Positions 1 through 64,000 of a stretch of DNA of 64,000 nt are shown here, piece after piece. Under the pieces are notes generated by a model that was not told where the DNA came from, searched no databases, and was given only the letters and a program-made list of their open reading frames with translations. Location: contig SEAD01000013.1 in the NCBI GenBank assembly GCA_004173355.1, positions 1 through 64,000 of the forward strand, written 5' to 3'. A program made the translations under genes and the position numbers. This DNA is from Chitinophagaceae bacterium. Lineage in GTDB: Bacteria; Bacteroidota; Bacteroidia; Chitinophagales; Chitinophagaceae. Position 1 is the stretch's first letter. Each line of letters starts with the position of its first letter.

Positions 1-762
1 GAAATGATGAAAGCCGATGCATCGATCCGGATGCTTTACATCGAAACACCCGCCAACCCGACCATCCAGTGTGTGGATCTCGAAGAACTTACCAAACTCG
101 CAAAAAAATACAATCTCATCGTTGCATGTGATAACACATTCGCAACACCCTACCTGCAGCAGCCGTTCCGGTTCGGCGTTGACTTCGTGGTCCATTCAAC
201 CACCAAATTTCTCAATGGACATGGCACGGCCATCGGCGGGATCCTGCTGGGGAAAGACCTCGACCTCATGAACGGGCATGTGACCAAAATCCATCGCCTG
301 CTGGGTGGCAATGCAAACCCGTTTGATGCGTTCCTGCTGATCAACGGGATCAAGACACTTGAACTGCGGATGGAACGCCATTGCCAGAATGCGGGAGAGG
401 TTGCCGCCTTCCTCGTGGGACATGCAGCAGTGGAACATGTCAACTACAACGGCCTCAGTACACATCCCGATCATTACCTTTCACTCAAACAGATGAAACA
501 TCCCGGTGCCATGCTGAGCTTCGAACTCAAAGGCGGGTTGCAGGCCGGCATCAGTTTTATGGATAAACTCAACATGTGTATCCGCACCGTATCACTCGGT
601 ACCTGTGATACCCTGCTTTCACACCCGGCTTCGATGACACACTACAGCGTACCGAAGGAAGCAAGACTGAAATACGGGATCAGCGACGGCTTGATCCGCA
701 TGAATGTTGGCATCGAAAATGTCATGGATATCCTGAATGACCTTGACCAGGCATTGTCATAA
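1..762 (+). CDS. Trans-sulfuration PLP enzyme (cystathionine gamma-synthase / gamma-lyase type), 5' end outside window
   Basis: Only the C-terminal ~250 residues are in the window; the reading frame is already open at base 1. The Cys/Met metabolism PLP-enzyme family (fold type I) makes or breaks cystathionine, O-succinylhomoserine or methionine at the gamma carbon. Visible signatures are the YIETPANPT segment, the cofactor aspartate in ACDNTFATPY, and the PLP lysine in HSTTKFLNGHG (about residue 68 of the visible part), followed by the usual GG and C-terminal domain ending in RMNVGIENVMDILNDL. The visible part is not enough to separate cystathionine gamma-synthase, gamma-lyase, O-succinylhomoserine sulfhydrylase and methionine gamma-lyase, so no symbol is given. 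The acetyltransferase gene follows after 21 bp on the same strand. Confidence 0.88.
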   Translation, partial: EMMKADASIRMLYIETPANPTIQCVDLEELTKLAKKYNLIVACDNTFATPYLQQPFRFGVDFVVHSTTKFLNGHGTAIGGILLGKDLDLMNGHVTKIHRLLGGNANPFDAFLLINGIKTLELRMERHCQNAGEVAAFLVGHAAVEHVNYNGLSTHPDHYLSLKQMKHPGAMLSFELKGGLQAGISFMDKLNMCIRTVSLGTCDTLLSHPASMTHYSVPKEARLKYGISDGLIRMNVGIENVMDILNDLDQALS

Positions 763-783
763 CTCCCCTAATCAAACTGTCGC

Positions 784-1248
784 ATGCAGCATAACATTTC
801 AATCCGTCCGGCCGAACGAAGGGATTGTCCAAGGCTGATGGAACTGATCCATGAACTCGCATTGTATGAAAAGGCACCGGAACAGGTGGTGGTGCAACCG
901 GACCATTTCGAGGAAAGCGGTTTTGGTGCAAACCCGGTCTGGTGGGCATTTGTGGGCGAAGTAGATGGAGAGGTGGAAGGCTTTGCACTTTATTATATCC
1001 GGTACTCCACCTGGAAGGGCCAGCGTCTTTATCTCGAAGACCTTATCGTTACCGAAAAGTACCGTGGCATCGGATTGGGCAAAGTATTGTTCGAACGCGT
1101 GCTGCAGGAAGCGGGAGGGAAAAATTGCAGCGGCATGGCATGGCAGGTGCTTGACTGGAACGAACCCGCAATCAATTTCTACAAAAAATACAATTCCGCT
1201 CTCGACAGTGGCTGGATCAACTGCAGTATCGAAACAAACAGGATTTAA
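784..1248 (+). CDS. GNAT N-acetyltransferase, diamine (spermidine/spermine) acetyltransferase type
   Basis: A complete 154-residue GNAT enzyme predicted to move an acetyl group from acetyl-CoA to an amine. The acetyl-CoA binding motif is RGIGLG (residues 94-99). The segments YEKAPEQV, GFALYYIRYSTWKGQ, YLEDLIV and WQVLDWNEPAINFYKKY match the SSAT-like diamine acetyltransferase subgroup closely, so a polyamine or thialysine substrate is likely but not proven. It starts at the ATG at 784, 21 bp after the PLP enzyme, so the two may be co-transcribed. A shared hairpin terminator follows it. Soluble, with no signal peptide. Confidence 0.85.
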   Translation: MQHNISIRPAERRDCPRLMELIHELALYEKAPEQVVVQPDHFEESGFGANPVWWAFVGEVDGEVEGFALYYIRYSTWKGQRLYLEDLIVTEKYRGIGLGKVLFERVLQEAGGKNCSGMAWQVLDWNEPAINFYKKYNSALDSGWINCSIETNRI

Positions 1249-1273
1249 CAACACCACGGCAGATATAAAACGA

Positions 1274-1305
1274 AAGCCCTTCCATTTTAGCGGAAGGGCT
1301 TTTAT
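1274..1305. terminator. Bidirectional rho-independent terminator
   Basis: A perfect 10-bp stem (1274-1283 with 1292-1301) around an 8-nt loop sits between the convergent acetyltransferase and fabD genes. T-rich stretches flank it on both strands (TTTTATCATTT rightward, TTTCGTTTTA leftward), so it can end both transcripts. Confidence 0.85.
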
Positions 1306-1322
1306 CATTTAAAGCTATAAAA

Positions 1323-2213
1323 CTAGCTGACTCCCTGCGTCTCCACTGTTTTGTTAATCTTCTGGATCAGGCCCTGCAATACCTTGCCGGATCCCACTTC
1401 GGTAAAACGGGAAGCGCCATCACTGATCATCATCTGCACACTCTGCGTCCACTTCACCGCGCCGGTCAGCTGTTCGATCAGGTTCTGTTTGATTTCCTCC
1501 CGGTCCATGATGGCACGTGCAGCCACATTCTGGTATACGGCACATACCGGGGTATGGAAATCGGTCCGCGTGATCGCCGCTTTCAATTCCTCTTTTGCGG
1601 GTTCCATCAATGGTGAATGGAAAGCACCCGCTACCGGCAGCATCAATGCCCTCTTGGCACCAGCTGCCTTCATACGTTCATTCGCAATCTCCACACCTTT
1701 TGTGGAACCACTGATCACCAGTTGCCCGGGACAGTTATAATTGGCGGGCACCACTACTTCACCGGTTTCATCCTGCACCTGCTTACAGATCTCTTCCACT
1801 TTTTCATCGGGCAGCGCAAGGATGGCAGCCATGGATGAAGGATTGGCTTCACATGCTTTCTGCATGGCACCCGCGCGGATTGCCACCAGTTCAAGGGCGC
1901 TGTCAAAACTCAGCGTGCCATTTGCCACCAGTGCGGAGAACTCCCCAAGTGAATGGCCGGCCACCATATCGGGACGGGCACCGTCAATACTGCGGAATGC
2001 AATAACGGAATGCAGGAAGAGGGCAGGTTGGGTGACCCTGGTCTGCTTCAGTTCCTCATCAGTGCCGGAGAACATCACATCGGATAAACGGAATCCAAGT
2101 ACCTCATTAGCCTGTTCAAAAAGTTTTTTCGCGAAAGCACTGTTATCGTAATGCTCTTTTCCCATCCCCGGATACTGGGAACCCTGGCCGGGGAATACAA
2201 AGGCATGCTTCAT
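1323..2213 (-). CDS. fabD: Malonyl-CoA:ACP transacylase
   Basis: FabD loads malonyl groups from malonyl-CoA onto acyl carrier protein to supply fatty-acid elongation in the cytoplasm. The 296-residue length is normal. It has the N-terminal FPGQGSQ oxyanion motif and the nucleophile motif GHSLGEFSALV with its catalytic serine, the later GAFHSPLM segment with the catalytic histidine, and the C-terminal EVGSGKVLQGLI segment. The start is the ATG directly before KHAFVFPGQGSQ. It lies 81 bp downstream of folE on the same strand and ends at the bidirectional terminator. The rest of the fab genes are not in this window. Confidence 0.95.
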   Translation of the reverse strand: MKHAFVFPGQGSQYPGMGKEHYDNSAFAKKLFEQANEVLGFRLSDVMFSGTDEELKQTRVTQPALFLHSVIAFRSIDGARPDMVAGHSLGEFSALVANGTLSFDSALELVAIRAGAMQKACEANPSSMAAILALPDEKVEEICKQVQDETGEVVVPANYNCPGQLVISGSTKGVEIANERMKAAGAKRALMLPVAGAFHSPLMEPAKEELKAAITRTDFHTPVCAVYQNVAARAIMDREEIKQNLIEQLTGAVKWTQSVQMMISDGASRFTEVGSGKVLQGLIQKINKTVETQGVS

Positions 2214-2294
2214 GTTAATTGGTAGTTATTGAAACAAAAATGCCACAAAGGATCAAAGAAAAAAAATCTTTGTGACACAATAAGTAAAATAGAC

Positions 2295-2897
2295 CTAGCG
2301 CTTGCTGAGGTCCGATGAAATCAGCTTCAGGAACTCGGTCCGGGTGGAATTTTTCTGGAATTCACCATCAAATGCGGAAGTAGTGGTCTCTGAATTCTGC
2401 TTCTGCACGCCCCGCATCATCATGCACAGGTGCTGCGCTTCAATGACCACAGCCACACCCAGCGGCTGCAGGGTTTCCTTGATGGCATTCATGATTTCCA
2501 GCGTAAGGCGCTCCTGTACCTGCAGGCGACGGGCATAAACATCCACTACCCTCGCCACCTTACTCAGGCCGGTAATCCATCCATTCGGGATATATGCCAC
2601 ATGCACCCTGCCGAAAAAAGGCAGCATATGGTGCTCGCACATACTGTACATCTCGATATCCTTCACCACAATCATTTCGCTTACCGGCTCATGGAACTTC
2701 GCCGAGTTGAGGATCTCATGGGCATCGAGCTGGTAGCCCTGTGTGAGAAACTGCATGGCCTTGGCCAGGCGTTCCGGTGTTTTCTGCAATCCTTCACGAT
2801 CCGGGTTTTCACCGAGCATGCTGAGTACCTGGCGGTAATTTCCCGACAGGGATGAGGTGACCTCATCATCATACTGTTCTGTTTTCTTGTATGCCAT
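2295..2897 (-). CDS. folE: GTP cyclohydrolase I
   Basis: FolE converts GTP to 7,8-dihydroneopterin triphosphate, the first step of folate, tetrahydropterin and queuosine-type pathways. The 200-residue protein carries the zinc and active-site segments [41 protein letters not shown] and the zinc cysteine in HLCMMMRGV. The first ATG at 2897 was chosen; the frame is open only two codons further to a TTG. It lies 41 bp after the first of two PTPS genes and is co-directional with them, so pterin made by FolE is the natural substrate for the neighbours. Confidence 0.96.
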
Positions 2898-2938
2898 AAT
2901 CAATAGTACTTACGCAGCGGGCTGCGTTGTTTAAATTG

Positions 2939-3352
2939 TCAAACCGGGTATTCCACAAAATTGCGGGGCGTTTCATACAACCTGACCTGCAGGTCCATCT
3001 CCGCCCGGATAAATGGCCGGAGCAGGTTATAGATCACCACTACGATATTTTCCGCCGTAGGGTTCAGGTGCCGGAACTCTTCCGTGTCGAGGTTCAGGTT
3101 TTTGTGATCAAACCTTTCATGCACCTCGCGACGGACAATATCACCCAGCTCTTTCAGATCAATTACATAACCCGTGCGCGGATCAGGCACCCCCACCACC
3201 TTTACTTCCATTTCATAGTTGTGGCCATGGTAATTGGGCCATGAGCACTTTCCAAAAACCTTTTCATTGGTCGCCTGGTCCCATTCAGGATTCGACAACC
3301 GGTGTGCCGCGTTAAAATGTTCCTTGCGGAATACCGCTACCCTTTTATCCAT
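2939..3352 (-). CDS. 6-pyruvoyl-tetrahydropterin synthase family protein, copy A
   Basis: A 137-residue member of the PTPS/QueD family, which acts on dihydroneopterin triphosphate, the FolE product. Zinc histidines are in NAAHRL (H17) and YHGHNYE (H42, H44); the catalytic cysteine is C36 in GKCSWPNYHGH, and the Asp-His pair is D82-H83. The CX5HGH spacing is that of animal PTPS (CNNPNGHGH), not the CX3HGH of E. coli QueD. The ATG at 3352 was chosen because it directly precedes the conserved N-terminus; the open frame runs 14 codons further upstream. It sits between copy B and folE. Product: 6-pyruvoyl-tetrahydropterin or 6-carboxytetrahydropterin; cannot be settled by eye. Confidence 0.88.
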   Translation of the reverse strand: MDKRVAVFRKEHFNAAHRLSNPEWDQATNEKVFGKCSWPNYHGHNYEMEVKVVGVPDPRTGYVIDLKELGDIVRREVHERFDHKNLNLDTEEFRHLNPTAENIVVVIYNLLRPFIRAEMDLQVRLYETPRNFVEYPV

Positions 3353-3406
3353 ATGGAAAATAAGTTTAACCAGCACAGGATGCCTTCTGCACACTGTAAT
3401 GGCTTA

Positions 3407-3823
3407 TCAGGCCAAAGGCCCGAAATATTCTACGAAAATGCGAGGTGTTTCATATAGCCGGATGCAGTGCAGCCGGACTGAACCGGGAATATGTGGTTCC
3501 AGTTGTTTCCAGATTTCAATCGCCAGGTTTTCGGTGCTGCACATTTTACCTTTCATGAATGGCACATCCTCATTGAGGTTGCGATGATCGATCTTCTCCA
3601 CCACCTGGTCCTTGATGATATTACTCAGCCGCTTTACATCAAAAACAAAACCGGTTTCAGGATCGGGTTCGCCTTTGATAGTAACCAGCAACTCGTAATT
3701 GTGCCCATGCCAGTTCTGGTTCGCACATTTCCCGAAAACTTCCTCATTCTTCGCATCGTCCCAGGCCGGGTTGTATAACCGGTGGGCAGCGTTAAAATGT
3801 TCAACTCTTGTCAGGTACACCAT
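3407..3823 (-). CDS. 6-pyruvoyl-tetrahydropterin synthase family protein, copy B
   Basis: A second, clearly homologous PTPS gene directly upstream of copy A. It is 138 residues and keeps all key residues: H14, C33, H39 and H41 (GKCANQNWHGHNYE), D79-H80 (IDHRNLNEDVPF), E97 (STENLA) and E124 (RLYETPRI). The match to the mammalian enzyme (FGKCNNPNGHGHNYK, DHKNLDMDVPY, TTENVAVYIW) is striking by eye. It is probably the first gene of a copy B - copy A - folE operon, possibly extending to fabD. Two active-looking paralogs suggest either two different pterin products or a heteromeric enzyme; this is inference. Confidence 0.88.
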   Translation of the reverse strand: MVYLTRVEHFNAAHRLYNPAWDDAKNEEVFGKCANQNWHGHNYELLVTIKGEPDPETGFVFDVKRLSNIIKDQVVEKIDHRNLNEDVPFMKGKMCSTENLAIEIWKQLEPHIPGSVRLHCIRLYETPRIFVEYFGPLA

Positions 3824-3840
3824 ATGTTCCGAATATGGCG

Positions 3841-3848
3841 CAAAGTTA
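3841..3848 (-). promoter_or_regulatory. Candidate -7 element for the PTPS-folE operon
   Basis: Read on the minus strand this is TAACTTTG, an exact match to the Bacteroidota -7 consensus TAnnTTTG, 18 bp upstream of the PTPS copy B start. No clear TTTG is seen at the -33 distance, so support rests on one box and its position. Confidence 0.4.
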
Positions 3849-3916
3849 AAAGATTCGCGGATCAGTTACCGGGGGAATTGCAGGGATTCAGCGACCTTTA
3901 CCCCGCAAAAAATTGT

Positions 3917-4567
3917 ATGGAAACACTTGTAATCGCCGCCACATCCCTCGAAATCGGACCCTTTCTCGACCGGATCGGCAGCCTGGACAATCGCCCGGAG
4001 GTGCTGATCACCGGGGTAGGATTAACCGCCAGCACCTGTGCACTTACACGATATCTCGCCACGCATCGACCGGAATGCATCATCCAGGCAGGCATAGCGG
4101 GTTCATTTGATCCCGCCATTACCCCCGGTGAAGTGCTGCTGGTGGGGCGCGACCGCATCGCAGACCAGGGCGTATTTGAAAACGGGGAATGGAAAGATAC
4201 CATGGATATGGGCTTTACCCCGGCTAACGAATCCCCCTATACTGATGGCTGGCTGGTCAATCCCTGGGGTTTTCCCAATCCAGGCGGTTTACGGCTGGCC
4301 GATGCGATCTCGGTCAACCAGGTCAGCACCAACCCGCAACTCATCAGTGAATTCCGCCGCAAATACAACCCATCCCTTGAGTCCATGGAAGGTGCCGCCC
4401 TGCATTTTGTGGCAATCAGCGAAAAAATCCCTTTTGTACAGGTCCGGGCCGTGTCAAATTATGTGGGTGAAAGGGATAAATCAAGGTGGGACATAAAGAA
4501 TGCGGTGATCGCACTGAACAAGGTTTTGCCTGAGTTGTTATCCCAGCAGCAGTCCGTCAGACCCTGA
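3917..4567 (+). CDS. mqnB: Futalosine hydrolase
   Basis: MqnB removes hypoxanthine from futalosine to give dehypoxanthinyl futalosine in the alternative menaquinone pathway. The 216-residue protein has the nucleoside phosphorylase / MTA-SAH nucleosidase fold. The substrate-binding SMEGAA motif is at 156-161, QAGIAGSF at 57-64, and the C-terminal segment VSNYVGERDKSRW carries the catalytic aspartate. The ATG at 3917 was chosen because METLVIAATSLEIGPF begins the fold; the open frame upstream (to 3782) overlaps the divergent PTPS gene and looks non-coding. The assignment over other nucleosidases rests mainly on mqnD following 17 bp later. Confidence 0.88.
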   Translation: METLVIAATSLEIGPFLDRIGSLDNRPEVLITGVGLTASTCALTRYLATHRPECIIQAGIAGSFDPAITPGEVLLVGRDRIADQGVFENGEWKDTMDMGFTPANESPYTDGWLVNPWGFPNPGGLRLADAISVNQVSTNPQLISEFRRKYNPSLESMEGAALHFVAISEKIPFVQVRAVSNYVGERDKSRWDIKNAVIALNKVLPELLSQQQSVRP

Positions 4568-4584
4568 ACATCCAAAATGATTAC

Positions 4585-5409
4585 ATGACACTCACCCTCG
4601 GATTTTCCCCCTGTCCCAACGATACATTCATCTTTGATGCGCTGGTCAATAAAAAAATTGATACCGGCGGCCTGGACTTCAGCCCCGTACTCGAAGATGT
4701 GGAAACGCTGAACCAGTGGACGCTCGAACACCGGCTGGATATTACCAAACTCAGTTTCCCTGCCTTCTTCCGTGCCACCGGTAACTACCGGCTGATGGAT
4801 TCCGGCAGCGCACTGGGCAAGGGCGTGGGTCCGCTGCTGGTAACGGCGGGGGACATGGATGTAAATCCCTCCCGGAAAATTGCAATCCCCGGTGTCAATA
4901 CCACAGCTAATCTTTTACTCGGTTTTGCCTACCCGGATGCGGTCAATAAAGAAGCGGTACTTTTTTCGGAAATCGAAGACCGGGTGATGGAGGGCAGGGC
5001 CGATCTTGGCCTCATCATACATGAGAACAGGTTTACTTACCAGGACAAAGGCCTGAAAAAAGTGCTTGACCTTGGCGAGTACTGGGAATCCGAAATGAAT
5101 GTACCGATTCCCCTCGGAGGTATTGCCATCAGCAACAGGATCAGCAACGGGATTGCCGTAAAAGTAAACAGCCTGATCCGCGAGAGCCTGGAGTTTGCAT
5201 TTGCACACTACCCGGAAATCACTTCCTATGTAAAACAGCATTCGCAGGCAATGCTGGAAGAGGTCATGCGAAAACACATCGATCTCTACGTGAATAATTA
5301 TTCCATCTCACTGGGTGACGACGGACGCCGTGCCATTGAAACATTGCATCGTGTGTTCCTGGAAAACAATCCCGGTGCGGGTTCCGGCGAGGAAACCCTT
5401 TTCCTGTAA
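4585..5409 (+). CDS. mqnD: 1,4-dihydroxy-6-naphthoate synthase
   Basis: MqnD turns cyclic dehypoxanthinyl futalosine into 1,4-dihydroxy-6-naphthoate, a later step of the futalosine route to menaquinone. The 274-residue protein opens with the family signature LGFSPCPNDTFIFDAL and has the periplasmic-binding-protein-like fold with ITKLSFPAFF and the GLIIHENRFTY segment holding the catalytic histidine. Together with mqnB it forms a two-gene operon; mqnA and mqnC must lie elsewhere. It ends 3 bp from the convergent photolyase gene, with no room for a terminator between them. Confidence 0.94.
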   Translation: MTLTLGFSPCPNDTFIFDALVNKKIDTGGLDFSPVLEDVETLNQWTLEHRLDITKLSFPAFFRATGNYRLMDSGSALGKGVGPLLVTAGDMDVNPSRKIAIPGVNTTANLLLGFAYPDAVNKEAVLFSEIEDRVMEGRADLGLIIHENRFTYQDKGLKKVLDLGEYWESEMNVPIPLGGIAISNRISNGIAVKVNSLIRESLEFAFAHYPEITSYVKQHSQAMLEEVMRKHIDLYVNNYSISLGDDGRRAIETLHRVFLENNPGAGSGEETLFL

Positions 5410-5412
5410 ACC

Positions 5413-6720
5413 TTATTTTTTTAATGCGGCCGCATATACCTGCAGGCAGCGCCTGCGCGCCATATCGTGTTCCACGATTGGTTTGGGATAACTGAACTCC
5501 TCAAACTCCGGCACCCATTTGCGGATATACTTAAATTCGGGATCAAACTTTTTGGTCTGCAGGTAGGGATTGAACACCCGGAAATACGGTGCGGCATCAC
5601 AGCCACTGCCGGCTGCCCATTGCCATCCGCCATTGTTGCTCGCGAGATCGTAGTCGAGCAGTTTCTTTGCAAAATACGCTTCGCCCCACCGCCAGTCGAT
5701 CAGCAGGTGTTTGCATAAAAACGAAGCAGTAATCATCCGCACCCGGTTATGCATAAAACCGGTTTCGTTCAGTTCGCGCATCCCCGCATCCACAATCGGG
5801 TAACCCGTCTGTCCTTCACACCAGGCATCAAACTCTTTCTCATTATTTCGCCAGCGGATATGATCGTATTCTTTTTTAAACGATCCCGCCTGCACATGCG
5901 GGAAATGCCAGAGGATGCACTGGTAAAACTCACGCCAGATAAGCTCTTTGCGGTAGGTGGCATTGAGTGGTCCTTCCTCCCGGAAAAGTTCGCGGATGGA
6001 AACCGTACCAAAACGCAGGTGCACACTCATACGTGAAGTCCCGGCTATGGACGGGATATCACGTGTCTTGTCATATGTGCGGATAATGGATTCCGGCGGT
6101 TTACCCGAAGGGAAAGTATACTCTCGGTCGCTGAAGCCCATGGATTGTAAAGTGGGTAGTTTTTTTGGCCCGCCGGGATGGATCTTCCGAAGATAACGGG
6201 TGCTGGGGTACGACTTCAGGTAAAAATCCGTGATGGCCGCATCAAACTTCCGAGAGTAGGGAGTGAACACCGTATATGGTTTGCCATCATCCTTGACCAC
6301 TTCATTTTTTTCAAAGATGACCTGGTCCTTGAAGGTTTTAAACCCCACTCCCTTTTTGCCAAGGAAAGCTGCAATGGCCGTGTCACGCTCGCGGGCATAG
6401 GGTTCATAATCATGGTTGGTGAAAACAGTCTCCACATTATAGTCATTCAGCAACTCCCCGAACACTTTTCCAGGTTTGCCATATCGCGCATCAATGCCGC
6501 TGTCCATTTTACCCAGCTGCTTATTGATGCCTTCGAGTGCTTCATGGATAAACACCAGCCGCCGGTCATCCTTGTCTTCCAGCTCATCGAGGATCTCGGT
6601 ATCGAAAATAAATACCGGCTGCACGGGCCGGCCGGACTTTAATGCGTGGTAGAGTCCGGCATTGTCGTTCAGCCGCAGGTCGCGCCTGAACCAGAATATA
6701 TTAACCTCGGGTTTTGCCAT
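5413..6720 (-). CDS. phrB: Deoxyribodipyrimidine photolyase (cryptochrome/photolyase family, class I-like)
   Basis: This flavoprotein uses light to split cyclobutane pyrimidine dimers. The 435-residue length is usual. The N-terminal antenna domain starts NIFWFRRDLRLNDNAGL. The C-terminal FAD domain has RELIWREFYQ, AWCEGQTGYPIVDAGMREL, HNRVRMITASFLCKHLLIDW and NNGGWQWAAGSGCDAAPYFR; the last holds the tryptophan-rich FAD and electron-transfer region. Ends normally with a basic tail. It is convergent with mqnD and 9 bp downstream of the aminotransferase gene on the same strand, so these two may share a transcript. A cryptochrome role cannot be excluded by eye. Confidence 0.93.
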   Translation of the reverse strand: MAKPEVNIFWFRRDLRLNDNAGLYHALKSGRPVQPVFIFDTEILDELEDKDDRRLVFIHEALEGINKQLGKMDSGIDARYGKPGKVFGELLNDYNVETVFTNHDYEPYARERDTAIAAFLGKKGVGFKTFKDQVIFEKNEVVKDDGKPYTVFTPYSRKFDAAITDFYLKSYPSTRYLRKIHPGGPKKLPTLQSMGFSDREYTFPSGKPPESIIRTYDKTRDIPSIAGTSRMSVHLRFGTVSIRELFREEGPLNATYRKELIWREFYQCILWHFPHVQAGSFKKEYDHIRWRNNEKEFDAWCEGQTGYPIVDAGMRELNETGFMHNRVRMITASFLCKHLLIDWRWGEAYFAKKLLDYDLASNNGGWQWAAGSGCDAAPYFRVFNPYLQTKKFDPEFKYIRKWVPEFEEFSYPKPIVEHDMARRRCLQVYAAALKK

Positions 6721-6729
6721 TTGTGTTGA

Positions 6730-7569
6730 TTATAGTCCCAGTGAAAGGTTTACCATTGTATGCAGTGCGCCGGAAAAATGGCTGCCGTATATATGCCCTT
6801 CCAGGCTCCCCACCCATTTTATTCCACGGATGGAATTGCTGAGGAAAACTTCATCTGCTGCATACAGGTCATCCATTTCCAGTTCCCTTTCTTCCAATAT
6901 GAGGCCATTATCGGCGGCTACCTGGAAAAGATGGCGGCGCATGACCCCATCAATACATCCTTCGGTCAGGGCGGGGGTACTCATACGGTTATCTTTCACA
7001 AGGAAGATATTGGCGATACTGGTATCGCATGGCCGGCCGTACTGGTTGAGGAGCAGGCTGTCATTCCATTGTTGTTTTTTTGCGAAACGGGCTGCGAGGC
7101 TGTAGGGCAGGAAACTGGCGGTTTTGACTGCTGAAAAAGCATCGGCCATTTTGCGCGCATGGGGAAACAGGCCGACCACGAGCCCGTTGCTGTTGAACTC
7201 ATTGATGGACGGATCGAGCGGCCATGCTTCGGCAACGTACGACACTTCATCATCCCCTTCGAGTATACCCCCGTTGCCACGGAAAAAAGAAAGACGGACA
7301 CGACCGAGTTTTTCCGCTTTATTTTTCCGCGCCAGGTCCAGGATGATCATACGGAGGCGTTCGCGCGTCAGCAGTTTGGGTAAAACCATCCCAAGCCGGG
7401 TCAGGGAACTGTACAGCCGGTCAAAATGGAGTGGTTCGAGCAGTATTTTCCCGCCGGCAACACGGAGGGTTTCGAACAAGCCGTCCCCGTACCGGTAGGA
7501 TTTATTGGAAGCCAGGAGCAGGGGCTCGTCGGCCCCGTAATATTTACCATTGAAAGCGACAAAATTCAT
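6730..7569 (-). CDS. Class IV aminotransferase (aminodeoxychorismate lyase / branched-chain aminotransferase-like)
   Basis: A 279-residue fold type IV PLP protein. Visible segments are the YRYGDGLFETLRV motif near the N-terminus, a lysine in KTASFLPYSLAARFAKKQ that fits the PLP-lysine position, and the later EGCIDGVMRRHL and DEVFLSNSIRGI segments that bind the PLP phosphate. This set fits 4-amino-4-deoxychorismate lyase (PabC, folate) or a small branched-chain aminotransferase; the family cannot be split by eye. The ATG at 7569 was chosen because it precedes FVAFNG, and an AGGGGG stretch lies 1-6 bp before it. The open frame extends 11 codons upstream. Confidence 0.85.
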   Translation of the reverse strand: MNFVAFNGKYYGADEPLLLASNKSYRYGDGLFETLRVAGGKILLEPLHFDRLYSSLTRLGMVLPKLLTRERLRMIILDLARKNKAEKLGRVRLSFFRGNGGILEGDDEVSYVAEAWPLDPSINEFNSNGLVVGLFPHARKMADAFSAVKTASFLPYSLAARFAKKQQWNDSLLLNQYGRPCDTSIANIFLVKDNRMSTPALTEGCIDGVMRRHLFQVAADNGLILEERELEMDDLYAADEVFLSNSIRGIKWVGSLEGHIYGSHFSGALHTMVNLSLGL

Positions 7570-7600
7570 CCCCCTAAAACTAAGGGAATAACCGGAGCAC

Positions 7601-7632
7601 AAAAAAACCCATCCGCTTTCGCGAGATGGGTT
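7601..7632 (-). terminator. Rho-independent terminator of the response regulator gene
   Basis: On the minus strand, AACCCATC (7632-7625) pairs with GATGGGTT (7613-7606) and is followed by a run of seven T. It lies 25 bp past the stop of the response regulator gene and upstream of the aminotransferase start. Confidence 0.8.
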
Positions 7633-7656
7633 ATAAGCAATTAGCCGTGTTATCCT

Positions 7657-8331
7657 TTAAGCCTGCTCTACGAGACCGGCTTTTACTGCGTACATTACCA
7701 GACCAGCCATTGATTTGGTACCGGTCTTGGTTTTCAGTTTATCGCGGATCGCTTCCACGGTGCGCGGACTGAGGTCCACGATGTCAGCGATTTCTTTTGT
7801 ACTTTTTTCATCACACATCAGCTTGAGGATGGTGATTTCCTTATCGGTCAGCTGTACATCCTGCGGCATGGAAGATTCCACCACCCTTTTCGTACGCAGC
7901 CCGCTCAGGAGCGCCTTGTTAGTCAGGTCGTTAAAGAAGAAGTCCTGCTCATACACCGTCCGGATTGCATCATAGATCATTTCGGATCCTGACTCCTTGG
8001 TGAGGTATGAATTGGCACCGATCTCCATCATCCTGGAAATAACCGAATGGTCGTTGTGCATCGAAAGCATGATCACTTTTACACCGGGGTACAGTTTTTT
8101 GATCTCGGGTAAAGTAGTCAGGCCATCCATGATGGGCATCTGGATGTCAAGCAGCACTACATCTGGCTGGATGTGACGGAGAAGGTTAAGCAGCTGCATG
8201 CCATTTTCGGCTTCTGCAACCATCTGGATATCCTTACGGCTTGACAGTGATGTCTTTACACCGGTCCGGAAAAGCGCGTGGTCATCTGCAATAGCGACTT
8301 TAATTACAGCGTTTGGCTCAAGATTTTTCAT
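7657..8331 (-). CDS. NarL/FixJ-family two-component response regulator
   Basis: A 224-residue DNA-binding response regulator. The receiver domain (about 10-130) has the acidic pair D16-D17, phosphoacceptor D62 in VLLDIQMPIMDG, S90 in IMLSMHNDH and K112 in LTKES. A LuxR-type helix-turn-helix follows at about 150-215 (LTDKEITILKLMCDEKSTKE, then SPRTVEAIRDKL). No partner kinase is adjacent, so it is an orphan in this window. It is transcribed alone: 564 bp of apparently gene-free DNA lies upstream and a terminator lies downstream. Target genes unknown. Confidence 0.93.
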   Translation of the reverse strand: MKNLEPNAVIKVAIADDHALFRTGVKTSLSSRKDIQMVAEAENGMQLLNLLRHIQPDVVLLDIQMPIMDGLTTLPEIKKLYPGVKVIMLSMHNDHSVISRMMEIGANSYLTKESGSEMIYDAIRTVYEQDFFFNDLTNKALLSGLRTKRVVESSMPQDVQLTDKEITILKLMCDEKSTKEIADIVDLSPRTVEAIRDKLKTKTGTKSMAGLVMYAVKAGLVEQA

Positions 8332-8477
8332 GGGTGAATATTGGTATTATAGGATTTTATCTGTTAATTCCGAATGCAAGATGGAAAATTCCCGTTGGAT
8401 GTACTATAGTAGAAGTACTTGATTTCGGCGGTGCGGAAAGTACCGGCTTTTTCCTTCGAAGCTTTCCCAGTCCGACC

Positions 8478-8493
8478 ACGTGTTATTACGTGT
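8478..8493. repeat. Direct repeat ACGTGT, 10-bp period, candidate operator
   Basis: Two identical hexamers one helical turn apart, about 150 bp upstream of the response regulator start. The flanks (ACCAC at 8475-8479 and GTGGT at 8492-8496) also form a short inverted repeat around them. Such phasing is typical of a protein-binding site; the binder is unknown, autoregulation is a guess. Confidence 0.35.
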
Positions 8494-8860
8494 GGTAAAA
8501 AAGTGCATTTACGTCAAAGGGAGTAAATACCGATGCAAACAGATTGGGAGTTTGTGCTCTTGTTAACATTCGGGTGTGGATATATTTTTGTCTCAGAAAG
8601 TTGATGCAAGGATGAATTGTCATCTACATCCAATGTCCAAACCAAACCGTCCAAACAAAAGTATTTCCAATCCTGTTTAAAACCTGCGACGATCAGCCCC
8701 AGATCAACTTTCTATTTTTTTTTGCTTGACCCGTTTTTAAATTCCGTTGTTCCGATGAATCCGGCGTACACACACGAAACTTAATAAAACCATCAGGCCA
8801 TTAACCTTTCCTTCCTTACCCAACCGACCCAATTCTTTCTTTCATAACAGTAACGTTCAG

Positions 8861-8885
8861 CCCATCCACGAGGATGGGTTTTTTT
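8861..8885 (+). terminator. Orphan rightward terminator
   Basis: A 7-bp perfect stem CCCATCC/GGATGGG (8861-8867 with 8872-8878), a 4-nt loop and a run of T at 8879-8885. No rightward gene precedes it; on the minus strand it lacks a T tract. Its stem resembles the terminator at 7601-7632. It may end an unannotated small RNA or read-through transcript. Confidence 0.65.
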
Positions 8886-8895
8886 GTACCGGTAG

Positions 8896-9543
8896 CTACT
8901 GCACCACGAACCGTTTGCCCAGGTCCACCCCATCCCCCACGAGACGCAGCTGGTATACCCCGGCGCTGGAGCCTCCCGGCAGTGCGATGGCACCGGTAGA
9001 GGCTTTTCCCTGCAGCCTCAGGTCCTGCCGCAGCACACACTGGCCGTGCATACCCGTGACACTCAACTGGTAATTGCCGGAGGGCAGGTTACTGACCGTC
9101 CACCCGAGCTGGCCGTTGGTACAGGGGTTGGGATAAATGCTGAAATCAGTATCCGGCGAGCCGGTCCTGATTTTGAGTACGATGCTGTAAATGATTTTGC
9201 CGGTCTGTGCATTCACACGGATGCGATAATAACTGAGTCCGTTGAGTGGTTCGGTATCCACTTCATCATAACTCATGGGTTCATTGAGATTACTCCGCGG
9301 ACTGACCCTTGCCACCGCGGTGAAGGTCCGTGCATCCAGCGAGCGCTCCACTACATATTCCAGTAGTTCCCGTTCCGTCAGGTTGGTCCATTCCACCAGG
9401 ATCATATTGTTCTTCATGGAGATGCGTACGCTGTCAAACATCACGGGCAATGTACTGTTGCTCCGCCCTTGTGAACGGGCTGTCCCGCATAGAAGCAAAA
9501 CAAACACAAATGGAAGGATCCGTGGCAGGATAGCATGTCCCAT
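8896..9543 (-). CDS. Secreted protein with T9SS type A C-terminal sorting domain
   Basis: A 215-residue exported protein. A signal peptide fills residues 1-25 (MGHAILPRILPFVFVLLL..., ending near ARSQ). A fibronectin-like middle part follows (NNMILVEWTNLTERELLEY, FTAVARVSPRS, SYYRIRV). The last ~80 residues are the classic T9SS sorting domain: FSIYPNPC..., GNYQLSVTGMHGQ, SAGVYQLRLV and KRFVVQ at the end. T9SS cargo with this tail is exported across the outer membrane and usually anchored or released. The ATG at 9543 was chosen for the signal peptide. The absence of a catalytic domain suggests a small adhesin-like or accessory surface protein; function unknown. Confidence 0.85.
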   Translation of the reverse strand: MGHAILPRILPFVFVLLLCGTARSQGRSNSTLPVMFDSVRISMKNNMILVEWTNLTERELLEYVVERSLDARTFTAVARVSPRSNLNEPMSYDEVDTEPLNGLSYYRIRVNAQTGKIIYSIVLKIRTGSPDTDFSIYPNPCTNGQLGWTVSNLPSGNYQLSVTGMHGQCVLRQDLRLQGKASTGAIALPGGSSAGVYQLRLVGDGVDLGKRFVVQ

Positions 9544-9561
9544 AACAAAATCATTGGTTGC

Positions 9562-9591
9562 AAAAAAAGGCACCTCCCTGTTGCAGGGAGG
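9562..9591 (-). terminator. Hairpin terminator between uvrA and the T9SS cargo gene
   Basis: On the minus strand a perfect 8-bp stem, CCTCCCTG with CAGGGAGG (9591-9573), has a 3-nt loop and is followed by TG, CC and seven T (9568-9562). It lies about 240 bp past the uvrA stop and just before the next start, so it isolates the cargo gene from uvrA or acts as an attenuator of it. Confidence 0.65.
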
Positions 9592-9810
9592 GCCCTGTCT
9601 CTATAAGTACTCTCACCTACTTAAACGTCCGTCCCGGGGGACTATAACTTACAAGTTCCCATCCCGTTGATCCGGCTGCCGGATAACACAGGGAATACTC
9701 GTTGCATTAAATGTAAAAGGATTGTTGGGATTGGAATCCGGAGGATTGGATGGCCGCTGGACGGCAGGAGACAAATCTATAGTTCCCCTGCCGTAAGTGC
9801 AAGCATTTAG

Positions 9811-9844
9811 TAAAATAAAAAGCCGGTCAGGTGTAAGTACCGGT
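9811..9844 (-). terminator. Probable first terminator of uvrA, overlapping its stop codon
   Basis: On the minus strand ACCGG (9843-9839) and CCGGT (9827-9823) form a 5-bp stem that contains the uvrA stop codon region, followed by CTTTTTATTTTA. The stem is short, so termination here may be partial. Confidence 0.4.
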
Positions 9845-12673
9845 GTGACTTGCTTTTACCTTTTTAATACCATCCGGTTTACCGGCATAAACCAGGGTGC
9901 CGCCGCCATCGCCCGCTTCGGGACCAAGGTCAATCAGCCAGTCTGCGCTGCGGATCACATCTGTATTGTGTTCGATCACGAGGATGGAGTGTCCCTGCTC
10001 GATCAATGCATTAAAAGAGGCGAGCAGTTTTTTGATATCATGGAAATGAAGACCCGTAGTGGGCTCATCAAAAATGAACAATACCTTCTGCGTATTCTTT
10101 CCTTTGCCAAGAAATGAGGCGAGTTTGACACGCTGCGCTTCACCGCCTGAAAGAGTATCGGATGATTGTCCGAGTTTGATATAACCCAGTCCTACTTCGC
10201 TCAGCGGGCCGATTGCTTTGGCAAGTGATTTTTCCTCGTAGAAAAAATCAATGGCTTCATCTACGCTCAGTTCAAGTATCTCATAAATATTCCTGTCCTT
10301 GTAGCGCACTTCCAGCACCTCTTCCTTGAATCGTTTGCCACCGCATGTCTCACAGGTCAGGTGTACATCTGCGAGGAACTGCATCTCCACTACCTGTTCG
10401 CCTTCCCCCTTACAGGTGTCACAACGTCCGCCATCTACGTTGAATGAAAAATGTTTGGGCTGGAAACCACGCATCTTGCTCAGCGGCTGGCTGGCAAAAA
10501 GGTCACGGATTTCATCATAGGCTTTTATATAGGTAACCGGGTTGCTGCGGGATGACTTACCGATTGGATTCTGGTCGATCATTTCCACCTGTGAGATACT
10601 GTCGATATCCCCGGTCACCGCTTTATGGAAACCGATCTTGTCGCCGAATTCCCCTTTGATTTTGCGCAGTGCGGGATACAGGATCTGTTTGACGAGAGTG
10701 GTCTTCCCGCTTCCGCTCACACCACTGACCACGCAAAGCACATTCAGCGGGAATTCAACAGTGATATCCTGGAGGTTATTCTGCCTTGCCCCTTCAACTT
10801 TAATGGACCGGTTCCATTTCCGCGGCATCTTCGGCGGGTCGATACTGAGTTTGCCGCTGAGGTATTTGCCGGTCAGGCTTTGCGGGTTACTGATAATGGC
10901 ATCATAGTCGCCTTCAGCAATCACCTCGCCTCCGAGATGCGATGCCAGCGGACCCATATCGATGATATGGTCGGCTTCGCGCATCATCATGTCATCATGT
11001 TCCACCACCACCACGGTATTACCCAGGTCGCGCAATTCCTTCAGTACACGGATCAGGTTGGCCGTGTCCCGGTTATGCAGCCCGATGGAAGGTTCGTCGA
11101 GGATATAGAGTGAATCGGTGAGGTTGCTGCCGAGACTCCGGGTCAGCTGGATCCGCTGGCTTTCACCACCACTCAGGCTGTTTGCCAGCCGGCTGATGGT
11201 AAGGTATCCAAGGCCAACATCCAGCAGGGTTTTGAGACGGTTGTTGAGCTCGAGCAGGATCCGTTTGGCAATCTGTTTGTCCGATTCGGAGAGACCATCT
11301 TCCAGCTGGTCAAACCAGGGTTTGAGTTCTTTTACCGGCAGTTCGCTCAGCTGCCCGATATGTTTGCCTCCGACCTGCACATAGAGGGCTTCCGGTCGCA
11401 GCCGGTACCCGTTGCAATCGGGGCAGAGCGTACGACCCCGGTAACGGCTCAGCAGCACGCGGTACTGGACTTTGTAAAGGTTTTGTTCCACCTCCCGGAA
11501 AAACGCATTGATCCCGTTTACATATTCGTTTCCTTTCCACAGTACTTCCAGTTGTTTCGCGGTGAGGTCGGCAATTGCCTTATGGACCGGGAAATCGAAT
11601 TTTTTTGCCCCTTTGATAAAGGCTTCCTTCCAGAGGCCCAGTTTCTCGCCTTTCCACGGGGCAATCGCCCCTTCAAACACACTCAGCCGGCGGTCGGGAA
11701 TCACCAGTTCCGCATCGATTCCGAGTACCTGGCTGAAACCTTCGCAGGTAGGACAGGCACCAAAGGGATTATTGAAGGAAAACAGGTTGGGTACCGGCTC
11801 TTCGAAGGTCATGCCATCCAGTTCAAACCGGTTGTTGAAGTGTTGTACTTTTTCGCCATTGATTTCGATGTACATATCTCCCTCCCCTTCATAAAAGGCG
11901 GTGCCGATGGAGTCGGACAGGCGGTGGATATCATCCTCATCAAATTCTTTTTTTACGATCCGGTCCACCAGGATGGCTCCCCCACCCAGCGGATTCCCCG
12001 CTTTGGCCTTGCCTTTGAACCGCGCTTTCAGGGTCTTGTCGTCCATTTCCTGCAGTTCCTCGATCCGCTGGATCTCACCACTCACATACATTCTCGAAAA
12101 GCCTTTCTGGGCGAGGATATTCAGTTCCTCCCGTACCTCCCGGTTCTGGTGCTGCCGGAAGACTGCGAGGATATAGACCTTATCCCCTTCTGCCAAGGCA
12201 TTGATCGCGTCTACCACATCCTTTACATCGTCTTTTTTTACCGGCAGTCCGGATACGGGGGAAATGGTCCTGCCCGCGCGTGCATAGAGCAGGCGCAGGT
12301 AATCATATATTTCCGTCATACTTCCCACCGTACTGCGGGGCGTACGGGTGATTACTTTCTGTTCGATAGCGATTGCCGGACAGAGCCCCTTGATGTAATC
12401 CACATCGGGTTTATCCATGCGGTTAAGGAATTGCCGGGCGTAGGAACTAAGGCTTTCTGCGTACCGCCGCTGCCCTTCCGCATACAGCGTATCGATGGTG
12501 AGAGAGGATTTTCCCGAACCGGAAACTCCCGTCACCACAATGAGTTTATTACGGGGGATTTCCACCGAAACGTTCTTGAGGTTATGGACTTTCGCCCCCC
12601 GGATCAGGATATTTTCTGCGGAATTTACGGTCTTGCTGGTTGCGGGATTTTTCCCTTTTATTGTCTTTTCCAT
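9827..12673 (-). CDS. uvrA: Excinuclease ABC subunit A
   Basis: UvrA is the damage-recognition ATPase of nucleotide excision repair and works with UvrB and UvrC. At 948 residues it has the normal length. It has two ABC ATPase modules: Walker [10 protein letters not shown] in the first and [11 protein letters not shown] in the second, signature motifs [11 protein letters not shown] and [11 protein letters not shown], and Walker [11 protein letters not shown] and FDEPTTGLH. Zinc-binding cysteine motifs [25 protein letters not shown] and CETCGGKRF are present. The start is the ATG before EKTIKGKNP. It is a single-gene unit divergent from the sigma factor gene. Confidence 0.98.
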
Positions 12674-12772
12674 TATATGCCCTGCGAAGGTAAAGCCTTA
12701 TCCAATGCGAATTCCATGCGAAAGGCTTAACATTTTATTTGCAATAAAAAATTGTTTTCGGGAAAGAGATTG

Positions 12773-12803
12773 TTTGGTGGTATCGCTAAATGCCCTATTT
12801 TTA
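12773..12803 (+). promoter_or_regulatory. Candidate promoter of the ECF sigma factor gene
   Basis: TTTG at 12773-12776, an exact 19-bp spacer and TATTTTTA at 12796-12803 fit the Bacteroidota consensus (TTTG-N19-TAnnTTTG, one mismatch in the last base). Transcription would start near 12810, giving a leader of about 140 nt. That leader has two copies of CAATATCCA (12809-12817 and 12916-12924). Confidence 0.6.
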
Positions 12804-12951
12804 TTATCCAATATCCAAATTAATATGTCAAACCACAAAAACCCCCGCCTATAGCATAATACTCTACTCTTTTACCGATTTCCCTTTTTTCAGTTTTAGC
12901 ATCTATCCAATTATTCAATATCCATTTAACCACCTTAACCTTAGGAGTATT

Positions 12952-13533
12952 ATGAAAGCTTTTAGCAAAAAAACCGACAACGAGTTAATCCACTTGTTCC
13001 AGGATGGTAATCTCGAAGCCCTCGAGGTCCTTGTGTTACGTCACAAAGACAAGCTGTTTAGTTCAATCCTCTTTCTTGTAAAAGACAAATATCTCGCCGA
13101 AGATATTTTCCAGGACGCCTTCATCCGTATCATCGATACGATGCGCAGCGGCCGTTACACGGAAGAAGGTAAATTCCTCCCATGGGCGGGTCGTATCGCG
13201 CACAACCTTTGCGTGGACCATTTCCGTAAAGTAAAAAGGACTCCTGTTATCCGTAACAGCGAAGACAAGGACATATTCGAAGTGCTGAACTTCTCTGAAG
13301 ACAGCGCAGAAACAACCATGATGAAAAGGCAGAGCCATAGCCGCGTTCGGGAAATGCTCGACCGTTTACCGGAAGACCAGCGCGAAGTGATCATCCTCCG
13401 TCATTATGCCGACATGAGCTTTAAAGAGATCGCCGCAGCAACAAACTGCAGCATCAATACTGCGCTTGGCCGTATGCGTTACGGACTGATTAACCTCAGG
13501 AAACTGATGGTGCAAAAACAAATTGCCCTGTAA
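12952..13533 (+). CDS. RNA polymerase sigma-70 factor, ECF type
   Basis: A 193-residue extracytoplasmic-function sigma factor. Region 2 (about 25-95) has LVLRHKDKLFSSILFLVKDK, EDIFQDAFIRI, FLPWAGRIAHNLCVDHFRK; region 4 (about 135-185) has LPEDQREVIILRHYADMSFKE and CSINTALGRMRYGLINLRK. The ATG at 12952 was chosen: TTAGGAG lies just upstream, an unusually clear ribosome binding site for this genome. No FecR-like or zinc-finger anti-sigma gene is next to it, so it is not the usual SusCD-linked type. A strong terminator follows, so it is expressed alone. Confidence 0.93.
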   Translation: MKAFSKKTDNELIHLFQDGNLEALEVLVLRHKDKLFSSILFLVKDKYLAEDIFQDAFIRIIDTMRSGRYTEEGKFLPWAGRIAHNLCVDHFRKVKRTPVIRNSEDKDIFEVLNFSEDSAETTMMKRQSHSRVREMLDRLPEDQREVIILRHYADMSFKEIAAATNCSINTALGRMRYGLINLRKLMVQKQIAL

Positions 13534-13846
13534 TCTGTTATTTATTATTTTTGATCTGACAACGCTGAACCGTATTGTCATTCTGTATCTCCCGTTACAC
13601 CTGGAATGTTCTGTATAGAACTTACCTCAATGCTTGCCGGTAACAGGTTGTTACAGAATGACACCAAACTGAGCCACTCCTTATCTTAGGGGTGGCTTTT
13701 TTTTGCTTGCTTTTGTTTGGGAGAATGCGCGGCTTAGCCGGCGCAAAAAAATACGCGGGATGGGGAGTGGCCCGGTTGCGGGTCATTGTGGTTCTGGGGA
13801 TATGCGGGAACGAACAGCCGGGTTTAGTTTCCCCGGCTGGCTTCAA
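13534..13846. other. Spacer after the sigma factor gene with a long-range inverted repeat
   Basis: No gene is seen in these 313 bp. A perfect 12-bp inverted repeat (TGTCATTCTGTA at 13576-13587 and its complement at 13652-13663) encloses 64 nt that hold two smaller hairpins (GTTCT/AGAAC around 13608-13621 and GTAAC/GTTAC around 13640-13654). It is followed by the terminator at 13672. The transcript would carry a folded 3' region of about 90 nt. Confidence 0.55.
13672..13704 (+). terminator. Rho-independent terminator of the sigma factor gene
   Basis: AGCCACTCC (13672-13680) pairs with GGGGTGGCT (13689-13697, one G-T pair), with an 8-nt loop and eight T. It is strong and correctly placed for the rightward transcript. 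Confidence 0.85.
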
Positions 13847-15796
13847 TTATTTAGCCGCAGTACCAGGAGATTTTTCCTGCGCGGCGAGGCCGGCGCGAAG
13901 CCAGGCTTCGAATTCGCGGGGATCGGGTGTATAGAATTTTGTTTTGACCAGGGCTTTTTCATCGGGACTGATGATGGCATATTGTGGCTGGGAAGTGGCA
14001 CCAAAATTATCAACCTGGAAGGCCGTCCATTTATCCCCGATCGTCTGGATACTTTTTTCGGAACCGTTCTTTGCGGTATATACCTGGCGTTCGGCGGCGG
14101 GCAACATCGTGCGCTCATCCACATACAGCGATACCAGTATGAAATCTTCTTTCATCAGTTTATCAACGGTGGCATCCGTCCACACCTTTTCTTCCATACG
14201 CCGGCAATTCACACAAGCCCACCCGGTAAAGTCGATCAGCACGGGTTTGTTCTTTTGTCTCGCCAGCCGGACTGCCTCATCATAATCCAGCAGGGGTTTA
14301 TCGCAGTTGACCGGATCGGAATAGAGACTATAACAAACCGGTGGCGGGAAACCACTGATCAGCGACAGCCTTGCCGCACCGGTGTTGGTAAGACCGGGTA
14401 TCAGGTAAAGAGTGATAGCCGAAAACAACACGATAAAGGCGATCCGGACCGGACCATATTTCTTTGGGGGAGTGCTGTGCGAGAATTTCAGTTTTCCAAG
14501 CAGGTACAACACCACGAGCGCGCCGATGATAATCCATAACGCGATAAATACTTCCCGCTTCAGGATGCCCCACTGGATTACATTGTCTGCATTGGCCAGG
14601 AATTTTACTGCAAGGGCCAGTTCAACAAAACCCAGCACCACTTTAAGATCCGTCATCCAGCCACCTGATTTGGGGATCGACTGCAGCCAGTTGGGGAAGA
14701 GTGCAAAAATTGCAAACGGCAAACCAAGCGCGAGTCCGAAACCCGCAGCCCCGGCCGTCAACGGCCAGGCTCCTCCATCCGCAACCCCTGCCAGCAGCGT
14801 ACCGAGGATCGGACCGGTACAGGAAAATGAAACGATTGCCAGTGTGAGGGCCATGAAAAATATACCCGCAATATTTCCGAGACCTGATTTGGAGTCCGCC
14901 TTGTTGGCAAAGGAAGAAGGCAGTGTAATTTCAAAATAACCAAAAAACGAAATGGCAAACACCACAAACACCACAAAAAACACGAGGTTCAGCCACACGT
15001 TTGTGGAAATATTATTAAAAATATCGGGGTTGGTTTTTCCGGCAATGTGAAACGGAATGGTGATCAGCATGTAAATCAGGAAAATAAAGAACCCATACAG
15101 GATCGCGCTGCCTTTACCCTTCCCGGGTTTGCCATTTTTCCCGGTAAAAAATGACACGGTAAGCGGGATCATCGGGAATACACAGGGAGTAAACAATGCA
15201 ATCAACCCGCCCAGGAATCCCAGCAGGAAAATACTCAGGTAACTGCTGTCTTTTTTAATATCATCACCGGCATCCGACAGCGGATGGTCGATATCAATCG
15301 ATGGCACCAGGATCCTGGAATTGGTTGCCTGCCGGCCACCCTCCACTTCTACCGTAAAAGGAACTACCTGCTGGAAAAAATCATCCCCTTTCCCGATATG
15401 GTAAACCAGCTCTCCCTGCAAACGCGCCGGTGGCGGGCCTTCCCCCTGGATATCGCCAGTCCACCCAAGCTGGCCCGACTGCACATTGAATGCTGCATTA
15501 TCAAATACGCCGATCGCTTTTGACTCGCTCGCGGAACCCTCCACCCGGATGCCCTCCAGCCTGAAACCGGAGTCAACAAATGTCACCGTCACCGCGGGTA
15601 TATCCATCAGCAATTGCCCCGGGGCAAAAACATAAAACCCGGCAGCAGGCTGGGCATTGAACAACAACTCAAACTTTTCGCCATTCTTCCGGCTCTTCAC
15701 CTCCCATTTGTGGTAAACGCTGTCCTGCGCAGTGGCAGGGATTACAGCACATAAGATCAGCAATGAAAGGAAAAACGGTTTCAGTTTTGGCGACAT
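13847..15796 (-). CDS. DsbD-family thiol:disulfide interchange protein, N-domain without cysteines
   Basis: A 649-residue membrane protein that should pass electrons from cytoplasmic thioredoxin to the periplasm. Order: signal peptide (1-24), DsbD N-terminal-like domain (about 25-180), a hydrophobic core of about eight helices (about 185-480) and a C-terminal thioredoxin-like domain (about 500-649). The core keeps both redox cysteines (C205 in FTPCVFPMIP, C326 in FSCTGPIL), and the C-domain keeps C528/C531 in GWACVNCRRME. The N-domain has no cysteine at all after the signal peptide, whereas classical DsbD has a pair there. The small gene just upstream carries such a pair. The start could also be four codons earlier (15808). 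Confidence 0.9.
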   Translation of the reverse strand: MSPKLKPFFLSLLILCAVIPATAQDSVYHKWEVKSRKNGEKFELLFNAQPAAGFYVFAPGQLLMDIPAVTVTFVDSGFRLEGIRVEGSASESKAIGVFDNAAFNVQSGQLGWTGDIQGEGPPPARLQGELVYHIGKGDDFFQQVVPFTVEVEGGRQATNSRILVPSIDIDHPLSDAGDDIKKDSSYLSIFLLGFLGGLIALFTPCVFPMIPLTVSFFTGKNGKPGKGKGSAILYGFFIFLIYMLITIPFHIAGKTNPDIFNNISTNVWLNLVFFVVFVVFAISFFGYFEITLPSSFANKADSKSGLGNIAGIFFMALTLAIVSFSCTGPILGTLLAGVADGGAWPLTAGAAGFGLALGLPFAIFALFPNWLQSIPKSGGWMTDLKVVLGFVELALAVKFLANADNVIQWGILKREVFIALWIIIGALVVLYLLGKLKFSHSTPPKKYGPVRIAFIVLFSAITLYLIPGLTNTGAARLSLISGFPPPVCYSLYSDPVNCDKPLLDYDEAVRLARQKNKPVLIDFTGWACVNCRRMEEKVWTDATVDKLMKEDFILVSLYVDERTMLPAAERQVYTAKNGSEKSIQTIGDKWTAFQVDNFGATSQPQYAIISPDEKALVKTKFYTPDPREFEAWLRAGLAAQEKSPGTAAK

Positions 15797-15872
15797 ACAA
15801 CTGGACATTTTTGAAAATGAAAACGGGTTCCTGCATAAGAACCCGTTGTATCAAGTCAGCTCTTAAAAATTC

Positions 15873-16325
15873 TTATTTGATAGCAACCGTGAAATTAACG
15901 GTTTTGGGAGGCAAACATTTCTGGTCATCACAAGTCTGGAAAGTCAGCTTACCCGCGAGATTTGTTTTGCCACTCGTTTTTACTTTCACCACCTGTACAA
16001 AGTCAACCGTACCGGAATACTGGTGGGCCGAAACCTCCAGTTTCGCATCATGGAACTTTTCCATTTTTCCCACTTCCTTCACCTTGCCATCAAGGGTTAA
16101 CAGCGGATTACCGGTAAACACAAAACTGGTCGGGTCAATGATTGCATCTTCCGGCTGTGTCTGCGAATACAAATGCCATCCCTTCTGGATCATAGCGGTG
16201 AGGTGCACTTCGTAGGTCTTGTCCGCCAGCTTTTTGGAGGTGAATGTCCAGCTGATCGGATTGGCCTGCGCACCCGCAGCAATCACGGCAAACAAGGCGG
16301 CTATAAAAAACAGTGATTTCTTCAT
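15873..16325 (-). CDS. Free-standing DsbD N-terminal domain protein, periplasmic
   Basis: A 150-residue exported protein: signal peptide 1-19 (MKKSLFFIAALFAVIAAGAQ), then a DsbD alpha-domain-like fold (WTFTSKKLADKTYEVHLTA, GWHLYSQTQP). Its C-terminal segment TCDDQKCLPPKTVNFTVAI holds C132 and C137, matching the redox pair of the DsbD N-domain. It lies 76 bp upstream of the full-length DsbD gene on the same strand, so the two are probably co-transcribed. The likely role is to carry electrons from the membrane protein to periplasmic partners, replacing that protein's own cysteine-less N-domain (inference). Confidence 0.85.
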   Translation of the reverse strand: MKKSLFFIAALFAVIAAGAQANPISWTFTSKKLADKTYEVHLTAMIQKGWHLYSQTQPEDAIIDPTSFVFTGNPLLTLDGKVKEVGKMEKFHDAKLEVSAHQYSGTVDFVQVVKVKTSGKTNLAGKLTFQTCDDQKCLPPKTVNFTVAIK

Positions 16326-16416
16326 AATTGTTGAATTAAAGGCAAAATTAAACGGTCCGTTGCAGGAAAACGATTTCCCGGATGTAAAACAAACTTAAAT
16401 CCGTGGATAGACGCAT

Positions 16417-17094
16417 TTACCCGGTCACCAGTTGCCCGGCCATCAGCAGGTCGGCAATAATGGTGCGGCCATCCGTATTACCCAGCGCACCGGAGCAGGC
16501 ACGTTCCGGATGGGGCATCATCCCAAACACGTTACGCGTTTCATTACAGATTCCCGCAATACCGCGGGTAGCACCATTGGGATTGGCAGAAGGGGTCACT
16601 TTACCGGATTCATCGCAGTAACGGAAGATCACCTGGCCGTTGGCTTCCAGGGCATCCAGCGTCTGCTCATCGGCATAATACCTGCCTTCACCATGGGCCA
16701 CAGGGATTTTGTAAATATTTTCAGACGGATCTTTTATAAACACATTCCGGCAGACAAACTGCTGGTTGCTGTTGCGGAGCAGGGCACCGGGCAGCAGTTC
16801 CGATTCACACAGGATCTGGAAACCGTTACAAACGCCGAACACCTTGCCACCCCCTTTTGCAAATTCCACCACACTCTGCATCATCGGGCTGAAACGGGCG
16901 ATCGCGCCGCAACGCAGGTAGTCGCCATAGGAAAACCCGCCAGGCAGTACTATACAATCATCCTTGCTGAAAGCCGGCAGGCCGCGGTCTTTGTGCCAGA
17001 GCATCACTACTTCCTGCCCAAGGTCGTCCTGCAGGGCGTCCTGCATGTCCCTGTCACAGTTGGAACCGGGGAAAACGACTACGCCAAATTTCAT
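16417..17094 (-). CDS. purQ: Phosphoribosylformylglycinamidine synthase, glutamine amidotransferase subunit
   Basis: PurQ supplies ammonia from glutamine to PurL in the fourth step of purine synthesis. The 225-residue class I glutaminase has [16 protein letters not shown] at the N-terminus, the nucleophile in [18 protein letters not shown], and the His-Glu pair in [10 protein letters not shown] near the C-terminus. Its presence means the cell uses the separate PurS/PurQ/PurL complex, or a standalone PurL; the partners are not adjacent. It lies 60 bp after the DUF6427 gene and 91 bp before the DsbD N-domain gene, all leftward. Confidence 0.96.
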
Positions 17095-17154
17095 ATATCG
17101 GGGGGTATTATTTGAGGGGCAAAGATAAGGACTACGGCTGTAAATGCCGCCCTG

Positions 17155-18144
17155 TTACCAGCCCGGACCGAGATACTGGTAAGAAAAAATATAGGCGAGC
17201 GTAATCCAGAAAAGGATCACCGCAAACGGACGCCAGGTGGAATAAAAATAGGTACAGGCATGGAAGGCAGCCATCGGGATCATGGCCATCAGCCAGTTCT
17301 CAAACGTCCCCGTGGTATTCACGAATGGCAGCAGCAGGGCGGCCAGGAGATACAGCAGCAACAGGCTCCAGCCTTTGCGTACATTGATAAGCATCCGTCG
17401 GAGATGCTCCTGCACGTAATACCCACCTACCAGGAACGGGACCATGATCAGGAATACGCTGCCAGCCAGCCAGGCCGACTGCTTCAGCGAGGGCACCCCA
17501 AGGGTGATATGCGGCAGGAATTCCTGCCAGCTCCAGTGCCCGTCCAGCACGATATACATGGCATAAAAATAAAACGGGGTGGTAATACCCAGGAGACAGA
17601 TCAGCCACTCGGTAATCCGGAACGGACGCATTACCGCCAGCGCGAGCAGCACCCAGAGCGTAAAGGTCAGGGATGAAATAAACAGGAAGCCGGCCACCCC
17701 CAGTGCCACACCGATATTAAAAATCGTACCCTTTGCATTGGCCTTGTTGTAGGTGGCAAATAACCAGGACAGCACCAGCAGCAGGATAGTATTGACCAGC
17801 AACGGTGGACTGAAATAGTTCCATTCCGGCAGCAGCGAGGTCAGCAGCAGGTAGGCCATCCCGGGCAGGTAGCTCGATTTGGTCATCATCCGCTGGATAT
17901 TTACAAAACTGTTGAGCCAGACAGACTGGGCAAACAGCAATACAAACGCCAGCAGCGGGTACAGCAACGGAAAAGACGCTGACAACGGGTCAAGGAAATG
18001 CAGGATTGCCTCATAAAATACGCCATCCCCGGGCCGCATGGCCGGTACATGGGGATGACTGAACATCGGCAGCTTGATAACAATACCAAGCACGAGCAGC
18101 ACAAGCAGGTTAATGGGATTTTTCTGTCTGAAGATTCCGATCAC
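17155..18144 (-). CDS. DUF6427 family integral membrane protein
   Basis: A 329-residue polytopic protein that starts with the family's MIGIFRQKNPINLL segment and has about eight to ten hydrophobic helices (for example LLVLLVLGIVIKL, LLYPLLAFVLLFA, LLVNTILLLVLSWLF, IGVALGVAGFLFISS). The start codon is GTG at 18144, kept because the conserved N-terminus begins there. The family occurs in Bacteroidota and has no known function. It is 18 bp downstream of the secreted unknown gene and upstream of purQ, in the same direction, so the three may share a transcript. Confidence 0.8.
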   Translation of the reverse strand: MIGIFRQKNPINLLVLLVLGIVIKLPMFSHPHVPAMRPGDGVFYEAILHFLDPLSASFPLLYPLLAFVLLFAQSVWLNSFVNIQRMMTKSSYLPGMAYLLLTSLLPEWNYFSPPLLVNTILLLVLSWLFATYNKANAKGTIFNIGVALGVAGFLFISSLTFTLWVLLALAVMRPFRITEWLICLLGITTPFYFYAMYIVLDGHWSWQEFLPHITLGVPSLKQSAWLAGSVFLIMVPFLVGGYYVQEHLRRMLINVRKGWSLLLLYLLAALLLPFVNTTGTFENWLMAMIPMAAFHACTYFYSTWRPFAVILFWITLAYIFSYQYLGPGW

Positions 18145-18162
18145 GGATCTGGATATTAAATA

Positions 18163-19692
18163 TTAGTTATACTCGAGCTTGGCGAAACAGATATAATTCC
18201 TGTACACACACGGGATGATCATCTGCCGGGCACTCACCTGTTTGGCATACTTGGGCATAAAATCGTATCCGCGGTCGAGGTTTTTCAAAGTCGGGTTGCG
18301 GTCGATCTTGCCCTTCGGGTCAATACTGAAATCATTCAGCAGCTGCAGCCTTTTCTCCATATTATTAAAGAGGAAATGCAGCTGGCCGCCTGAATTGAAC
18401 AACTGGTAACTGATGAGGTCTTCGTTCTGGTCATCAAACTGCTGTTTGGCGATCACACTGTTCCATTCCCTCACCCCGTTTTTATCATATGAACTGATCA
18501 CAATATTATCGGCCTGGTAACGCACATTCTGGAAATCATTCCATCGGTTGCCCATCCCGTAGAGGCCATTGTAATAGGGCGAATAGGAATAATAATCATA
18601 TGAACGCATAAACGGCGAACCATACATATAATTGTACCTGTTCCATGCACCACCACGTGAACTGGTGTAAAATGCTTCACTGGCAATCAGGAAACCCCCG
18701 TCACGCCGGGTAATGATATTGCGGATGAAATAATCATTGAAAGCGGTCTTGGTACTGGCATTGCCACGGGCTTCCCGGCGCAGTTCATCCGAAAATGCCA
18801 GCGTATCCTCACGCACAACCTGCCTGGTGACCTTATCCCAGATATAAAAATAATAGCCGTCCACATTGCCCCTTCTCTGGTTGTAATAAAAGGAGGTGAG
18901 GAAATACCGTTTATTGAAATTATCCGGTTTGATGTGGATCTCGTCGAAATACACCCGGTTGCCGGGTTTCAGCTCATAACTGCTGAAACTGTCCACATCG
19001 GCATACTTGACCACAAAAGCCGAGGTACCAATATTTTCATTGTTGACGCGGTCAAACTTGCTGAACACCATATCCCCGTCATTGTCGAGGGTGAATTCAT
19101 CCAGGAAATCATCACGGTCTTCCATGGGCATACCCATCCGGCTCTTGCGGAGCAGGTTGAGCTGGTTGTCGAACAGCACGGTGGTCACGAGGTAATTCCT
19201 CTTGTTCTTGCTGTTGATCTTGAACACCATGATCCGCCCTTTGTCTTCACTGGCGATCACCGAATAAATCTTGTTGTCCGCACCAAAATTTACCTGCGTG
19301 GTATCCAGTTCTTTAAGTTCGCCCATCAGTTTGCCCTCGCCATTGATCTTGGCTGCCGACACATGGATCACATTCTTCCGGCGGTACTGGAAAATCATAT
19401 ATGCAAAATCGGGATAGGCGATAAAATCCACATTAATCACGCGGTCATTATCCGGCAGGAAACCCTGGTCAATCTTGGCCACCTGTTTCATGTCATTGTC
19501 CAGGATGGAAATCCAGTTGCTGTTGCGGATACTTTTATAAATAAGGAAATTCCCGTTGATCTTCCCGATGACCTCAAAATTGAGCCGGCGACTGTCCTCT
19601 TTATCCACTTCAGAGTACACAATCTTCTGGGCATTTGCCGCAACGCCCAGCAGCATCGACAGGAAGAACAGGAACCAGGGCTTTCTTGCCAT
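18163..19692 (-). CDS. Secreted protein of unknown function, 509 aa
   Basis: I do not recognise a named family. Residues 1-21 form a signal peptide (MARKPWFLFFLSMLLGVAANA). The rest is rich in beta-strand-like repeats of the type 'value, unit, tyrosine-rich strand' (NFLIYKSIRNSNWISILDND, FAYMIFQYRRKNVIHVS), and a Tyr/Gly/Asn-rich stretch lies around residues 345-385. This resembles a beta-propeller-like periplasmic protein. No catalytic motif is visible. It starts at the ATG at 19692, leads a leftward group with the DUF6427 gene, and is divergent from kup across 247 bp. Confidence 0.75.
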   Translation of the reverse strand: MARKPWFLFFLSMLLGVAANAQKIVYSEVDKEDSRRLNFEVIGKINGNFLIYKSIRNSNWISILDNDMKQVAKIDQGFLPDNDRVINVDFIAYPDFAYMIFQYRRKNVIHVSAAKINGEGKLMGELKELDTTQVNFGADNKIYSVIASEDKGRIMVFKINSKNKRNYLVTTVLFDNQLNLLRKSRMGMPMEDRDDFLDEFTLDNDGDMVFSKFDRVNNENIGTSAFVVKYADVDSFSSYELKPGNRVYFDEIHIKPDNFNKRYFLTSFYYNQRRGNVDGYYFYIWDKVTRQVVREDTLAFSDELRREARGNASTKTAFNDYFIRNIITRRDGGFLIASEAFYTSSRGGAWNRYNYMYGSPFMRSYDYYSYSPYYNGLYGMGNRWNDFQNVRYQADNIVISSYDKNGVREWNSVIAKQQFDDQNEDLISYQLFNSGGQLHFLFNNMEKRLQLLNDFSIDPKGKIDRNPTLKNLDRGYDFMPKYAKQVSARQMIIPCVYRNYICFAKLEYN

Positions 19693-19855
19693 AAAATTCT
19701 TTGTTTTAGCTTTTTAAAGTTACCAAATGACCATCATACTGACGGTATTTTGTCTCCAAAAGATGCAGGGGTTGTGGTAATTACATCAACGGCAACCGGC
19801 ATTTTAAATTGCTGCGACACCACGCCAGCAAGGCAATCTTTGCATGATTTGATCG

Positions 19856-19883
19856 TTGTAATTGCTTTTTGCATATACATTTG
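19856..19883 (+). promoter_or_regulatory. Candidate kup promoter
   Basis: TACATTTG at 19876-19883 matches the -7 consensus TAnnTTTG exactly, with TTG at 19856-19858 17 bp upstream as a partial -33 box. Transcription would start near 19890, about 50 nt before the kup start. I see no c-di-AMP riboswitch-like sequence in the spacer. Confidence 0.5.
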
Positions 19884-19939
19884 CACATGTTCCGTTGGAC
19901 GCCAGGGCAGAAGAGGCCGGAACATTAACATTTTGACTA

Positions 19940-21913
19940 GTGAAAACAGCGACTAATAAGGTCACAACCGCAGGATTAATCATCGCACTGGGAATCATTT
20001 ACGGTGATATCGGAACTTCCCCACTCTACGTGTTTAACGCCATTATCGGCAACAGGATGGTGACAGAGGAGCTCATAATAGGGACCCTTTCGTGTATCAT
20101 CTGGACACTCACCCTGCAGACAACCATCAAATATGTTATCCTGATCCTGCGGGCCGACAACCGCGGTGAAGGGGGCACATTTGCCTTGTACGCACTGGTC
20201 CGGCGAAGGAAAAAATGGCTGGTAATCCCCGCAATGATAGGCGGCGCGGCACTCCTGGCCGATGGCATTATCACACCGCCGATGACCATCACTTCATCCA
20301 TTGAAGGATTGTCGGAACTCCCGGCACTGCGCAATATGGAAACCCAGACGATCGTAATCGTGGTACTGGCCATCCTTTCGGTATTCTTTTTCTTCCAGCA
20401 GTTCGGCACCGCATCCATTGGAAAGGTATTCGGTCCGGTGATGTTTATCTGGTTTACCATGCTCGCCGTGCTTGGCGGCATCCACCTTTTTGACGACGTC
20501 AGCATTTTCAAGGCCCTGAGCCCGCATTACGCAATACAGTTCCTCAAGGATTACCCGGGTGGCTTCTGGCTGCTGGGGGCCGTATTCCTGTGTACCACCG
20601 GGGCGGAAGCCCTGTACAGCGACCTTGGTCACTGCGGGCGGGAAAATATCCGGGCAAGCTGGATCTATGTGAAATTCTGCCTGCTCATCAACTATTTTGG
20701 ACAGGGCGCCTATCTCCTGCACGCGCGTCGTGGTCTTACCATCACTCCTGCCCTCAAGGAATCCATGGGCATCAATGCCTTTTTCGACCTGATGCCGTCC
20801 TGGTTTATCATACCCGGTGTGGTGATTGCCACCACCGCCGCCATTGTAGCCAGCCAGGCGATGATTTCGGGTGCATTTACCCTGATCAGCGAAGCGATGC
20901 GACTGAACCTCTGGCCGAAAGTGAAAATCCGCTACCCGTCAGAAGAAAAAGGCCAGCTGTTTATCCCCGCGATCAACCTCCTGCTGTTTGTGGGCTGCGT
21001 GGGCGTAGTCCTTTATTTCCAGAAATCATCCAATATGGAAGCGGCCTATGGACTGGCCATTATCGTGACCATGCTGACTACCACCATCCTTTTTGCCAAT
21101 TACCTGGTGCTTCACCGGGTGCGACCGGCCTGGATCTGGGTATTCCTGATCGGCTATTTCGTGGTGGAAACCGGTTACCTCGTGGCATTGATGGAGAAAT
21201 TTGTACATGGTGGTTTTATCACCCTGTTGATCGGCGGACTGATGTTCCTCGTGATGTACGTGTGGTTCCGTGCCCGTAAAATCAAAAACCGCTACGTGGA
21301 ATTTGTGCGGATGGAACATTATATCCCGAAAATCCAGGAACTGAGCAACGACAAGGCCGTACCCAAATACGCCACCCACCTGGTTTACCTGACCAGCGCC
21401 AATAACCCCAAGGAGATTGAACATAAAATCATATACTCGATCCTGAACCGTAAACCCAAACGCGCTGACATCTACTGGTTCGTGCACGTGGATACCATGG
21501 ATGATCCGTACACCTGCGAATACAAGGTGGACCATATCATCCCGAATGATATCATACGGGTGGACTTCCGTCTCGGGTTCCGCATGGAACCCCGCATCAA
21601 CCTGATGTTCCGAAAAGTGGTGGAAGACCTGGTCAAAAACAAGGAAGTAAATATCATCAGCCGCTACGAAAGTCTCGCGAGCAGCAACACGGTGGGCGAC
21701 TTCCAGTTTATGGTGATGGAGAAATACCTGAGCCAGGATAATGAACTGCCCTTCATCGAACGGGTGATCATGAAACTCCATTTCTGGCTGAAGGAACACA
21801 GCCTCTCGGAAGAACGCGGTTTCGGACTCGACGTGTCCAACGTAACGGTTGAAAAATTCCCGCTGATTGTGGCGCCGGTGACGAACCTGAAGCTGCGGAG
21901 GGTGGATGATTAA
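19940..21913 (+). CDS. kup: KUP-family potassium uptake protein
   Basis: Kup is a low-affinity K+/H+ symporter of the inner membrane. The 657-residue protein has the family opening LGIIYGDIGTSPLYVF, and ADNRGEGGTFALYAL, LLADGIITPPMTITSS and GGFWLLGAVFLCTTGAEALY, about 12 hydrophobic helices in residues 10-440, then a ~200-residue cytoplasmic C-domain. The start is GTG at 19940, which gives the expected short N-terminus (KTATNKVTTAGLIIAL); no ATG lies close by. It is divergent from the secreted unknown gene and stands alone on its strand. Confidence 0.95.
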   Translation: MKTATNKVTTAGLIIALGIIYGDIGTSPLYVFNAIIGNRMVTEELIIGTLSCIIWTLTLQTTIKYVILILRADNRGEGGTFALYALVRRRKKWLVIPAMIGGAALLADGIITPPMTITSSIEGLSELPALRNMETQTIVIVVLAILSVFFFFQQFGTASIGKVFGPVMFIWFTMLAVLGGIHLFDDVSIFKALSPHYAIQFLKDYPGGFWLLGAVFLCTTGAEALYSDLGHCGRENIRASWIYVKFCLLINYFGQGAYLLHARRGLTITPALKESMGINAFFDLMPSWFIIPGVVIATTAAIVASQAMISGAFTLISEAMRLNLWPKVKIRYPSEEKGQLFIPAINLLLFVGCVGVVLYFQKSSNMEAAYGLAIIVTMLTTTILFANYLVLHRVRPAWIWVFLIGYFVVETGYLVALMEKFVHGGFITLLIGGLMFLVMYVWFRARKIKNRYVEFVRMEHYIPKIQELSNDKAVPKYATHLVYLTSANNPKEIEHKIIYSILNRKPKRADIYWFVHVDTMDDPYTCEYKVDHIIPNDIIRVDFRLGFRMEPRINLMFRKVVEDLVKNKEVNIISRYESLASSNTVGDFQFMVMEKYLSQDNELPFIERVIMKLHFWLKEHSLSEERGFGLDVSNVTVEKFPLIVAPVTNLKLRRVDD

Positions 21914-22041
21914 GCCGGGGTTTTAGTTTGGGCATCCCACAATCAAACGCCGATTGTTTCGTTTGTGTTAAGATAAATCCAAATGAACCCGGCGGTTGTT
22001 ACAAATCGCCTGCTTATAGGTCATACCTGTAAATGTGGTAT

Positions 22042-23196
22042 ATGAAATCAAAACTTTACTCCTTAACCTTCCTGTTCGCCGCAGTAACTGTGCTGCTGAT
22101 CTCCTGCAAGTCGGCCGGCAAGATGTATTCAAAAGGCAATTATGAGGCGGCCGTTGAACTGGCGGCAAAGAAACTGGCCAAAAAACCCAATGACGCCGAC
22201 CTGATCGAGGTGATCCAGAACGCCTACCGCTATGCGGTGGAAGACCATGAATCCCGCGTACGTACCCTCAGCAATACCACTTCCGATCTCCGCTTCGAAC
22301 AGATTTACCAGGAATATTCAGTACTGCAGAGCCTGTACAATTCTATCCGGAGCTCCCCTGCTGCGCTGGAAGTAGTGAAACCTGCCGACTATTCCTCCTA
22401 CCTGCTGACCTACCAGGAAGAAGCCAGCAATGCCCGTGTAAAACGCGGTGATGCCCTGCTCAACCTGAACAATAAACTCAGTTCACGCGATGCCTTCTTT
22501 GAGTTCCAGCGGGCACTTGCCCTGAAGCCAGGCGATCTTACCATCCGCCAGCGGATGGATGAGGCCTACGCGCTCGCGGTGACCAACATCGTGATCGAAC
22601 CACTGACAAGGTTCGGATACCAGTACACCTCATTCAACTATGATTATAACAATTTCAACTATAATACCCTGCAGTACCTGATGAACAACCGGGCCAACCA
22701 GTTTATCCAGTACCTCACCCCTTCCGACGCCATGGCATCGGGTGCGCATGTGGACAATGCAGTGGAACTGAAATTCAGCGATGTGAACATCGGTCAGTAC
22801 CGCGACCAGCGCAGCACGCGTGAAGTGAGCCGCCAGGTAGTATCAAAGGAAATCGTGATCAGCAAGGACAGTGTGCGTAAGGAATATACAACGGTGAAAG
22901 CCCGCATCACCACTACCCGCAGGGCGCTGTCAGCGGACGGATTGCTGCAGGCCACGGCCCGCAACAGCCAGAACCAGTGGATCTGGAGCGATACCTACCG
23001 GGGCGAATACCACTGGGAAGCAAGCTTCAGCACCTATACCGGTGATGAGCGCGCACTCAGTGACGCGGATAAAAAAGAACTCGCACAACGCGAGTCATAC
23101 CCTCCTTCAAATGACCAGATCATCAACCTGATCATGAACGAGATCCAACGTAAGGCCGAATGTGGTATCAGCGATTTCTTCAACAGGCTTCGCTGA
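22042..23196 (+). CDS. Lipoprotein with TPR-like N-terminus, unknown function
   Basis: A 384-residue outer- or inner-membrane lipoprotein. The signal peptide ends in a lipobox LLISC at about residues 19-23. Residues 30-75 look like a TPR unit (MYSKGNYEAAVELAAKKLAK), with a second helical repeat at about 150-180 (SRDAFFEFQRALALKPGDLT). The C-terminal half is mixed and ends DQIINLIMNEIQRKAECGIS. I recognise no named domain beyond this. The ATG at 22042 was preferred over one three codons upstream because MKSKLYSLTF makes a standard signal peptide. A terminator follows. Confidence 0.75.
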   Translation: MKSKLYSLTFLFAAVTVLLISCKSAGKMYSKGNYEAAVELAAKKLAKKPNDADLIEVIQNAYRYAVEDHESRVRTLSNTTSDLRFEQIYQEYSVLQSLYNSIRSSPAALEVVKPADYSSYLLTYQEEASNARVKRGDALLNLNNKLSSRDAFFEFQRALALKPGDLTIRQRMDEAYALAVTNIVIEPLTRFGYQYTSFNYDYNNFNYNTLQYLMNNRANQFIQYLTPSDAMASGAHVDNAVELKFSDVNIGQYRDQRSTREVSRQVVSKEIVISKDSVRKEYTTVKARITTTRRALSADGLLQATARNSQNQWIWSDTYRGEYHWEASFSTYTGDERALSDADKKELAQRESYPPSNDQIINLIMNEIQRKAECGISDFFNRLR

Positions 23197-23221
23197 GACA
23201 TGATTGGATATTGAGCAAAAG

Positions 23222-23246
23222 AGCTCCCTTCGCGGGAGCTTTTTTG
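23222..23246 (+). terminator. Rho-independent terminator of the lipoprotein gene
   Basis: AGCTCCC (23222-23228) pairs with GGGAGCT (23234-23240) around a TTCGC loop and is followed by six T, 25 bp after the stop codon. Confidence 0.9.
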
Positions 23247-23324
23247 CTGGCGTGACAGTCCTGCTGTGCCGGCGATAGCCGCATTTATGTAACTTAGACC
23301 GCAGACCTTAAAATTATAGTACTG

Positions 23325-23720
23325 ATGAAGCGAAAAGATTTCCTTAACATGGCATCAATGGCGGCCATTCCTGCCATCCTCCCCACTATGGAAAATGAAA
23401 ACCGCAAAAAATACAAAATCATCCATCACGTGTTCTTTTACCTGAAGAACCCGGGCAACCAGGATGATATCAATTCCCTGATCGAGGGACTGAATACCCT
23501 CCGTGATATAAAGGAAGTCAGGGAATTGCTGATCGGCAAACCCGCCCGGACCGGCAAACGGGATGTGGTCGACAATACATTTGATGTATCTGAAATGATG
23601 TATTTCAAAACGGCGGAGGAACAGGATGCCTACCAGGTCCATCCTACCCACCTGGCTTTTGTTGAAAAATACTCAAAGCTCTGGAAGAACGTGCGGGTGT
23701 ATGATATGGAAGTGATGTAG
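23325..23720 (+). CDS. Dabb (stress-responsive A/B barrel) domain protein with exported N-terminus
   Basis: A 131-residue protein. The Dabb-like part covers about 32-130 (IIHHVFFYLKNP, GLNTLRDIKEVRELLIGKPA, VSEMMYFKTAEEQDAYQVHP, FVEKYSKLWKNVRVYDMEV), a small dimeric ferredoxin-like barrel. The N-terminus MKRKDFLNMASMAAIPAILP resembles a Tat-type signal with an R-K instead of R-R pair, as in the S66 gene at 26949. The role of Dabb proteins varies, from polyketide cyclases to stress proteins; none can be assigned. It is convergent with oxyR. Confidence 0.78.
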   Translation: MKRKDFLNMASMAAIPAILPTMENENRKKYKIIHHVFFYLKNPGNQDDINSLIEGLNTLRDIKEVRELLIGKPARTGKRDVVDNTFDVSEMMYFKTAEEQDAYQVHPTHLAFVEKYSKLWKNVRVYDMEVM

Positions 23721-23747
23721 TCCGGCAATGAGAGGCAGGACGTCGTG

Positions 23748-24686
23748 TCATCCCACGGGTACCGCCCCTCGTGTTTTATTTTTCCTGATTTTTTCCGGGA
23801 TGGTCAGCAGGATTTCCTCTTTCAGTATCCCGATAAGTTTTTGCTTCACAAAATTACGGTGCACCACGATACTGACTTCCCGCATCGGCGAAGGCTTGCG
23901 GAAATGACGCAGCAGCTGTGAATCACGTGCCGGCATATCCAGTGTGGCAAGCTCAGGGATGATGGTGATGCCGTCGTTCAGTTCCACCATACGCCGGAGC
24001 GTTTCGATACTACCGGCCTCATAATCGAAACTGCTGCTGGCACGACTCTGTTTCTGCAATTCACAGAGATTGACAATCTGCGAACGGAAACAATGGCCTT
24101 CCTCCAGCAACCATAGTTTATTGGGATCGATATCCTGCGGAAGGATATAGGTTTTATTATAAACCGAATTGCGCCGCGACACATAGGCCATCAGCTCCTC
24201 ATAAAACAATACAATCTCTTTCACACTCGGGTCCTGCAGCGGGGTGACGAGGATACCGGCATCCAGCTTGCCTTCCCTGAGTTTGGTGATAATAGACTCC
24301 GTCATCAGCTCATGTACGATCAGCCTGACAGACGGATATTTTTTCCCGAAGGAACGGATGAACAATGGCAGCAGGTAGGGGGCCACCGTCGGTATGATCC
24401 CGATCCGCAACTCCCCGCTGAAAATGCCCTTCTGCTCCTGCACCGACTCCAGCAGGTCATCCCGGCCGGCTATCACCCTGCGCGCTTTTTCAATGATACC
24501 CACACCTGCGTCTGTGGGCACGACAGGCTGTTTGCTCCGGTCAAAAATTTTTATCTCCAGCTCTTCTTCCAGCTTCTGGATCTGCATACTGAGTGTTGGC
24601 TGGGTCACAAAACAATGTTCCGCTGCACGGGCGAAATGGCGCCATGTATCAACCGCGAGGATATATTCGAGCTGGATGAGGGTCAT
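23748..24686 (-). CDS. oxyR: OxyR-type LysR-family hydrogen peroxide sensor
   Basis: A 312-residue LysR regulator. The N-terminal helix-turn-helix is at about 1-60 (QLEYILAVDTWRHFARAAEH, TLSMQIQKLEEELEIKIFDR) and the effector domain is at about 90-300. The segment LLEEGHCFRSQIVNLCEL places cysteines at residues 199 and 208, the same positions and spacing as the redox pair of E. coli OxyR, so peroxide sensing by disulfide formation is well supported. OxyR normally activates catalase, peroxiredoxin and Dps genes; none is adjacent. Palindromic repeats at the gene's own start suggest autoregulation. Confidence 0.92.
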   Translation of the reverse strand: MTLIQLEYILAVDTWRHFARAAEHCFVTQPTLSMQIQKLEEELEIKIFDRSKQPVVPTDAGVGIIEKARRVIAGRDDLLESVQEQKGIFSGELRIGIIPTVAPYLLPLFIRSFGKKYPSVRLIVHELMTESIITKLREGKLDAGILVTPLQDPSVKEIVLFYEELMAYVSRRNSVYNKTYILPQDIDPNKLWLLEEGHCFRSQIVNLCELQKQSRASSSFDYEAGSIETLRRMVELNDGITIIPELATLDMPARDSQLLRHFRKPSPMREVSIVVHRNFVKQKLIGILKEEILLTIPEKIRKNKTRGAVPVG

Positions 24687-24688
24687 AG

Positions 24689-24729
24689 AGATTTGCTTTC
24701 AGGACTGCAAATCTAATCATTCAAATCTA
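24689..24729 (-). promoter_or_regulatory. Candidate oxyR promoter and autoregulatory operator
   Basis: Immediately before the oxyR start, AGATTTGC (24689-24696) and GCAAATCT (24707-24714) form a perfect 8-bp inverted repeat with a 10-bp gap. A third copy, CAAATCTA (24722-24729), repeats the second (24708-24715) at 14 bp. Both CAAATCTA boxes read TAGATTTG on the minus strand, exact matches to the -7 consensus. Operator and promoter therefore overlap. Confidence 0.5.
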
Positions 24730-24756
24730 TGGACAGCCTGATGTTCCGCAGGCAGG

Positions 24757-24972
24757 TTAAAGCATTCCCAGGCGGGTTGCGATTACATGGATACACACGG
24801 TTATGACGAGGAGATAGTAAAGGGATAGCATTTGCCTGGACGGCGGCGCGGCCAGCCATCCAAGGGACTTCGGAACCGAGGGGCGGAACCAGAGGACAAA
24901 CAGCCGCATCACCGTGGTGACCACAGCTACAGCCAGCAGGAAAAGGACCAGGTAGTTGGTAAACTGTTTCAT
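24757..24972 (-). CDS. Small membrane protein of unknown function, 71 aa
   Basis: No family recognised. The 71 residues have two hydrophobic helices, about 7-29 (YLVLFLLAVAVVTTVMRLFV) and about 49-68 (LSLYYLLVITVCIHVIATRL), joined by a short loop with a basic and proline-rich stretch (RPSVPKS). It starts at an ATG 31 bp after the stop of the cytosolic S66 carboxypeptidase gene and runs in the same direction, so it is probably the last gene of that operon. The clear two-helix pattern and the context favour a real gene. Confidence 0.6.
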   Translation of the reverse strand: MKQFTNYLVLFLLAVAVVTTVMRLFVLWFRPSVPKSLGWLAAPPSRQMLSLYYLLVITVCIHVIATRLGML

Positions 24973-25003
24973 GGCTACATTCTTTTGATTGAATTAATCC
25001 AGG

Positions 25004-25915
25004 TTATTCTTCAAGGATGACCGTATTGTTGCGCACATCGAGTTTGTAACCAACCCCGATTTTCAGTGCATAGTTTTCGTCGGTATGGCTTACCGGGAAA
25101 CCATAACAGACCGGGTAGTCGTATTCCTTTACATGATCACGTATGGCTTCATAAATCGTCTGCCCAAATGGCCGGGTGGTATCTTTCATATCAGTGAAAC
25201 CGCCAATCACCAGTCCCGCAAGCCGTTTCAGTTTACCGGCACGTTTGAGCTGGGAAAACATCCGGTCTGCGTTATAGATATATTCACCGATATCTTCGAT
25301 GAACAGGATCCTCCCGCGTGTTTTGAAATCCGATTTTGTACCGATCACATTGGCGAGTAATGCGAGGTTGCCCCCGATCAGTTCTCCCACCCCTTCACCC
25401 GTACGGTTGAATTCATGGGGTTCACATTCATAACAGGCAAAATCACCGGCCATGGCGGATTTGAGTGACTGCACAAACCGGTTGATATAACCTGCATCGT
25501 TGAAGGCCCCGGCCATCGGTGCATGCATGGACGAAATATAATACCTCGAATACAAGTGAGTATGCAATACCGTGATGTCGCTGTAACCGATCAGCCATTT
25601 CGGGTTTTTACGGAAGCGTTTGAAGTCTAGGTCGTCGATAATGCGTCCCATGCCATAACCCCCGCGGCCAAACAGGACGGCTTTTACTTCCGGGTCGTCG
25701 AGCATGGATTGCAGGTCATCGCGGCGTTCGTTGTCCGTGCCGGAAAAATAGTTATCCGAGTCGCCACCAAGGGTCTTCCCGGTTTTTACTTTATAGCCCC
25801 ACTCTTCCGTGAGTACACGGATACATTCGGCCACACGTTCATAGGCCATATAACCTGCGGGACACACAATTCCGATGGTGTCACCCGGTTCGAGATAAGG
25901 CGGGGTCTTGATCAT
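25004..25915 (-). CDS. LD-carboxypeptidase, S66 family, cytosolic copy
   Basis: S66 enzymes cut the L,D bond before the terminal D-alanine of murein tetrapeptides during cell-wall recycling. This 303-residue protein has no signal peptide, so it should act in the cytoplasm like LdcA. Landmarks: GDTIGIVCPAG near the N-terminus, RGGYGMGRIIDDLDF, the nucleophile S112 in IGYSDITVLH, the acidic segment FIEDIGEYIYNADRMF and H277 in PVSHTDENYALKIG, which together supply the Ser-Glu-His triad. Its start overlaps the stop of the upstream paralog by 4 bp (ATGA), so the pair is translationally coupled. Confidence 0.92.
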   Translation of the reverse strand: MIKTPPYLEPGDTIGIVCPAGYMAYERVAECIRVLTEEWGYKVKTGKTLGGDSDNYFSGTDNERRDDLQSMLDDPEVKAVLFGRGGYGMGRIIDDLDFKRFRKNPKWLIGYSDITVLHTHLYSRYYISSMHAPMAGAFNDAGYINRFVQSLKSAMAGDFACYECEPHEFNRTGEGVGELIGGNLALLANVIGTKSDFKTRGRILFIEDIGEYIYNADRMFSQLKRAGKLKRLAGLVIGGFTDMKDTTRPFGQTIYEAIRDHVKEYDYPVCYGFPVSHTDENYALKIGVGYKLDVRNNTVILEE

Positions 25916-26949
25916 TTTATTTCTTTTAAAGACACTTTCGCCGTACCAACCTCAAGCTGGTGGCGGATACCGCATTTAAGGGCATAATTATTTTTCTGGT
26001 GGCCGACCGGGAAATCAAAACAAACCGGGTAATCATAGGCCCCGATTTTTTCCCAAACAATGTCATACAGGTCTTTACCGAATTCATCGTCGGGATTGTC
26101 CTCGGCCTTTATGCGGAATCCACCGATAACCAGGCCGGCCAGTTTGTCGAGCTTACCCGATTGCCTGAGGTTCCAGAACATACGGTCCACACTGTAGGCA
26201 TACTCGCCCACGTCTTCCACGAAAAGGATTTTGTCTTTTGTATACAGGTCCGACATGGACCCCCCGAGTGACTCCAGCGTTTTGAGGTTGCCCCCCACCA
26301 GGGCACCACTGGCCTTCCCCGGCCGGTTACGGGGGTGGGGCTTTACGGGATAAACAATGTCCAGACCGGTCAGCGCACGGCGGATCGAATCGGCCGTTTC
26401 TTTTACCACGTCGTCTATATTGGAAGTGTCGGCGGGGAAGGCACCACCCATCTTTGAATGGATGCTGGCAATGCCCAGCCGGCGGTTCAGGTAGGAATGG
26501 ATGACGGTGATATCGCTGAAACCGATGATCCATTTCGGCGCCTGCCGGAATTTTGTCCAGTCGATCCGCTCGATAATCCGCACCGAACCATAACCCCCGC
26601 GGGCGCAGAAAATAGCTTTTACCTGCCGGTCGTCGAGCAACTGCTGGATATCCACCAGCCGCTCATCGTCGGTTCCGGCCAGGCTGCCTGACCGTTTTCC
26701 AACCGTGCTCCCCATCTTCACTTTGAAGCCCCATGATTCCAGCTGTTTTACGGCCGGGCTTATATCAGCCACCTGCAGGAACCCTGCCGGGGCGGTGATC
26801 CCGATCAGGTCACCTTTCTGCAGGTAAGGGGGAATCCGTGGCGCCGTATCACCCGGATCCGCCGTGGCAGCGGCATTGGCCGCGATGGAGGGAATGGCCC
26901 CGGCGGCCAGGAGGGTACCCGTTGAGGCCAGGAAGTCTTTTCGGTTCAT
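25912..26949 (-). CDS. LD-carboxypeptidase, S66 family, exported copy
   Basis: A 345-residue paralog of the next gene. It carries an extra N-terminus of about 35 residues, MNRKDFLASTGTLLAAGAIP..., which looks like a Tat-type or lipidless signal peptide ending near AANAAATA, so it probably acts in the periplasm. The S66 core is complete: GDLIGITAPAG, RGGYGSVRIIERIDW, S145 in IGFSDITVIH, FVEDVGEYAYSVDRMF and PVGHQKNNYALKCG. It could trim murein or muropeptides before uptake, with the cytosolic copy acting after uptake. First gene of the operon; start ATG at 26949. Confidence 0.9.
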   Translation of the reverse strand: MNRKDFLASTGTLLAAGAIPSIAANAAATADPGDTAPRIPPYLQKGDLIGITAPAGFLQVADISPAVKQLESWGFKVKMGSTVGKRSGSLAGTDDERLVDIQQLLDDRQVKAIFCARGGYGSVRIIERIDWTKFRQAPKWIIGFSDITVIHSYLNRRLGIASIHSKMGGAFPADTSNIDDVVKETADSIRRALTGLDIVYPVKPHPRNRPGKASGALVGGNLKTLESLGGSMSDLYTKDKILFVEDVGEYAYSVDRMFWNLRQSGKLDKLAGLVIGGFRIKAEDNPDDEFGKDLYDIVWEKIGAYDYPVCFDFPVGHQKNNYALKCGIRHQLEVGTAKVSLKEIK

Positions 26950-27033
26950 GAATTAAAGTTATAGCGATTCAGGCACTTGGCTATGCGGTGAATGCGGTAT
27001 TTTTGCGGATTCATTACCGAACGGATTTTTACA

Positions 27034-29154
27034 ATGACTGATTACAAACGACATCTTGTTACCGCCGCCCTGCCTTATGCCAACGGACCTGTTCATATCG
27101 GCCACCTTGCCGGCTGTTATGTGCCGGCAGACATTTATGTCCGTTACCTCCGTGCAAAAAAACAGGATGTGAAATTTGTGTGTGGCAGCGATGAACACGG
27201 TGTGCCCATTACCATCCGCGCCATGCGGGAGGGGATCACGCCGCAACAGGTGGTTGACAAATACCACGCGATTATCCGCGACAGTTTTGCGCAGATGGGA
27301 ATTTCATTTGATATCTACTCGCGCACCTCTGATAAAATACATCACGAAACCGCATCGGCATTTTTCAAAAAAATGTATGATGAGGGACTCTTCGAGGAAA
27401 AGGAATCCGAGCAATACTATGACGAGAAGACCAATACTTTCCTTGCCGACCGGTATATTACCGGTACCTGCCCGGTCTGCTCAAATCCAAACGCGTATGG
27501 CGACCAGTGTGAACGTTGTGGCACCAGTCTCAGCCCCGAACAGCTGATCAATCCGCGCAGCGCGCTGAGTGATGCGGTACCGGTGAAAAAAACCACGAAA
27601 CACTGGTACTTCCCGCTGCAGCAATATGAACCCTGGCTGAAGGAATGGGCCCTGGAAGGGCACAAGGAATGGAAAAATAATGTGTATGGCCAGGTGAAAA
27701 GCTGGCTCGACAGCGGATTGCATCCGCGTGCGATGACGCGCGACAGCAACTGGGGTGTGAAAGTACCACTGCCGGATGCCGAAGGGAAGGTGTTGTATGT
27801 ATGGTTTGATGCGCCGATCGGATATATCTCCGCCACCAAACAGCTGACCGACCATTGGGCGGATTACTGGTGTAAGGAAGACACCAAACTGGTGCACTTT
27901 ATCGGCAAGGACAATATCGTATTCCATTGTGTGATTTTCCCATCCATGCTGAAAGCACATGGCGGTTTCGTGCTGCCGGACAATGTGCCCGCCAATGAAT
28001 TCCTGAATCTCGAAGGGGAGAAAATTTCAACCAGCCGCAACTGGGCAGTATGGGTGGATGAGTACCTCAAGGATTTTCCGGGATGCGAGGATGTACTGCG
28101 GTATGTCCTTTGTGCCAATGCACCGGAAACAAAAGACAATGATTTTACCTGGAAGGATTTCCAGGACCGCAATAACAGTGAGCTGGTGGCCATCTTTGGC
28201 AACTTCGTCAACCGCACATTCGTGCTCATGCACAAACTCTGCGGCGGCAAAGTGCCTAAGCTGCACGAAGCCCAGCTGGACAATACCGACAGGGCCATCA
28301 TTGCAGACATTGAAGCTGCGAAGGGTAAAGTACAGTCTGCGCTGGACAATTACCGTTTCCGGGACGGCCTGTTTGAAGTGATCGATCTCGCCCGAAAGGG
28401 AAATAAATACATGCAGGAAAAACAGCCGTGGATTGTTGCAAAATCACTGGCAGAAAATCCGGCTGCACAACAATCAATCGACAACAGCCTGCATCTCTGC
28501 CTCCAGCTGACCGCCAACCTCGCGGTGCTGGTCAATCCTTTCCTCCCCAACACCGCGCAGAAATTGCTGCAGATGATGAAGGTGGTGGATAAAATGCTCG
28601 ACTGGGACAATGCAGGGAAGGTAAAGCTGCTGAGCGTGGGATACAGTCTCCGTGAACCACAACTCCTCTTCCGCAAGATCGAAGACAGCGAAATCGCGGC
28701 GCAGGTAGAAAAACTGAAGGCAAGCCTCTTCAAACCGGCAACGGATCCTGCAACAACGGATGCCTCAACAACGGAGGCCGCAAAACCAGCGGACAGCACC
28801 GAAACTGTTTTGCCCGCTGAAGCGAAAGCGGAAATCCAGTATGATGATTTTGCCAGACTTGACCTGAAAGTGGCCACAATTGTAGCTGCGGAGAAGGTGG
28901 CAAAAGCCGATAAATTGTTAAAACTGGAAGTGGACCTGGGTTATGAGAAGCGTACGATCGTGTCCGGCATTGCACTTCACTTCGCACCGGAAAATATTAT
29001 TGGCCGCCAGGTCGTTATCGTGGCTAACCTGGCCCCGCGGAAGATGAGGGGTATTGAAAGCAACGGCATGATCCTGATGGCTACCCAGCCGGATGGTTCA
29101 CTGCAGTTCGTCAATCCCGACGAAACATCCGCGAATGGTGCGATGGTGAGTTAA
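27034..29154 (+). CDS. metG: Methionyl-tRNA synthetase with C-terminal tRNA-binding domain
   Basis: MetG charges tRNA-Met. At 706 residues this is the long form. The HIGH motif is at 21-24 (NGPVHIGHL); a zinc knuckle lies at about 146-163 ([18 protein letters not shown]); the KMSKS loop appears as KISTSR near residue 340, a common variant. After an Ala/Thr/Pro-rich linker (about 565-595) comes an EMAPII/Trbp111-like dimerisation and tRNA-binding domain ([34 protein letters not shown]). The ATG at 27034 was chosen as it precedes [17 protein letters not shown]. The next gene follows after 12 bp. Confidence 0.97.
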
Positions 29155-29166
29155 AACTGTTTTACT

Positions 29167-29601
29167 ATGACAATGGTTGAACGCGTTGGCCTTTATATCG
29201 AACGCCTTTGCGAAAGCATTGGTGTCAGTGCCGCCAATATCTACCATCCGTCCACCGATGCCTGGTATTTCTCCAATGGCGGTTCAACTATTGAAGTGTT
29301 CCTGACCACCCAGAAAAATGTCGATGGAGACAACGATTATTACCTGCGTTGCATGTCGGCACTCTGCGAAATACCAAAAGACATCATGCGCCAGTTTGCC
29401 CTGTACCGCACCGTGCTGCAGGTAAATGCAAAATACCTGGGCTTCAAGATTGTCGCCGATGAGGGGCGCGGACTGCTCTGCGTGGTGTCCGAGCGTAATA
29501 TCTCAGGAATGGATTATGAAGAAATGGTGGGCATGATTTCCTACATCGCACACTGGGGCACGAAACTGGAGAAATACATCGCCGCTGAATTTGCGGGATG
29601 A
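29167..29601 (+). CDS. YbjN-like domain protein
   Basis: A 144-residue soluble protein with no signal peptide. The pattern VERVGLYIERLCESIGV, WYFSNGGSTIEVFLTT, YYLRCMSALCEIP, VLQVNAKYLGFKIVADE and LLCVVSERNISGMDYEEM resembles the YbjN / sensory transduction regulator fold, a small domain related to type III secretion chaperones. The match is by pattern only. It follows metG by 12 bp and is likely in its transcript. Function unknown. Confidence 0.65.
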   Translation: MTMVERVGLYIERLCESIGVSAANIYHPSTDAWYFSNGGSTIEVFLTTQKNVDGDNDYYLRCMSALCEIPKDIMRQFALYRTVLQVNAKYLGFKIVADEGRGLLCVVSERNISGMDYEEMVGMISYIAHWGTKLEKYIAAEFAG

Positions 29602-29629
29602 GCTGCGCAAAAAAGGCACGACCAATGCC

Positions 29630-32600
29630 ATGGCTCCATGCCTAAGGGCTTTGTCAAGCCGCATAAATAGCGTAAATTCAGGGCTTAATGCATTCCGGAC
29701 CTTGGTAGCGACGAAGAAGAAACATACTTTCAGGAAAATACTGCTCTGGAGCGTCGGGATCCTCGTCGTCCTGCTGGTCAGTTTCCATTTCTGGTTTGTC
29801 AACCATGCGGAAGAGCTGATCGAGAACATGGTGAACTCGCAGTCGAATGGTCGTCTGCAACTTAAAATCGATAAGTTCAAATTCAACTGGTTCAGTTCAA
29901 AGTTTGAACTGCGGAAAGTCTCCTTTACCTCCAATGATACCACTGCCTCCCCGAACAGTTACCAGGTGGAAGTGGAACGCATCCGCATCCAGGTGAAATC
30001 GATGTGGCCGCTGATTTTTGAAAAACGTTTCCTGATTGATTCACTGCAGGTCATCTCACCTGCCATTACGGTGACCAAATTAAGGGCTACCCGGGACAGC
30101 GTATCGGCAGATAACAGCCTTTCGATCCCGCAGGAAATGGGTCGCGTCTATAAATCGATCCAGGATGCACTCCAGGTACTGCAGGTAGACCGCTTCTCGA
30201 TTGATAACGCAAGTTTCGCGCTGGTCAACAACATGCGGCCCGAAGAACATCCGATCCGGATCAGCCGTATTTTTTTCAAACTCGATAACCTTTCTGTTGA
30301 CACGGCATTCAGTGACAAACAGCAGAAGATCCTTTTCAGTGATAACGTTTCCCTGCATACTTCCAACCAGGATATCCTCTTTCCCGATGGGCGGCACAAA
30401 CTCGCCTTCCGGAACTTCCGCATCAATGTGAAAAACCGGCTGGCTGAATTCGACAGCTGTACCATTTCAGCCACGCGTGGCGACAGCTCCAACAATAACT
30501 TCCAGGTCTTCTTTGACAAACTGCAGATGACCAATATTGATTTTGATACACTTTACCACGCAGAAGTAATCAAGGCCGACTCCGTGTACTGTATCAACCC
30601 GCAGTTCCGTCTCGACATCGACCTGCAGAAGCGCCAGGGGCCTATCAAACCCCCGAAGGTGGACGAACTGATCCAGCAGATGACGGGTGACCTGCAGCTG
30701 GCATTTGTGGTCGTGCAGAACGGCTCCTTTGATATCAATACCATGCGTGAAGGAAGGCCCAGCTCTTTTACTTCCGATCACAACAACTTCGACCTGGAGG
30801 GACTGCGCATCAACCAGAAAGCGGCAAAGCCCCTGACGATCGAACGGTTTGCAATGGCCATCCGCAACTACGAAAATTTCCTGCGCGACAGCGCCTACTC
30901 TATCCGGTTTGACAGCATCCTGATCCGTAACAACCGCATCAACCTTGGAAATTTTTCCTACAGGGAACTGGAAAAAGGGCGGGTGGTCAACAGTCTCAGC
31001 ATGCCGCAGTTTGAACTGCACGGACTTTCCTGGGATGACCTTATTTCCGAACAGCAGCTGCGGGCGGACCGGGTCAATCTTTACAGCCCGGTGATCAACT
31101 ATACCATCCGGCCCAACAAATCAAAACCCCGGCAGGATGTTTTCCAGACACTGGCAGGTGTGGGGAATATCCTTCGCCTGCAGAACCTGCATATCCGCAA
31201 CGGGCAGATCAACCTGCTCTTTGGGAACAATACCCGTCTCCGCCTCGATGACGCCTATCTCTCCGTCAGTGCCGAAAAACTGGTCAACTCCAGACAGATC
31301 ACCACGATCCAGCGATCGGTGGACGAACTCTATTTCAGGAAGGGTGTGTTTACGAGTGGCAACCTCGTAGCGCAACTGGGCAAGGCAAAATTCAGTGCAG
31401 GCGGGCAGGGTCTTACCGCCGCCACCATGCACATCGAAAGCAATAAAAACCTGGTGGTGGATGCCACGGATGTATCGGTACAACAATTCCTGATAGATGA
31501 AAAAACAAAACAGAACCAGGTCAATGGTATCAGCTGGTCTTCCGCAAAAGTTTCGGTAAACGGGCATGCCGTGTCCACCGGCAATAACGCCGCAGGATTC
31601 GACCTCGGCAATATCAGTGGAGCGAATACAAGCCTGTTTATCCGGGATGAAAAAAAGGAAATCAGCGTGCAGCTGGATAAGGTGCGGCTCGACCGGTTGC
31701 TTGCATCCAATGGTAAATTGTCTTCCATCAACGGCCTGAAAACAACCGGGCGCGACCTGAAATTCAGCAGCGGTGGCAAACAGCTCGATGTGCCGGTCTT
31801 TGCTGTTTCGGATCTCTCGCCGTCACAGCTGGCGCAATTCTCTTACCGCAACACCAGCAATGGCGATACCATGGGTCTTAGTGCTGCCATGGTCAGCCTT
31901 GTACCGGATCTCAATGCATTTCTCCATAACAAAATAAAAAGCCCTTCGCTGGTCATCGACCGGCCGGTGCTGCAGGTGTACTCCGCACGGCATGATGAAC
32001 CCGCAGGAGTCAGGTCATTTCCAGTAATGGAACTGGATAATGTGGTACTGAAACAGCCACTGGTGGATATCCGCAGTGAGGCGGAGAAAGGCAACAGCGT
32101 GGTACGATGGACCGGCACCAATACCGATAATTCCATTGAACTGAAAAAACTACGCACGTTTGACGGGCCGGATAATTATGTATCGGCTGAAGAGATCAAT
32201 CTTTCAGTTGACCAGTTCCTCTACTCCGACGCGCAGGGGAAAAAGTTTGATTCAAGACAGGGACATTTTAATGCGACCATCCGCAACGTGGCGCTCCACC
32301 GGAATGAAGAGGAAACATGGGAATGGCAGGGAAAAATTGCTGACCTGTTTGCCCGCGATTTCAGGCTGGACAGTCTCGGACGCAACAAAGGGCTGCTCGA
32401 CCTGAAATATGCGCGGCTCAATGATCTCAGCATCAGTTCAGCCAACCTGATCAGCATGCGGGATATGGCATCGCAGAATACCGAATTCAGGATCCGTGAA
32501 GTCACCGGGACTTATGACGACAGCCTCTCGCATTACGACTGGAACAACCTGGCTTACGATAAACGCACACGGCTGCTCTCGGTAGATAGTTTCAGTTTCA

Positions 32601-33541
32601 ACCCCACCGCAACCCTGCAGGAGTTTGTGAAAAAACAGGTTTACCAGGCAGACTATATCACCCTGCATACCGGTCGGGTGGAGCTGGGCCCGTTTGACAT
32701 CGAACGGTATATCCGCGATACCGTACTCGACCTCGGCGTGGCGCGTATCAGCAACGGATACATGTCCAGTTACCGCGATAAAAGGATGCAGCGTCAGGAA
32801 GGCAAACAAACGCTGCTTCCCACCAACATGATCAAACATATCCCTTTCCGCCTGATGGTGGATACCGTACTTCTCAACAATGCATCGGTCGACTACCAGG
32901 AAACCAATGATAAAAACGGACAGACTGGCATCGTGCCCGTCACGGAGATGAATGCACGGGTAAGCAACCTGCGTAACTACGGACTGGATGCGGACGATAG
33001 CCTGGTGATCCACGCAACCGCACTCGTGGCAAATGCACTGCCCACCCTGCTTGATGTACATGCCTCCTATCTCGACACCCTTGGCGGGTTTGTGATGAAA
33101 GTAAAAATCAGCGAGTCAGACCTCACCCTGCTCAATCCCGTGTTGCGCCCGCTGGCATCGGCGGAACTGAAGTCCGGCCGCCTCGACACACTGTCAATGG
33201 AAGTGCGCGGCCGCGACCACCATGCCTTTGGCAATATGACCATGTATTACCACGACCTTAAAATACGCGTGGTACGCAGCGGCTCCCAACGCAAAAACGT
33301 GGGTACCGCGGTACTGACTTTCCTTGCCAATACACTCATCCGCAACGAAAACAGATCACGCGAAGGCACCGTCTACTTCAAACGCCTTAAAGACCGCTCA
33401 GCCATCAACTACCTGGTAAAAATCACCATGAACGGTGTGGTCAGCAGCATCGGCCTGCACAAGAATAAAAAACAAGTAAAACGCTACCGCGCAGAATCAA
33501 AAAGCAAAAACCTGCCCTTCTTCGAAGCCGATTTTAAATAA
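29630..33541 (+). CDS. Very large AsmA-like membrane-anchored protein
   Basis: About 1,300 residues. One N-terminal membrane anchor (KILLWSVGILVVLLVSFHFW) is followed by a long periplasmic region of beta-strand repeats, starting VNSQSNGRLQLKIDKFKFNW and ending with a C-terminal AsmA-like segment (LRPLASAELKSGRLDTLSME, ... VVRSGSQRKNVGTAVLTFLA). AsmA-like proteins bridge inner and outer membranes and are linked to lipid transport; this role is inference here. The start is uncertain: TTG 29591 overlaps the previous gene, ATG 29630 is given here, and TTG 29702 gives the most typical short basic N-terminus (VATKKKHTFRK). Upstream neighbour ends 28 bp before. Confidence 0.75.
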   Translation: MAPCLRALSSRINSVNSGLNAFRTLVATKKKHTFRKILLWSVGILVVLLVSFHFWFVNHAEELIENMVNSQSNGRLQLKIDKFKFNWFSSKFELRKVSFTSNDTTASPNSYQVEVERIRIQVKSMWPLIFEKRFLIDSLQVISPAITVTKLRATRDSVSADNSLSIPQEMGRVYKSIQDALQVLQVDRFSIDNASFALVNNMRPEEHPIRISRIFFKLDNLSVDTAFSDKQQKILFSDNVSLHTSNQDILFPDGRHKLAFRNFRINVKNRLAEFDSCTISATRGDSSNNNFQVFFDKLQMTNIDFDTLYHAEVIKADSVYCINPQFRLDIDLQKRQGPIKPPKVDELIQQMTGDLQLAFVVVQNGSFDINTMREGRPSSFTSDHNNFDLEGLRINQKAAKPLTIERFAMAIRNYENFLRDSAYSIRFDSILIRNNRINLGNFSYRELEKGRVVNSLSMPQFELHGLSWDDLISEQQLRADRVNLYSPVINYTIRPNKSKPRQDVFQTLAGVGNILRLQNLHIRNGQINLLFGNNTRLRLDDAYLSVSAEKLVNSRQITTIQRSVDELYFRKGVFTSGNLVAQLGKAKFSAGGQGLTAATMHIESNKNLVVDATDVSVQQFLIDEKTKQNQVNGISWSSAKVSVNGHAVSTGNNAAGFDLGNISGANTSLFIRDEKKEISVQLDKVRLDRLLASNGKLSSINGLKTTGRDLKFSSGGKQLDVPVFAVSDLSPSQLAQFSYRNTSNGDTMGLSAAMVSLVPDLNAFLHNKIKSPSLVIDRPVLQVYSARHDEPAGVRSFPVMELDNVVLKQPLVDIRSEAEKGNSVVRWTGTNTDNSIELKKLRTFDGPDNYVSAEEINLSVDQFLYSDAQGKKFDSRQGHFNATIRNVALHRNEEETWEWQGKIADLFARDFRLDSLGRNKGLLDLKYARLNDLSISSANLISMRDMASQNTEFRIREVTGTYDDSLSHYDWNNLAYDKRTRLLSVDSFSFNPTATLQEFVKKQVYQADYITLHTGRVELGPFDIERYIRDTVLDLGVARISNGYMSSYRDKRMQRQEGKQTLLPTNMIKHIPFRLMVDTVLLNNASVDYQETNDKNGQTGIVPVTEMNARVSNLRNYGLDADDSLVIHATALVANALPTLLDVHASYLDTLGGFVMKVKISESDLTLLNPVLRPLASAELKSGRLDTLSMEVRGRDHHAFGNMTMYYHDLKIRVVRSGSQRKNVGTAVLTFLANTLIRNENRSREGTVYFKRLKDRSAINYLVKITMNGVVSSIGLHKNKKQVKRYRAESKSKNLPFFEADFK

Positions 33542-33624
33542 CGGTAACCCGTTTCCCATTCAACCGATTTTCTCTTACCTTCACCGGAAATAGTTGTTTA
33601 ACTAACTAATTTTAAACTTGCTTT

Positions 33625-36003
33625 ATGAAGCGTAATATCAGGAAAGTAGCAGTACTGGGAAGTGGTGTGATGGGCTCAAGGATTGCCTGCCATTTTGCAG
33701 GTGTTGGTGTGAATGTACTACTGCTTGATATGGTCCCGAAGGAATTTACCGAAAGTAAAAAACCTGCCGAACGCAACAAACTGGTGAATGACGCACTGGC
33801 TGCCGCAATCAAAAGCAATCCATCTCCGGTATATGATAAATCAGTGGTAAAACGCATTACCACCGGCAACTTCACCGATAACATGAAGGAGATCGCGGGT
33901 TGCGACTGGATCATCGAAGTGGTGGTGGAACGTCTCGATATCAAAAAAACTATTTACGACCAGGTAGAGCAGTTCCGTAAACCCGGTACACTGGTCACTT
34001 CCAACACATCCGGCATACCCATCCACCTGATGGCCGAAGGACGCAGTGACGATTTCCGGAAGAATTTCGCAGGCTCGCATTTTTTTAACCCCCCACGTTA
34101 CCTGCGTTTACTTGAAATTATACCTACACCCTATACCGACCCGTCGGTTACTGAATTCCTGATGGGTTATGGCGACCTGATACTGGGAAAAACAACAGTG
34201 CTTGCCAAAGACACGCCTGCATTTATTGCCAACCGGATCGGGGTATATGGTATCATGTCCATCTTCCAGCTGATTGATAAACTGGATATGACCATCGATG
34301 AGGTGGAAGCGCTGACCGGCCCGGTTATCGGACGTCCCAAATCCGCCACCTTCCGCACGGCAGACGTGGTGGGTATCGACACACTGGTGAAAGTTGCCAA
34401 AGGGGTTTATGACAACTGCCCTGCCGATGAGGCCCGCAACAGTTTTGAAATTCCCGCATGGCTTGACAAAGTAGTAACCAGTAACTGGCTCGGTGATAAA
34501 ACCGGCCAGGGTTTTTTCAAAAAGACAAAATCCGCCACAGGCGAAAAAGAAATACTGACACTCAACCTCAAAACACTGGAATACGGCCCGAGGGTAAAGC
34601 CGAAATTCGCTGCCCTCGAAGCGGCGAAACCCGTGGATGACCTGAACCAGCGACTGAAGATGCTCGTGTCCTCCCCCGACAAGGCGGGTGAGTTTTACCG
34701 GCAGTTCCACTACGGCCTTTTCTCCTATATCTCCTTCCGCATCCCGGAAATCAGTGACGAAGTCTATCGCGTGGATGACGCCATGATGGCGGGTTTTGGC
34801 TGGGAGATCGGCGCATTTGAAAGCTGGGATGTACTGGGTGTGGCGAGGACCGCAGAAGCCATGAAGACCGCTGGTTATAAGGTAGCGCCCTGGGTGGAAG
34901 AGATGCTGGCCGCAGGTCACAAATCGTTTTATAAAATTGAAAACGGCCGGAAACTCAGTTACGATCCCGCAACGAAAACATACAAGACCTTACCGGGTGA
35001 AGGGGCATTTATCGTGATGAGTAATTTCCAGGACAAGCTGGTCTGGAAAAATGGTTCCTGCCGTCTCTATAACCTCGGCGATGATGTACTCGGGTTGCAA
35101 TGGTTCACTAAAATGGGAAGCATTGGCGGTGATGTATTGTCTGGCATCCAGACGGCGATCGACAAAGCGGAAAAAGAATACAAGGGTCTGGTGATCGCGA
35201 ACGAAGGCCCCAATTTTTCTGCTGGCGCCAACGTGGGTATGATCTTCATGCTCGCAATCGACCAGGAATACGATGAACTCGATATGGCGATCCGCATGTT
35301 CCAGAATTCAATGATGCGCGCGCGCTACTCTTCGGTACCTGTGGTAGTGGCCCCGCACGGACTCGCACTGGGTGGTGCCTGCGAGCTGAGCCTCCATGCC
35401 GACAAAGTGTGTGCAGCAGCGGAAACATATACGGGCCTTGTGGAATTGGGCGTAGGCCTTATTCCCGGTGGCGGTGGCACCAAGGAGTTTGTATTACGTG
35501 CAGCGGATGAAATGCACGAAGACGAACCCGATACCATCACCCTGAAAAACCGTTTCCTCACCATCGCCACCGCAAAAGTGGGAACATCCGCAGCTGAAGG
35601 TTTCAATATCGGCGTATACCGCAAAGGGCTCGATGAAGTGGTACTGAACCAGGGCCGGAGGATCGCTGAAGCAAAAAAATCAGTAATCAGTATTTCCGAC
35701 AGCGGTTATACTGCACCTACTGTCCGCAAGGACATCAAGGTCCTGGGACGTTCTGCACTCGGTGCATTGCTGGCAGGTATCAATGGCATGCGCCAGGCCA
35801 ACTATGCAACTGAACATGATTCCGTAGTGGCAAAAAAGCTGGCCTATGTGATGTGTGGCGGTGATCTCAGTGAGCCATCCTTTGTTTCCGAACAATACCT
35901 TCTTGACCTCGAACGCGAAGCCTTCCTTTCCCTGTGCGGTGAAAAGAAAACCCTGGAACGCATCCAGAGTGTACTGAAAAGCGGGCGGCCTGTCAGGAAC
36001 TAA
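33625..36003 (+). CDS. Bifunctional 3-hydroxyacyl-CoA dehydrogenase / enoyl-CoA hydratase, FadN-like
   Basis: A 792-residue fatty-acid beta-oxidation enzyme. The order is dehydrogenase first, hydratase last, as in FadN of Bacillus and unlike FadB/FadJ. NAD-binding motif GSGVMGS is at 12-18; AGSHFFNPPRYLRLLEIIPT and DTPAFIANRIGVYGI follow. The hydratase part (about 480-700) has GLVIANEGPNFSAGANVGM and LGGACELSLHADKVCAAAET plus GVGLIPGGGGTKEF, with the catalytic glutamates of the crotonase fold. No thiolase (fadA) or acyl-CoA dehydrogenase gene is adjacent, so the rest of the cycle is elsewhere. A terminator follows directly. Confidence 0.93.
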   Translation: MKRNIRKVAVLGSGVMGSRIACHFAGVGVNVLLLDMVPKEFTESKKPAERNKLVNDALAAAIKSNPSPVYDKSVVKRITTGNFTDNMKEIAGCDWIIEVVVERLDIKKTIYDQVEQFRKPGTLVTSNTSGIPIHLMAEGRSDDFRKNFAGSHFFNPPRYLRLLEIIPTPYTDPSVTEFLMGYGDLILGKTTVLAKDTPAFIANRIGVYGIMSIFQLIDKLDMTIDEVEALTGPVIGRPKSATFRTADVVGIDTLVKVAKGVYDNCPADEARNSFEIPAWLDKVVTSNWLGDKTGQGFFKKTKSATGEKEILTLNLKTLEYGPRVKPKFAALEAAKPVDDLNQRLKMLVSSPDKAGEFYRQFHYGLFSYISFRIPEISDEVYRVDDAMMAGFGWEIGAFESWDVLGVARTAEAMKTAGYKVAPWVEEMLAAGHKSFYKIENGRKLSYDPATKTYKTLPGEGAFIVMSNFQDKLVWKNGSCRLYNLGDDVLGLQWFTKMGSIGGDVLSGIQTAIDKAEKEYKGLVIANEGPNFSAGANVGMIFMLAIDQEYDELDMAIRMFQNSMMRARYSSVPVVVAPHGLALGGACELSLHADKVCAAAETYTGLVELGVGLIPGGGGTKEFVLRAADEMHEDEPDTITLKNRFLTIATAKVGTSAAEGFNIGVYRKGLDEVVLNQGRRIAEAKKSVISISDSGYTAPTVRKDIKVLGRSALGALLAGINGMRQANYATEHDSVVAKKLAYVMCGGDLSEPSFVSEQYLLDLEREAFLSLCGEKKTLERIQSVLKSGRPVRN

Positions 36004-36013
36004 TGACTTCAGG

Positions 36014-36036
36014 GCCGGCAGTGATGCCGGCTTTTT
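36014..36036 (+). terminator. Rho-independent terminator of the fadN-like gene
   Basis: GCCGGCA (36014-36020) pairs with TGCCGGC (36025-36031) around GTGA and is followed by five T, 11 bp after the stop codon. Confidence 0.9.
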
Positions 36037-36085
36037 CGTATCCGGCAGGTCGGGGTAATACCTTAGATTTGTCAAAACCGTTGCC

Positions 36086-36745
36086 ATGGGTTCAGCCGAA
36101 ATCGACGGCCTTGCGCGCTGTCTCGTTATCCACTCACATGTTGTTACCTACGGTAACGAAGCCACCGAAAACCTGACCCGGATGATACGGGAGGAAATTG
36201 AATGCATGTGGAATGAACCGAATGCCCGGATACTGATCGACGACTACGACTACCAGCTGATCTTCAAGATCAGCGCTGAATATAAACCGGATATCGACCC
36301 GGTGGAAATCCTTTCCAACACCGATCCGCGCTGCAATTATTTCCGCATTGAAAAGTTTGCCATGGAAAATATCTCCTTCGTGGATGGCGTAGGCAGCAAC
36401 ACCGGATATTTCCTGATCGACAACCTGTACACTGGTTCCACCACGGCCGCGCACGAGTACGGACATACGCTTGGCCTGAAGCATCCGCACGACCTGGATC
36501 TCCGCGGGCGCGGTATACCCGGAATCATGTACCCCCGCGGCACGCTGGTGGATGCCCCTTACCAATACAACCCCGAAGCCCGGTCCGGCGACAGTTCGAA
36601 TGGTGGCACCATGCATCCGAAAAACAGGAAAGTTTTACAGGGAGATATCGACCTGCTCCGGCTCGACCGTCTTGACCAGGAAAACAATATCGTGGGCGAC
36701 TTCACCAGTATCTGGCATCCGGATCACAGCACCCTCCAGGCTTAA
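36086..36745 (+). CDS. Metzincin-type zinc metalloprotease without signal peptide
   Basis: A 219-residue protein with the full metzincin zinc motif HEYGHTLGLKH at 123-133 (HExxHxxGxxH; H123, H127 and H133 bind zinc, E124 is the base) and a Met-turn GIMYPRG with M148 fifteen residues later. The N-terminal part (about 10-90) is a possible alpha/beta fold (ARCLVIHSHVVTYG, YQLIFKISAEY). There is no signal peptide or lipobox, which is unusual as most metzincins are secreted. I do not recognise the exact family; peptidase M10-like is the nearest. It stands alone, just before two M16 protease genes. Confidence 0.8.
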   Translation: MGSAEIDGLARCLVIHSHVVTYGNEATENLTRMIREEIECMWNEPNARILIDDYDYQLIFKISAEYKPDIDPVEILSNTDPRCNYFRIEKFAMENISFVDGVGSNTGYFLIDNLYTGSTTAAHEYGHTLGLKHPHDLDLRGRGIPGIMYPRGTLVDAPYQYNPEARSGDSSNGGTMHPKNRKVLQGDIDLLRLDRLDQENNIVGDFTSIWHPDHSTLQA

Positions 36746-36884
36746 GCGATTCAGGCGCCGCACATTCAGGCTGCCGGACAAATAACGATACTACCGCCCG
36801 AGGATAACCCAATCCCTCTAACCCGGCGATCGATTATATTGCTTTTCTCTTTATTCATCCGCATCTGCGGTTTAACTAATCACC

Positions 36885-38246
36885 ATGAAACAAAAATGGC
36901 TTGTGCTGACGGGTCTCCTGCTGGGTATCACGGCTTCGGCCCAACCCCGGTTACCCGAACATTATTTCTGGAAAAAACTGGACAATGGCCTTGAAGTGAT
37001 CGTCATTGAAAACAGCAGGGTACCGCTGGCCACCATTGAGATCGCAGTAAAAAACGGCGCCTACACCGAAGGACCCGAATACAGTGGACTTTCGCACCTG
37101 TTTGAACACATGTTCTTCAAGGCAAATAAAGATTACCCCGACCAGGAAAAGTTTATCAACCGTACCGAGGAGCTGGGTATGATCTGGAATGGTACCACCA
37201 ATGTGGAAAGGGTGAATTATTATTTTACATATGACCGGGACAGTCTTGATGCAGGCCTGAAATTCATGAATGCTGCCATCCGGTTCCCGATCTACCGTAC
37301 GGAAGACATGCAGAAGGAACGGCCGGTAGTGGATGGGGAATTCCAGCGCGCAGAAAGCAGTCCCTATTTCCAGCTCTGGCTGGAAACACAGAAGAAGTCA
37401 TGGGGTGATAACGTCACACGCAAGAATCCCATCGGCGACCATGATGTGATCAACAGCGCCACCCCGGAAAAGATGATGATCATCAAGGATAAATATTATT
37501 TCCCCAATAATTCTGTGCTGGTCATTGCAGGCGATGTAAAACATGAAGCAGCCTTTGAATCGGTCCGGTCCATTTTCGGCGACTGGAAAGCCAGTGATTT
37601 TGACCCGCACCAGAAGTTCCCCATCCCGGAATTCAAGCCACTGACCCAAAATGAATACTTCATCCGGGAATCATCCATCGCGCAGACCCCGTTTATCATG
37701 TACCAGTGGCATGGACCCGATACACGTAATGATTCAGCCAACACCATCGTTGCCGATGTATTCAACGGCATACTGTCGCAGAATTCCTCGGCCTGGTCGC
37801 AGGCACTGATCGACAAACGACTGGCTACCATGGCACAGGTCCAGTACACAACCAACAAATACGTGGGACCCATCACCGTAGTGGTAATGCCCAACCCAAC
37901 AAAAATGAAGGAGTGTATCGCTGAAATTGACCGCCAGATTTCAATGATGGCAGACCCTGGTTATTTTACTGATGAACAGCTGAAGACTGCAAAACAGACA
38001 ATCATCCGCAACCGGATCCGCCGCACAGAAAAGCCGTCTTCCCTCGCAAGTGATATTACCTACTGGTGGTGCAGTGCCAACCTGGATTTTTTCACCGACT
38101 ATGTATCCAACACCCAGAAGGTGACCAGCCAGCAACTGGCTGACTATGCAAAAAAATACATGATCGGGAAACCACATGTAGCGGGCATTGTAATCAGCAA
38201 GGAAATGAATGAACAGCTGAAACCGGCTGAATACTTTAAAAACTAA
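36885..38246 (+). CDS. M16-family zinc peptidase, catalytic subunit, exported
   Basis: A 453-residue insulinase/pitrilysin-type peptidase with a signal peptide (1-19, MKQKWLVLTGLLLGITASA). The inverted zinc motif HLFEH is at 71-75 (H71, E74, H75), and a downstream glutamate at E152 in VVDGEFQRAES lies 77 residues after H75, as needed for the third zinc ligand. It has two halves, about 20-240 and 250-453, as expected for one chain of a two-chain M16 enzyme. The partner gene starts 3 bp after its stop. It probably degrades peptides in the periplasm; substrate unknown. Confidence 0.92.
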   Translation: MKQKWLVLTGLLLGITASAQPRLPEHYFWKKLDNGLEVIVIENSRVPLATIEIAVKNGAYTEGPEYSGLSHLFEHMFFKANKDYPDQEKFINRTEELGMIWNGTTNVERVNYYFTYDRDSLDAGLKFMNAAIRFPIYRTEDMQKERPVVDGEFQRAESSPYFQLWLETQKKSWGDNVTRKNPIGDHDVINSATPEKMMIIKDKYYFPNNSVLVIAGDVKHEAAFESVRSIFGDWKASDFDPHQKFPIPEFKPLTQNEYFIRESSIAQTPFIMYQWHGPDTRNDSANTIVADVFNGILSQNSSAWSQALIDKRLATMAQVQYTTNKYVGPITVVVMPNPTKMKECIAEIDRQISMMADPGYFTDEQLKTAKQTIIRNRIRRTEKPSSLASDITYWWCSANLDFFTDYVSNTQKVTSQQLADYAKKYMIGKPHVAGIVISKEMNEQLKPAEYFKN

Positions 38247-38249
38247 TTT

Positions 38250-39587
38250 ATGAAACGGATAAGTTTATATATCATAACTGCCCTCCTGCTACCGGTTGCA
38301 CTGCTTGCACAAATCAGTTCAGAGCCATATGAAATGATGGTGAATGGGGTGAAGGTAATTGTGAAACCAAGCGGGAATGAACTGGTGGTGATCCAGACCC
38401 TGGTGAAAGGCGGGGTGCAGAATTACCCTGCGGGAAAAGCGGGCATCGAAAGTATTGCCATGACTGCGCTGACAGAATGTGGTACCGACACGGACAACAA
38501 AAACAGTTTCAAGGACAAACTGGATAAGGTGACTGCCCAGGTATATGGCTACACATCGATGGATTATGCCAGCTTCAACCTGAACTGTATCAAAGCCGAC
38601 CTGGGGGAAGTGTGGCCACTCTATACCGCGGCCCTGCTCACACCAAAATTTGAGCCGAAGGAATTTGACCGGATCAAACAGGATGCAGTGAACGGCATCC
38701 GTGCCAATGAGTCGAGCCCGGATGCAGCTATTGACAAACTCTCAAAAGAAACCGCTTTCGCCGGTAAAAACTATGCGAAAGACCCCAACGGTACCGTGGC
38801 CATTATTGAAGGCCTCAAAGCATCGGAAGTAAAAAAATACTGGCAGTCGGTATTTAACAAAAACCGGATTGTAATCGTGGTGGTAGGTGATGTGGAAAAG
38901 GAAAAGATACGGGAAATGGTCAGTGCCCTCACGGCTAAACTTCCCGCCGGACCCGGATTCATTGCCAAAAAAGAAAAATACCTGCCCGCAGCTACCACAT
39001 TCAAACCGGTGGCCCGCGAGAACGCCACCAACTATGTGCAGGGTGTGGCCGGTGCACCGCTACCGGGGTCACCTGACTACAATGCCTATAACCTAGCTAT
39101 GCGGATTTTCTCCAACCGCCATTTCATTGAGATCCGGACCAAAAACGGGCTGTCGTACGCACCAGGTGCATGGTTCAGCCCGGGGAATACCCCATACGCA
39201 AACCTGTACGTCACCACCACCGATCCGGATAAATATATCGCGGTGGCGAGGGCGCTGATCGACAAGGTGAAAACGGAAGGGTTTACAGAATCGGAACTGA
39301 AAAATGAAAAAACCGGTTACCTCACCGGTATCCATTACCGTAACGAGACCAATGAAGCACAAGCTGCCTCGCTGGCAGCTAATGAAGTTATTTATGGTGA
39401 CTGGAAACGGTCATTCCGGCTGAATGATGAAATCAAAAAAGTAACACTGGAGCAGATCAACGCGGCTTTCAAACGATACATGACCAATATTACCTGGGTA
39501 TACCAGGGAGACGTGAAAAAAGTAACCCCGGTCTTGTTTACGCAGAAAGAAACCCCGCCAATCCCGGTGGAGAAAAAAGCATTCTGA
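38250..39587 (+). CDS. M16-family peptidase-like protein, non-catalytic subunit, exported
   Basis: A 445-residue M16 homolog with a signal peptide (1-20, MKRISLYIITALLLPVALLA). At the place of the zinc motif it reads AGIESIAMTALTECGT, so HxxEH is lost and it should not bind zinc. This is the pattern of paired M16B enzymes such as the alpha/beta subunits of mitochondrial processing peptidase, where the inactive chain helps bind substrate. The C-terminal half keeps the family pattern (FIEIRTKNGLSYAPGAWFSP, LKNEKTGYLTG). It starts 3 bp after the active subunit's stop, and a terminator follows. Confidence 0.9.
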   Translation: MKRISLYIITALLLPVALLAQISSEPYEMMVNGVKVIVKPSGNELVVIQTLVKGGVQNYPAGKAGIESIAMTALTECGTDTDNKNSFKDKLDKVTAQVYGYTSMDYASFNLNCIKADLGEVWPLYTAALLTPKFEPKEFDRIKQDAVNGIRANESSPDAAIDKLSKETAFAGKNYAKDPNGTVAIIEGLKASEVKKYWQSVFNKNRIVIVVVGDVEKEKIREMVSALTAKLPAGPGFIAKKEKYLPAATTFKPVARENATNYVQGVAGAPLPGSPDYNAYNLAMRIFSNRHFIEIRTKNGLSYAPGAWFSPGNTPYANLYVTTTDPDKYIAVARALIDKVKTEGFTESELKNEKTGYLTGIHYRNETNEAQAASLAANEVIYGDWKRSFRLNDEIKKVTLEQINAAFKRYMTNITWVYQGDVKKVTPVLFTQKETPPIPVEKKAF

Positions 39588-39603
39588 TAAATTCCTTACA
39601 AAG

Positions 39604-39632
39604 AAACGCTCCCGCACCGGAGCGTTTTTTTT
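39604..39632 (+). terminator. Rho-independent terminator of the M16 operon
   Basis: AAACGCTCC (39604-39612) pairs perfectly with GGAGCGTTT (39619-39627) around a 6-nt loop and is followed by a run of T to 39632, 17 bp after the stop codon. Confidence 0.92.
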
Positions 39633-39734
39633 ATGCCGTCAGATGAACAGGATTTTATCTTCCGCTTGCGGTGTGGTGTGTTTTTATGCTGGGGTTCACG
39701 AGGCTGTACAAGTGGATCCGATCCTGCGGGTGCC

Positions 39735-40679
39735 TTACGGGTTGTGTTGCGACACCAGGTTTTCCAGTGCGGCATCAATGGAGGGATACAGGAAATTGAA
39801 CCCGGCAATATGCAGTTTATCACAACTGACTGTAGAGCTCTTGAGCACTTCAGTGCTCATTTCTCCCATCGCAAGTCGCAAGGCAAATGATGGCACATGG
39901 ATCGGGATAAAACTGTTTTTCCTTTCCAGTTTTGCCAGCTTCAGCACCAGCTCCTTGTTTGATACGGGTTTTGGTGCCACGGCATTGAACACGCCGGTTA
40001 CGGATGGGTCGCTGACAGCGTTGATGTATAAACGGACCATATCCCCGATATGGATCCAGCTGATAACCTGCCTGCCTGAGCCGAGGATGGTAGCCAGCCC
40101 GAACCGGAGTGGTTTCGCAAATTCCCTGAGCGCACCTCCTTCATTGGCAAGGACAATACCCGTGCGGAATTTTACCACACGGATGGCAGTGCCATGCAGG
40201 CCATCGAGACCATCGAGGCTTTTCTCCCAGGCAACGCAGGTCTTGCCAAGGAAATCATCCGAGGCCGGATCATCTTCCGTGAATGGACGCGGGTTGGGGA
40301 TGACCGGATCCGCACCATAGTACCCAATGGCCGAAGAACTGACCAGCGCTTTCACCTTGTTGGGATGTGTGGTGAGCGTTTTGACCAGCAGTTTGCCGCT
40401 TTCAACCCGACTGTCAAGGATCTCCTGTTTCCGTTTTTTTGACCAGCGTTTTTCAGCCACGCCCGCCCCGGCAAGATGGATAATGTAATCTGCTTCCAGT
40501 ACTGCCTCAAGGTCAATCTCCCCTTTTGCGGGGTCCCACGCGGCATAGCGGAGACCTGCCTGCAACGATGTTTTGGTTCCCCTCGTCAGGATGATAAGCT
40601 GATGGCCGGATGCCAGCAGTTCTTTCGAAAGTGCAGCACCGATAAGACCAGTACCGCCGGTGATCAGGATGGTTGACAT
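39735..40679 (-). CDS. TIGR01777-family NAD-dependent epimerase (YfcH type)
   Basis: A 314-residue extended short-chain dehydrogenase. The NAD-binding glycine motif TGGTGLIG is at about residues 7-14, the catalytic SSAIGYYG tyrosine segment at about 115-122, and the C-terminal DUF1731 domain (LRLAMGEMSTEVLKSS, AGFNFLYPSIDAALENL) is complete. The family (E. coli YfcH) has no firm substrate; older 'cell division inhibitor SulA' names for it are misleading. The ATG at 40679 was chosen since STILITGGTG begins the Rossmann fold; the open frame runs 51 codons upstream into the promoter region. Confidence 0.9.
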   Translation of the reverse strand: MSTILITGGTGLIGAALSKELLASGHQLIILTRGTKTSLQAGLRYAAWDPAKGEIDLEAVLEADYIIHLAGAGVAEKRWSKKRKQEILDSRVESGKLLVKTLTTHPNKVKALVSSSAIGYYGADPVIPNPRPFTEDDPASDDFLGKTCVAWEKSLDGLDGLHGTAIRVVKFRTGIVLANEGGALREFAKPLRFGLATILGSGRQVISWIHIGDMVRLYINAVSDPSVTGVFNAVAPKPVSNKELVLKLAKLERKNSFIPIHVPSFALRLAMGEMSTEVLKSSTVSCDKLHIAGFNFLYPSIDAALENLVSQHNP

Positions 40680-40697
40680 ATCCGATTTTTTGGTAAA

Positions 40698-40728
40698 CAA
40701 ACTTAACGATGCCTGCGCTGTTTTCAAC
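40698..40728 (-). promoter_or_regulatory. Promoter of the epimerase gene
   Basis: On the minus strand GTTG (40728-40725), an exact 19-bp spacer and TAAGTTTG (40705-40698) fit the Bacteroidota -33/-7 consensus very well. Transcription would start near 40691, about a dozen bases before the ATG. Confidence 0.65.
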
Positions 40729-40747
40729 ACCCAAGTCATTAACTTTA
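40717..40747 (+). promoter_or_regulatory. Candidate promoter of the DUF1080 gene, interleaved with the divergent one
   Basis: TAACTTTA at 40740-40747 matches TAnnTTTG except for the last base, with GCTG at 40717-40720 as a weak -33 box 19 bp upstream. The -33 box of the leftward promoter lies inside this spacer, so RNA polymerase could use only one at a time. Confidence 0.45.
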
Positions 40748-40775
40748 TGTGATCCGACAACAACAAATAACAATT

Positions 40776-41537
40776 ATGAAATTTTTGCCTGCCGTTCTCG
40801 CGCTTGGTATCGTTTCCGGCGCCGTTGCACAAAAACCTGCTGACACCGAAGTCTGGGAACCTAAACCTGCCGTGATCACAAATACTACAGCGACAACAAG
40901 CGTGCCCCCTTCCGATGCCATTGTATTATTTGATGGAAAGAACCTCGATCAGTGGGAGTCAGTCAATGAACCCGGTAAGGCAGCGGGATGGACTGTTGCA
41001 AAAAACGTTTTTACCGTAAAAAAAGGCACGGGGAATATCCAGACAAAAAAAGCCTTCACAGATTACCAGCTGCATATTGAGTGGCAGGTGCCGGCAAATA
41101 TCCATGGCGAAGGCCAGGGTCGGGGCAACAGCGGGTTATTCCTCGCATCCACCGGCAAAGGTGATGATGGTTACGAGTTACAGATTATGGATGGCTGGGA
41201 AAATGCGACCTATGTGAACGGGCAGGCCGCCAGTGTATACAAACAGACAGCACCACTCGTGAACGCATCAAAAAAGCCGGGTGAGTGGCAGAGTTATGAT
41301 GTGACCTGGACCGCACCTGTATTCAACACCGATGGCACGCTGAAAAGTCCTGCGTACGTGACTGTGCTGCATAATGGCGTGATGGTGCAGAATCATACCG
41401 AACTCAAGGGCAAGACAGTATACATCGGGAAACCCGAATACAACCAACATGGCGCATCACCCATCAAACTGCAGGACCACGGTGATCCAAGCGAACCCCT
41501 TAGCTTCCGCAATATCTGGATACGTGAAATGAAATAA
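40776..41537 (+). CDS. Exported DUF1080 (3-keto-disaccharide hydrolase-like) protein
   Basis: A 253-residue protein with a signal peptide (1-19, MKFLPAVLALGIVSGAVAQ). The DUF1080 beta-sandwich covers about 50-253: IVLFDGKNLDQWESV, the YQLHIEWQVP strand, GQGRGNSGLFLAS, YELQIMDGWEN, and a final SFRNIWIREMK. The fold is that of concanavalin-like lectins and glucanases. Members are named 3-keto-disaccharide hydrolases from a few studied cases, so carbohydrate binding or hydrolysis outside the cytoplasm is likely, substrate unknown. The start is the ATG at 40776. Confidence 0.88.
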   Translation: MKFLPAVLALGIVSGAVAQKPADTEVWEPKPAVITNTTATTSVPPSDAIVLFDGKNLDQWESVNEPGKAAGWTVAKNVFTVKKGTGNIQTKKAFTDYQLHIEWQVPANIHGEGQGRGNSGLFLASTGKGDDGYELQIMDGWENATYVNGQAASVYKQTAPLVNASKKPGEWQSYDVTWTAPVFNTDGTLKSPAYVTVLHNGVMVQNHTELKGKTVYIGKPEYNQHGASPIKLQDHGDPSEPLSFRNIWIREMK

Positions 41538-41568
41538 TCACCGTCACCCAAATAACTGAAATTCGTTT

Positions 41569-41614
41569 ACCGGCTGCTGCCTGGCATTAGATTGCCACAG
41601 CAGCCGGTTTTGTT
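41569..41614 (+). terminator. Long hairpin terminator of the DUF1080 gene
   Basis: ACCGGCTGCTG (41569-41579) pairs perfectly with CAGCAGCCGGT (41598-41608); inside it TGGCA (41582-41586) pairs with TGCCA (41593-41597). TTTTGTTT follows, 32 bp after the stop codon. Confidence 0.8.
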
Positions 41615-41744
41615 TCCGGACCCGCGTTACAATCACCGGTACTGCCGTGATGGTGCTGACCAATATTCCTGCTGATAGTATTGCAGGTGCCGTGCGGGAA
41701 ATATCCCGTTTGTTGTTTGCCCGGCGGGTGGCGCAGACCGCGAA

Positions 41745-42329
41745 TTAATAATCCCTTGTCTCGAGTGTGTACTTACCCCCTATTCTCCGGTGGGAATAAA
41801 ACCTGGATTTCAGGTAATATCCGATAGCGATGGAACCCGCTGCCACTGCGAGATGTGGAAGATTGCCCCTTCGGAATGGCGGATCACCATCAATGAGGCT
41901 ATTGGTAATATTCAATCCCCCGTATGTAACGCCTGCCAGCCGGAAAAGGAAGCCATTCCGTAGCCAGGCGAACTTCTCATGGCCGTATATGATCTTTACA
42001 TATCCTCCCTTGTTAACGGCCATCTCGCGTTTGGAAGGCAGTGCGTGGATATCGGCGTAGGCATAACGGTAGCCGCTGAATCGTTGTGTATCGATACCAA
42101 AGATTGTATAATAAAGTGCTTCCCGAACAAACGAAAAGGAATCCACTCCCAGACCCGCCAGTAACCCACTGCTCCATACTCCATCCCGTGTCTGGAACAC
42201 AATCCGCGAATCTGCCCAGTACACCTGGTCCAGTCTTCCCTTCTTTTTGACCACCATACTCTTGACCTGTCCCGCGGCGCCGCCGCAAATCAACAAACAA
42301 AAAAGCAGAGGGATTATTTTTAATGGCAT
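41745..42329 (-). CDS. Small exported protein of unknown function, 194 aa
   Basis: No family recognised. A signal peptide covers residues 1-21 (MPLKIIPLLFCLLICGGAAGQ). The mature part has a short beta-rich start (KKKGRLDQVYWADSRIVFQT), a central YRYAYADIHALPSKRE segment and two weakly hydrophobic stretches (WLRNGFLFRLAGVTYGGL and LAVAAGSIAIGYYLKSRF) that could insert in a membrane. The ATG at 42329 was chosen because the signal peptide starts there; the open frame extends 50 codons upstream with no sign of coding. It is a single gene, convergent with the DUF1080 gene. Confidence 0.65.
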   Translation of the reverse strand: MPLKIIPLLFCLLICGGAAGQVKSMVVKKKGRLDQVYWADSRIVFQTRDGVWSSGLLAGLGVDSFSFVREALYYTIFGIDTQRFSGYRYAYADIHALPSKREMAVNKGGYVKIIYGHEKFAWLRNGFLFRLAGVTYGGLNITNSLIDGDPPFRRGNLPHLAVAAGSIAIGYYLKSRFYSHRRIGGKYTLETRDY

Positions 42330-42676
42330 GCCGAAAGGTAAAACCGTCGCCGTAAAAAAAATGTTAAACGACGAGGTAAAGGATATAGTACAGGCGGGGC
42401 CAGGATCGCCATAGCCTTGTCGGGCAAGGGCTAGGGGACAGTGGCAGGATTGCAGATGGCGGGGGCCTTTGGCCGGCACAGCGTGGCGAACTGGCCCCGG
42501 CTGTACGGTCGGGGAAATGAAGCGTACGCAGGGGGTTGACGGGAAGCAGGTCCGGCTGGCAGGTCATAAAAAAAACCCCGATGTAAAAAACACCAGGGTT
42601 ACAACTAAAAACACTAAGATTTAAAAAGTCTTCATCGGAACAAAACAAGTATACCGGCGCGGGGCCGGTATAAATA
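42330..42676. other. Spacer between the dcw cluster and the small exported protein
   Basis: No gene is seen in these 347 bp. From about 42,390 to 42,550 the sequence is G+C-rich with several short hairpins (CCTTG/CAAGG around 42415-42429, GGCC-TTT-GGCC near 42465). The ftsZ terminator occupies the right part. The rest presumably holds the leftward promoter of the small exported protein gene, but I see no good consensus match. Confidence 0.45.
42566..42600 (-). terminator. Terminator at the end of the dcw cluster, after ftsZ
   Basis: On the minus strand AACCCTGGTG (42600-42591) pairs with CATCGGGGTT (42583-42574) with two G-T pairs and a 7-nt loop, followed by a long T run. It is about 75 bp past the ftsZ stop. 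Confidence 0.8.
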
Positions 42677-44611
42677 TCAATCAGGCTTTTTGCCTTCAAG
42701 GAATGTGTTGATCGTACTGATCTGCGTTTTATTATTCTTGTCAGTCTTCACCTCGTAGCTACTGTAAAAGTTTTCCACGCTGGAAGCACTGTTGTATAAT
42801 TCCATGTTGCGGCGGATATATGCCGGCACGTTTTCAAACTCATTATTCGGATCATTTCCGTTGACGTTGAATGACAAGTTGCGCAGCTTGTGCAGTCTGT
42901 CGGACGCCCTACGTTTCTGGTCCTCAGCTTCGTCCTGCATCGCAGGATCCTCAGCAATCGAACTCAAAGGTGGTTGAGCCTGATGGGCCAACGGCTTATC
43001 CGCCGCAGGAATGTCATCCTTCTCTACCAGTTGCATCTGCATGTCCGAGGGTTCGTCCTCTTTTGCGGCAACAGTTGGTGGAGGGACCGGCTTTTCTACA
43101 GAAGAAGGGGCAGGAACCGATGGTTCCGCTTTCGCTTCCGCGTAGATATTGGATGGTCTGGCCAGGTAACCTCCCGATGCTGCAGGCAAAGGAATATTAC
43201 TATCCTGAATAGTCTGTTGGAAATAAAGAGGGGTACTTATTCCTGATCCGTGCACGGGATCCGGCTGTTGATTTACAAAGGAAGGTTGTTGATGGAGTGA
43301 ATTTACGGTAACGGGATTATCCGGCGTAATGAAGTTGTTCACGGTAGATGTACGCACCGCATCATCCGTAGTTTTCCCAGGGGTTTTTACCTGAGCGTCC
43401 ACACACTCCTGTGTATCAAGCGTAAGCCGGATGGCTTCCTCTTCCCTTGCCGGGAATAATTCGGGTGCGGTTGCCACCGGTGCTACAGCCGCCTGTGCAT
43501 CTACCAGCTTCGGCGCCATCGGATCAGCCACCAGCACTGGTTGTGGTTTTGGTTGTGGTTTCACAACAGGTTGCCCAAGCACCATCATGATTTTTTCTTC
43601 CTTCTTTGGTGCTTCTTTTGGCAGCACAGGTTTGGCAAACATCTCTTTATGTTCGAATCCTGTTGCAATGAGTGTGATACCAATTTTATCACCAAGTGAG
43701 TTATCATAACCGAGACCAAGGATCACATCTGTGCCCTCACCTGCCTGTGTCAGCAATTGTGCCTGGATCACTTCCACTTCGTCCATGGTAAACTCATGTT
43801 CACCTTCGGCTGAATTGATATTGATCAGGATCCATTTCGCGCCGCGGATTTCATTGTCATTCAGCAATGGTGAATTGAGTGCCTGCTCGATAGCCATATG
43901 CGCACGTCCTTCGCCAGCCACTGCCGAACTTCCGAGGATTGCCACGCCGCCATTTTTCATAACGGTGCACACATCCGCAAAGTCAACGTTGATCTGGCCT
44001 GTGCTGTTGATTACATCGGTAATACATTTTGCAGCAGTGGCGAGTACATTATCTGCCCGTTCAAATGCTTCACGCATTTTGAGGTTTCCAAACTGGTGAC
44101 GCAGTTTATCGTTGCTGATCACCAGCAGTGTGTCCACATAACCCTTGAGTGTTTTGATCCCTTCCTCGGCCTGGATCTGGCGTTTCTTCCCTTCGTAGGA
44201 AAACGGCATCGTTACGATACCCACTGTCAGGATACCGAGGTCCTTACAAACCTTCGCGATGATCGGGGCACCACCGGTACCGGTGCCACCACCCATTCCG
44301 GCAGTGATAAACGCCATCTTTGTATTTACTTCAAGGATGCCTTTCAGTTCCTCCAGCGATTCTTCGGTTGCCTGGCGACCGATTTCCGGATTTGCACCCG
44401 CCCCGAGTCCCTGCGTGAGGTGTGGTCCCAGCTGCACCCGGTTAGGGATACCGCTGTTTGCCAGTGCCTGCGCATCGGTATTACAGATAATAAAATTTAC
44501 CCCATCAATGTTCTGGCTGAACATGTGGTTAACCGCGTTGCCCCCGCCCCCGCCGACACCGATCACTTTAATGATGGATGACTTTTCTTTTGGCAAATCA
44601 AAATGTATCAT
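42677..44611 (-). CDS. ftsZ: Cell division GTPase FtsZ, long form
   Basis: FtsZ polymerises into the Z ring at mid-cell. At 644 residues it is far longer than the ~380-400 of most bacteria. The GTPase and activation domains span about 12-325, with VIGVGGGGGNAVNHM and the tubulin signature GGGTGTG at 107-113. A disordered Pro/Gln/Val-rich linker follows (about 330-560). The conserved FtsA-binding-like peptide VPAYIRR is at about 595-601, but 43 more residues follow it (ending TINTFLEGKKPD), as in other Bacteroidota. Last gene of the cluster; 122 bp after ftsA, with a hairpin in that gap. Confidence 0.97.
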   Translation of the reverse strand: MIHFDLPKEKSSIIKVIGVGGGGGNAVNHMFSQNIDGVNFIICNTDAQALANSGIPNRVQLGPHLTQGLGAGANPEIGRQATEESLEELKGILEVNTKMAFITAGMGGGTGTGGAPIIAKVCKDLGILTVGIVTMPFSYEGKKRQIQAEEGIKTLKGYVDTLLVISNDKLRHQFGNLKMREAFERADNVLATAAKCITDVINSTGQINVDFADVCTVMKNGGVAILGSSAVAGEGRAHMAIEQALNSPLLNDNEIRGAKWILININSAEGEHEFTMDEVEVIQAQLLTQAGEGTDVILGLGYDNSLGDKIGITLIATGFEHKEMFAKPVLPKEAPKKEEKIMMVLGQPVVKPQPKPQPVLVADPMAPKLVDAQAAVAPVATAPELFPAREEEAIRLTLDTQECVDAQVKTPGKTTDDAVRTSTVNNFITPDNPVTVNSLHQQPSFVNQQPDPVHGSGISTPLYFQQTIQDSNIPLPAASGGYLARPSNIYAEAKAEPSVPAPSSVEKPVPPPTVAAKEDEPSDMQMQLVEKDDIPAADKPLAHQAQPPLSSIAEDPAMQDEAEDQKRRASDRLHKLRNLSFNVNGNDPNNEFENVPAYIRRNMELYNSASSVENFYSSYEVKTDKNNKTQISTINTFLEGKKPD

Positions 44612-44698
44612 AATCTTGAATTTTCTTGCCCTTTCACATCAAGGCCTGGTTGTTAATCCGTCGCACCCCGCGCAAACTGGCTATTGAATAATAGGAGA

Positions 44699-44725
44699 TG
44701 GTGATGACCGCCCGGATCATCACCA
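44699..44725 (-). promoter_or_regulatory. Hairpin in the ftsA-ftsZ spacer
   Basis: TGGTGATGA (44699-44707) pairs perfectly with TCATCACCA (44717-44725) around a 9-nt loop. It lies about 90 nt before ftsZ and has no T tract in the direction of transcription, so it is not a terminator. RNA processing, mRNA stabilisation or a protein site are possible. Confidence 0.5.
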
Positions 44726-44733
44726 CCGATTTT

Positions 44734-46122
44734 TTACTTGTTAAACGGCTTGTCTTCTTCCTCTTTGAAAAGATCGATGATGCCGTCCTTGAACTTACCC
44801 CAGAAATTATTGAGGCTTTTCCGGTTCTGCCTTTCCTTTCTTGAGAGCTCTTCCACCACTACTTCATCTTCTTCTTTCACCACATCCGTGTCCACACGTT
44901 TAAGCGCCTGCGGTACTTCCACTTTTTTGTACTCGTGCTCAAACTTCTTGCGGTTGTGTTCATAATCATCGTATCCTTTCAGGATAAGACCGATACAGGT
45001 GGAATAGGTCGGCTTCGCCAGTTCCTCGATATGCCCGGCCGCAAGGTGTTCATTCGGGAAACCGATCCTCGCCGGCAGTCCGGTAGTGTATTCAGTCAGC
45101 TGGATCAGGTGTTTCAGCTGTGACCCGCCACCGGTAAGTACCACACCGCCGTTGAGACATTTACTGTCGAGACCTACCTGCTTCAGGTGGTAGGTCACAA
45201 AATCCATGATCTCCATCATCCTCGCCTGGATAATATTCGCCAGGTTCTTTACACTGATCTCTTTTGCCGGCATACCGCGCATTCCCGGAATGGTAATAAA
45301 TGCATTTGCTTTCGCTTCATTAGCAAGTGCACTGCCAAACTGTACCTTCATCTGCTCAGCCTGCGTTTTTAACACGCCAAGTCCGGTTTTGATATCATTG
45401 GTGATGTTCTCACCCGCAAACGGGATCACCGCGGTATGTTTCAGGATACCTTCATAAAACACGGCAAGGTCAGTTGTGCCGCCACCTATATCAACGATGG
45501 CCACACCTGCTTCCAGGTCTTCCTGCGCCATTACCGCGGCAGAAGATGCCAGTGGCTGCAGCACGAGATCCTTGGTCAGCAGTCCGGATTTTTTTACCGA
45601 CCTGTTGATATTGTTGATTGCATTTTTATCACCTGTGATGATGTGGAAATTCGCACCCACTTTCACCCCGGCATATCCGATAGGGTTGGAGATATTCTGG
45701 AAATTATCTACCGTAAACTCCTGTGGGATCACATCGATGATCTGGTCGCCGGCAGGGATATAGGTTTTGTACTGGTCGGTGATCAGCTGGTCGATCTCCC
45801 GCTGTGAAATTTCGTCATCTGTGCTTTGCCGCACGATATCCCCGCGTGTCTGCAGGCTTTTGATGTGATGGCCGGCAATACCCACATACACCTCGTTGAT
45901 ATCGAGATTGGGATTGGAGGCAAAACAATTTTCCAGTGCAGTGCTGATCGCCTTGATGGTTTCGTCGATATTCAGGACCTGGCCGTGCTTGACACCATTG
46001 GAGTTGGCTTTGCCAAATCCAAGGATTTCAAGTTTGCCATACTCGTTCTTGCGTCCCGCAATGACCGCGATCTTGGTAGTACCAATGTCGAGCCCGACGA
46101 TTATGGGTTGTTCAATGTTCAT
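44734..46122 (-). CDS. ftsA: Cell division protein FtsA
   Basis: FtsA is an actin-like ATPase that ties the Z ring to the membrane. The 462-residue protein has VGLDIGTTKIAVIAG (phosphate 1), VDIGGGTTDLAVF (phosphate 2) and GVVLTGGGSQLKHL (adenosine motif), and the SHS2-like 1C region around residues 85-165. The C-terminus carries a long charged stretch (about 410-440, VVKEEDEVVVEELSRKERQ) before a short helix with WGKFKDGIIDLFKEEED, the probable membrane anchor. The ATG at 46122 was chosen as NIEQPIIVGLDIG starts the fold; the frame extends 39 codons upstream. Confidence 0.96.
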   Translation of the reverse strand: MNIEQPIIVGLDIGTTKIAVIAGRKNEYGKLEILGFGKANSNGVKHGQVLNIDETIKAISTALENCFASNPNLDINEVYVGIAGHHIKSLQTRGDIVRQSTDDEISQREIDQLITDQYKTYIPAGDQIIDVIPQEFTVDNFQNISNPIGYAGVKVGANFHIITGDKNAINNINRSVKKSGLLTKDLVLQPLASSAAVMAQEDLEAGVAIVDIGGGTTDLAVFYEGILKHTAVIPFAGENITNDIKTGLGVLKTQAEQMKVQFGSALANEAKANAFITIPGMRGMPAKEISVKNLANIIQARMMEIMDFVTYHLKQVGLDSKCLNGGVVLTGGGSQLKHLIQLTEYTTGLPARIGFPNEHLAAGHIEELAKPTYSTCIGLILKGYDDYEHNRKKFEHEYKKVEVPQALKRVDTDVVKEEDEVVVEELSRKERQNRKSLNNFWGKFKDGIIDLFKEEEDKPFNK

Positions 46123-46150
46123 ATTTGTGTTTTTAGTTGTTGTTGTTGTT

Positions 46151-46966
46151 TTATAGTTTGGCCGGCTTGGGTTTATAATCCCGTTTCGTACCGACCACCT
46201 GTCCGTTGTACCGCACATCAATCTGCCGGTAATGGTCAAAGCCGGTTTTTGTCAGCACCTGCTGGTAAAACAGGTAAATGCGGTCAAACTTCTGCTGCAA
46301 TCCCTCACTGTCCCCGAGCCTGACCACATGATCCCCCACCAGCGGCACCATCTCCATCTGCCAGCCCGCAGCCCCTTCGCTGACCAGCGCCACCTGTGTG
46401 ACCTGCGAGTTCCAGAAAGGATCGGCGGTGATAAACACCGCGGTCTCCCTGATATCATTGAGCAACACACTGTCGGAATCCGTGAGGCGTTTTTTATCGG
46501 GGAAGCCGGTAAATACAGGGAGCCTTGTGCTCACCTTATCCGACAACTGCATCATCCTGTTTGCGTCATCCACATAAAATGACCGGCCACCTGCTGTAAA
46601 CACCCTTGCCACCGGAACCCTTTCCTTTACCGTCACCTTCAATACATCCCTGTTGTCAAAATAAACCTGCGCATCCTTTACCCACTGGTTCTGTTCCAGC
46701 AACTGTTCCAACTGCCCCAGGTTGATCCGGGCCTTTGACTGTCCCTTGATGTTGCCGCGTGCAGCGGCTTTCATCAGTTTCAGGATTTCGGCCCTGTCAA
46801 GGAAGAGGTCTGTCCCTTTGTCCGCGGAAACGGTGATTTCATAATCCCTGCAGGTTTCATTTTTTTGTTTCCCCATGGCAGCAATCAGCAGGGTGAGCAT
46901 ACCACCCCCGATCGCTACCCAGAGCGACACCAGCATGATTTTACGTATGGTTCCTTTTTTGTTCAC
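46151..46966 (-). CDS. ftsQ: Cell division protein FtsQ/DivIB
   Basis: FtsQ is a single-pass divisome protein linking early and late division proteins. The 271-residue protein has a short cytoplasmic tail (1-10), one helix (about 11-30, IMLVSLWVAIGGGMLTLLIA) and a periplasmic POTRA plus beta domain (VKDAQVYFDNRDVLKVTVKE is the POTRA end). Identification also rests on its place between murC and ftsA. The start codon is GTG at 46966, 5 bp after murC, kept because NKKGTIRK is a proper cytoplasmic start. Confidence 0.9.
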   Translation of the reverse strand: MNKKGTIRKIMLVSLWVAIGGGMLTLLIAAMGKQKNETCRDYEITVSADKGTDLFLDRAEILKLMKAAARGNIKGQSKARINLGQLEQLLEQNQWVKDAQVYFDNRDVLKVTVKERVPVARVFTAGGRSFYVDDANRMMQLSDKVSTRLPVFTGFPDKKRLTDSDSVLLNDIRETAVFITADPFWNSQVTQVALVSEGAAGWQMEMVPLVGDHVVRLGDSEGLQQKFDRIYLFYQQVLTKTGFDHYRQIDVRYNGQVVGTKRDYKPKPAKL

Positions 46967-46971
46967 TTATT

Positions 46972-48402
46972 TCAGAGGTTCACTTCTTCCAGCTTTTTTT
47001 TGATCACCGGCACCAGCGTATCGATATCGCCTGCGCCAGCCGTAATAAACAGGGAGCCGTATTCGCGGCCGGCGTGTTTTACATACTCATCATCCATCCA
47101 GCGCAGGAACTGATCGCGATCCATCAGCCTTACTTCCGCCCGATCCATCTTCGAAGCAATCAGCTGGCTGGTTACCCCTTCAACCGGCAATTCCCTCGCA
47201 CCGTACACCGGCAGGAGAATCACTTCATCGGCAAGGTCAAGAGCGGCAGCAAAGCCGGCAGCAAAATCCTTTGTCCGGCTGAACAGGTGCGGCTGGAAAA
47301 GGATCGTGCATTTTTTATCATTGAACAATGCCCGCGCTCCCTTCAGCAATGCCCTCAGTTCCTCGGGATGATGGGCATAGTCGTCGATATAAACAATGTT
47401 CTGCGTGCGTACATGGTATTCGAACCGGCGTTTTACTCCGCGGAAAGACTTTACTGCCTGACGGATTTTATCCGAATCGATTTTTAAAGAGCTGGCGGCA
47501 GCAATCGCTGCCAGGGCGTTCTCCACATTGTGCATCCCGCCCATGTTCAATTCCACCTGTTCAATCGTGGTATACGGCAGTTTTACGTCAAACACATATC
47601 CGCCATTCACCATTTTCAGGTTCTCCGCGCAGATATCGGCATTATCATTCTGCAGGCTGTAGGTCATCGTATGGTCCGCGACCAGTTCCTTTCCGCGATG
47701 CAGTCCGAAATGTTTAATCAGCAGTCCGCCGGGTTTTACCTTTTTACTGAAATCGATAAATGCCTGTTCCACATCTTCAGCCGTACCATAGATATCGAGG
47801 TGGTCGGCATCCATGGCCGTCACAATGGCTACATCCGGACTCAGTTTCAGGAAACTCCTGTCATATTCATCCGCTTCAATCACACAAACATTTTTCGGGT
47901 CGCTCCAGAAATTGGTGCCGTAGTTCACCGAAATTCCACCAAGGAACGCGTTACATCCAAAACCTGTGTCGCGCAGCAGGTGCGCCAGCATGGTACTGAT
48001 GGTTGTTTTCCCATGTGTACCTGCCACGCAGAGATTGAATGATCCTGCGGAAATGATCTGCAGCACATCACTGCGTTTCACCACCTTCTGCCCGTTCTCC
48101 CGGTACCATGCCAGTTCGAGGTGCTGTTCCGGGATAGCCGGTGTGTACACCACGAGATCAGGTTTTGCCGGTGCCAGGTCGGTGCGCTCTTCATAATGCA
48201 CCGGCATGCCGGCTGCTTCCAGTTCGCGTGTGAGAGCGGTGGGCGTTTTGTCATAACCACTCACTTTCACCCCGTGTGCATGGAAATAACGCGCAACCGC
48301 ACTCATTCCGATGCCTCCGATGCCAATGAAGTAGACCTCTCTGATCGTTTTTAATCCCTGTAAGGGAGTGTTCATAAGGACAGTATCGGGTCTTCCGTTC
48401 AT
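46972..48402 (-). CDS. murC: UDP-N-acetylmuramate--L-alanine ligase
   Basis: MurC adds L-alanine to UDP-MurNAc, the first amino acid of the peptidoglycan stem. The 476-residue Mur ligase has VYFIGIGGIGMSAVARYF at the N-terminus, the ATP loop VAGTHGKTTISTM, EADEYDRSFLKL, and DDYAHHPEELRALL near the C-domain. The ATG at 48402 overlaps the murG stop by 4 bp (ATGA), which supports it over the in-frame ATG nine codons later. Confidence 0.96.
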   Translation of the reverse strand: MNGRPDTVLMNTPLQGLKTIREVYFIGIGGIGMSAVARYFHAHGVKVSGYDKTPTALTRELEAAGMPVHYEERTDLAPAKPDLVVYTPAIPEQHLELAWYRENGQKVVKRSDVLQIISAGSFNLCVAGTHGKTTISTMLAHLLRDTGFGCNAFLGGISVNYGTNFWSDPKNVCVIEADEYDRSFLKLSPDVAIVTAMDADHLDIYGTAEDVEQAFIDFSKKVKPGGLLIKHFGLHRGKELVADHTMTYSLQNDNADICAENLKMVNGGYVFDVKLPYTTIEQVELNMGGMHNVENALAAIAAASSLKIDSDKIRQAVKSFRGVKRRFEYHVRTQNIVYIDDYAHHPEELRALLKGARALFNDKKCTILFQPHLFSRTKDFAAGFAAALDLADEVILLPVYGARELPVEGVTSQLIASKMDRAEVRLMDRDQFLRWMDDEYVKHAGREYGSLFITAGAGDIDTLVPVIKKKLEEVNL

Positions 48403-49499
48403 ATGGCTGTCTGTTTCAGGATCTCCCGGGCAATAACCATATCCGCATCGGGTACAGCCAGCTTTGCGAGATTGTTTTTCATGTGCACCTGCCGGTCTGC
48501 GTCACCGGCCAGTTCGATCAGCATAGGCACCATCCGGTCCATGGCTTCACTGTCTTTTACCATCCATGCGGCCTCGCGGTATACCAGCTGTTTGGCGTTC
48601 ACTGTCTGGTGGTCTTCCGCTGCAAACGGGTAGGGTACGAACAAAACGGGCTTTTTCACAACGCACAGTTCCGCCACAGTCATGGCGCCGGAACGTGCTA
48701 CAACAATATCTGCAGCGGCATACGCATATTCCATCTGGGTAATAAAATCATTGATCCATACATCGGACTTCCCGGCCACACGTTGTTCCGCTTTTGCGGC
48801 ATATGGTTTACCGGTCTGCCAGATCAGCTGTAAACCGGCGGCGAGGAGATCATCCAGGTGTTTGTCAACCGCCTCATTGATGGTCTTTGCCCCGAGACTG
48901 CCACCTACCACCAGTACCGTTTTGCGCTCACGTCCAAGTGAAAACAGGTCGAGACCCTGTTCCCGCGTAACCGTGGAGTCCACTATCGTGGTGCGTACCG
49001 GGTTACCGGTCACCATGATTTTTGCCGGGGGGAAAAACTTTTCCATACCGTCGGATCCGGTGAACACACGGGTAGCCTTTTTCCCCAGCATCATATTACT
49101 CTTGCCGGCAAATGAATTGGATTCATGGATAAATGTGGGAATGCCCTTCGACTGCGCATAACGCAGCACCGGGAAACTCGAATATCCACCTACACCAATC
49201 ACGGCAACAGGGGTAAACCGTTTAAAAATTGCCCGCACCTGGAAAAAACTTTTTACCAGTTTCGCGGGCAGTCCAATATTTTTTATCAAAGAGCTCCGGT
49301 TGAACCCGGCAATACTTAATCCTTCAATGGCATAACCGGCCTGCGGCACCTTCTCCATCTCCATCTTTCCCTTTGCACCGACAAACAGGATTTCAACCTG
49401 CGGGTCGATCTTCCGGAGTGCATTGGCAATTGCGATAGCCGGGAAAATATGTCCCCCGGTACCACCACCCGCAATGATTATCTTTTTTGTTGTGCCCAA
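48399..49499 (-). CDS. murG: UDP-GlcNAc:lipid I N-acetylglucosaminyltransferase
   Basis: MurG makes lipid II from lipid I at the inner face of the membrane. The glycosyltransferase family 28 signature IIIAGGGTGGHIFPAIAIAN is at the very start, with GVGGYSSFPVL, HESNSFAGKSN and the donor-site GGSLGAKTINE and RSGAMTVAEL later. No ATG lies near this start. The frame is open 96 codons further upstream, but that part is the ftsW 3' end in another frame. The best start is TTG at 49499 (366 residues, GTTKKIIIAGG), 23 bp after ftsW; a CTG at 49505 is the alternative. Confidence 0.95.
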   Translation of the reverse strand: MGTTKKIIIAGGGTGGHIFPAIAIANALRKIDPQVEILFVGAKGKMEMEKVPQAGYAIEGLSIAGFNRSSLIKNIGLPAKLVKSFFQVRAIFKRFTPVAVIGVGGYSSFPVLRYAQSKGIPTFIHESNSFAGKSNMMLGKKATRVFTGSDGMEKFFPPAKIMVTGNPVRTTIVDSTVTREQGLDLFSLGRERKTVLVVGGSLGAKTINEAVDKHLDDLLAAGLQLIWQTGKPYAAKAEQRVAGKSDVWINDFITQMEYAYAAADIVVARSGAMTVAELCVVKKPVLFVPYPFAAEDHQTVNAKQLVYREAAWMVKDSEAMDRMVPMLIELAGDADRQVHMKNNLAKLAVPDADMVIAREILKQTAI

Positions 49500-49522
49500 T
49501 TCCAGTTTGTTTATGGCAGTGT

Positions 49523-50815
49523 TTACACTGCCGGTACCAGTTCCGCTTCCTCTTCCGCTTTTGCTGCCAGCCTGCCTTCTGTTTTTTCCACATTCCTCGC
49601 CACGCTCAGGATAATCCCGATAGCGAGACAGGTAAAAATGAAACTCGATCCGCCCATGCTCACCAGTGGCAATGTCACACCGGTCACCGGAAACAGGTTT
49701 ACTGTAACCGCCATATTCGCAATCGCCTGGATAGCGAGTGTGAAACTCAGTCCGAGTGCGAGGAACGCCCCGAAAGCAAAAGGGCATCGTTTAAAAATCC
49801 GGATGCACCTGTACAGGAACACCAGGTAAATAAAAACGATAAACATCCCTCCCATAAATCCGTACTCCTCTATAATGATCGCGAAAATGAAATCGTTATA
49901 TGCCTGTGGCAGGTAATCGCGGGTTTCGCTGCGACCCGGACCAACACCGAAAATGCCCCCTTTCGAGATGGCGATCTTTGCCTGGTTGACCTGGTACATT
50001 TCATCATTATCAGCATCCTTGCCGCCGTACATAAAATTTTCCACGCGACCGACCCAGGTTTTTACCCGTACCCAAACTCCTGATGGTGATCCGGCGGTGA
50101 CGGTGGTTTTGACCGGTTCGGCATCCGGGTCGCTGGATTTATGCTGTGCGATGGCAGCGATGATCAGCAGAGCAATCGGTATGGCGGCGATACCCACCAC
50201 CAGCAGGAGGTGTTTCATACTTGCCCTTCCGATAAACATCAGCAGCAGGCAACTCGCTCCCAGCAGTAATGCAGTGGAGAGGTTGGCTGGCGCAATCAGC
50301 ATACAGGTGATCCCTACCGGCAGGATAACGGGCAGGAACCCTTTTTTAAAACTTTTGATCACGTCCTGCTTCCGGCTCAGCAATCTCGCGAGATACATAA
50401 ACAGTGCGAGTTTTGCGAGATCGGAAGTCTGCATGGTCATATTGATCAGCGGCAGCCTGATCCAGCGGCTCCCCTCGTTCATCTTTACACCAAACAGGAG
50501 CGTGTAAAGCAGCAGGGGTATCGTCAGCAGGAACAGGATAGTTGCCACCCGCGAGTACACATTATAATGGACCAGGTGTGCGAAATAAATCACCATGATC
50601 CCGATCAGGATAAAGGCTACCTGTTTGAACAGATACACTTCCGTGTTGCCTTTGTAATTCTTGTAAGCGAGCGAACCGGTGGCACTGTAAACGGCGAGCA
50701 GTGACACAAGGGCGAGCAGCACCACCAGGGCCCAGATGACTTTGTCGCCACTGGTCTTGCTGATTAAGTTGCGCGTATTGAAATTGCGCAGCTCGTTAAA
50801 CCTTATGTCTTTCAT
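49523..50815 (-). CDS. ftsW: Lipid II polymerase / division SEDS protein FtsW
   Basis: FtsW is the SEDS-family glycosyltransferase that works with FtsI at the septum. The 430-residue protein has about ten helices, with YSATGSLAYKN early, GSRWIRLPLINMTMQTSDLA (family signature, with the catalytic aspartate region nearby), and GVGPGRSETRDYLPQAYNDF and GFMGGMFIVFIY later. The ATG at 50815 was chosen because AAAGGA lies at a good distance before it; in-frame ATGs at 50824 and 50833 would add three or six residues. 96 bp separate it from murD. Confidence 0.95.
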   Translation of the reverse strand: MKDIRFNELRNFNTRNLISKTSGDKVIWALVVLLALVSLLAVYSATGSLAYKNYKGNTEVYLFKQVAFILIGIMVIYFAHLVHYNVYSRVATILFLLTIPLLLYTLLFGVKMNEGSRWIRLPLINMTMQTSDLAKLALFMYLARLLSRKQDVIKSFKKGFLPVILPVGITCMLIAPANLSTALLLGASCLLLMFIGRASMKHLLLVVGIAAIPIALLIIAAIAQHKSSDPDAEPVKTTVTAGSPSGVWVRVKTWVGRVENFMYGGKDADNDEMYQVNQAKIAISKGGIFGVGPGRSETRDYLPQAYNDFIFAIIIEEYGFMGGMFIVFIYLVFLYRCIRIFKRCPFAFGAFLALGLSFTLAIQAIANMAVTVNLFPVTGVTLPLVSMGGSSFIFTCLAIGIILSVARNVEKTEGRLAAKAEEEAELVPAV

Positions 50816-50910
50816 CAGTTCCATCCTTTCCATTTAGTCGTTCATTCCTGCATGCCGGCCGGATGATCAGTCCCAGCCCACGGTATATCCCGCTCCCCGG
50901 AGGGATCGTC

Positions 50911-52251
50911 TCAGAGGTCGCGTACTGCTGCCTTGAACTGGTTACCGCGATCCTCATAATTCTTGAAGAGGTCGAAGCTTGCACAGGCAGGGCTCAGCAA
51001 TACTACATCCCCCTTCGTTGCAAAATGAAAGGCAGCCTGTACGCAATCGACCGCGCTGCCTGTATCTACAATCGTATTAACGGTTTCGCCAAAAGCTTCA
51101 TGGATCTTCTTATTATCCGTACCCAGGCATATAATAGCTTTTACTTTTTCCTTCACCAGTTCGCTGATCAGCGAATAGTCATTCCCTTTATCCACGCCGC
51201 CAAGAACCAGCACAACGGTTTTGGTCATGCTTTCGAGTGCATACCAGGTAGAGTTGACGTTGGTGGCCTTGCTGTCGTTGATGAATTCGACCCCGCGGAT
51301 GGTTGCTACCGGCTCCATACGGTGTTCGAGACTCTGGAAATCCTGTACTGCCTCGCGGATTTTTTCTTTCCGGATGTCCATCGTCGATCCCGCCACACAT
51401 GCTGCCATAGTGTTGTACTGGTTGTGTTTGCCCTTGAGTGCAAAGTCGTACACACTCATGCTGGTAAAGTCTTCCCCTGTCCTTACGTACATGTCCCCGT
51501 CCTTGATGAATGCGCCTTTGTTTACTTCTGTTTTCATGCTTATTGGCAGTTGGTTTGCGAAAATTTCAAATTGATCCAGGTATTCCATTGTTATTTCGTC
51601 GTCCGCATTGTAAATGAACTGGTCGGTTTCCCGCTGGTTCATGATGATCCGGAACTTGCTTTTTATATAATTTTCAAACTTGTACTCGTAACGGTCCAGG
51701 TGATCTTCGGTGATATTGGTCAGTATTGCTATATCAGGCCTGAACTTCACTATATCATCCAGCTGGAAACTGCTGATCTCGATCACATACCATTCCTTCG
51801 GGTCAACGGCCACCTGCCTGGCAAATGAAAAACCGATATTCCCCACCATCGCGGAATCCAGTCCGCCCTTTTCACAGATATGGTACATCAGTGCGGTGGT
51901 GGTGGTTTTTCCGTTGCTCCCCGTGATGGCCACAATCCGGCTTTCCCCTTTGAACCGGTAGGCCAGTTCTATTTCACTGATCACCGGGATCCCTTTCGCA
52001 CGGATCTTTTTCACCAGTTCATTTTTTTCCGGGATACCGGGGCTCTTCATCACTTCTTCTGCGTTGAGGATCCTGTCTTCACTGACAGTACCCTCTTCAA
52101 ATTCGATCCCTGCATGCTGCAGTTCGTTACGGTACAACTCTTTCAAAGACCCGGCATCGGAAACAAACACATCATAGCCCTGCTGCTTCGCAAGAAGCGC
52201 TGCGCCAACACCGCTTTCACCGGCTCCAAGTATGACGATTCGTTTACCCAT
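50911..52251 (-). CDS. murD: UDP-N-acetylmuramoyl-L-alanine--D-glutamate ligase
   Basis: MurD adds D-glutamate to UDP-MurNAc-L-Ala. The 446-residue Mur ligase starts GKRIVILGAGESGVGAALLA, has the ATP loop AITGSNGKTTTTALMYHI, ISSFQLDDI, NITEDHLDRYEYKFENY, HRMEPVATIRGVEFINDSKA and the C-terminal LLSPACASFDLFKNYEDRG. The ATG at 52251 was chosen as it directly precedes the first motif; the frame runs 20 codons further. A 149-bp gap separates it from mraY. Confidence 0.96.
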   Translation of the reverse strand: MGKRIVILGAGESGVGAALLAKQQGYDVFVSDAGSLKELYRNELQHAGIEFEEGTVSEDRILNAEEVMKSPGIPEKNELVKKIRAKGIPVISEIELAYRFKGESRIVAITGSNGKTTTTALMYHICEKGGLDSAMVGNIGFSFARQVAVDPKEWYVIEISSFQLDDIVKFRPDIAILTNITEDHLDRYEYKFENYIKSKFRIIMNQRETDQFIYNADDEITMEYLDQFEIFANQLPISMKTEVNKGAFIKDGDMYVRTGEDFTSMSVYDFALKGKHNQYNTMAACVAGSTMDIRKEKIREAVQDFQSLEHRMEPVATIRGVEFINDSKATNVNSTWYALESMTKTVVLVLGGVDKGNDYSLISELVKEKVKAIICLGTDNKKIHEAFGETVNTIVDTGSAVDCVQAAFHFATKGDVVLLSPACASFDLFKNYEDRGNQFKAAVRDL

Positions 52252-52345
52252 GTTTAAATGCAGGCACGGAAAAAAAGGTTCTTCACAAGCATAGGTGGTA
52301 TTGCACAACAATTATTTCGGCCGGCTTCACACCGGGAATACTATA

Positions 52346-52365
52346 ATCCAGTCTGCTGGATTTTT
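52346..52365 (+). other. Small hairpin in the mraY-murD spacer
   Basis: ATCCAG (52346-52351) pairs with CTGGAT (52356-52361) around TCTG, followed by TTTT on the plus strand. Operon transcription runs leftward, where no T tract follows, so this is not an operon terminator. It is the third hairpin found in a spacer of the cluster. It may be chance. Confidence 0.3.
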
Positions 52366-52400
52366 CGGAGGTATTGGATAGGTCGTATATCAACCGGTCT

Positions 52401-53678
52401 TTACCGGATCTTGAGCGTTGCGATACTGAACAGGACACAGAGTATAGTGAGGATCCAGAACCGTGTTACAATCTTCGACTCATGGTATCCCTTCTTCTGG
52501 TAGTGATGGTGCAGCGGACTCATCAGGAAAATCCGTTTACCCACACCCGTTTTCTTTTTTGTGTATTTGAAATAACTCACCTGCATCATCACACTTACCA
52601 GTTCCACCAGGAACACCCCGCAGAATATGGGAATCAGCAGCTCCTTGTGTACGATGATCGCAATCGAGGCGATCACGCCACCAAGCGTAAGGCTGCCCGT
52701 ATCCCCCATGAACACCTGTGCGGGATAAGAGTTATACCAGAGGAACCCAACGCAGGCCCCGATCATTGCCGCGATGTAAATCGACAGTTCGCCAAGGTTC
52801 GGGATATACATGATGTTCAGGTAATCCGCGAACAGGAAGTTACCACTGGCATACGCGAAGATCCCGAGGCAGACCCCGATCAGGGCGGATGTACCCGTTG
52901 CCAGGCCGTCGATCCCGTCCGTTATATTGGCGCCGTTGGATACGGCAGTAATAATAAAAATCACGACAAGGATATAGAGGATCCAGCTGTATTCACGCAC
53001 TGCTGCCGGTAAAAAAGCGGAATAGTTAAACTCATGCCCCTTCACAAACGGGATCGTAGTGATGGGGTCCTTTGATTCAACAAAATTCTTTTCGATTCCA
53101 TCTACCACCCTTGTATGTATAGAAGTGTCGGAGGGATTTGGTTTACCCGAGTATTCCCTCCAGATTTTGACGTCACTGTTGAAATAAAGTACAGAGCCAA
53201 CCAGGATACCAAGACCTACCTGGCCAAACACCTTGAACCAGCCGGCAAGGCCATCTTTATCACCTTTCACATAGGCCACTCCCTGTTGCTGGGCAATCTT
53301 TTTTGCGCGGAGCTTGAGGTAGTCATCCACAAATCCGATGGTGCCGAGCCAGACGGTGGCGATCAGCATCAGCCAGATGTATACGGTTTCCACCCGCGCC
53401 AGCAATAATGTGGGTGCAATGATCCCGAGTATGATGATGATCCCGCCCATGGTGGGGGTCCCTTTTTTCTGCTGCTCGCCTGCGAGACCGAGGTCGCGGA
53501 CCGTCTCGCCCCCGAGGCGTCGCGACAGCATCCGGATCAGCCGTTTACCGAAGATCAGGGTGATCACCAGCGAAAGCAGCAGCGCAAGTAATGCGCGGAA
53601 GGAAATGAACCGGAACAGTTCACTACCCGGGAATTTGAATCCCTGCTCTTTCAGCCATTCGAATAAATGATACAACAT
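52401..53678 (-). CDS. mraY: Phospho-N-acetylmuramoyl-pentapeptide transferase
   Basis: MraY makes lipid I by moving phospho-MurNAc-pentapeptide to undecaprenyl phosphate. The 425-residue membrane protein has the catalytic aspartates in [22 protein letters not shown] with its Asp, and the [15 protein letters not shown] histidine segment on the last cytoplasmic loop, with about ten helices. It is longer than the ~360 of E. coli because of an insertion at about 180-225 ([20 protein letters not shown]...), common in Bacteroidota. 39 bp after murE. Confidence 0.97.
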
Positions 53679-53717
53679 CTGTCTTCTCCGTTTATAAGTC
53701 CCTTAATTGAAACCTGC

Positions 53718-55178
53718 TTATTTATCCAGCAACCCGAACATGTCCTGCACTATCTCCTTGTCATCAAAATGGGATTTCACTCCCTTTATATCCTGGTACT
53801 TTTCGTGGCCCTTGCCTGCGATCAGTATGATATCATCTTTCCCTGCGAGACTGATCGCGGTTTTGATAGCTTCCCTGCGATCCACAATCGATATGTATTT
53901 CCGTCTTGCCGCTGCGGGTAATCCTTCTTCCATATCCCTGATAATCTGCGCCGGGTCTTCACTCCGTGGATTATCACTTGTAAAAATCACCCGGTCGCTG
54001 TGCTCACACGCTACATCTGCCATCACCGGGCGTTTCGTCTTGTCCCTGTCGCCCCCGCACCCTACAACCGTGATCACCTGTTCAAACCCTTTTTTCAGTT
54101 TCTGTATCGTGGTAAGCACATTCAGCAGGGCATCCGGCGTATGCGCATAATCCACGATCGCGATCACCCGTTCCTTAGGCGACACGCTGTAATCAAACCT
54201 TCCCTCGGCACCGGTGAGCATACTCAGGCAGCGTAACACTTCCTGTTTATCTTCCCCCAGGCAGGTCGCCGCACCATATACTACCAGCAGGTTGTAGGCA
54301 TTGAACTCACCGATCATCCGGAAGTGTACTTCCTGGTCGTTGATACTCATCACCAGTCCGCCGAGTGAATTCTCCACGATCTTCCCCTTAAAATCAGCCA
54401 GCGTGCGCAGGCTGTACAGGTGGCGTTTCGCGTGTGTATTCTGCAGCATTACCGTCCCCCTTTTATCATCGGCATTGCTGATGGCAAACGCGGAAGAAGG
54501 CAATGAATCAAAGAACATTTTTTTGACGCGGATGTATTCATCAAACGTCTTATGGTAATCGAGGTGGTCGTGGGTGATATTGGTAAACAATCCCCCTGCA
54601 AACGACAACCCGGCTATCCTACCCTGGCGCACTGCGTGCGAACTCACTTCCATGAAAACGAACCCACAGCCTTCGTCCAGCATCCGGCGCAGCAGCTGGT
54701 TGAGGCTGACCGCATCGGGAGTAGTGTGTGTCGCTTCGATGATGTCATCCCCGATCCTGTTTTCCACTGTGCTCAGCAAACCACATTTATGGCCGAGGGC
54801 GCCAAAGAGCTTGAAGAGCAGGGTGGCTACCGTGGTCTTTCCGTTTGTACCCGTTACCCCCACTAGTTTCAGTGATTCGGAAGGCTGGCCATAAAAATTA
54901 TGGGCCATTATCCCTGCCGCATGTGCACTGTGTTCCACCTGCACATACACCACATTGCTGTTGGTGCCCGATTCGTTTTCACCCACTATTGCTACAGCAC
55001 CATTACTGATCGCGGTTTCTATGAATGCGTGCCCGTCGGCGGCAGCACCCCTGACGGCTACGAAGAGCGAACCCTTCGTGACCCTGCGCGAGTCTATCTG
55101 GATGTCAATGATCTCTGTTTCAGTGCTTCCGTTCACTGACCGTATAGGCACCTTATATAGTATATCCCTTAATAACAC
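53718..55178 (-). CDS. murE: UDP-N-acetylmuramoyl-tripeptide synthetase, meso-diaminopimelate type
   Basis: MurE adds the third residue of the stem peptide. The 486-residue Mur ligase has VGVTGTNGKTTVATLLFKL, GLFTNITHDHLDYHKTFDEY with the carbamylated-lysine region after it, and the specificity motif DNPRSEDP, whose Asn-Pro-Arg marks meso-diaminopimelate rather than lysine. The start codon is GTG at 55178, which gives the usual N-terminus (LLRDILYKV). It follows ftsI by 19 bp. Confidence 0.96.
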   Translation of the reverse strand: MLLRDILYKVPIRSVNGSTETEIIDIQIDSRRVTKGSLFVAVRGAAADGHAFIETAISNGAVAIVGENESGTNSNVVYVQVEHSAHAAGIMAHNFYGQPSESLKLVGVTGTNGKTTVATLLFKLFGALGHKCGLLSTVENRIGDDIIEATHTTPDAVSLNQLLRRMLDEGCGFVFMEVSSHAVRQGRIAGLSFAGGLFTNITHDHLDYHKTFDEYIRVKKMFFDSLPSSAFAISNADDKRGTVMLQNTHAKRHLYSLRTLADFKGKIVENSLGGLVMSINDQEVHFRMIGEFNAYNLLVVYGAATCLGEDKQEVLRCLSMLTGAEGRFDYSVSPKERVIAIVDYAHTPDALLNVLTTIQKLKKGFEQVITVVGCGGDRDKTKRPVMADVACEHSDRVIFTSDNPRSEDPAQIIRDMEEGLPAAARRKYISIVDRREAIKTAISLAGKDDIILIAGKGHEKYQDIKGVKSHFDDKEIVQDMFGLLDK

Positions 55179-55197
55179 GGCCTTCCGTTTTGTTTTA

Positions 55198-57330
55198 TCA
55201 GATCAGTTCCAGCACCACCGCGGTTCCCTTCTGCAGGGTTGTACCTGGCGGCAGGCTCTGGCTTTTTACTTTCCCTTTTCCGCTTACTGATACTTTCACT
55301 CCCATTCTCTCCAGGAGGAAAAGTGCATCGCGCAAGCCCATTCCCTTCAGGTCCGGCATTGTCTTCTTCTGTTGCTGGCGGTCGCGCATCACCGGGTTGT
55401 TGTCATTCCTGGCGTACATGACCGATGACCAGTCACCCGCAGCCGAATCATTATATTTTATAGCCAGGCGGCTGTACACATTCTTCAGGTCGTCGGTCTT
55501 TCCGGCGTAGACATAATTGCTGCTATCCTTTGCAGCGGCGAAGAGCGCCGGTTTCCTGTCGGGCACATACATCGCGTAGAGCTTGGTAGCAACCTCGCGA
55601 AACACGGGACCAGCAAGTGTTCCACCGTAGTGGATTGCCGCATGCGGTTTCGAACGGATAACCACGATGCAGGTATACTGCGGATCATTTGCGGGGAAAT
55701 AACCAACAAACGATGCCTGGTAAACCCCGTGTACGTATTTCGTATCCCCATCTGCCACGTGTGCCGTACCGGTCTTTCCTGCCAGCGGGAACGGCATGTC
55801 CTTGAACGCATATTTCCCGGTGCCTTCCGTGATCACGGCTTCCATGCTCGACTGTGCGGCGCTGATGATCTCCGGACTGGCGATTGATTCTTCCATCACA
55901 GTCGGACCAAATTCCTGTTCCACCAATCCATCCTGCCGGATACTGTTGACCAGGTAAGGCTTCATCATTTTACCGTTATTGGCCACTGCATTGTAGAGGG
56001 TCAGGGTCTGAAGCGGACTCACCTGTACCGCATACCCGAAGCTCATTGTGATCATGTTCATCACTCCGCCGCTGTTGCGCGCAAGTGGTGCAACCCGCGG
56101 GTTGGGGATATTGCTGAGGTCAACCGGCGATTTCACATCCATATGGTACTTGTGCAGGTAGTTCCTGAACTCCACCGGGTTCTGTGCAAATGCCTTGTTG
56201 GCCAGCCAGCCCATACCGACATTCGAACTGTGGGCGAAAACTTCCTTTACGGTCAGTGTTTCCTTTGGCGAGCGTTCCGCATCATTGATACTCCGCGGAC
56301 CCACTACTTTATGGCCTTCGCTGCCCACATTCACCAGGTCAGTCAGTCTGGATGAACCCTTGTCCAGCACTGCCAGCAGTGTCACCAGTTTGATGGTTGA
56401 TCCGGGTTCGGTAACACGCAGTGCGTAGTTATCATCTTCCCAGTAAGATCCATCCGGCCGGCGGCCCAGGTTGGCAATGGCTTTCAGTTTGCCGGTTTTT
56501 GTTTCCATCACCATGCAGGTGCCGTACTCCGATTCCGTGGCTTCCATTTGTTTTAAAAGAGCTGTTTCGGCGATGTCCTGGATATTTACATCCAGTGTTG
56601 TATACACATCCTTGCCATTTTCCGGTTCGGTTTCGAAACCCTCAAGAGGTATCGGTCCTGCCGAAGTGTATCGCACCAGCCGCTGTCCTTTCATACCGGT
56701 CAGCAGGCTGTCGTAACTTTTTTCCAGACCAACATTCTGTTTTTTCATTTTCCCGTTGCTGGCAATGTGTTCCCTCGACAATCCGATGGTCCTGTTGGCC
56801 AGCAATCCGAATGGTGATAAACGGATGCTGCTTTCTTCCACAATCACCCCGCTTTTGTTGCGACCCAGGCGGACCAGGGGAAACTGGCGGAATGATTTAT
56901 ACTGGTCAAACGAAATCTTTTTCTTCAGTGCGTAGTACCGGCTTTTTTTCCGGTAACCTTCCCGCAGTTCGGCCTTGTATTTCGCTGCTGTCTTGTCTTT
57001 GAAGAACCCGGCCATCACGATTGAAAACGAGTCGATGTTTGCTTCAAAAACTTTCCCCTGTTTTTCCCGGAGTCCGTCTGCCTGGAAATCCAGGTAGATG
57101 TCAAACTGCGGCAGTGATGTACTCAGCATTTGGCCGTCTTCGCTGTAAATCGTACCACGGTCGGCATCCAGTTCAACAATCCGCTGGTGCATGCTGTCGC
57201 TCATGCTCCGCCAGTGGTCTCCCTGCACACGCTGGATATAAAACGCTTTCCCAAGGATTAAAACGCAGACCACCGCGATGCCGATGAAGCTCACATAGAC
57301 CCTCCATAATATGTCGCGTTTTGTATCCAA
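55198..57330 (-). CDS. ftsI: Division-specific penicillin-binding protein with C-terminal PASTA domain
   Basis: FtsI (PBP3 type) is the septal transpeptidase. The 710-residue class B PBP has one N-terminal helix (about 9-29), a dimerisation domain, and the transpeptidase with STIK at 311-314 (Ser nucleophile), SSN at 368-370 and KTG at 519-521. A single PASTA domain ends the protein (about 653-710, MPDLKGMGLRDALFLLERMG...). The start is TTG at 57330 (MDTKRDILWRVYVSF when read as Met); the next ATG would remove the membrane anchor. The 55-bp gap to ftsL contains a perfect hairpin. Confidence 0.95.
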   Translation of the reverse strand: MDTKRDILWRVYVSFIGIAVVCVLILGKAFYIQRVQGDHWRSMSDSMHQRIVELDADRGTIYSEDGQMLSTSLPQFDIYLDFQADGLREKQGKVFEANIDSFSIVMAGFFKDKTAAKYKAELREGYRKKSRYYALKKKISFDQYKSFRQFPLVRLGRNKSGVIVEESSIRLSPFGLLANRTIGLSREHIASNGKMKKQNVGLEKSYDSLLTGMKGQRLVRYTSAGPIPLEGFETEPENGKDVYTTLDVNIQDIAETALLKQMEATESEYGTCMVMETKTGKLKAIANLGRRPDGSYWEDDNYALRVTEPGSTIKLVTLLAVLDKGSSRLTDLVNVGSEGHKVVGPRSINDAERSPKETLTVKEVFAHSSNVGMGWLANKAFAQNPVEFRNYLHKYHMDVKSPVDLSNIPNPRVAPLARNSGGVMNMITMSFGYAVQVSPLQTLTLYNAVANNGKMMKPYLVNSIRQDGLVEQEFGPTVMEESIASPEIISAAQSSMEAVITEGTGKYAFKDMPFPLAGKTGTAHVADGDTKYVHGVYQASFVGYFPANDPQYTCIVVIRSKPHAAIHYGGTLAGPVFREVATKLYAMYVPDRKPALFAAAKDSSNYVYAGKTDDLKNVYSRLAIKYNDSAAGDWSSVMYARNDNNPVMRDRQQQKKTMPDLKGMGLRDALFLLERMGVKVSVSGKGKVKSQSLPPGTTLQKGTAVVLELI

Positions 57331-57360
57331 TTGACGGGCTCGTTCTTATATTATATGATA

Positions 57361-57382
57361 ATCGCCCCCGTCCAGGGGCGAT
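57361..57382 (-). promoter_or_regulatory. Perfect GC-rich hairpin between ftsL and ftsI
   Basis: ATCGCCCC (57361-57368) pairs perfectly with GGGGCGAT (57375-57382) around a 6-nt loop. It lies about 30 nt upstream of the ftsI TTG start and is followed in the direction of transcription by an A/T-rich run containing TATAATATAAG, not a T tract. It could slow ribosomes, protect an mRNA end, or mark an internal promoter region. Confidence 0.5.
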
Positions 57383-57385
57383 CAT

Positions 57386-57742
57386 TCAATTTTTTTCTTC
57401 TTTCTGGTTTTCGAGGATCACCGGCGCCTGTGCCAGTTCCTTCAGGCCCATCGGCTCCACGGCTTTCACCAGTTCACTTTGTTTGCTGCGGAACATGACC
57501 TCACTTTTTACGGTTTTGAATTCATGCTGCAGCTCTTTCAACTCCCTTGCGGTTCGGCTGATACTACGGATGGTTTTGTCTGCCAGGTGGCCGTTGTAGA
57601 TATAAACGACCGCCAGCATCGTGAGGAACAGGAAGAATGGCACCTGCTTTACCACCGACTGGTAGTTCAGCCAGCGCTTCAACCCCTTCATGCGGGTGAT
57701 CTTCTTTTGCCCTGCTTCAGTATGGCTTTTTGTTCCTTCCAT
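57386..57742 (-). CDS. ftsL: FtsL-like cell division protein
   Basis: A 118-residue bitopic protein: charged cytoplasmic tail (1-35), one helix at about 36-51 (FFLFLTMLAVVYIYNG), then a coiled-coil periplasmic segment at about 55-95 (IRSISRTARELKELQHEFKT). Its sequence is poorly conserved, as is usual for FtsL; the call rests on this architecture and on its place between rsmH and ftsI. It should form a complex with FtsQ and a DivIC/FtsB homolog to activate FtsW-FtsI. Confidence 0.85.
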   Translation of the reverse strand: MEGTKSHTEAGQKKITRMKGLKRWLNYQSVVKQVPFFLFLTMLAVVYIYNGHLADKTIRSISRTARELKELQHEFKTVKSEVMFRSKQSELVKAVEPMGLKELAQAPVILENQKEEKN

Positions 57743-57793
57743 GTTACTGGTTTATCCGAACCAAAAAATCGTTACCTGCTGCTTCTGGTGCAG

Positions 57794-58777
57794 CTAAACC
57801 ATCATTATCTTTTCAGCCACCCTGAGTTTCGCACTGCGCGACCGCGGGTTGGCCCTGAGTTCTTCTTCTGATGCGGTAACCGGCTTACGTGTTACCAGTG
57901 TCAGCTCGTTTGTGGTAGCATCATGGGTAAAGGCATTCTCGACGGGCTCATCAAATGTGCCTCTTCTGAAAAAATCCTTCACCAATCTGTCCTCCAATGA
58001 ATGGAAAGTGATGATAGCCGCACGGCCACCGGGTTTGAGTAGTTTTGGAAGCTGTTGCAGCATCTCTTTCAATACACCTAATTCATCATTTACCTCAATG
58101 CGCAAAGCCTGGAACACCTGGGCGAAATACTTGTGGGGGTTTCCTTTCACTATACCACGGACTGCTTCTTTAAATCCATCGATCGTCTGGAGTGACACAT
58201 GGTTCCGGACATTGACGATTGTTTTCGCCAGTGTTTTGGAATTGGTCACCTCCCCGTACTGCTCAAACAGCTTGTGCAGCCTGGCTTCCGTGTAGGTCAT
58301 GAGCACCTCACCGGCTGTTACCTGCTGCCGCTGGTCCATCCGCATATCCATTGCCGCGTTGAAACGGGTGGAGAAGCCACGTTCCGCTTCATCAAACTGG
58401 TGACTGCTTACGCCCAGGTCTGCAAGGATGCCATCGACGGCCAGGATATTTTCCAGGCGCAGGAACCGCTGGATATACCGGAAGTTCTGCGGGACAAAAA
58501 CCACCCGCGGATCGTCAGGTAAATTCCTCTTTGCATCCTCGTCCTGGTCAAAGGCAATGAGCCGGCCACCCGGACCCAGTTGCGAAAGGATCAGTTTCGA
58601 ATGCCCGCCACCACCAAACGTGCAGTCCACATATACCCCGTCTGGCTTAATCGCCAGCAGGTCGATGGTTTCCGCAGGAAGTACCGCCACATGGTATACA
58701 TCCGGCGTTACTCCCGGAACTGCCGCAGCTGCGCTCCCGGTTGATGATTGTTTTTCCTTTTTGTCCTTCTTTTTCAT
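57794..58777 (-). CDS. rsmH: 16S rRNA (cytosine-1402-N4)-methyltransferase
   Basis: RsmH (MraW) methylates C1402 in the ribosomal P site. The 327-residue protein has VAVLPAETIDLL, the SAM-binding VDCTFGGGGHSKLIL, FDQDEDAK, GILADLGVSSHQFDEAERGF and the C-terminal RRGTFDEPV and RSRSAKLRVAEK. An unusual lysine/alanine-rich N-terminal tail of about 27 residues (KKKDKKEKQ...) precedes the conserved VYHVAVL. 22 bp after mraZ. Confidence 0.96.
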   Translation of the reverse strand: MKKKDKKEKQSSTGSAAAAVPGVTPDVYHVAVLPAETIDLLAIKPDGVYVDCTFGGGGHSKLILSQLGPGGRLIAFDQDEDAKRNLPDDPRVVFVPQNFRYIQRFLRLENILAVDGILADLGVSSHQFDEAERGFSTRFNAAMDMRMDQRQQVTAGEVLMTYTEARLHKLFEQYGEVTNSKTLAKTIVNVRNHVSLQTIDGFKEAVRGIVKGNPHKYFAQVFQALRIEVNDELGVLKEMLQQLPKLLKPGGRAAIITFHSLEDRLVKDFFRRGTFDEPVENAFTHDATTNELTLVTRKPVTASEEELRANPRSRSAKLRVAEKIMMV

Positions 58778-58799
58778 ATCAACCAGGTCAGTTTCCGTT

Positions 58800-59273
58800 T
58801 CAGGGTTTCAAAAGATCACCCGGATCGATACCCCCGAGCACCTCGTCAGTCAGCCGGCTTATATCGGCCAGTGAAATAGAATCAAAGAGCTGTTTATACT
58901 TATTACTATCCCAGATTTCCAGATGGTCATCATTCCAGGTCATCGTCAGTTCCTTCGTGAGACCGGCAAATTCTTTCAGGTCCTGCGGCACCAGCAGCCT
59001 TCCGGCAGTATCTGGCTCCACGTAAGCAGCATTGTCCAGGAAAAAGCGTTTTACGACCCGCTGTTTTTCCGAAAAACCGTTCAGACCACCGACCTTCGCA
59101 CGAAACGGCGCCCAGGTATTTATGGTGAATAAACTCACACAACCGTCCAACCCCTTAGTCATTACGAAGCGTACTCCCTCCTCCTCCGACAACTGCTTTT
59201 TAAAGTTTGCCGGCAGGAGAAATCGGCCTTTGGGATCCAAAGTGCCGGTATATCCGCCTAGAATGTCTATCAT
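58800..59273 (-). CDS. mraZ: Transcriptional regulator MraZ
   Basis: MraZ is the ring-shaped DNA-binding protein that represses the dcw operon it heads. The 157-residue protein has two SpoVT-AbrB-like repeats; the DXXXR signatures are in LDPKGRFLLPANFK and in PDTAGRLLVPQDLK. The ATG at 59273 was chosen (IDILGGYTGTLDPKG); a TTG two codons upstream is in frame. First gene of the cluster, under a promoter that overlaps four GTG repeats. Confidence 0.96.
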   Translation of the reverse strand: MIDILGGYTGTLDPKGRFLLPANFKKQLSEEEGVRFVMTKGLDGCVSLFTINTWAPFRAKVGGLNGFSEKQRVVKRFFLDNAAYVEPDTAGRLLVPQDLKEFAGLTKELTMTWNDDHLEIWDSNKYKQLFDSISLADISRLTDEVLGGIDPGDLLKP

Positions 59274-59297
59274 TATCAATCAATTGGAGAGATCACC

Positions 59298-59330
59298 CAC
59301 TAATTCACACAAAATAACACTTTTTACCAC
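59298..59330 (-). promoter_or_regulatory. mraZ operator: Candidate MraZ operator: four GTG half-sites with 10-bp period
   Basis: On the plus strand CAC occurs at 59298, 59308, 59318 and 59328, exactly 10 bp apart; on the coding strand of mraZ these are GTG-GTAAAAA, GTG-TTATTTT, GTG-TGAATTA and GTG-GGTGATC. MraZ operators known from E. coli (TGGGN repeats) and Mycoplasma (AAAGTG repeats) have the same one-turn direct-repeat layout just upstream of mraZ. Here the array is 25-57 bp before the ATG and overlaps the promoter. Confidence 0.7.
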
Positions 59331-59342
59331 TACCGTTCCAAG
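59310..59342 (-). promoter_or_regulatory. Candidate dcw operon promoter
   Basis: On the minus strand CTTG (59342-59339), a 21-bp spacer and TTATTTTG (59317-59310, one mismatch to TAnnTTTG) form a plausible Bacteroidota promoter. Transcription would start near 59303, within the last GTG repeats, so bound MraZ would block it. Confidence 0.5.
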
Positions 59343-59358
59343 TTTTTGATTTTTTATT

Positions 59359-59470
59359 TTTTCCACAGGATCGCCTTGCCCTGAACAGTTTACGCAGCGC
59401 GGCTTTCCGCCGCTGGCGGGGCTTTTAAGGGAAAAAATGATGTGAATTACCTGTGGATTGCGGTGGATAA
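59359..59470. promoter_or_regulatory. Cluster of DnaA-box-like nonamers between mraZ and queA
   Basis: TTTTCCACA at 59359-59367 fits the DnaA-box consensus TTWTNCACA exactly. On the other strand 59462-59470 reads TTATCCACC (one mismatch) and 59452-59460 reads CAATCCACA (two mismatches); these two are 10 bp apart. They flank a G+C-rich hairpin (about 59394-59415) and overlap the region where the queA promoter should be. No origin-type AT-rich unwinding array or dnaA/dnaN gene is nearby. Confidence 0.35.
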
Positions 59471-59514
59471 ACTGTTACTTTCGTTGGCCTGAAACACGAC
59501 AGTCAGTCGCGCCT

Positions 59515-60717
59515 ATGCATCCAAGCCAGCTTTCGATTTCCGACTATACATATGATTTACCGGCCAGCCGGATTGCCGGCTACCCCCTGCCGGAAAGGGA
59601 TGCTTCGCGTCTCCTGGTCTGGGAAAATGGCCAGCTTTCCGAAACGGTTTACCGATCGCTGCCCGACTATCTCGATGCAGGTTCACTGGTGGTTTTCAAT
59701 AACAGCCGGGTCATTGAAGCGCGCCTTCTTTTTTATAAAGAATCGGGTGCAAGAATTGAAATCTTCTGTCTCGAACCGCACAACCAGTACCCCGACCTGC
59801 AGGTGGCAATGCAACAGAAGGGATCGGTGTTATGGTGCTGCATGGTTGGCGGGGCATCCAAATGGAAGCGCGGCTCCATCCTCGAAAAACGGTTGGAGGT
59901 AAATGGCCGTGTACTCATCCTCCAGGCACTGTTCAGCGATCGCCGGAGCAGCGATACCGTAATCGAACTGACCTGGAATGATGAGGAAATGTCGTTTGCC
60001 GAATTGCTGCACCATGCGGGTGATATGCCATTGCCTCCCTATATTAAACGTAAGGCTGAAACACTTGACCAGCAACGGTACCAGACGATTTATGCCGACC
60101 AGTCGGGATCGGTGGCCGCACCCACTGCGGGACTGCATTTCACTGATGCCGTTTTTGAAAAGCTGCAGGAAAGAAACATCAGCACCGCCTATTTGACACT
60201 TCATGTAGGTGCAGGTACGTTTAAACCCGTAAGCAGCGACCAGATGTCGGGCCACGATATGCATTCCGAACTTATCGATGTCAAAAGGGACACGATCCTG
60301 CAATTGATTGAGCATTTCCCGAAGGGGATCACAGCGGTTGGCACTACCAGTCTCCGCACACTCGAAAGCCTCTACTGGTTTGGCCTGCAGGTGATCGCCG
60401 AGAGGATTGGCGACGGACTGCCGGTGCTTGACCAATGGGAACCATACGAAGTGGACGCGCGGACGAGTGCAACCGAATCGTTATCGGCCCTGGTAAAATG
60501 GATGGATGAAAACGGAAAGACCAGTTTCGTTGCAAAAACCAGGATCCTTGTGGCACCCGGTTACCGGCTGCGTGTCATACGTGCGCTGGTCACCAATTTC
60601 CACCAGCCAAAATCAACACTGTTGCTGCTGATTGCCGCGATAATGGGGGACGACTGGAAAAGGATGTACCAGTATGCGATGGACAATGGTTTCCGGTTCC
60701 TGGTATGTGCCCGGTAA
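59515..60717 (+). CDS. queA: S-adenosylmethionine:tRNA ribosyltransferase-isomerase, C-terminus altered
   Basis: QueA moves the ribosyl part of SAM to preQ1 in tRNA, making epoxyqueuosine. The 400-residue protein has YDLPASRIAGYPLPERDASRLLV in segments, VVFNNSRVIEARL, PLPPYIKR, YADQSGSVAAPTAGLHFT, LHVGAGTFKPV, HSELIDV, GTTSLRTLES and LVTNFHQPKSTLLLLIAA. The family normally ends in FRFLSYGDxSLL; here it reads FRFLVCAR and stops, so the last ~8 residues are missing exactly where the opposing kinase gene also breaks. The ATG at 59515 was chosen; the frame extends 19 codons upstream. Confidence 0.93.
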   Translation: MHPSQLSISDYTYDLPASRIAGYPLPERDASRLLVWENGQLSETVYRSLPDYLDAGSLVVFNNSRVIEARLLFYKESGARIEIFCLEPHNQYPDLQVAMQQKGSVLWCCMVGGASKWKRGSILEKRLEVNGRVLILQALFSDRRSSDTVIELTWNDEEMSFAELLHHAGDMPLPPYIKRKAETLDQQRYQTIYADQSGSVAAPTAGLHFTDAVFEKLQERNISTAYLTLHVGAGTFKPVSSDQMSGHDMHSELIDVKRDTILQLIEHFPKGITAVGTTSLRTLESLYWFGLQVIAERIGDGLPVLDQWEPYEVDARTSATESLSALVKWMDENGKTSFVAKTRILVAPGYRLRVIRALVTNFHQPKSTLLLLIAAIMGDDWKRMYQYAMDNGFRFLVCAR

Positions 60718-61907
60718 AAACGTTCGAATACACGCTTCACCGTTTCCTTGCTCATACCAATGCCGTTGTCTTCCACCCGGATGGTGAGTGTCCGGTCATT
60801 TGACGAGGTGGTCAGTTTCACATGCAGCGGTACATTTTCCTTTGAATATTTTACCGCATTGTCGATAAGGTTATTGATCAGGTTGGACAGGTGTACCTCA
60901 TCTGCATTGATCAGGTCATTGGTCGCCTGCAGGTTTACTTCTGCATTGCCCTGTTTATCCTGCAACTGCAATGCAAAGTTATCAACCACATCGGTGATGA
61001 TACTGTGTACATGCAGAGGCTGCAGGTTGAGGTCGACCTCCTGCCGCTCCAGCTGCGATGCCTTGAGGATGGTTTCGACCTGGCGGTTCATACGCTGGTT
61101 TTCTTCCTTGATGATACTGCTGAAATAAGTAATCTTGGTGCGGTCCTGTATGACCTTTTCATTCTTCAATGCATCCACCGCCAGCGAGATAGTGGCGATA
61201 GGCGTCTTGAACTCATGGGTCATGTTGTTGATGAAATCATTTTTGATTTCACCCAGTTTTTTCTGCCGCAGTGCCGTGCGTACGGTGAGATAAAATGCGG
61301 TGATGATGATGATGGTAAAAATGATGGCCGTGAGGATCCGGTATTTTAATGACTTGACCGCAAAACTCTTCCAGTTCAGCGCCACGATGCTCAGGATTTC
61401 ATCTTCGGCAAGATTTTCTGCGGCTGAACCACTTGGGGCAAACAGTGGGAAGGTCCGTTGCAGGTTATTAACGGTGTCTTCATATTCGCGGGCAAAATTG
61501 CGGGAGATACGCTCGGCGCGCGCAATAGCATCGGTGCGCGGATTAAATGTAGCGAGCATGAATTCATAATTCATTTTCTCCAGCTTCACTTTCTTGAAAG
61601 CTTCCCGGATTTTCTGGTCCAGCTCAGCCGCACTGAAACGTTTGCCGAGCGTAACCGGTTTGAGGAAATCGGAATTGAACTCATCAAACATGAGGGTATT
61701 GGGCGTTGAAGGCCGGCTAAGGCTCATGTAATTGCCTTTATACTGGCGAAGGTCCTCCCCCACTATATTCAGTGCCTGCTGTATTTTGTCTGTCACCTGG
61801 TCTTCCTGCAGGATAATCATGTTCCGCAACCAGGAGATCTGTATGAAGATTATCCCGATCAGGGAGATACTGATCAGGATGGTAATCACAGTAAAAATTC
61901 TTTTCAA
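60561..61907 (-). pseudogene. RprX-like sensor histidine kinase, 3' end lost at junction with queA
   Basis: A membrane kinase: helix 1 at about 4-26, a periplasmic sensor at about 27-190, helix 2 at about 191-209, H box MTHEFKTPIATI with H231, N box NLINNLIDNAVKYS, G1 box VEDNGIGM (D380) and F box FERFYR (394-399). After AHT (400-402) homology ends: the G2 box (GLGL), which closes the ATP site, and about 45 residues are absent. The remaining frame (to residue 448) is only the antisense of queA. The usual adjacent response regulator gene is also missing. Probably inactive as a kinase, unless the junction is an assembly error. Confidence 0.8.
60690..60716. other. Junction where queA and the kinase both lose homology
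   Basis: The rightward queA frame follows its family up to FRFL (codon ending 60702) and then reads VCAR-stop; the leftward kinase frame follows its family down to about 60702 (FYRAHT) and then runs antisense into queA. Two convergent genes thus share one breakpoint, as expected from a deletion or a false join. Confidence 0.7.
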
Positions 61908-62100
61908 AACGGTTTCACTTTACGGAAAGATAGAATGTTTTTGTTTTACGGCGCCAGCATGCAAAAATAACCAAGCCTTTCCGAACACTCAATAATACAG
62001 TGGGTTCGGGGCATTTTTTAACGCTGATTTTAACCGTTTCTGATCCATAATATTGTAAACAAAGGTTTTTGGGGATTCGGATTATGCAGTAAATTGAAGT

Positions 62101-62649
62101 ATGATTGAACCACGGGCAGGCGCTTTACTGATAGCGGATCCCTTCCTGAAGGATCCGAACTTCCTCCGGACGGTTGTTTTCCTCTGCGAACACCGGGAGG
62201 ACGGGAGTTTCGGGTTTGTCCTGAACCGCCCTTACGAAAACACCCTTGATGAATTATTGCCGGGTATCTTCCAGCAGTTCCCGGTGTTTTATGGCGGCCC
62301 CGTGCAGCGTGACAGCATCCATTTTATCCATCAATATCCCGACAAGATCCCGGGTGGTACCGAAGTAATGGAAGGGGTATTCTGGGGTGGTGATTTCAGC
62401 CGCCTCGTGGACCTGCTCAAGGAAGGGGAGATCGAGGAACGTAAAATCCGGTTCTTTATCGGCTATTCCGGATGGAGTGCCGGACAGCTGGATGAGGAGA
62501 TGAAGGAAAAAACCTGGCTGACCGCCGATGCCACCCGCAGGCTGCTGTTCCATCCCGAAAGCGGTGAGATCTGGAAGGATTCGCTGCGTCACCTCGGGGG
62601 CGAATATGAAATGATGATCAACTATCCGATCGATCCGCAGCTGAACTGA
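62101..62649 (+). CDS. YqgE/AlgH family protein
   Basis: A 182-residue soluble protein of the YqgE/AlgH family. Typical segments are GALLIADPFLKDPNFLRTVV, LCEHREDGSFGFVLNRPY, PVFYGGPVQRDSIHFIHQYP and GYSGWSAGQLDEEMKEKTWL. AlgH was named for a link to alginate control in Pseudomonas, but the biochemical role of the family is not known. It starts at the ATG at 62101 and is divergent from the kinase. It may be co-transcribed with the DUF4197 gene 24 bp later. Confidence 0.93.
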   Translation: MIEPRAGALLIADPFLKDPNFLRTVVFLCEHREDGSFGFVLNRPYENTLDELLPGIFQQFPVFYGGPVQRDSIHFIHQYPDKIPGGTEVMEGVFWGGDFSRLVDLLKEGEIEERKIRFFIGYSGWSAGQLDEEMKEKTWLTADATRRLLFHPESGEIWKDSLRHLGGEYEMMINYPIDPQLN

Positions 62650-62673
62650 CCTGCCTTTCCCTACTTTTGCCTC

Positions 62674-63408
62674 ATGAAAAAAATCCTGACCGCCGCGATC
62701 CTATCGCTGACCATGGCCCTCTCGTCGTGCGATGCTGTTAATAAAGTAATCTCCGCAATCGGCCCTACCGAATTTGAGATGGCCGGCGGATTGAAAGATG
62801 CTCTTACCCAGGGATTGTATACCGGGTTTGATGCCTTTGCCAATCCCCAGCAGGGAAATGCATTGTTGCGTTTTGCATTGCCCGGTGATGCGGCAAAGAT
62901 CGAGAAGACATTACGTGATCTGGGGATGACGAACCTGATGAACCAGGTGACAGCCAAATTCACCACAGCTATGAAAGATGCAGTGGTGGCGGCAAAACCT
63001 ATCTTCCTGAGTTCAGTGAAGAAGATGACACTGCGTGATGTGACAGGATTGCTGGTGACCGATAACCAGCGCGCGGCAACCGACTATTTTAAAAATACAA
63101 TGTCTCCCGAACTCATGACAGCGTTCCGTCCGATAGTAGACAGTACCGCGAACCTCAACGGTGCCAACCGTGAATGGAGTAACCTGGTAAACATATACAA
63201 CAAGATCCCGCTTGTGACTACGAAACTGGAACCAAGTCTCACTGATTTCCTTGCCGCGCGGGTGATCGACGGTTTGTTCAGTAAAGTGGCCGAAGAAGAA
63301 ATGAATATCCGCACCAAACTGGAATTCCGGAAAACGGACCTGATGAAAAAAGCTTTCGGTTATGCCGATGAACAATTAAAAAAACGACAGGCCGGCAGCA
63401 GCATGTAA
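62674..63408 (+). CDS. DUF4197 family lipoprotein
   Basis: A 244-residue lipoprotein with a signal peptide and lipobox LSSC at about residues 16-19. The rest is mainly helical and follows the DUF4197 pattern: GGLKDALTQGLYTGFDAF, ALPGDAAKIEKTLRDLGM, MKDAVVAAKPIFLSSVKKM, LLVTDNQRAATDYFK, and TDFLAARVIDGLFSKVAEEE near the C-terminus. Function unknown; it should sit on a membrane facing the periplasm. A terminator follows. Confidence 0.88.
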   Translation: MKKILTAAILSLTMALSSCDAVNKVISAIGPTEFEMAGGLKDALTQGLYTGFDAFANPQQGNALLRFALPGDAAKIEKTLRDLGMTNLMNQVTAKFTTAMKDAVVAAKPIFLSSVKKMTLRDVTGLLVTDNQRAATDYFKNTMSPELMTAFRPIVDSTANLNGANREWSNLVNIYNKIPLVTTKLEPSLTDFLAARVIDGLFSKVAEEEMNIRTKLEFRKTDLMKKAFGYADEQLKKRQAGSSM

Positions 63409-63830
63409 GTGCTTCACATAATATTGATTTCATAAAAACCCGCGTTCAGTTTAAATCGCTGACGCGGTTTTTTTTATGCATAACATGAATGAGGTATTTC
63501 AGCAACCAGGGTTTTTCGCAGGGCGCTTATGTAAATAATTCCTATATCGTGGCTATACCCGGTATGTGGTATCCGGACGTGAAGAATTTGTTACCAGCAG
63601 TTTGGTGTGGAAATATTTATTAGATTACGGTCCTTCCGCTACCGGAAAAATTGCTTGAGTCCACCTATCCCCTGAACTTCCCCGTTATATTTTGCAACGC
63701 TCCACCACTATCTGTTTGTAAAAACTACCCCTTAATCCCCCTTCAGATTAAAGCTCCTGATTATGTGCACGCGCGTTGTAGAACGTGTACACAACCCCGT
63801 TTTTTTTAACCACCAATAAACCCCCTTTTT
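63409..63830. other. Spacer before the last lipoprotein gene
   Basis: No gene is seen in these 422 bp. The left part holds the DUF4197 terminator. Near the right end GTTGT and ACAAC (about 63772-63796) enclose the palindrome GTGTACAC and are followed by CCCCG and eight T, which looks like a weak terminator or attenuator in the leader of the next gene. TATATTTTG at 63686-63694 is near the -7 consensus but has one base too many. Confidence 0.4.
63435..63475 (+). terminator. Rho-independent terminator of the DUF4197 gene
   Basis: CCGCG-T-TCAG (from 63439) pairs with CTGA-CGCGG (to 63467), with a single bulged T, and is followed by a run of eight T. It lies about 30 bp after the stop codon. Confidence 0.8.
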
Positions 63831-64000
63831 ATGAATCGATTGAAAATTCTCTTTCTCGGTGCAGGCATTGCCGGCTCTGTCCTTTCCGGTTGCCGGAAAC
63901 ATGACTGGGTAACTGTTCCGAATGGACGCGACAAATGTGAAATTGTATCAGCTTCTTCAGTACGGCTTTCCAATGAAAGCGACACGGAACTTGACCTCTT
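63831..64000 (+). CDS. Lipoprotein, 3' part outside window
   Basis: The first 56 residues are visible and the frame stays open to the window edge. The start MNRLKILFLGAGIAGSVLSG leads to a lipobox cysteine at about residue 21 (LSGC), followed by RKHDWVTVPNGRDKCEIV. No family can be named from this much. The ATG at 63831 is the first in the frame after a stretch of T and C. Confidence 0.65.
   Translation, partial: MNRLKILFLGAGIAGSVLSGCRKHDWVTVPNGRDKCEIVSASSVRLSNESDTELDL

Follow-up and report, generated by a model that had tools for sequence, protein, structure and literature searches.

The locus considered here raises the question of why two neighbouring genes that run towards one another, one for a sensor histidine kinase and one for a protein of the QueA family, should both leave their family sequence at the same point, and of whether the organism or its assembly is responsible. 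The window analysed is a stretch of 64,000 nucleotides, bases 1-64000 of contig C324 of genome G000, a draft Chitinophagaceae assembly whose 372 contigs total 5.36 Mb. On the + strand, the QueA-like open reading frame from 59515 keeps family sequence as far as FRFL (codons 60691-60702) and then closes with VCAR and a stop at 60717; on the - strand, the kinase frame, 61907 to 60561, keeps family sequence as far as FYRAHT, after which its last 46 residues are read antisense to the QueA-like gene. A first-pass annotation of this DNA had described both endings in these terms, had set the two breaks at one point near 60,702 and had proposed a deletion scar or a false join. Its reading of the two ends is correct, the shared point is confirmed by the reading frames (taken with the aligned rows of relatives), by profile matches and by one gap of 176 bp against a same-genus relative, and there is support for the core idea, an event that damages both genes at a single point. 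The features are as follows.

58800-59279, - strand: mraZ-like gene, conserved neighbour of the QueA-like gene, with rsmH-, ftsL- and ftsI-like genes next
59515-60702, + strand: remnant of a QueA-like paralogue, 75% identical to its G001 counterpart over residues 1-396, covering 2-314 of the 322 positions of profile PF02547
60561-60701, - strand: antisense tail of the kinase frame, 46 residues and a stop, inside the QueA-like gene
60701-60703, no strand: breakpoint, with about 176 bp absent relative to G001 and at most 1 bp of microhomology
60702-61907, - strand: remnant of a sensor histidine kinase, putatively of RprX type, with the sensor part, HisKA with its H box, and the N, G1 and F boxes kept, but the CA domain missing from the G2 box onwards
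60703-60717, + strand: new end of the QueA-like frame, VCAR and stop, in sequence antisense to the kinase, where relatives read SYGDG
62101-62649, + strand: YqgE/AlgH-family gene (PF02622), oriented divergently from the kinase and retained beside it in many relatives

The mraZ-, rsmH-, ftsL- and ftsI-like names are putative assignments made from the sequences themselves.

The nature of the break is best seen against the same-genus genome G001, whose corresponding locus has an identical gene order (DUF4197 gene, yqgE, kinase, QueA-like gene, then mraZ-, rsmH-, ftsL- and ftsI-like genes) and lies on one contig that is collinear with the window flanks on both sides of the join. The kinase and QueA-like genes are complete at their tails in G001, where they overlap by 38 nt and have no gene between them. 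A DNA alignment of window positions 59430-62693 with this locus contains a single large unbalanced gap, of 176 bp, which is placed at 60694/60695; codon constraints shift the break a few bases further. A serine follows [FY]RFL in 24/24 relative rows, and a glycine follows the kinase HT (HN in one row) in 44/44 rows, which represent 43 distinct sequences, as L045 and L068 are one record. Since neither the serine nor the glycine is encoded at the join, the break is limited to 60701-60703 and at most 1 bp can be shared between its two sides. The loss relative to G001 amounts to 50 residues of the kinase and 19 of the QueA-like protein. Alignment of the locus with relatives, as the first-pass annotation had suggested, shows that the two genes are neighbours in a conserved order in G001 and in many other relatives; among the 23 distinct relatives that carry both genes their tails overlap in 10 and abut in three, so that one small deletion can hit both.

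The frequency of such a break was surveyed in a draw of 195 Chitinophagaceae genomes, at E values of at most 1e-60 for the kinase and at most 1e-80 for the QueA-like gene. The kinase was matched in 186 of the 195 genomes, and in 166 of the 167 of good quality; among the best 150 of the 186 matched genomes, the G000 match ends at query residue 405 and the other 149 end at residue 436 or later (of 452). The QueA-like gene was matched in 179 of the 195 genomes, and among the best 150 of these the match ends at residue 396 in G000, at 394 in G075 (where the contig itself ends) and at 404 or later in the other 148. The break is therefore not shared among the matches listed, either for the kinase (0/149) or, with G075 set aside, for the QueA-like gene (0/148). 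Both lists of 150 contain eight matches that are interrupted by a stop. Nor does any relative, among 24 QueA-like and 44 kinase rows, end its QueA-like protein in VCAR or lack the kinase G2 box, arrangements that would have made both endings natural ones. At the same E value of 1e-80 the QueA-like gene is absent from 16 of the 195 genomes, including all three drawn members of each of genera g7 and g15, which indicates that it is dispensable in some lineages; the kinase, by contrast, is nearly always kept.

We lean towards a single, recent and real deletion of about 176 bp at the tail-to-tail junction of the two genes, while noting that our weighting of this reading, like that of the artefact discussed below, is a judgement and not a computed value. 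One such deletion would remove the junction between the RprX-type kinase and the second QueA-like gene in a single step, and blunt end joining would offer a plausible route, because homology at the join amounts to 0-1 bp and Ku is encoded in the genome. As Ku is present in G001 as well as in G000, this circumstance is permissive rather than specific. The lesion is of an ordinary kind, one small lesion in one draft genome, and the surrounding DNA is not rich in others: a comparison of 40 of the 64 kb gave 32 window-to-G001 ORF matches, of which seven were flagged as C-terminally different, and these comprise two at the present site, one cut by the start of the comparison at 24,001, one cut by the end of a G001 contig, one match to a paralogue and two short ORFs, so the compared 40 kb is not full of such scars, which speaks against a generally poor assembly. 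The two short ORFs lie at window positions 36746-36994 and 42364-42747 and may be shadow ORFs.

Several points weigh against a real deletion. The kinase is near-universal, so its loss is unusual; G000 is a draft in 372 contigs; and an intact gene that had been mis-assembled would look equally free of decay. The alternative that profits from them is a local artefact of assembly or library, in which the organism carries both genes at full length and a chimeric read, gap closing or a minority variant dropped the roughly 176 bp. The fully constrained appearance of both remnants, the full reach of the kinase in the other 149 genomes listed and the fragmentation of the draft all suit this account. 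It fits less well with the join itself, where the shared sequence of at most 1 bp argues against a repeat-driven assembler join and would hardly lead a plain k-mer assembler to create one; with the G001 counterpart of the missing DNA (231 nt), which folds no better than its shuffles (z -0.36); with the position of the join some 9.6 kb from the end of a contig of 70306 bp; and with the failure of the missing stretch to appear as a separate piece of the assembly. We hold a local artefact to be a serious possibility, though on balance doubtful. It is the part of the first-pass annotation's mis-assembly proposal that survives, as a false join of unrelated contigs is ruled out by the gene order conserved on both sides of the join and by the retention of the pair in many relatives.

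Two further candidates were rejected. Relocation of the missing stretch within the assembly fails because no counterpart was found in G000, either of the G001 DNA or of the kinase tail, the best match to the tail being a 55% identical stretch of another kinase. A repeat- or hairpin-driven loss is rejected by the join homology of at most 1 bp and the shuffle-level folding.

Selection on the remnants bears on the age of the lesion. The dN/dS ratio is 0.033 for the kinase remnant and 0.078 for the QueA-like remnant, beside 0.038-0.085 for six neighbouring genes, and relative-rate counts of derived changes in G000 and G001 are even for both (12 v 17 for the kinase, 43 v 36 for the QueA-like gene); the most uneven counts fall on intact neighbours, the rsmH-like gene (19 v 9, p 0.087) and the ftsI-like gene (17 v 9, p 0.169). 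Neither dN/dS nor the relative-rate counts thus detect decay or relaxed selection in either remnant, in a test with little power for a young lesion, with two to seven outgroups per gene and with dS of 0.56-2.62, near saturation for most genes. Old pseudogenes are rejected, as both remnants are without decay, and for the same reason the lesion, if real, must be recent compared with the split from G001. The absence of relaxation fits an artefact and a very young deletion alike, and so cannot decide between them.

If the deletion is real, what it cost depends on what the kinase was. The remnant is 89% identical to the G001 kinase over 402 residues and retains a HisKA domain (PF00512, 45.9 bits against a cut-off of 26.9), in which the H box histidine H231 is invariant in sets of 15 and of 26 aligned sequences and the HEFKT motif remains. 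The residues N346/N350, D380-G384 and F394-R399 are mostly invariant in the same two sets and would correspond to the N, G1 and F boxes. The HATPase_c profile is covered over positions 2-67 of 111 in the window kinase and over 2-110 in that of G001. The G2 box (GFGLG) and the C-terminal part of the CA domain are not found in the window kinase, while GFGLG[LM] is present in 44/44 relative rows (43 distinct). The G001 kinase can be aligned with two solved kinases, 3DGE and 2C2A, past its G2 box as far as residue 446. The four CA-domain boxes of histidine kinases are named in PMC9491836. An AlphaFold2 model of the window kinase has a mean pLDDT of 74.7, with means of 35-51 for blocks of 10 residues from residue 391 onwards; it counts as weak evidence, because the alignment behind it made the antisense tail line up with that of the family. 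No NCBIfam kinase model scores above its cut-off for either the window or the G001 kinase among the best 25 of their 75 and 82 matches, respectively, and no RprX model is among those 25.

The assignment to the RprX type comes instead from the gene neighbourhood in other families. The best kinase and best regulator matches are adjacent, with 143-247 bp between the hit ends, in 9/11 genomes of other families of the order, as expected of the RprX/RprY pair of Bacteroidota, and the same neighbourhood suggests that the window kinase is RprX-type and that it would exchange phosphoryl groups with RprY. The first-pass annotation had remarked that an RprY-like regulator usually accompanies such kinases and is absent here. 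The absence is true, and the regulator is the usual neighbour outside the family, but inside Chitinophagaceae its absence is normal: the best kinase and regulator matches are adjacent in 0/23 genomes with both, lying on different contigs in 18 and at least 46 kb apart on one contig in the other five. The check that it had proposed, whether relatives have a regulator between the two genes, came out negative: no response-regulator ORF was found between the kinase and the QueA-like gene in the 23 distinct relatives carrying both. A scan of 44 loci, for which three other regulators of G000 served as queries (flanks measured only about 1.5 kb per side at 7 of the loci, and contig ends cut some others), gave regulator-like ORFs in L076 only, no closer to the kinase than about 3 kb.

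The regulator itself is intact in G000 as an orphan on contig C23 (11094-11789; L173:3095-3790), with no kinase ORF beside it within the 7 kb read. Its best NCBIfam model is RprY, at 295.8 bits, below the model cut-off of 370, and it is 98% identical between G000 and G001 although synonymous sites near the kinase locus are close to saturation. The RprX/RprY-like pair thus appears, from these gene arrangements, to have been split into two loci in Chitinophagaceae long before the break in the window. Here the resemblance to the RprX/RprY of other Bacteroidota ends: the loci were separate before any loss, the window kinase is truncated rather than absent, the C23 regulator scores below the RprY cut-off and the kinase exceeds the cut-off of no listed NCBIfam model. 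Porphyromonas gingivalis offers a parallel: PMC6032018 describes for it a loss of RprX with RprY retained as an orphan.

Histidine kinases in general would not be expected to bind ATP or to autophosphorylate once the G2 box is gone. We infer from its sequence that the window kinase, lacking both the G2 box and the end of the CA domain, would no longer be able to autophosphorylate, and the highly conserved RprY-like regulator on C23 would then be left without its own kinase. A phosphatase-only or dominant-negative remnant is possible. The fuller proposal, in which a small deletion in a family with split rprX and rprY cost the strain a working RprX and the conserved regulator now runs with a kinase-dead, possibly phosphatase-only RprX, is one to which we attach very little probability.

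It is likewise highly unlikely that the truncated kinase has been kept as a working pseudokinase, one that still forms dimers and may act on the RprY-like regulator by dephosphorylation or modulation, with signalling rewired and not destroyed. What makes such a role conceivable is that H231, the HEFKT motif and the N, G1 and F boxes remain, and that in Corynebacterium glutamicum a CA-domain frameshift turned the histidine kinase ChrS into a pseudokinase, with a gain of heme tolerance as the result (PMC9491836). In that case, ChrS-Ala245fs, a 3' lesion likewise ruins the CA domain and leaves the protein with a tail foreign to the family; ChrS, however, breaks right after the DHp domain, whereas the window kinase breaks late in the CA domain, and a close paralogue, HrrS, exists there, whereas the best-scoring other kinase among the G000 matches listed is only 30% identical to the window kinase. 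The CA domain of the window kinase is, moreover, cut within its fold and followed by an antisense tail predicted with low confidence, the same form occurs in no other Chitinophagaceae genome among the matches listed, and a maintained function would be indistinguishable from a lesion too young to decay.

A larger deletion that also took an RprY-like regulator from beside the kinase, as the first-pass annotation had supposed, draws on the adjacency of the two in 9/11 genomes of other families but has next to no probability and is refuted by the same-genus G001, which has no gene between the kinase and the QueA-like gene and differs by a gap of only about 176 bp; the adjacency of the two in 0/23 Chitinophagaceae genomes and the intact regulator on C23 also speak against it.

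Returning to the small deletion, we note that where two genes lie tail to tail a single small loss is enough to break both, and that a missing neighbour should not be taken as a sign of loss before other members of the family have been compared; here that comparison exposed the split RprX/RprY-like arrangement of Chitinophagaceae. A genuine loss would make the strain a natural test of RprY without RprX.

As for the other damaged gene, the first-pass annotation had announced a shortened QueA. The gene in the window is indeed cut, but it is a second, longer QueA-like paralogue, separate from the standard QueA, which is intact on contig C25 of G000 (L164:1298-2344, - strand), scores 452.6 bits against the NF001140 cut-off of 324 and ends in RFFSYGDALLVI. 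Two QueA-family genes, one of them long (E below 1e-100), occur in 21/24 Chitinophagaceae genomes and in 3/15 others. The window protein matches Queuosine_synth (PF02547) with 304.1 bits over positions 2-314 of 322, as compared to 2-322 for the G001 protein, and stands above the TIGR00113 cut-off (280.8 against 267.45); it falls below the NF001140 cut-off of 324 at 315.7, while the G001 form exceeds it at 333.2. QueA is the S-adenosylmethionine:tRNA ribosyltransferase-isomerase, which makes epoxyqueuosine on tRNA. The paralogue belongs to the same Pfam family as the QueA proteins of known structure (PDB 1VKY, 1WDI and 1YY3), and the G001 copy aligns to all three solved sequences, in two of the alignments as far as its C-terminal SYGDG end. 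The window gene differs from these in being the longer second paralogue without that C-terminal motif: [FY]RFLSYGDG is present in 24/24 relative rows (23 distinct) and SYGD is not found at the C-terminus of the window protein. Without the near-invariant SYGDG end, the protein is probably inactive or unstable, to judge from conservation among relatives.

The longer QueA-like paralogue adjoins the mraZ-like gene in many relatives. On its other side, where its tail meets that of the kinase, the stop codons overlap by exactly 4 nt in 7/23 distinct relatives (L043, L046, L051, L069, L070, L071 and L087), and the tails overlap by 29-39 nt in 3/23.
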